The notes under the pieces: generated by a model | What the model was told of the DNA's origin: nothing | The model's input: only the letters and a program-made list of their open reading frames with translations | Databases searched by the model: none | Source of the DNA: a virus | Strand: one strand, 5' to 3' | Virus record (IMG/VR): IMGVR_UViG_3300008110_001532 | Coordinates: 1-23,671 of that record | Length of the DNA: 23,671 bases | Position numbers and translations under genes: made by a program | Part shown: in pieces, positions 1-23,671 of the stretch | Numbering within the stretch: position 1 is the first letter of the stretch | Layout of the letters: each line of letters starts with the position of its first letter

Positions 1-2284
1 AGTTCCAAATGCTGAGGCAGTAACAAATAACTTTGGAGGAGAATCTTCATATATTGATTTTCCATTTGCACAATATACATCAACAATAAACTATCCAGAT
101 ATGAATGCTTGGAATGCTGGGTATTTTAATAATTTAAATGCTAATTCAAAATATATAGGTTTTCAAAATTATAATCTTCCAGAATTTAGATTTAGTGGTC
201 AAACAGGAATTTTTACAACTTCCGTAGATATACGTGATTGGTCAGAATTTGAACAAAAGAACTGGTTGGAGTGGCTTTCATATTCTTGGTTAGGAATACA
301 AACAGAAGAAGCATCAGATATTCTTACTGATAATTTCTTAAAACAGATAGAAGGAGAATACCCATTTATAAAGATGAGGCCAAATGATGCATACAACAAC
401 GTGGATGGATCTATAGAGTTTGATTCAATAAATCCAATAACCGATAGAGTGGCATCTGTTTACGGAATATTTCAGGCACCACCAACATTGTCAGCAAGTT
501 CTCAAGTAATCATGCACTTTAAGAACTCTATTAACAATAATACTTTTGAAGTAACACTTGATAATTCTGGATTAAAGTACGCCTATAATGATGTAATCTT
601 ATCAACAGCATCAGTTGCAGCAAGTGCTAACTTTGCAGTAGGTATAGATATAGATAAACTTTCAATTAATTATGGAAATGTATTAGGAAACTTTTTTTCA
701 AGTCCTCAAAATATATCATTAAGTTTGATGGGCTATGCAAATTCAACATTCTTAGGAAAGTTGTTTAATGTAACTTTTAATAATAGTTTCTTTAATCAAA
801 AAGACATGTCTTCAATTTTTAATGAACAGGGATTTGCCAGCACTGAAGTAACTAATCAATCTTTTGAATACACAGGGAATTATACGTTAAAGCCTCTGCT
901 TGGCCCATCATCTATGACTCTTGATATATGTTCTGCTGGCTACTGGGAAGACTCAATACCACTTTCATACTTTGGTAAATTGGTAAAAAGCAAGGGCGGG
1001 CTAGAATATTATGATCTAGATATGATTCAATTTAATATAGAATATCCATCTCAAGTATTGACAAATCCTTCATCTAGTGCAAATTATCATAATCATGATA
1101 ACCTAAAGTCCTATATAACTCTTCAAAGTTTTGATGAGGTAGGAAAAGTTTCATATTCTAAATATATTAACACTCAGGAATTAACAAATAATAGGGTGCT
1201 TGATTTTGATAATACAACAGATGTTATTGAGACAAAGTTTGAGGTAGCAGATGGAACAGTTATTTTTCCACCAAAAGAATTGGTTGACTTTTCAAACTAC
1301 TACATAACTATACATCTAGAACTAAAAGTTCAAGGGGTAAATTCAAAGCCACTACAAATTAAAAGAATGAGCCTATCCTCACTGGCTAATGATGAAAGTG
1401 ATTTCTTCTCTATTAATACAAGAACTGGCAATAAAATATATCCTGTATCAAGATATGATAGAGCGTATTCTTATAAAGATAAAAACCCATTTACTATTTA
1501 TAAAGACTCTACCCCATATCTATATTTAACAGGAGACTCTGGAATATCAATACTTCCTTATACTTCGCAGAGTACAAGGGCTTTTTCTATACCAATAAAT
1601 AATAAGAAGGTATCGTCCTACTCTCTTGGCGGTTTTCAACTATGGTGTATGTATAACGAAGATGCTACTGTTGGCTCAGTTAAAAAAATAGGAAGAGTAT
1701 CTACTCCAGATAGAACATATGACATATATCTTGATCCAATTGATAATGGTAGCCGTGCGTTAATTAAAGTATTTGATGCTGAAACAGGATTTGAAGATAA
1801 TGATTTAACATTCTATCAAAATGGCGTAAAGATAAATCATCCAGTTATATATCCAATGATATGGTCATCTATAGTATTCTCATTTGGAGAGACTATTTTA
1901 CTAGACGGCGTGTCTGGCCAACTAGAACTGTATCAGGGATTTTTATATAACAACATTACTGTATATCAAAAATCAACAGAAATTTTAGGTCAAAGAACAG
2001 ATGCAAGAACATGGCAAGAGGTTAGAGCATCAGAAGTAATTATTGGAGAAGAAATTGTTACAATCCAACTTCAATGGGAAGATTGGAGCCCAACACAATG
2101 GGGAATTGTTTATGCACCAACCACTTCTATTACATTTACAATAGATGGTCAAAGCATTATGGGTTCATATTTGGGAACTTCTAGTATAGTTTCTGATGAT
2201 TCTTCAGTAATAGAGTTAAATTCAGATGGTGTAGATATAATTTCTGACGTTACATGGGACACAACTCTTGTCAAACCAGTATAA
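1..2284 (+). CDS. Large tail/surface protein with jelly-roll-like regions, 5' end outside window
   Basis: The reading frame is open from base 2 to the TAA at 2282-2284 with no stop, so the ATG at 101 is probably internal and the gene starts left of the window. At least 760 residues are visible. Two beta-rich stretches look like LamG/concanavalin-type jelly rolls: one near bases 450-800 and one near bases 1630-1970, the latter holding YDIYLDP and an IWSSIVFSFGE strand pattern. The middle part (ICSAGYWEDSIPLSYFGKLV and DMIQFNIEYPS) recalls minor tail proteins of actinobacteriophages. Such proteins usually sit among the tail genes; here it directly precedes the portal module. A role in the tail tip or host binding is inference. 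No transmembrane or catalytic motif was recognised. Confidence 0.7.
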   Translation, partial: VPNAEAVTNNFGGESSYIDFPFAQYTSTINYPDMNAWNAGYFNNLNANSKYIGFQNYNLPEFRFSGQTGIFTTSVDIRDWSEFEQKNWLEWLSYSWLGIQTEEASDILTDNFLKQIEGEYPFIKMRPNDAYNNVDGSIEFDSINPITDRVASVYGIFQAPPTLSASSQVIMHFKNSINNNTFEVTLDNSGLKYAYNDVILSTASVAASANFAVGIDIDKLSINYGNVLGNFFSSPQNISLSLMGYANSTFLGKLFNVTFNNSFFNQKDMSSIFNEQGFASTEVTNQSFEYTGNYTLKPLLGPSSMTLDICSAGYWEDSIPLSYFGKLVKSKGGLEYYDLDMIQFNIEYPSQVLTNPSSSANYHNHDNLKSYITLQSFDEVGKVSYSKYINTQELTNNRVLDFDNTTDVIETKFEVADGTVIFPPKELVDFSNYYITIHLELKVQGVNSKPLQIKRMSLSSLANDESDFFSINTRTGNKIYPVSRYDRAYSYKDKNPFTIYKDSTPYLYLTGDSGISILPYTSQSTRAFSIPINNKKVSSYSLGGFQLWCMYNEDATVGSVKKIGRVSTPDRTYDIYLDPIDNGSRALIKVFDAETGFEDNDLTFYQNGVKINHPVIYPMIWSSIVFSFGETILLDGVSGQLELYQGFLYNNITVYQKSTEILGQRTDARTWQEVRASEVIIGEEIVTIQLQWEDWSPTQWGIVYAPTTSITFTIDGQSIMGSYLGTSSIVSDDSSVIELNSDGVDIISDVTWDTTLVKPV

Positions 2285-2286
2285 TA

Positions 2287-2295
2287 TGGTATACT
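2287..2295 (+). promoter_or_regulatory. Extended -10 promoter TGGTATACT, leaderless type
   Basis: TGG plus TATACT (2290-2295) ends 7 nt before the ATG at 2303, so transcription would start at or next to the A of the start codon. There is no Shine-Dalgarno sequence before this ATG, which fits a leaderless message. A second TATAAT at 2280-2285 overlaps the upstream stop and is an alternative. No good -35 was seen. Confidence 0.5.
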
Positions 2296-2302
2296 TGTTG
2301 AC

Positions 2303-2668
2303 ATGAATCCAAAAAAACTTAAGAATAATGGCAAGCCTAAGATCACATTAGTAGAAAAAAAATCAGACTGGGGCATCTATGTATGGATGTGTGACCTAGA
2401 TAACAAACCATTCGGAGACGGCAACGGAAATATTATGAATATTCCTGGTCGTCCATATGATTTAGAAAAAATGGCCAAGATCAGACAAGCAGCAGAACAC
2501 TATGGTGCACCTGCAGGAAAGGTTCAATTTATGGCTGGAGTAAATAGAGTTACAGATGAGCAACACACAGAACAAATAGAAAGAATGAAATCAGGACTAA
2601 TTCCAAGCGAAACAGACATTGGTGCTTGGATGGCGGCAGAAAAGGGATTTAATAAACATGGAAGATGA
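2303..2668 (+). CDS. Small conserved protein of unknown function upstream of portal
   Basis: The product is 121 residues, hydrophilic, with no membrane segment. The N-terminus is lysine-rich, followed by a core with DWGIYVWMCDLDNKPFGDG, then a helical charged stretch (YDLEKMAKIRQAAEHYG) and a C-terminal segment with VTDEQHTEQIERMKSG. A protein of this size and pattern (DWGVYVW, GDG, then VTDEE) is often found directly before the portal gene in actinobacteriophages; this is from memory, and no function is established that I know of. The ATG at 2303 has no Shine-Dalgarno sequence but lies 7 nt after an extended -10 element. The stop overlaps the portal start by 11 nt, so the two are probably co-translated. 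Confidence 0.75.
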   Translation: MNPKKLKNNGKPKITLVEKKSDWGIYVWMCDLDNKPFGDGNGNIMNIPGRPYDLEKMAKIRQAAEHYGAPAGKVQFMAGVNRVTDEQHTEQIERMKSGLIPSETDIGAWMAAEKGFNKHGR

Positions 2669-4214
2669 AGGCGTAATAGCAAGAATAGATAATTTAGACA
2701 AGGCAGAAAAGCCTACAAAGATAGATCCATTTAATACTGATGGAGAACTAGTAAAGTCTTATGATGGAATACATCAAAATTTTAAACGTAAAATAGCAAG
2801 AACTGTTAATAAGGTGTATCAGGGCGTTGATGATGCAAAATCAAAACAACTATTTCCAGAACAAGATATGGTTACAGCCTATGGCCTTTTTGACGTAGTT
2901 ATTCCACCATACAACTTGGATGAACTTGCATATTTCTATGAAAACTCATTTGCTAATCACGCAGCAATCCAAGCAAAAGTTGCAAACATAGTAGGCTTAG
3001 GATATTCATTTGAAATGACAGATTCCACAGTTGCAAAACTTGAAGAGGCTCCAGACGATGCGTCATTAATGAGGGCACAAAGAAAGATTCAAAGATTAAA
3101 GGCAGACCTAACTTCGTGGGTAGAAAGTTTGAATGATGAAGATACTTTTACACATGTATTGGAAAAGGTATATACAGATGTTGAAACTGTAGGTAATGGA
3201 TATATTGAAATTGGAAGAAAGGTAAATGGAGATATTGGATATATTGGACATATCCCAGCAACCACAATCCGTGTTCGCCGTATGCGTGATGGATATATTC
3301 AAATAGTAAATCAAAAGGTAGTATATTTTAGAAACTTTCAAGAGTCAAGAAATATTAACCCAGTAACAAATGACAATAGGCCAAACGAATTAATTCATAT
3401 TAAGAAATACTCACCAAAGAACTCATACTACGGAGTCCCAGACACAGTAGCAGCAGCCACATCAATGGTTGGTAATGAATTGGCAGCAAAGTATAATGTT
3501 GACTATTTTGAGAATAAGGCAGTCCCTAGATATATTGCAGTAGTAAAGGGTGCAAAGTTAAGTTCAGAAGCAGAAGACAAGTTCTTTAGATTTATGCAAG
3601 CAGGACTAAAGGGTCAAAATCATAGAACTCTTTATATCCCACTTCCTGGAGATGGACCAGATAGTAAGGTAGATTTTAAATTAGAGCCAATTGAAAATGG
3701 AATTCAAGATGGATCATTTGACAGTTATCGCAAAGCAAACCGTGATGACATCCTTATGGCACATCAAGTTCCATACTCAAAGGTTGGCGGTGGTGCAGGA
3801 ATTTCTATCGCATCAGCATTAGTAGCAGATAGAACATTTAAGGAACAGGTTGCAAGGCCATCTCAGAGAAATCTAGAAAAGACTATTAACAAGATTGTTA
3901 AGGAAAAAACAGATATGCTCTCCCTTAAATTCAACGAATTAACGTTGACAGATGAACAAACTCAAAGTCAAATAGACGAGAGATACCTACGTATGCAGGT
4001 AGTTGTTCCAAACGAGGTTCGTGAAAGATTGGGATACCCAGTAAGACCTGGAGGGTCAGAACCAATCATTCTTAACGCTCAAGCAAGGGCAGAACAAAAC
4101 TCCCAAGCAACTGGCAATAGAAATAGGGATCAACAAAGAACTAACAATGCATCAGATTCAACCTCAACCACCACTGGACGAAATGCTCAGGGTGAAGGTA
4201 GATCTCAACAATAA
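2658..4214 (+). CDS. Phage portal protein
   Basis: The portal forms the dodecameric ring at the capsid vertex through which DNA is packaged and to which the tail joins. The body matches the HK97/PBSX-type portal family: an N-terminal wing with FANHAAIQAKVANIVGLGYS, the GNGYIEIGRKVNGDIGYIGH strand pair, HIKKYSPKNSYYGVPD, a stem region ending in VPYSKVGGGAGISIASALVA, and a Gln/Asn/Ser-rich tail typical of the disordered C-terminus. I chose the ATG at 2658 (518 aa), which overlaps the preceding TGA. A longer TTG-started version from 2619 would overlap the upstream gene by 50 nt and adds only a poor N-terminus. The frame is intact. The terminase large subunit normally found upstream is not in this window. 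Confidence 0.92.
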   Translation: MEDEGVIARIDNLDKAEKPTKIDPFNTDGELVKSYDGIHQNFKRKIARTVNKVYQGVDDAKSKQLFPEQDMVTAYGLFDVVIPPYNLDELAYFYENSFANHAAIQAKVANIVGLGYSFEMTDSTVAKLEEAPDDASLMRAQRKIQRLKADLTSWVESLNDEDTFTHVLEKVYTDVETVGNGYIEIGRKVNGDIGYIGHIPATTIRVRRMRDGYIQIVNQKVVYFRNFQESRNINPVTNDNRPNELIHIKKYSPKNSYYGVPDTVAAATSMVGNELAAKYNVDYFENKAVPRYIAVVKGAKLSSEAEDKFFRFMQAGLKGQNHRTLYIPLPGDGPDSKVDFKLEPIENGIQDGSFDSYRKANRDDILMAHQVPYSKVGGGAGISIASALVADRTFKEQVARPSQRNLEKTINKIVKEKTDMLSLKFNELTLTDEQTQSQIDERYLRMQVVVPNEVRERLGYPVRPGGSEPIILNAQARAEQNSQATGNRNRDQQRTNNASDSTSTTTGRNAQGEGRSQQ

Positions 4215-4250
4215 TTGTTATAAACTTTTAAATCACCTATAAACACTTAT

Positions 4251-4256
4251 TATAAT
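4251..4256 (+). promoter_or_regulatory. -10 element TATAAT before the protease gene
   Basis: A perfect TATAAT lies 9 nt before the ATG at 4266, in a short A+T-rich gap between portal and protease. The predicted start point falls at about 4263, giving a near-leaderless mRNA. The purine run AGAGG at 4257-4261 looks like a ribosome site but would lie upstream of the predicted transcript start for this promoter; it could serve read-through mRNA from the portal gene. Confidence 0.45.
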
Positions 4257-4265
4257 AGAGGTAGC

Positions 4266-5443
4266 ATGACTAATTTAAATAAAGCCTTTTGGCACTCTGA
4301 GGAAAACAGCATCAAGTTATCGATGCCGATTGCCAAGGTAGACAAAGAAAAGCGTATGGTTTCAGGGTTCGCTACCCTTGATAATATTGACAAGCAATCA
4401 GACATTGTTCCAACAGATGTTAGCGTAAAAGCATTCGAAAGATTCCGTGGAAACCTTCGTGAAATGCACATGCCAATTGCGGTGGGTAGAGTGGTATCAT
4501 TTAAATCAGATAAGTTTTATAATAAAGAAGAAGATAGATTCTATAATGGAGTTTTTGTAAATGCATATATTTCTAAAGGTGCTCAAGATACTTGGGAAAA
4601 AGTTCTTGATGGTACTCTTTCTGGTTTTTCTATTGGCGGCAGTATCAAAGATTCTGACCAAGTCTACGATGCCGAGATGGATAAATCAATTCGCGTTATT
4701 AAAGACTATGACCTACACGAACTCTCATTAGTAGACAATCCAGCAAATCAATTTGCAAATATTGTGTCTATTGAAAAAATGGCAGACGGTCAAAACAAAA
4801 TTGATGGTATTATTAGTAAAGTAGATCTTGAAAATGTTTATTGGTGTGAATCAGACTCACTAATTAGACTTTCTCAAGAAGAAGATTCTTCATGCCCATC
4901 ATGCGATAAATTGCAGCAGAAGCACCAGCAGCAGAAGAAGTTGCTACAGATGAAAACATTGAAAAATCAGCAGATGCAGAAGAAGTTGCACCAGCAGAAG
5001 CAGCACCAGCCGAAGATGCACCAGTTGCACCAGAAGCACCAGCAGCAGATGCACCAGCAACAGAAGATGCACCAGCAGAAGATGCCGTCACTCCTGCTAA
5101 AGAAAGCGATAACGCTGAATTAGCAAAGGCTGTAGATACAGTACAAGAATCAGTAGATGAGGTTCAAAATACAGTTGCTTCAGCACTTGGAGACTTGGTG
5201 ACAACAGTAAAATCACTAAACGACAAAATGGCAGAACTGCAAAAGAGCATTGCTTCCGCACAAGAGGAAATTAAAGGCATTAAAGGCAATGTAGATAATT
5301 TTGGAAAGCGTGTTGACTCACTAGAAGACGACACCGCTATCCGTAAGTCTGGCGATCTCGGCGGGATCGTTCAGGAAACACAAATAACAAAAAAATCGAT
5401 GTGGGGCGGGCGTTTCCTCAATTCCGCTGACCTATATCGCTAA
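4266..5443 (+). CDS. Prohead protease fused to scaffold domain, reading frame interrupted near 4909
   Basis: Residues 1 to about 170 form an XkdF/HK97-type capsid maturation protease. Probable catalytic residues are His68 (REMHMP), Ser122 (LSGFSIGG; Ser119 is the alternative) and Glu152 (LHELSLVDNPAN). Residues 190-215 hold YWC (Cys194) and SCPSC (Cys210, Cys213), a likely small metal-binding knuckle. After codon AAA at 4908 the frame runs into an implausible Gln/Lys/His-rich tail. In the -1 frame, opening at 4910 just after a TAA, the same DNA reads as an Ala/Pro/Glu linker, then a coiled coil (about 5195-5330), ending in SMWGGRFLNSADLYR, a typical scaffold C-terminus directly before the capsid gene. 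Joined, it would be about 392 residues. No X-XXY-YYZ slippery site is present, so an indel or deletion is more likely than programmed frameshifting. Confidence 0.82.
4913..5095 (+). repeat. Low-complexity GCA/CCA/GAA/GAT codon tract
   Basis: About 180 bp of imperfect repetition of Ala, Pro, Glu and Asp codons (GCA, CCA, GAA, GAT) encode the flexible acidic linker between protease and scaffold coiled coil. The tract makes all three forward frames and the reverse strand look open, producing spurious ORFs. Such tracts can change length by slippage and are hard to assemble. Confidence 0.8.
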
Positions 5444-5455
5444 ACAACATTCACT

Positions 5456-5463
5456 GGGAGGTG
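5456..5463 (+). promoter_or_regulatory. Strong ribosome binding site of the major capsid gene
   Basis: GGGAGGTG lies 7 nt before the ATG at 5471 and is one of the best Shine-Dalgarno matches in the window, as expected for the most abundant virion protein. No -10 element was seen between 5443 and 5471, so the gene is probably transcribed from upstream. Confidence 0.8.
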
Positions 5464-5470
5464 AAATATT

Positions 5471-6258
5471 ATGGCAGATGAAATTTTAGAAAAGGCTGCA
5501 AGTACAGGATCAATCGTTTCTGGTGGAATTGGCGGAGTCGCTAATCCAACCGCTGGAGACCTTGGTGTATATGGTGCTACTACAAATGATGGTGGTATCT
5601 TATCTCCTGAACAATCACGCCAATTTATCGAATATATTTTCGAACAACAAGTACTAGCACGTGACGGACGCAGAGTAACAATGCGTATCACTTAGTTCGC
5701 GTAATGACTCGTGCATTCGCAAACGATCTTGAAGATCTTGCAATCAATGGTACAGGAACTGGTTCAAACACATTCCTAAACATCCTTGAAGGCTTCACAA
5801 CAAAAGAAAATAATGGTGCAAGTGCAACATACGGCACAACTGTCGAATCCTTACAAGCATTGGTATTAGCAATGCCACGTAAGTATCGTGCAGCACGTGC
5901 TAACATGAAGTTCTACGCAGATACAGAAACAGTATCTGACATCATTAATGGTCTTGGATCTAACGGTAACTTAAACAGCGAAAGAATCGTTGAAAGAGTT
6001 ATTGGTGGAGCAGAACCACAACTTGTTGGTGCACCTATCGCTTACCGCGTTCTAGGTCTTCCTTTATTGGAAGTTCCTTTGATGCCTGCAAACCGTGTCG
6101 TTTTGACATTCCCTGAAAACCGTATTTGGGGTTTCCAAAGAGACATTACAGTTCATCGTGAGTTCCAACCAAAGAAAGATACTGTAGAATACACAGTATT
6201 CCTACGCTTTGGTGTACAAATCGAAGAAACATCAGCAGTAGCAAGAATGCAAGGATAA
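5471..6258 (+). CDS. Major capsid protein (HK97 fold), interrupted with an internal segment missing near 5688
   Basis: The 5' part encodes 74 residues with an N-arm including DGGILSPEQSRQFIEYIF and VLARDGRRVTMR, then TAG at 5693-5695. In the -1 frame the DNA continues from about 5689 as HLVRVMTRAFANDLEDLAI through to the TAA at 6256-6258, with SERIVERVIGGAEPQLVG, a P-domain/A-domain pattern and a C-terminus typical of this capsid family. In homologues I remember, about 65 residues lie between the VTMR and HLVR motifs (the E-loop strands with TTKK and LDWE, then the start of the spine helix). None are present here in any frame. The gene is therefore frame-shifted and seems to lack about 190-200 nt. 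As written it could not give a working capsid subunit. Identity as the capsid protein is firm; the size of the loss is from memory. Confidence 0.88.
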
Positions 6259-6274
6259 TATCCTTACAACAATT

Positions 6275-6310
6275 AGAGAGGGGCATTTATTTGTCCCTCT
6301 CTTTTCTTTT
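6275..6310 (+). terminator. Rho-independent terminator after the capsid gene
   Basis: An 11-bp stem pairs 6275-6285 (AGAGAGGGGCA) with 6292-6302 (TGTCCCTCTCT), with one G-U pair and a 6-nt loop, followed by the T-rich run TTTTCTTTT to 6310. It lies 17 nt after the capsid stop codon and would end or weaken the capsid transcript. Confidence 0.88.
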
Positions 6311-6314
6311 ATAG

Positions 6315-6320
6315 TATAAT
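6315..6320 (+). promoter_or_regulatory. -10 element TATAAT before the connector gene
   Basis: TATAAT lies directly after the capsid terminator and 17 nt before the ATG at 6338. The predicted start near 6327 would give a leader of about 11 nt holding GAGGTG just before the start codon. A weak -35-like TTGTCC at 6291-6296 lies inside the terminator stem, 18 nt upstream. Confidence 0.5.
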
Positions 6321-6337
6321 TAAATAGAGGTGCACAC

Positions 6338-7222
6338 ATGGAAATTTTAAATTATAACAGTGGTTCACTAAGTGCATCTGTTTCAGGTTTAACTGCAAGC
6401 ACAAACTATCTAATAGAATTAAATGATTTAATTACAGGAAATGAATACTCAGCATCAGCAACATCTAATGGATCTGGAACTGTAGTATTTACAATGCCTT
6501 CAAACTTTAAAGAATATACAGCAAAACTTGCTGCATCAGTTAAAAAGATATCAAATGATGAATTAGTTAAAATATTTAATATAGATATCGTAAGACCGTA
6601 CACTAATATATCCTCAATTGTAACAGCACTTAAAATTACAAACACTCAGGCTACAGAATACGAAAGACTTGCAAGATATATCATAGATTCACATACTGGT
6701 GGTTTTGATTACATGCGTAAGAAGAAAGAATTTATTGGGGACAACTCAGATCAACTTTTAATAGATGAACCAATTACTGGTAAAATTTATAACATTTTAG
6801 AAAATAACGAGGTAATGTTTGAAAGAGATGAAGACTTATCAAATAATGATCAAGAATTTGTATATAAGAAACAATTAAGTGCAATAGTTCAAAATCTACC
6901 AAATGGAAATAACAGAGTAAACTATTCAAAGGTATGGAGAGATAGATATTTAGATGTAGAGTTTTATGATGGATATGAATACTTAGTAGATGCAGACTTT
7001 GGATGGAAGGTTATTCCACAAGATATTCAAGATGCAGCAGATATGCTTATTCAAGATATTGCATCAGATAGTTTAAAGTATGTTAACAGATATATTGAAT
7101 CGTTTGATAATGATGACTTTAAGATTAAATTCTCTAAGAATTGGACAGCAAGTACAGGTAATCGTGTAGTAGATAGAATCCTGGAGAAATATCAGAAACC
7201 CATTCGTGTCGGGGTGTTCTAA
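6338..7222 (+). CDS. Head-tail connector (adaptor) protein with N-terminal beta domain
   Basis: The product is 294 residues. The first 65 or so are Ser/Thr/Asn-rich and beta-patterned (SVSGLTASTNYLIELNDL), suggesting a small Ig-like decoration domain. From about residue 85 the sequence (DIVRPYTNISSIVTALKI and TQATEYERLARYIIDSHTGG) matches head-tail adaptors that sit under the portal in actinobacteriophages. The C-terminal half, with VWRDRYLDVEFYDGYEYLVD and a helical end, fits a gp6/gp15-like connector fold. The ATG at 6338 follows GAGGTG at good spacing. Its TAA abuts the next ATG. The connector role is inferred from position and family resemblance. Confidence 0.7.
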   Translation: MEILNYNSGSLSASVSGLTASTNYLIELNDLITGNEYSASATSNGSGTVVFTMPSNFKEYTAKLAASVKKISNDELVKIFNIDIVRPYTNISSIVTALKITNTQATEYERLARYIIDSHTGGFDYMRKKKEFIGDNSDQLLIDEPITGKIYNILENNEVMFERDEDLSNNDQEFVYKKQLSAIVQNLPNGNNRVNYSKVWRDRYLDVEFYDGYEYLVDADFGWKVIPQDIQDAADMLIQDIASDSLKYVNRYIESFDNDDFKIKFSKNWTASTGNRVVDRILEKYQKPIRVGVF

Positions 7223-7584
7223 ATGTTTAGTGCATCTGGATTAACAGATATTTATTATCCAATGTCTGCTGAATTATATTATGCCGAAAGCAAGCAGGAT
7301 GAACTAGGTGTTATACAAAAAACGTGGGTACTGGATAGGGTAATAAGATGTTCTATTATATCTTCTATGTCAGACAAGACTCTTACTGGAGAATTAAAGA
7401 ATAGTGGACCTATGTTTCAATATAACTCAGATGTTCTTTTAAGAACTAATGAAGATATTCAAAAGAAGAAGAATGGTAGCATATTTTCAATAACTGAGTT
7501 CCATCCTACAACGGATTTCATGAAGTAGAGTTTTATCGTGGATACCTTGCAAGATCAACTAGACAAAATGAGGTATTATACTAA
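7223..7584 (+). CDS. Probable head closure/stopper protein, frame broken near 7500
   Basis: The annotated frame gives 101 residues (YYPMSAELYYAESKQDELG, VLDRVIRCSII, VLLRTNEDIQ) and ends at TAG 7526-7528. The C-terminus of that frame looks wrong. In the -1 frame, opening at 7498 after a TGA, the DNA reads PSYNGFHEVEFYRGYLARST and ends at TAA 7582-7584, which overlaps the next gene's ATG as TAATG, the normal junction in this operon. Homologues end in a similar -VEYYKVxxxRSxxQ- motif. So the true gene extends to 7584 and carries a -1 type indel or a short deletion between about 7490 and 7502. The start codon ATG 7223 directly follows the upstream TAA, with GGGGTG 6 nt before it. Stopper function is inferred from order: adaptor, stopper, neck, tail completion. 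Confidence 0.65.
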
Positions 7585-8285
7585 TGAGTGCTATAGCGGT
7601 AAAATTTGATACAGTTAAACTAAATAGAACAATAACTAATATTGTAAAATACTCAGATGGATTTTTAAGTGAAACAAGGCAAAGTAAAAATAAGATAGCA
7701 CTAAAAATGGCCAATACAAGTGTTAATGCTTTTTATCAATATCTTGATGGTGTAGCCAGAATGCATCCAGAAATGCTTCATCATATATATGAATGGGGAC
7801 AAGTTGGAAACCCATTTGCAAGACTTGTAGAACTTAATATAAAAACAGGTCAAGGTGGAGTTGTAGTTGGTGCAGATTTTAAACAATCGGTTACTAGCCC
7901 TAAGAGTGGGAGTGAACCATTCTATAACAAGGCTGAGGTTATGGAAGATGGAGAAACAATAACTGTTCAAGAAAAAGATGCAGAAGTTTTATTCTTTGAA
8001 ATTGACGGTAAAGAATTTTTTAGAAAAGGTCCTATAGTTATTGAGAATCCTGGTGGAGAAGCAGTTAGAGGATCATTTGTAAGAACATTTAATGAGTTTT
8101 ATGCTTCATACTTTTCTCAAGTATACTTAAGATCTATAAAGTTTTATGAGCATTTTCAAAGTCCTAAATCATATGCCAAAAACTTTAGATCAGCAGTTAA
8201 AAGTAGTAATGCAAAAAATGCTGGTAAGGCTGCTGCTATGCAGTGGATAAACAGTATTCCAGGAGATGATCAGATTGGCTTATAG
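7584..8285 (+). CDS. Neck / HK97 gp10-like minor head-tail joining protein
   Basis: The product is 233 residues, with an N-terminal helix rich in Lys and Asn, and FYQYLDGVARMHPEMLHHIYEWGQVGNP read in succession, a pattern of tail-joining proteins that come between stopper and tail terminator. The middle is beta-rich (VQEKDAEVLFFEIDGKEFF, GPIVIENPGG) and the C-terminus is helical with Lys and Ser. GAGGT at 7570-7574 is 9 nt before the ATG. The gene ends inside the start region of the next one. Assignment rests on order and general pattern; no catalytic residues are expected or seen. Confidence 0.6.
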   Translation: MSAIAVKFDTVKLNRTITNIVKYSDGFLSETRQSKNKIALKMANTSVNAFYQYLDGVARMHPEMLHHIYEWGQVGNPFARLVELNIKTGQGGVVVGADFKQSVTSPKSGSEPFYNKAEVMEDGETITVQEKDAEVLFFEIDGKEFFRKGPIVIENPGGEAVRGSFVRTFNEFYASYFSQVYLRSIKFYEHFQSPKSYAKNFRSAVKSSNAKNAGKAAAMQWINSIPGDDQIGL

Positions 8286-8841
8286 TGCAGCAAGTGTAAT
8301 GTTATTTACACCAACAGCAAATATATTAAAGTACGCATTTGATGAAATTATTCAATTGCCAGAGTTTGACTACTTAAATAAGATAATTGATCAAGAAGGA
8401 AATAAACTTAGTCCTATTGTTCCACTAACAATTATTAACTCTGGTGCTGATGCCTTGCCATTTAATACACTAACCAATCCACAACAAGTATCTATTGTTC
8501 ATGATGAATTTATTAAACAAAGAAGTGGACAGTATAAATATTTTTACCCAATTAAAGGAGTTCAGTCCAGGGTAAAATTAAGTCACGGAAACCTTGCAGA
8601 CCTTATGGCTTTAAAATGGAAATTTTTAGAAATTATAGATAGGGACGATGCAGCAGCAGAAGATATTAATGCTTGGATGCAAGATACTTATGGCGGGGAT
8701 CAAAAAATCTACTTTCATTGTGTAAATGCCTATGAAACTACATATATGGCAGATGCTACAAACTTAGATGACCAAAGAAACGTATTTTCTGGGGATATTA
8801 TAATTAAGGCTGATTATCATACAGTATCAGACTACCGATAA
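8275..8841 (+). CDS. Probable tail completion/terminator protein
   Basis: I chose the TTG at 8275 (188 aa, starting AYSAASVMLFTPTANIL) because AGGAGAT at 8261-8267 then sits at good spacing; an ATG at 8266 in the same frame would touch the AGGAG directly. The product has a helical N-terminus (ILKYAFDEIIQLPEFDYLNK), a beta core with IVPLTII and a segment IIDRDDAAAEDINAWMQDT that resembles the -RyDxSAxDIN- region of actinophage tail terminator proteins. Position directly before the tail tube supports that role: capping the tail and joining it to the neck. The first bases overlap the end of the neck gene. Confidence 0.6.
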   Translation: MAYSAASVMLFTPTANILKYAFDEIIQLPEFDYLNKIIDQEGNKLSPIVPLTIINSGADALPFNTLTNPQQVSIVHDEFIKQRSGQYKYFYPIKGVQSRVKLSHGNLADLMALKWKFLEIIDRDDAAAEDINAWMQDTYGGDQKIYFHCVNAYETTYMADATNLDDQRNVFSGDIIIKADYHTVSDYR

Positions 8842-8849
8842 ACAAGACT

Positions 8850-8855
8850 TATAAT
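8850..8855 (+). promoter_or_regulatory. -10 element TATAAT before the tail tube gene
   Basis: TATAAT lies 9 nt after the preceding stop. The predicted start near 8862 gives a leader of about 46 nt that contains a C-rich stretch (GCCCCCAC) and a strong Shine-Dalgarno AGAGGAGG at 8891-8898, 9 nt before the ATG at 8908. No convincing -35 was seen. Confidence 0.45.
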
Positions 8856-8907
8856 TGTATTGAGGAACGCCCCCACTATCAACAAATTATAGAGGAGGGA
8901 AATAAAT

Positions 8908-9375
8908 ATGGCATATACTCGTGGTAATTCTAAGCAAAATGGTCTGGAATTACAATTCCAACCAGACTTTGGTGAAGTTCAAGTAGACCAATTGCTAGAC
9001 GTTGCACGTCTGTACAAACAAGGTATGTCCGTAAGTTTAGTTACAGCATTTGCTGAAGCAACTTTGGACAACTTGATTACAGCAATTGCAGCGAAAGAAG
9101 CAGATAAAACAACATCAGGATCAACCGAAACACTAGAACTAAAATCTGGTGACATTGGTGACGTTCCAGTTGAACGTGCTCTTGTTGCAGTAGGTCCAGG
9201 AACAGGTGACCCAAACGTTACTAAGGAACGCGTCTATGTTGCAAACCGTGCACTTTCAATCGAAAGTGTAACAGTTTCAGCAAAACGTGACACACCTTCA
9301 ATGTTTGAAGTAACTTTCCGCTTGCTTTCAGCATCTAACGGATCTTACGGAAAAATTGTTGACCGCACAGTCTAA
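8908..9375 (+). CDS. Major tail tube protein, possibly shortened at the N-terminus
   Basis: The product is 155 residues with NGLELQFQPDFGEVQVDQLL, VARLYKQGMSV, FAEATLDNLITAI, PVERALVAVGPGTG and an ending YGKIVDRTV. This is the pattern of major tail proteins of actinobacteriophages, which polymerise into the tail tube around the tape measure. Position before the chaperones and a strong Shine-Dalgarno site support this. Homologues I remember have roughly 30-45 more residues before the -GLEL- strand; here MAYTRGN runs directly into SKQNGLEL. An in-frame loss near 8929 is possible but cannot be proved from the sequence. A terminator follows immediately. Confidence 0.8.
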   Translation: MAYTRGNSKQNGLELQFQPDFGEVQVDQLLDVARLYKQGMSVSLVTAFAEATLDNLITAIAAKEADKTTSGSTETLELKSGDIGDVPVERALVAVGPGTGDPNVTKERVYVANRALSIESVTVSAKRDTPSMFEVTFRLLSASNGSYGKIVDRTV

Positions 9376-9396
9376 ACAATAATTTCATAAACACTT

Positions 9397-9428
9397 AGCC
9401 CACTTCCCTATACAGGGGGTGGGTTTTG
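9397..9428 (+). terminator. Rho-independent terminator after the tail tube gene
   Basis: CCCACTTCCCT (9399-9409) pairs with AGGGGGTGGG (9414-9423) with two G-U pairs and one bulge; flanking AG/TT pairs extend the stem. The loop is ATAC and TTTTG follows. It stands between the highly expressed tube gene and the chaperone promoter, so it should reduce chaperone levels relative to tube. Confidence 0.8.
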
Positions 9429-9437
9429 TGCTATAAT
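9429..9437 (+). promoter_or_regulatory. Extended -10 promoter TGCTATAAT before tail chaperones
   Basis: A perfect extended -10 (TG, C, TATAAT) starts one base after the terminator T-run. The predicted start near 9444 gives a leader of about 19 nt that holds AAGGAGG (9451-9457), 5 nt before the ATG at 9463. Confidence 0.65.
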
Positions 9438-9462
9438 TTTAATGAGTCTTAAGGAGGCTTGA

Positions 9463-9798
9463 ATGGCAACAAGTGTTTATGAACCAGTTGAAATTGAACT
9501 ACAAAACGGAACAAAAATTACTATGGCTCCTTTAAAAATTACTCTATTAAGAGAATTTATGAAAGAGTTTCAAAAGATTTCTGATCCAAAAATTGCAGAA
9601 GACAATATTAAGTCAATGGATTTATTGGTAAGTTGTGCAGCAATTGCAATGAAACAATATGATCCAGAACTATCTGATCCAGCAAAGTTTGAAGAAGTTA
9701 TTGATCTTCCAACAGTTTACAAAATCATCGAAGTGGCAGCGGGTATTAAGTTGAACGACCCAAACGCACTAGCGGCGGCTCTAGTTGGGACGAACTAG
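9463..9798 (+). CDS. Tail assembly chaperone, short form (G-like)
   Basis: The 111-residue product (SVYEPVEIELQNGTKIT, KITLLREFMKEFQKI, NIKSMDLLVSCAAIAMKQY, DLPTVYKIIEVAAGIKLNDP) is the unshifted chaperone that binds the tape measure before tube assembly. It lies between tube and tape measure, the invariant place for this gene pair. AAGGAGG gives strong initiation. Translation ends at TAG 9796-9798 unless ribosomes slip at CCCAAAC (9759-9765), which yields the longer G-T form. The protein looks complete compared with the family. Confidence 0.92.
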   Translation: MATSVYEPVEIELQNGTKITMAPLKITLLREFMKEFQKISDPKIAEDNIKSMDLLVSCAAIAMKQYDPELSDPAKFEEVIDLPTVYKIIEVAAGIKLNDPNALAAALVGTN

Positions 9799-10136
9799 AT
9801 CTAGCCGAGATAGAGTCTAAAGTATTTCTTCTAGGGTTCTGGAAGAATTATAAAGACATGGAAGACTCTATATCAATGCCTGAGTTAGTAGCAATACTAA
9901 ACGCAAAGAGTAAGCAAGAACATGAAGATAGAAAGTTCTTTGCTGCTCTTCAAGGTGTAGATATGGATAAAGATAATTCGTCTGAAGGTCAAGAGGCTTG
10001 GGAAAGAATTAAAGCCAAAGCCTTTAGTGGTGGAAAGACCACTGACCCTAACGATATAGTATCACTGCAAGGCAATGCCGCAAGAAAAGCAGGATTCGGT
10101 ATCGGTGAGGGATTAGACTACGAGGTGATTGATTAG
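9463..10136 (+). CDS. Tail assembly chaperone, long frameshifted form (G-T-like)
   Basis: A -1 slip at CCCAAAC joins the first 101 codons (to 9765) with 123 codons of the -1 frame (9765-10133), giving about 224 residues. The -1 frame is open from 9750 and reads RTSGGSSWDELDLAEIESKV followed by FLLGFWKNYKDMEDSISMPE, a LAALQGVD-like helix, and DYEVID at TAG 10134-10136. The W-(E/D)-LDLA and GFWKNY motifs are characteristic of T-domains in actinophage chaperones. No Shine-Dalgarno start exists for the second frame, so frameshifting is its only sensible route. The stop overlaps the tape measure GTG. Confidence 0.9.
9759..9765 (+). promoter_or_regulatory. Programmed -1 frameshift site CCCAAAC
   Basis: In the zero frame the bases are split C-CCA-AAC, exactly the X-XXY-YYZ form. 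The codons are GAC-CCA-AAC (Asp-Pro-Asn). The site lies in the only window (9750-9798) where both frames are open. Confidence 0.9.
9776..9807 (+). other. Hairpin downstream of the slippery site
   Basis: CGGCTCTAGTT (9776-9786) pairs with AACTAG (9793-9798) and AGCCG (9803-9807), with loop GGGACG and a 4-nt bulge ATCT. The structure starts 10 nt after CCCAAAC and includes the zero-frame stop, a suitable place for a frameshift-stimulating element. The hairpin is seen in the sequence; its stimulating role is inference. Confidence 0.55.
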
Positions 10137-13100
10137 TGGCTGAAGTTGTCAAGGGTATAGTTGATATTGAAATCAACACTGGCACTGCTGCAAAAGAATT
10201 AAAAGCATTACAACAACAAATTAATGCTTTCAATCTTGCTATTAATAAAGGTAACACTTTTCAAACAGCCGCTGCTGCAAAATACTCATCTGAACTAAAA
10301 GATGTAATTAACGCAAGTAAATTCTTTACTGCTGAAACAGTAAGAATGCAAACTGCTGCAGGAGCACTTGATTCAACACTTAAAAAGGGTCAATCAACTC
10401 TTGGTAATTTCTTTAGTGCTAAATTCAACCGTAACAGTGCTTTATTCGCTGAAACAATGGGTCTTGCTGCAGAACGTGCAAGAACCATGCAAACTCAGTT
10501 TATTGCCACTTCTGGGTCCGCTAAAGGTATGCAAGATGCTCTTGCTATTAGACCACTCGCAGCATTTAATTCTGAAATGGCTGTTGCGGCCCAAAGATCT
10601 CAAATTCTTAGCACAATGTTCCGTCAGGGAACTACACACTTAATTAATTTTGGTAAAAACGTTCAATGGGCTGGTCGCCAACTTATGGTTGGTTTTACAC
10701 TACCACTTACTTCATTTGGAATAGTTGCTGGAAAAACATTTGCAGACTTAGAAAAGCAGGTAGTCTCATTTAAAAAGGTTTATGGAGATATTTTTACAAC
10801 TCCAGGAGAATTGCAAGGAAACCTAGATGCTGTAATGGCTTTAGGAAAAGAATATACAAAATATGGAATTGCAGTAAAAGATACAGTTGGATTAGCCGCT
10901 CAAGCAGCAGCCGCTGGTAGAAGAAACAAAGATTTAACAGATGCAGTTTCAGAATCAACAAGGTTAGCAACACTTGGTCAAATGGATCAAAATGAAGCAT
11001 TGAAAACAACTATTGCATTACAGAGTGCCTTTAGATTATCTGGTCAAGATTTATCAAATGCAATTAATTTCTTAAACATTGTAGAAAACCAAACAGTTGT
11101 AAGTTTACAAGACTTGGCTGCAGCAATTCCAAAAGTTGCACCAGTAATTGTAGGATTAGGTGGTGACGTAAAAGACTTGTCAGTGTTCTTGGCTGCTATG
11201 CAAGAAGGTGGTGTATCAGCAGAACAAGGTGCTAACGCATTAAAGTCTGGTCTTGCATCTTTAATTAATCCATCTAAAGCAGCAAAAGAAACATTAGGTC
11301 AACTAGGAATTAACATGGAATATATTGTTAATCAAAATAGAGGCGACCTTATGGGTACAGTAATGGCATTCAGTAGAGCATTAAGCACGCTTGATGACTT
11401 TACAAGACAACAGGCATTAGAAAAAATATTTGGTAAATACCAATATGCAAGACTTGGTGCATTGTTTGATAATCTAACTCGTCAAGGATCTCAAGCACAA
11501 CAGGTAATGGATGCAGCAGGTTTCTCAGTAGAACAAATGGCAGCATCTGCAGATAAAGAATTAAAAACAATTGAGGAATCTTTTGGAGTTCAACTAACCG
11601 CTGCTGTAGAAAAATTTAAATTGTCTATAGCACCAATTGGTCAATTATTTATACAACTTGCAATTCCAGTAGTTAATTTTTTTACAAAGATAGTAGAAGG
11701 TTTTAATAATTTACCAGATTTTACTAAAAGATTTGCAGCATTGGCAACAATCATTACAGGTCTTGTAATTCCAGCAGGAACTATGTTTTTTGGTTTATTG
11801 ATGAATTTAAGTGGTACTCTTGCAAAATTAATGCAAGGAGTTGGAATATTTACTAAAGGAACCCTTAAAGGAGGAATCCTTGGAGGTATTCAAGCAGTAA
11901 GCCAGTCAATGAAATATATGTCACTTCAAGAATTAGATTCAGCACTTGCTGCTAAACAATTAGGCACAGCAACTATGACAGTTAACGATGCCTTGCTTGC
12001 TCAAGTAAGTTCAGCACAAGGTGCTCGTCAAGCAATTAATGGTTTAGCAGATACATATGGAATATTAATTACTAGAATGGCTGAAGCAGCATCTATTTCT
12101 AAATTTACACTAGGTACTCCAGGTGCAGCAATGCAAATGGCACAAACAAGGAATATTAAGGGTGGATTTCCAAGACAGAAGTTTGCAAGCGGTGGAGTTG
12201 TGCCAGGAACTGGAAATCAAGATACTGTACCAGCAATGCTTACACCAGGTGAGTTTGTAGTAACTAAAAAGGCTACTAATTCAATTGGTACAAATTTTTT
12301 AAGAATGTTAAATGGTGGAAAAGTTAGTGGGTATAACGATGGCGGATTCTTTAGTGATTATGAAAATATGCAAAAAGAAAGTAGTGGTGTAGGTAGTAAA
12401 TATACAAAGATTATTTCAGGTCAATACGATGATCCAAATGTTCCATTTAGCCAACAGCCATTTGAAATTGGAAATGCCCCTTCAGCATTACTAGATGAAA
12501 TGTTAAAAGAGTTAAACTTAACACATAACAAATATACAAGATTTATATCCCCTATGCCTAGATTTAAACCAGCAGCAGGAAGTTTAGCAAAAAGTTTGAT
12601 CGGTGCAAGTAAAGAATATGATTTTAATAATAGATTAAGAACAGGTACAGCAACAAGAGCAGAAGTTGGTGGATTCTTTTTAGGAAATAGAAGAATTCAT
12701 GGAGGATCATCAGCAATAGTCAGTCCATTCAAATATCTTCTAGATGAAACAGGAATAACAGATCCAAAGGTTGAAAAACAATTAGGAAGAATGGCACACA
12801 AAATATTACTGCAAAAAGTAAAGGCTGGTCAAACTGTAGATGATAAAATGTTTTCTGAAATATTTAATCAGGCAGTAGATAGAGTCGGTGCAAGCGTTCC
12901 AGATAAACAAAAGTTAGGATTTGCTAGAGCAGCACTTAGTCAACAAACTGGAGAATCAAGAGTAAGTGGACGAGTTGCTGGATTGCTAAAAGTTCTACCA
13001 AATAAAATTAGAAGAATTCCTGGAATGAGAAGAAGTACATATGTTTATACTGGTAGTTCAGGAAGTATTAAGTTTAGTCCAGGACAAACTAGGTCATCTG

Positions 13101-16100
13101 GTGGATCTGGATATCAAACAATGCCACAGTATGAGGGATATAACAAAGGTCACATATTACCTTTTGCCAAAGGTGGATCAGTACCATCATTATTAACTCC
13201 TGGAGAATTTGTAGTTAATAGAGATGCGGCAGCAAAAAATAAACCATTCTTAGAAGCACTAAATGCTGGACAAGTAAGAAACTATGCAACTGCTGGCGAT
13301 GTTACATATGGTCCACAAACAAAACGTCAAGCAGCAATAACATCATTTAAGGGTGGACTTGGAACTGCAGGAACAGTTGCAGCAGGTGCATCAATACCAT
13401 TAATGTTTGCTGGACAAATGATGGCACAAAGTTCAAATCAATTTGCTGCATCCATAGGAAATTTTGTAAACTCAATGACCCCAGCATTATTTGGACTGCA
13501 AGTGCTTGGACCACTTCTTCCTAAGTTAGCAAATCCAATCGGTCTTGCAATTGGTGCTACTGCAGCACTTGCTTACGGAACATATAAAGTAGTAGCACAA
13601 ATTAAGAAGTTAGAAGACTCTGGTGCTGCATTAACTAGAGCCATGTATGGTTCATCAAAAACAGTTGATCAGATGGCTGCAGCATTTGGAAGACAAACAG
13701 CAACTCAACAAGTTACATCCACATTAGCACAAAGAGTGGGCGGTGCAGTCGGTCAACCAGCAGCAGAGGCTGCTAATCAATTTGTTGGAACAGATGCAGG
13801 AAAACAATTGATTGCTGATATTGAATTGGTTAAAAAGGCTGGTGGAGATACTATTGCCGCCCTAAAGAATCAACTAGCAAGAAGCGTTGTATCTGGTGCT
13901 ATTACAGCAGAAGAAGCCAGGGGTGTAGCAATTGAAATTGGAAAAACTCTTAATGATCAACAATTAGCAGTAAATGTATCTGCTCAATTAACACAATTAC
14001 TAGGAACTAATGGTGAATTAATTAAAGGCAATGAAATAGATATTATTGGAAAAATAACTCCTACTATAGATATGTCACAAGTAAATGCAGTTACTGAACA
14101 AATGTTTGCTCAAAATACTGCTGGATTCTGGGGTGGCCTTGCAAAAATATTTACTGATGACGATGTAGAAAAAAATAAGATTGCAGTTAATTTAATTGCA
14201 GAAAATACAGTTCAAGCATTTAAAACATCAGAAGAATCTGTTTCTAACTTTAAACTTGCAGTTTTAGATGGATCTATGAGTTTAGATGAATATAATAGAA
14301 AAACAAATGAATTAGGAAGAACAAGTCAACAAACAGCACAAGGTGGTCTTGATGCAATTGCAACTAAACTTAAAGTTACAAAAGGTGAATTAAATAATCT
14401 TGCAAATCAAAAAGCATTTGCTGGAGGTGGAAAGGGTGGAGCAGTGCTTGTTCCAACAGGAACTGCTAAATTATTAGAAACAGAATTAAAGAAAACAAAA
14501 ACAGCAGCACAATCAGCATTAAAGAATATGGGTCTTACAGATACTATGGTTGAACAAATTAGTAAAGGTCTTTCTGCTGAAAACTTTACAACACAGATGG
14601 AACAGTTTGGAATACTTGCTGGCGGAGCATTGACTGATGAAATGGAAATAAAGTTAGCAGCAATGCTTGGAAAAGGAAAATATTATTTTGATAACTTACT
14701 AAACCCAGGAGGAAAGGGTGGTATTCCAGGAGCAGATACTGGAGGAGGATTTGGTGGAGATGGTACAGAAGGAGAAAAATCTGCACTTCAACTATTGTTA
14801 GAGCGTATTACATTAACAAAACAACAAACTGCTGCAATATCTGGATTAGTTCAAAATGGATTAAACCCAGAAGCAGCCGCTACCTTAACCGCTGAAGAGG
14901 CAACACAACTTTATAATAAAGCCAAAGAGGATCAAAAAGGTATTATTAAAAAAATTAATGATGATTCAACCAGACAAAGAGTATTGGCAGCAGCAGGATT
15001 AACTCAAGATCAAAAATCAATTAATTTAAATAATCTTAAAATTCAAGGTATGAATTTAGAAATTGCACAAAATCAAAAACAAATTGATCAAGTAACTAGG
15101 TTAAATGAATTAGATACTAGACAAGTCTCTATTAGACAACATGCATTAGAGGTATTAGGAAAGAAAGAAAAATCAGTAAATGATTTATATTCTAATAGAA
15201 CAAAGGCTCTAGATGCAGTTGCTCAAGCAAATGAAAGAGCAAATCAACAACAAAGAAATTCTATTGCACTTGCTAATGCTTTAACTAGTGGAGACTTTGG
15301 TGCTGCTGCTTCAGCCGCTGCACAGATGACATCTGACTCAGCATCAAATCAAATCCAAGATGCAAAGACAGCATTAGAAGCACAACGTCAAGCAGAACTT
15401 AATGCACTTACTACAGAAGTTAATGGTAAATTATTAACAAGGGCAGAAATAGAAGCACAGATAGATACTTATAATGAAAATATTTATCAAAGAACACAAG
15501 GCACACTTCAATATGAAGATAATATATATACTATAAAATCTAAAATGGCAGAACTTGAAAGAGAAAATGATTTAATTCAGCAAAGAGTTGCAATTGCACA
15601 GGTACAAGCGGAAGCATCTATGGCTAATCAAGAAAAATATTCTAAGAGTATTAGAGACTATTACCAACAGGTACTAGATATTATGGGAAAGTTTCCTAAA
15701 GGATCTCCAATACCAGGCCGCAAATATGGTGGATCAATTCAAAAACTTATGTACGGAGGACTACCTAAAGGATCTACAGAAAGCCCTCCTTCTCTTAGGT
15801 TTGCTAATGGAAATATAGTTCCAGGAACTGGCATGACAGATAAAGTGCCAGCATTGTTAACACCTGGAGAATTTGTTGTTAGAAAATCTGTAGCAGAAGC
15901 AAACATGCCATTATTAAAGTCATTGAATAGTAACGTGTTTGGTGCAGGAATGAATATTGGATCTCCAAACATATCTCCAATTGAAGCCACAACATCTGTT
16001 TCAAATGTGTCGGCACCAGTGTATAATTATAATGTAAACGTTAATGTTGCAGATACAAATGCATCTCCAAATGAAATTGCAGATGTAGTAATGAATAGAA

Positions 16101-16144
16101 TTAGAATGACAAAAGATAGAAGCGTCAGAGGAAACAGATACTAA
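10136..16144 (+). CDS. Tape measure protein
   Basis: The 2002-residue product sets tail length and is later ejected. It starts at GTG 10136, overlapping the chaperone TAG, with GAGGTG 8 nt before it. Residues 1-530 hold the conserved tape measure domain (VGLAAQAAAAGRRNKDLTDA, VAPVIVGLGGDVKDLSVFLA, LFIQLAIPVVNFF). Hydrophobic segments lie near 533-565, 1082-1100 and 1135-1155. Three copies of a motif of about 45 residues (GG-x-VPGTG...DTVPALLTPGEFVV, then a helix ending in LN-x-G) start near residues 683, 1010 and 1889; copy 2 lacks the PGTG part. A variable insert of about 275 residues separates copies 1 and 2, a Gly-rich hinge lies near 1522-1548, and helical Gln/Ala-rich sequence follows. 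No peptidoglycan hydrolase motif was recognised. Confidence 0.95.
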   Translation: MAEVVKGIVDIEINTGTAAKELKALQQQINAFNLAINKGNTFQTAAAAKYSSELKDVINASKFFTAETVRMQTAAGALDSTLKKGQSTLGNFFSAKFNRNSALFAETMGLAAERARTMQTQFIATSGSAKGMQDALAIRPLAAFNSEMAVAAQRSQILSTMFRQGTTHLINFGKNVQWAGRQLMVGFTLPLTSFGIVAGKTFADLEKQVVSFKKVYGDIFTTPGELQGNLDAVMALGKEYTKYGIAVKDTVGLAAQAAAAGRRNKDLTDAVSESTRLATLGQMDQNEALKTTIALQSAFRLSGQDLSNAINFLNIVENQTVVSLQDLAAAIPKVAPVIVGLGGDVKDLSVFLAAMQEGGVSAEQGANALKSGLASLINPSKAAKETLGQLGINMEYIVNQNRGDLMGTVMAFSRALSTLDDFTRQQALEKIFGKYQYARLGALFDNLTRQGSQAQQVMDAAGFSVEQMAASADKELKTIEESFGVQLTAAVEKFKLSIAPIGQLFIQLAIPVVNFFTKIVEGFNNLPDFTKRFAALATIITGLVIPAGTMFFGLLMNLSGTLAKLMQGVGIFTKGTLKGGILGGIQAVSQSMKYMSLQELDSALAAKQLGTATMTVNDALLAQVSSAQGARQAINGLADTYGILITRMAEAASISKFTLGTPGAAMQMAQTRNIKGGFPRQKFASGGVVPGTGNQDTVPAMLTPGEFVVTKKATNSIGTNFLRMLNGGKVSGYNDGGFFSDYENMQKESSGVGSKYTKIISGQYDDPNVPFSQQPFEIGNAPSALLDEMLKELNLTHNKYTRFISPMPRFKPAAGSLAKSLIGASKEYDFNNRLRTGTATRAEVGGFFLGNRRIHGGSSAIVSPFKYLLDETGITDPKVEKQLGRMAHKILLQKVKAGQTVDDKMFSEIFNQAVDRVGASVPDKQKLGFARAALSQQTGESRVSGRVAGLLKVLPNKIRRIPGMRRSTYVYTGSSGSIKFSPGQTRSSGGSGYQTMPQYEGYNKGHILPFAKGGSVPSLLTPGEFVVNRDAAAKNKPFLEALNAGQVRNYATAGDVTYGPQTKRQAAITSFKGGLGTAGTVAAGASIPLMFAGQMMAQSSNQFAASIGNFVNSMTPALFGLQVLGPLLPKLANPIGLAIGATAALAYGTYKVVAQIKKLEDSGAALTRAMYGSSKTVDQMAAAFGRQTATQQVTSTLAQRVGGAVGQPAAEAANQFVGTDAGKQLIADIELVKKAGGDTIAALKNQLARSVVSGAITAEEARGVAIEIGKTLNDQQLAVNVSAQLTQLLGTNGELIKGNEIDIIGKITPTIDMSQVNAVTEQMFAQNTAGFWGGLAKIFTDDDVEKNKIAVNLIAENTVQAFKTSEESVSNFKLAVLDGSMSLDEYNRKTNELGRTSQQTAQGGLDAIATKLKVTKGELNNLANQKAFAGGGKGGAVLVPTGTAKLLETELKKTKTAAQSALKNMGLTDTMVEQISKGLSAENFTTQMEQFGILAGGALTDEMEIKLAAMLGKGKYYFDNLLNPGGKGGIPGADTGGGFGGDGTEGEKSALQLLLERITLTKQQTAAISGLVQNGLNPEAAATLTAEEATQLYNKAKEDQKGIIKKINDDSTRQRVLAAAGLTQDQKSINLNNLKIQGMNLEIAQNQKQIDQVTRLNELDTRQVSIRQHALEVLGKKEKSVNDLYSNRTKALDAVAQANERANQQQRNSIALANALTSGDFGAAASAAAQMTSDSASNQIQDAKTALEAQRQAELNALTTEVNGKLLTRAEIEAQIDTYNENIYQRTQGTLQYEDNIYTIKSKMAELERENDLIQQRVAIAQVQAEASMANQEKYSKSIRDYYQQVLDIMGKFPKGSPIPGRKYGGSIQKLMYGGLPKGSTESPPSLRFANGNIVPGTGMTDKVPALLTPGEFVVRKSVAEANMPLLKSLNSNVFGAGMNIGSPNISPIEATTSVSNVSAPVYNYNVNVNVADTNASPNEIADVVMNRIRMTKDRSVRGNRY

Positions 16145-16734
16145 TGGCTACAAGTACTTATATTCAAAATAGATGGGCTTATACTAGACCACAGGCTATT
16201 GCATGGTCTAATAATAGTGGTAGCGTTAACGGAGGACTGCTTGTTCCTGGGGGTACCGAATTAGAAGATTTTATTATATTATCAGATCATAATCGTGGAG
16301 AAATATCAATAGGTCAAAATAGAATTGAAAATAGAAAAAGAATGATTAATGGAACAATGCGTTCATACCATATTGCAGATAAATTAAATATATCTCTAGA
16401 TTGGGAAATGCTTCCATCAAGATCCCATAGTGGAGACCCAGCATATAACGCATATGGCAATGCAGCGTCTGGATTAACTGAATATACTGCTGACGGTGGT
16501 GCAGGAGGTGCAGACATAGTATCTTGGTACGAATCAAACCCTGGATCATTTTATATGTTTATGTCTTATGATAGACACGATAAGTTTAGTGGACAGGTTG
16601 ATAGATTTGACCATTTGCATCAATACAATGATGTAATAGAAGTTTATTTTTCTTCATTTTCTTTTAACGTAGTAAAACGCGGCGGCTCTAATCACGACTT
16701 TTGGAATATTTCATTATCTCTTGAGGAAGTATAA
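16144..16734 (+). CDS. Minor tail protein, likely distal tail (Dit-like)
   Basis: The 196-residue product starts at ATG 16144 overlapping the tape measure TAA, with AGAGGA 11 nt upstream. It contains WAYTRPQAIAW, NRIENRKRMINGTMRSYHIA, ISLDWEMLPSR, a Gly-rich TADGGAGGADIVSWYE segment and DFWNISLSLEEV at the end. This combination occurs in the gene directly after the tape measure in actinophages of this type. A role at the tail tip, where Dit sits, is inferred from position. The protein appears complete, with no catalytic motif. Confidence 0.62.
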   Translation: MATSTYIQNRWAYTRPQAIAWSNNSGSVNGGLLVPGGTELEDFIILSDHNRGEISIGQNRIENRKRMINGTMRSYHIADKLNISLDWEMLPSRSHSGDPAYNAYGNAASGLTEYTADGGAGGADIVSWYESNPGSFYMFMSYDRHDKFSGQVDRFDHLHQYNDVIEVYFSSFSFNVVKRGGSNHDFWNISLSLEEV

Positions 16735-18326
16735 TGTTTATAGATTCCGACTTAAATACACATCTTAAAACTAACAATACACTAAAATCAGAATCATTAG
16801 TAATTGCAGAATGGAATCTTAATGATTTTGAAAATATATTAAACTTTGGTAACTACCGATATAGGGCTAATGATGCAGCATCTTCTATATATGCTAATTT
16901 ACCTAATTCATACGACCCCGATGATTTAGGAGATTATTATACAGACGCACTTGTTTCAAGCATAGAGTCAGAAACACTTGTTGATGAAAATGATGCATCA
17001 TTAATTTTTACTACACCAGAAGTAGATAGACAACTTTATTATGACTTAAAACAATGCTTTAATTCTTTTAGACCTAGATCTGGAATTAACAAGCCATTAT
17101 TCTTTGAAACAGGGAAGTATGTAGATAACATTAAGTCTGCAAGAAGACCTAGGTATTATATGGCATCTAGAAATGACTACTTTAAATATTGGAACTCATT
17201 TAGAATTGAAAATAGTATTGAAAGAGGAAGATCTGAAAGAGTAGACTCAACTGCAATTGGATATAGCATTACAGATGCATGTCCATTTGTTGTATATAAA
17301 GAGCAGGTTGCCTCTAACAGAATTGTTGTTAAACTACAAACAAATCTTGCAGAAAGTGCAGGGGTAACAATAAAAGATGTAAATAACAATGTAATTATAG
17401 ATCCACTTACAGATATAACAAAGTCTAGTATTCCAAAAAGATGGTCCATTCAATATCTAGATAATAATAATAACTGGACAACTGCAATTAACTTTAATGA
17501 AGATTCTTTAAGAAGAGATGGATCGAACATTGTTAAATGGGATGGCTATGTAGAACTATTTTATGGTTTAAACATACCAGATAAATATAAAGGATCATTT
17601 TACTATGTTGATAAACTAAATAGCGTAGGTGATCTTCCATCAGCACAAGCAATAAATGGTGAGGCATACTTAGTAGGGTCATCAACAACATCTGCTGGAA
17701 CAGTGCATGTTTGGAACTCTTCAACTATTGCTTGGGAATCATTTCCAGCAGAATATAAATTTCAATTATTAGAAGATGATGATACAAAAAGAATCGGCGT
17801 TGTATCTTCACTAACTGATCCAGATTATTTTATAGATGGTGGCAGAACAGTATTTAGAGAAATAGTATTATTAAAAGGCTTAAGAGTAAAAGTAGAAACA
17901 CTTTATGGTCCAGACAATACTTTTGATTTGATTGAACTAAGCCCAAGACTTACAGCAAATATATCAGATTATGTTTTAGGTTTCGATGTAACAAAATCAA
18001 TACCAAACGATACCTCTGGAATACCAGTAGGTAGTTTAGTAGCCTCAAATGGAACAATGACTTTAATGAATCATGACTTTGCATTTAGTGAGCAAAATAT
18101 ATTTGAAAATAATCAGGGTAGTATTATATCCAATATATTAAATCCCAATACAAGAGTAGACTTTTATGATGTTATAAAGAATGTTAATGAGTATGATAAG
18201 TTTATACCAGTTAAAAGTATGTATATTGAAGACTTTCCAAAAGGTGGAAGTGCCTTGGTTGATATATCGGTAAATACTTTTACAAAATGTTTCATTGACA
18301 TATGCAGTAGCAGTATTATTAGATAA
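16734..18326 (+). CDS. Tail tip/baseplate protein, N-terminal part of a frame-broken gene
   Basis: The 530-residue frame begins at ATG 16734 overlapping the upstream TAA, with GAGGAAG just before. It contains beta-rich tail hub sequence: LIFTTPEVDRQLYYDLKQCF, RRPRYYMASRNDYFKYWNSF, a WDGYVELFYG strand and DYVLGFDVTKSIP followed by PVGSLVASNGTMTLMNHDFA. The last residues after DISV (near 18270) look unnatural and end at TAA 18324-18326. The DNA from 18274 continues in the +1 frame as the next entry, which has no ribosome site. In homologues I remember, the two parts are one protein, with a short conserved segment (LRDFYF-like) between DISV and LLQNVSLTYA. The two parts are therefore read here as one gene of about 1430 residues that is broken. 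Confidence 0.65.
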   Translation: MFIDSDLNTHLKTNNTLKSESLVIAEWNLNDFENILNFGNYRYRANDAASSIYANLPNSYDPDDLGDYYTDALVSSIESETLVDENDASLIFTTPEVDRQLYYDLKQCFNSFRPRSGINKPLFFETGKYVDNIKSARRPRYYMASRNDYFKYWNSFRIENSIERGRSERVDSTAIGYSITDACPFVVYKEQVASNRIVVKLQTNLAESAGVTIKDVNNNVIIDPLTDITKSSIPKRWSIQYLDNNNNWTTAINFNEDSLRRDGSNIVKWDGYVELFYGLNIPDKYKGSFYYVDKLNSVGDLPSAQAINGEAYLVGSSTTSAGTVHVWNSSTIAWESFPAEYKFQLLEDDDTKRIGVVSSLTDPDYFIDGGRTVFREIVLLKGLRVKVETLYGPDNTFDLIELSPRLTANISDYVLGFDVTKSIPNDTSGIPVGSLVASNGTMTLMNHDFAFSEQNIFENNQGSIISNILNPNTRVDFYDVIKNVNEYDKFIPVKSMYIEDFPKGGSALVDISVNTFTKCFIDICSSSIIR

Positions 18327-21006
18327 TATAGGATTTAGCAACTACGTATTTAAAAATATAACAGATAAAAATGATCCAGTTATTCCATACTTTTTTGTTG
18401 AACCAGATGCAAACGTTGCTGAGGTATTACAAAGACTAGCAGTAGCAACACAGTCTGCAATGTTCTTTGATGAATATAATAACTTTGTTGTGATGTCAAA
18501 AGAATATATGCTGCCTGCTACTGGTGAAAGATCAACAGACGTTACGTTATATGGTCAAAAAACAGATAACAATCTTCCTAATATTATTGAAATTAAAAGT
18601 GGAGAAACAAAGGTTATAAATGATGGAAAGATAAATTACATTGCTAGATATATTCAAAGAGCACCTGCTTCATTAAAACAGGCTACATATCTAGACGAAG
18701 ACAGAACCTACGGATATCAACCAGTGGTATTATGGGAAGTTCCAAGTCAAGCAAATAACAAAACAATAAATGAAAAGTCAAAGACTGGATCATTTACTTT
18801 AGGTGCAGTTGCTTTAAATACAACTCTTAATAACTTAGATCCATATGTAGAAAATAATACACTAGTCAACAACATTATAGACATAGGTGAAAATGTATAC
18901 TGGCTTCCAAGAATGCAGGGGTATCTATATGCAAATGGTGAAATAATTAAATATGATGCTGTTCAATATACCGTTCCGTCAATAGGAAATGCTTGGGTAT
19001 CTGATGAAATAGAATATCAAAAGTACTTTAGTCAACTACCATTTAATGGAAAAATGTATCCTACAGGACTAATAAGAATTTATTCAGAACCATATTACGA
19101 AGATAATATAAATAATTTAGGAACATATACTACTTTGTATAAGAATGGACCTGTAAAGAAAAGTGGAAGAGCACAATTTGGAACTAACATAACTGAACAC
19201 TCTGCAGGTTTAAATGATTTTTGGTCCAATAATAATAATGTTGATGGATATAAAATGGACTCTAGTTATTTATTTACAACAACGCCAACAGGATCTATTG
19301 TTAGACCAGCCCTTGGAAACGCTTCAGAAAAACTTTGGCAAGCAGGTAAGGCAAGTGCAACTCAATCAAGTCGTAATGGAATCATATCAAACTTTTTAAG
19401 AGAAACAATTCCATCAGATGATATTGTTAAAACACAAAAAACAACATCTAAAGGAACTGTTCAATCATCTGCATTAGTATTTACAGGACCATCTACAGCA
19501 GTAGATAAAAATCAAATAACACATGTTAAAAAAACATTAGATTCAGACTACAAGCATTTTGGAACTAGGATGAGAATTATAGGTAAGAAAGAAGCAAGTG
19601 CTAGAATTCAAACACCTACAAATGCAACAGAATATTATGTAGTTTCATCACAAACTGGAGATCAAACAACAACCCTTACTGGTGGGTCTGGTGGAATATC
19701 AATTATGTTAGATTCAGATGGAGTAACTGGATATTATTTTGAAATATGCTCATTAAGTTCTGATAATCTAGAAAACTATAATACTGTAGATTCTAATACA
19801 GGTGTGGAAAGTTCTGTACTACATAACGTATTATTTTATAAAGTAGTTAATGCAGTTAAAGATGGAAAGGAAATTGCACTCCCATATAAACTTTGGGGTG
19901 GGCTATCAAAGATATTAGTAGACGAAGGAAGATTTGTTGGACAAGATAGACTTTCAAATGAAGCAAATCCAACTGTATATGACATATCTATTGAATATAA
20001 AGAAATAGGATCTATAAGAAGATTCTACTTATACATCAATGGAACACAGATTGCAACAGTAGATGATACAAGTCCTCTATCCCAAAAATATAATAATATG
20101 GCAGTTTTTGTCAGGGGTGGGTCAAAGTGTATGTTTGAAAATATATATGCTTTAAAAAATCAGTATTCTCAAGAAACAAAAAGTACCGTTATAGAGAGTG
20201 TATCAAATGCTTTTGGAAAGAAAGAAATAAACTCTTCAGATGCTTTAAGAAAATATGCAGTGTCTGGATTTGTTCAAGCAACATATCTATCTGGAATAGG
20301 TGCACAAAATGCACCAAAGTATGCAATGTACTACGAGGAATTTGGAACTATTTTTAGAGAGTGTGTATACTTTAACGTTAAATACGATAAAGCGTACCCA
20401 GCATTTAGAGCAATGTTAAAGCCTACCTTTAATAATGAAAAGACCTACACTTCATCAGGTTTTTACGCTGATGCATATGGTGCAGAATTTTTAGTATTTA
20501 ATGCAACAGACAAACTTATCACACTTGATGAAACATCTGGAAACTATTTACAAATTATAGGAATAACCTTTACTCAAAATACATCAAATACTTTAACAGC
20601 AGATAAGTTTTATCAAGATAGATCAAACTTTGCAGATCCAATAATTGTTAATAATGCAATATTGTCACCTTCTAAACAAGATAAAATATATCAAGATGTA
20701 AAGATTAGTAGATCAAAGTATGGAAGAAGAGACTTTACGTTGGACTCAATTTATATACAAAGTGAAGATCAGGCTAATGGATTGATGGATTGGATACTTT
20801 CTAAAACAATAAAACCTAGAAAGATTATACTCTTAGAGGTATTTGGAGTTCCACACATCCAACTTGGAGATATTGTTAATATAGACTACACAATGCCAAG
20901 TGATGATAAATTTGTTGAAATAGACAAGCAGTTTGTTGTTAGTGAAATTCAATACGGAAGATCTGAGCAGGGTCCATCTAGTATAATTAAGGTGGTTGAA
21001 GTATAG
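18274..21006 (+). CDS. Tail tip/baseplate protein, C-terminal part of the frame-broken gene, with lectin-like domain
   Basis: This frame opens at 18274 after a TAA. A TTG at 18295 is the only near start and lacks a Shine-Dalgarno, so I read this as the continuation of the preceding gene. The first residues (VSLTYAVAVLLDNIGFSNYV, PYFFVEPDANVAEVLQRLA, AMFFDEYNNFVVMSKEYM) form a tail-hub-like domain. A central jelly-roll region (about bases 19600-20160, with GYYFEICSLSS, YDISIEYKEIG and FYLYINGTQIATVDD) resembles concanavalin/LamG-type carbohydrate-binding domains. The C-terminus (RKIILLEVFGVPHIQLGDIV, FVVSEIQYGRSEQGPSSIIK) is conserved in such proteins. It likely forms the tail tip and may contact host glycans; the latter is inference. 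Confidence 0.68.
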   Translation: MLLQNVSLTYAVAVLLDNIGFSNYVFKNITDKNDPVIPYFFVEPDANVAEVLQRLAVATQSAMFFDEYNNFVVMSKEYMLPATGERSTDVTLYGQKTDNNLPNIIEIKSGETKVINDGKINYIARYIQRAPASLKQATYLDEDRTYGYQPVVLWEVPSQANNKTINEKSKTGSFTLGAVALNTTLNNLDPYVENNTLVNNIIDIGENVYWLPRMQGYLYANGEIIKYDAVQYTVPSIGNAWVSDEIEYQKYFSQLPFNGKMYPTGLIRIYSEPYYEDNINNLGTYTTLYKNGPVKKSGRAQFGTNITEHSAGLNDFWSNNNNVDGYKMDSSYLFTTTPTGSIVRPALGNASEKLWQAGKASATQSSRNGIISNFLRETIPSDDIVKTQKTTSKGTVQSSALVFTGPSTAVDKNQITHVKKTLDSDYKHFGTRMRIIGKKEASARIQTPTNATEYYVVSSQTGDQTTTLTGGSGGISIMLDSDGVTGYYFEICSLSSDNLENYNTVDSNTGVESSVLHNVLFYKVVNAVKDGKEIALPYKLWGGLSKILVDEGRFVGQDRLSNEANPTVYDISIEYKEIGSIRRFYLYINGTQIATVDDTSPLSQKYNNMAVFVRGGSKCMFENIYALKNQYSQETKSTVIESVSNAFGKKEINSSDALRKYAVSGFVQATYLSGIGAQNAPKYAMYYEEFGTIFRECVYFNVKYDKAYPAFRAMLKPTFNNEKTYTSSGFYADAYGAEFLVFNATDKLITLDETSGNYLQIIGITFTQNTSNTLTADKFYQDRSNFADPIIVNNAILSPSKQDKIYQDVKISRSKYGRRDFTLDSIYIQSEDQANGLMDWILSKTIKPRKIILLEVFGVPHIQLGDIVNIDYTMPSDDKFVEIDKQFVVSEIQYGRSEQGPSSIIKVVEV

Positions 21007-21686
21007 TGGCAAAAAAAGATAAAGAGAAGTCAACGGCTAAAGCCGCAATTGCTGCTGCACCACTTACTGAAAAACAAAGAGCAAGCCTTCAAAAAGATTT
21101 AAAAAAATATGCTAAGTCTAGCAATAACGTTACAAAAGCAGAACTTGCCAAGATTCAGTCAAAGATAAGTAAATATACAAAAGCACTTACTGCAGAAGCA
21201 ACAGTATCAGTTCCATCATTTCCTTCGCTTCCAGACATTTCATCTACAGGAACAACATCTATAAAACTTCCAGAAAAAGATAATGTTATTTCTCTTACAA
21301 ATAACAATGTTGATGAGGCAACAATTATAGCGATGGTTTTTGAAAAACTAGGTGCTGTAGAGTTGACAAAATTTACCAGAACTGACACGGTAGAAGGAAT
21401 AAATCCTTACTACAATATAGTATCTAATTTAAGTTCTATTAAGAAAGAGTTTGACCCTTCAAACCTTGTTGCATCTCAAAAATCAGATACCTCTTTATAT
21501 AATGCATTTTCTATTAAACTATCTAATAAAATACCTGGAGATCAATATTTAGCAGATAGAGCCTTAGATAACTATATCTATATAGATGCAGATGGAAACC
21601 TAATTATTGAACTAGACAATATGACTCCAGACGAACTAGTAGAAGTAGAAATAGACACAAATGGTACAATTGTAGAGGTGAGATAA
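21006..21686 (+). CDS. Unknown tail-region protein with basic helical N-terminus
   Basis: The 226-residue product starts at GTG 21006, overlapping TAG, with AAGGTGG 10 nt upstream. The first 60 residues are rich in Lys and Ala and likely helical or coiled coil (KKDKEKSTAKAAIAAAPLTE, LAKIQSKISKYTKALTAEA). A Ser/Pro-rich stretch follows, then an acidic C-terminal half with beta patterns (LIIELDNMTPDELVEVEIDT). I do not recognise a family. Position between tail tip and fibre-like genes suggests a structural or assembly role. Confidence 0.6.
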   Translation: MAKKDKEKSTAKAAIAAAPLTEKQRASLQKDLKKYAKSSNNVTKAELAKIQSKISKYTKALTAEATVSVPSFPSLPDISSTGTTSIKLPEKDNVISLTNNNVDEATIIAMVFEKLGAVELTKFTRTDTVEGINPYYNIVSNLSSIKKEFDPSNLVASQKSDTSLYNAFSIKLSNKIPGDQYLADRALDNYIYIDADGNLIIELDNMTPDELVEVEIDTNGTIVEVR

Positions 21687-22715
21687 TGATAACTAATGAT
21701 GGTAAACAAATCGTAGCAAGCATCTGTGTCACTAACAAAAAAATCACTAGATTTTGAGGTTTTTAGAGTTCCAATTTTATCAAAAGGTTTTATTAAAGAA
21801 GATGGTGTAGAAAAACTAGTTCTTAAAGCAGAAATGCCAAATGATCAAAGATATAAGATATCTGAAGTAGGAGTATATCCTGGTGCAAACAATGCTGTTG
21901 CTGGAAGATATGATAGTAAATTACTTATAACATTTTCAACAGCAGAAGCGTGGACATATTCGGATGGTTCAAGTTCTTCAGCAGTTCCTTATCCAAACAT
22001 TCCAATTGATAATGGAAATACAAGTGCAAGTATAAATGCAAGCACTGAAAAGTTTTTATTTATTAATTCAGACTCTACAATATTTAATGATCAATCAAGA
22101 CAAAATAGACAGGAGCCACCAAGATATTTAAATAGGTCACTATTAGTTTCTGGTAGTTCGTCATATATAGGCTCAGGATATACTATAAATACTGGATCAA
22201 AATATTTAGAAAATTCTGCAATATCTTTTGATTTAAGTCAAAATCTTCCAGACGATGAAGTAAAACTTGCTTTTAGTTTATTAAGTAGACAGGCAGCAAC
22301 CAATACAAATCCAGATAATGTAAAGATTATTTTACAATTTATAAATAACTTATCAGGTATAAATACCGCACCACCTGCAGCAACAGCAAAAATAGATTTA
22401 ACATCGGCTAACATAGGATCAAATAGATATCAGGTTGTAACCAGAACAATATCTCAGTTTGCTGCCGACCAATCATTTTCATGGGCTAATATAAATATGG
22501 TTAGGATTTATGTTTCTACGCTAGTAGGTGGGGTACCATCCAACGACTACTTTGTTTTGCTTGATGGAATGAGAATAGATAACGTTACAGCAATAAATCC
22601 ATTATACTCACTAGTCGGGTATAACATAATTAAAACAGATGATGGACTACCAATTTTAAAGGGTGAAAATACAAATAACTATATTGAATATAGATTTGGC
22701 ATAGGGGTTTCCTAA
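21686..22715 (+). CDS. Minor tail/baseplate protein, frame broken near 21715 with N-terminal segment missing
   Basis: ATG 21686 overlaps the upstream TAA and has GAGGTG 5 nt before it, a good start. It encodes MITNDGKQIVAS, a typical N-terminus of an actinophage tail protein, but then runs to a TGA after 23 codons. The long frame (open from 21717) begins ASVSLTKKSLDFEVFRVPIL and continues for about 330 residues (KLVLKAEMPNDQRYKISEVG, YDSKLLITFS, a beta-rich C-terminal half with LPDDEVKLAFSLLSRQAA, and a C-terminus YRFGIGVS). The GTG at 21726 has no ribosome site. In homologues I remember, about 30 residues lie between MITNDGK-IVAK and the SLDFE motif. A deletion with frame change is the simplest reading. 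The part after 22050 may be a carbohydrate-binding-like beta domain. Confidence 0.65.
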
Positions 22716-23164
22716 TGGCAAAAGTTATTATTCCTGTAGATAAACTTCCATACCCAGGAAAAGATGGTAAGCATAAAATTAGATTTAGAATTACAACAAA
22801 GGACTATAATGAAATTTCTGAATGGTCTCCAATAGTACTATTAAATAGTTCTGGACAAGTAGTATCGGCAAGTGCTGGGTATTCATATAACGTATCAACC
22901 TCAACATCTGGAACAAAGATGATCAATATAACATGGGAAGATATTCATTCTAGTGTTGATAAAAATAGTCATGACATATTTGTCAAGTGGAGTTATTCAT
23001 CTGTGTTTCAATATATTGGAAGAGAGGCTGGAAATACAACGAGCATAATGGTTCCAGTAACAGCCTCAACTGCAGTTATCAAGGTTCAACTACCCTCATA
23101 CCCAACCCCACCAGAAGAAAGTAACCTATTTAAACTTTTTCAGACACCACTAATAACCCTATAA
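22715..23164 (+). CDS. Small minor tail protein with fibronectin-like fold pattern
   Basis: The 149-residue product starts at ATG 22715, overlapping TAA, with AGGGG about 8 nt upstream. IPVDKLPYPGKDGKHKIRFR and DYNEISEWSPIVLL at the N-terminus recall actinophage minor tail proteins, where the phrase repeats across species. The remainder is beta-patterned (MINITWEDIHSSVDKNSHDI, FVKWSYSS, FQYIGREAG), consistent with an FN3-like domain. Probably part of the tail tip or a fibre base. No enzyme motif was seen. Confidence 0.65.
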   Translation: MAKVIIPVDKLPYPGKDGKHKIRFRITTKDYNEISEWSPIVLLNSSGQVVSASAGYSYNVSTSTSGTKMINITWEDIHSSVDKNSHDIFVKWSYSSVFQYIGREAGNTTSIMVPVTASTAVIKVQLPSYPTPPEESNLFKLFQTPLITL

Positions 23165-23173
23165 TGATATAAT
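23165..23173 (+). promoter_or_regulatory. Extended -10 promoter TGATATAAT before the small fibre gene
   Basis: TGA plus TATAAT begins directly after the upstream stop and ends 9 nt before ATG 23183. The predicted start near 23180 would make the mRNA leaderless or nearly so. The GGAGAGA between them would lie mostly outside such a transcript but could serve read-through mRNA. Confidence 0.55.
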
Positions 23174-23182
23174 GGAGAGAAT

Positions 23183-23458
23183 ATGGCAACGATAATTACA
23201 CCAACAAGAGGTCAACCTATAGATGTTACTCTTATTTCATCTTTAGTAGAAGCAGTAAGTGATCTTCACTTTACAACAACTCCTGTTGCCATAGCAGGGC
23301 TAACAAACACTACAAGCACTGTTTCTGGTGGTAACGCTGCAACTGTAGTATTAACATCAGTAACAAAAGACCGTGTTGATGGAATTATCAAGTTCCCATC
23401 TGGATCAACAGGCTCTGTAACTATGCAGATTAATTTAATAGCACTTGGAATAGCCTAG
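23183..23458 (+). CDS. Small tail fibre/baseplate-associated protein
   Basis: The 91-residue product has an N-terminal TPTRGQPIDVTLISSLVEAV helix and a C-terminal beta part (TVVLTSVTKDRVDGIIKF, MQINLIALGIA). Similar small actinophage proteins after the tail genes share the RGQPLDV start and the VDGIVKF ending but, from memory, are longer with about 50 residues between the halves. Here SDL runs directly into HFTTTPVAIAG near base 23265; an in-frame loss is possible. Function is not established; position suggests a virion surface or fibre role. Confidence 0.6.
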   Translation: MATIITPTRGQPIDVTLISSLVEAVSDLHFTTTPVAIAGLTNTTSTVSGGNAATVVLTSVTKDRVDGIIKFPSGSTGSVTMQINLIALGIA

Positions 23459-23462
23459 ATTC

Positions 23463-23471
23463 TGGTATAAT
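23463..23471 (+). promoter_or_regulatory. Extended -10 promoter TGGTATAAT before the zinc-ribbon gene
   Basis: TGG plus TATAAT ends 8 nt before ATG 23480; the spacer is TTTTCACT with no purine-rich ribosome site. This is the clearest leaderless arrangement in the window and resembles the one at 2287. Confidence 0.6.
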
Positions 23472-23479
23472 TTTTCACT

Positions 23480-23671
23480 ATGAATATAAAAGAGTTCTTG
23501 ACATGCAGAAAATGTTCTGCTAAAATATTTGTGGATAGAGTATTTTTGACACACGATCATCTTGAATTATACTGTTTAAGATGTGGGAAAAGAGAGATGT
23601 ATCACAACCCAGAAAAGTTTGATGAAAGAATAAGATGGATAATGTCACAGGAAAGAATCAGGGCAAAAAAG
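23480..23671 (+). CDS. Small zinc-ribbon protein, 3' end outside window
   Basis: The frame is open from ATG 23480 to the window edge (64 codons seen). Cys9 and Cys12 (TCRKCS) with Cys32 and Cys35 (YCLRCGK) form a CxxC-19-CxxC zinc ribbon, followed by a basic helix (PEKFDERIRWIMSQERIRAK). Such small zinc-ribbon proteins often bind nucleic acid or act as transcription-related factors, but no specific family is recognised. It has its own extended -10 promoter and no Shine-Dalgarno, suggesting separate expression from the tail operon. It may be the first gene of the next module. Confidence 0.75.
   Translation, partial: MNIKEFLTCRKCSAKIFVDRVFLTHDHLELYCLRCGKREMYHNPEKFDERIRWIMSQERIRAKK

Follow-up and report, generated by a model that had tools for sequence, protein, structure and literature searches.

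A central segment missing from the major capsid gene of a freshwater tailed-phage contig is most likely a data error

The DNA analysed here, which we call the window, is a linear IMG/VR virus record of 23,671 bp that carries the structural-gene segment of a freshwater tailed phage. The portal gene lies at 2619 (PF04860, phrog_12), the protease gene at 4266 and the major capsid gene at 5471, with tail proteins also present, and both the portal gene and the tape-measure ORF of 2,002 residues (PF10145) are intact. It is noted that the tape-measure gene of the window exceeds that of the related 80.7-kb contig G004 by 54 bp (at 15685-15808), which looks like ordinary length variation. The capsid gene is present in two parts, as follows.

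5471..5695, plus strand: major capsid gene, N-terminal fragment (residues 1-72, followed by a false stop), from the ORF and a match to phrog_1623 positions 18-53
5687, no strand: junction J2, where 193 bp encoding capsid residues 73-137 are gone and 1 bp is common to both sides
5689..6258, plus strand: major capsid gene, C-terminal part in the -1 frame, residues 138-326, matching PF05065 and phrog_1623

The ORF that starts at 5471 is closed after ...RVTMRIT by a TAG at 5693-5695, and HLVRVMTR... is read from the CAC at 5689-5691, that is, in the -1 frame relative to that ORF, with the single base shared at the junction being A5687. The ORF caller begins the C-terminal part at 5704, versus the 5689 given here. 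The ORF coordinates thus bear out the first-pass annotation, which had described a capsid gene that stops at 5695 and resumes in the -1 frame at HLVRVMT. That annotation had also held that about 65 residues between VTMR and HLVR, a conserved central segment of the protein, putatively the E-loop and the start of the spine helix, are absent, and the absence was confirmed by comparison with the relatives described below.

By querying IMG/VR with the C-terminal part of the capsid protein we obtained 80 relatives; a search for relatives in prokaryote genomes gave none. The best relative, L002, comes from contig IMGVR_UViG_3300028025_001235, the full length of which is denoted L082. Near J2 it is 99.9-100% identical to the window on both sides and has 193 more bases between them. 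Its capsid protein is intact with 326 residues, the N-terminal fragment of the window being continuous there with the remainder of the protein, and its residues 73-137 (TNAAELEK...EGAGLED) are those missing from the window, where a search for the 193-bp stretch found no match in any other part. The segment is present in L082, G004, G002 and the other aligned relatives, with 76 relatives aligning across the site, and a count by hand from the list shows no variation among 28 relatives at 46 of its 65 residues. The isolated Streptomyces phage Wakanda (Stanwilliamsviridae) retains it too, and when the L002 and Wakanda capsids are compared, few other stretches are as well conserved. Homologues of about 260 residues that lack the segment in frame, which the first-pass annotation had named as what would speak against its reading, were not seen. 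Thus the segment is truly absent from the record, a loss that the protein would not survive, and an intact capsid allele exists in many public relatives.

The profile matches point the same way. The downstream fragment of the window enters PF05065 only at position 102 of 280 and phrog_1623 only at 126 of 305, with the upstream fragment ending at 53 of the latter, so that the capsid appears in two pieces separated by about 70 unmatched profile positions, as would be expected if the loss lies close to where the capsid domain begins. In L002 the protein matches PF05065 with E 4.5e-15 and phrog_1623 with E 1.2e-70 over nearly its whole length. The predicted capsid structure had a mean pLDDT of 32, making the model unusable, and a PDB sequence search with the capsid protein gave no match.

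Three readings of the missing segment itself can be set aside. That the relatives instead carry an intron or an inserted element is rejected, because what the window lacks is conserved coding sequence in them and, for the capsid, because the segment also occurs in an isolated phage. Programmed frameshifting is rejected because the bases themselves are missing and not merely the frame. Repeat collapse or homologous recombination does not explain the losses, because the sides of the junctions have at most one base in common.

The capsid loss is one of seven. Alignment of the whole window with L082, G004 and G002 revealed losses of 226, 193, 91, 180, 47, 83 and 147 bases at 4910, 5687, 7497, 8938, 18278, 21719 and 23268, respectively, with no inversion or foreign insert among them. 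The six besides J2, none of which had been reported in the first-pass annotation, are as follows (no strand applies to any of them).

4908..4911: junction J1, 226 bp lost in the head maturation protease / scaffold gene, now spread over two frames between 4266 and 5443; this loss breaks the frame
7497..7498: junction J3, 91 bp lost; the gene at 7223 is shortened, corresponding to a 150-residue ORF in L002
8938: junction J4, 180 bp (60 residues) lost in frame from the gene at 8908, a protein with an Ig domain (phrog_2175)
18275..18280: junction J5, 47 bp lost; a tail gene of about 1,440 residues is split into 16734-18326 and 18295-21006
21719: junction J6, 83 bp lost in the early part of a gene whose reading now begins at 21726, truncating it
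23268..23270: junction J7, 147 bp (49 residues) lost in frame from the gene at 23183

The protease of L002 is intact, with 467 residues that match phrog_9427 from end to end, and the tail gene of J5 is a single ORF in L092, with the two halves in the window matching consecutive stretches of phrog_10359; J5, J6 and J7 were confirmed against the further relatives L091-L097. At all seven junctions only 0-1 bases are common to the two sides. Five of the seven losses have lengths that are not multiples of three and break the frame, which is close to the two-thirds expected without selection. When 20- or 21-mers across J1, J2, J4 and J6 were searched in IMG/VR, no other record was found to carry them. 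Base composition was considered as a cause and rejected, since the G+C of the lost stretches is mostly like that of the flanks, J6 (0.49 versus 0.32) being the exception. Breakpoints lying at the edges of conserved blocks, which would have been a clue to the assembly graph, were also considered, and no consistent contrast in conservation was seen.

If the window were a real defective phage genome or a provirus in decay, with seven short segments gone, clean deletions of which five break the frame would be as expected, since such a genome is not under selection. The rest of the sequence argues against this. Over the first 8.9 kb the window and L082 differ at 62 positions, of which 54 are synonymous and 6 non-synonymous, giving a pN/pS of 0.03, and there are no nonsense differences in this aligned part. 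Apart from the losses, the first 8.9 kb is thus under strong purifying selection, and because of the low pN/pS and the lack of nonsense changes there is no decay other than the deletions; neither the relaxed selection nor the scattered nonsense and frameshift changes of a decayed provirus were found. If seven segments of essential genes were truly gone from the genome, signs of decay would be expected elsewhere in it, unless every one of the losses is very recent. Also against a defective phage are the intact tape-measure and portal genes, the finding of the tested junctions nowhere else, and the fact, described below, that affected relatives follow the sample number. We consider this reading very improbable.

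It is also noted that the identity to L082 is uneven, with 99.9-100% at 4912-6400 (scaffold and capsid) and differences of about 1-2.6% at 500-1500 and 6500-8900, for which recent recombination or a mixture of strains in the contig are possible explanations.

In order to see how such losses are distributed, private clean deletions of 25-400 bp were called in the relatives. Six contigs among the first 160 loci carry them (at L013:3821, L014:3362, L015:3922 and 4540, L022:699, L068:529 and 1868, and L096:3162), with L015 and L068 having two each. All six contigs come from samples 3300008107/08/10/16/20 and 3300008262, and among the approximately 146 loci of other samples there is no private loss (Fisher p 8e-8). 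Three of the contigs, L013, L014 and L015, are nearly one virus, with 99.8-100% identity where aligned, and the pieces lost differ in each. Because this block of samples was defined after seeing the data, a further set was fetched with a different query. It contained one more affected contig, L228 of sample 3300008261, which lacks 43 and 76 bp at two sites, 1052 and 2857, and no affected contig outside the block, the new block contigs L180 and L240 being clean; taken alone, this held-out set is weak (p 0.04). Overall, 7 of the 16 contigs of samples 3300008107-3300008448 are affected versus 0 of 213 other loci, where block membership was counted by hand from contig names and the 213 are loci rather than independent contigs, some contigs outside the block having been fetched twice. 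The losses are thus private to one record and confined to a batch, as is expected of an assembly artefact. Judging from the shared loss signature, the window would itself belong to the affected block.

Besides the window, only L013 and L015 have losses at the capsid site, and these are private defects of the one sample block. In these three contigs, which represent two lineages, the capsid gene breaks after one and the same base, directly following ATGCGT, with different right ends (window 5683-5687, L013:3821, L015:3922), and from this common left end 193, 31-32 and 132 bp, respectively, are lost. The common left break hints at a sequence-dependent cause and in this respect speaks against the assembly reading. 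One reading of it is that a site-specific nuclease cuts the conserved capsid site and the ends are then joined, giving variable deletions with a fixed left end, to which the three shared breakpoints would correspond. No common site is seen among the other junctions, the aligned relatives of other samples are intact, and the losses track the sample number, all of which argue against such an event, and we regard it as extremely improbable. The idea that the site is cut or skipped in nature, with defective genomes circulating in the lake as the result, is just as hard to credit.

Two ways remain in which the losses could have been made in the data. It was considered whether chimeric molecules arose during library preparation or whole-genome amplification and were then assembled faithfully at low coverage, in which case the artefact would stem from the bench and not from the assembler. 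Such an origin would agree with the near-blunt junctions and with deletions that are short and direct and, moreover, chimeras would likewise be specific to a sample or project. It would then be required that seven such molecules dominate one contig, all in the same direction and of sizes that vary little, without any inversion or insertion of foreign DNA, and one left breakpoint recurring in three contigs would not be expected. We thus take chimeric molecules to be an unlikely source.

By contrast, losses of about 30-230 bp with near-blunt joins that disregard the frame, with no Ns in the contig records examined and with confinement to one sample block, fit scaffolding in which contigs are joined end to end without gaps. 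In this mechanism, the source would be an intact freshwater tailed phage whose short-read contigs were placed in order by read pairs and then fused directly, so that the 47-226 unassembled bases of each gap were dropped instead of written as Ns or filled. We infer that the fault lies in this scaffolding step with its missing Ns rather than in, say, library molecules that were chimeric. The sample numbers in this range presumably belong to a freshwater bloom series. A literature search found no paper that names these sample numbers or ties them to an assembler. A Lake Erie study used IDBA-UD (PMC5647855), to which no link from these samples could be made.

Accordingly, the missing capsid segment is not a biological feature and is most likely a data error. 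That it is a data artefact of some kind, whether of the assembler or of the library, we hold to be very likely, and that it is specifically an assembly artefact tied to the sample block, arising from scaffold gaps joined without Ns, has a good probability. The first-pass annotation had left the choice between an assembly error and a defective genome or variant; the former is strongly favoured by the seven losses in one contig, the lack of decay, the private nature of the tested junctions and the confinement of similar losses to one sample block, while the latter is unlikely.

The capsid gap brings nothing new for phage biology. It does mean that silent losses of about 30-230 bases are frequent in one block of publicly available viral contigs, where they give rise to spurious pseudogenes, split genes and short homologues. 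When IMG/VR is mined for truncated or frameshifted phage genes, these samples need to be checked or filtered.

Finally, we compare the window with known systems. The real capsid protein of this phage is most likely an ordinary HK97-type protein of 326 residues. That of L002 is 38% identical to Wakanda gp23, which is of the HK97 type (PF05065 and phrog_1623 families), and the order portal, protease, capsid in the window and in L002 is as in Wakanda, which adds one small gene between portal and protease. Unlike HK97-type major capsid proteins, the copy in the window has no residues 73-137 and is shifted in frame, which we attribute to assembly. The losses resemble local misassemblies in short-read metagenome contigs in being short, in lying at otherwise correct joins, in ignoring the frame and in belonging to one batch, and they differ from the usual ones in their density, since 23.7 kb hold seven of them, and in the absence of Ns.
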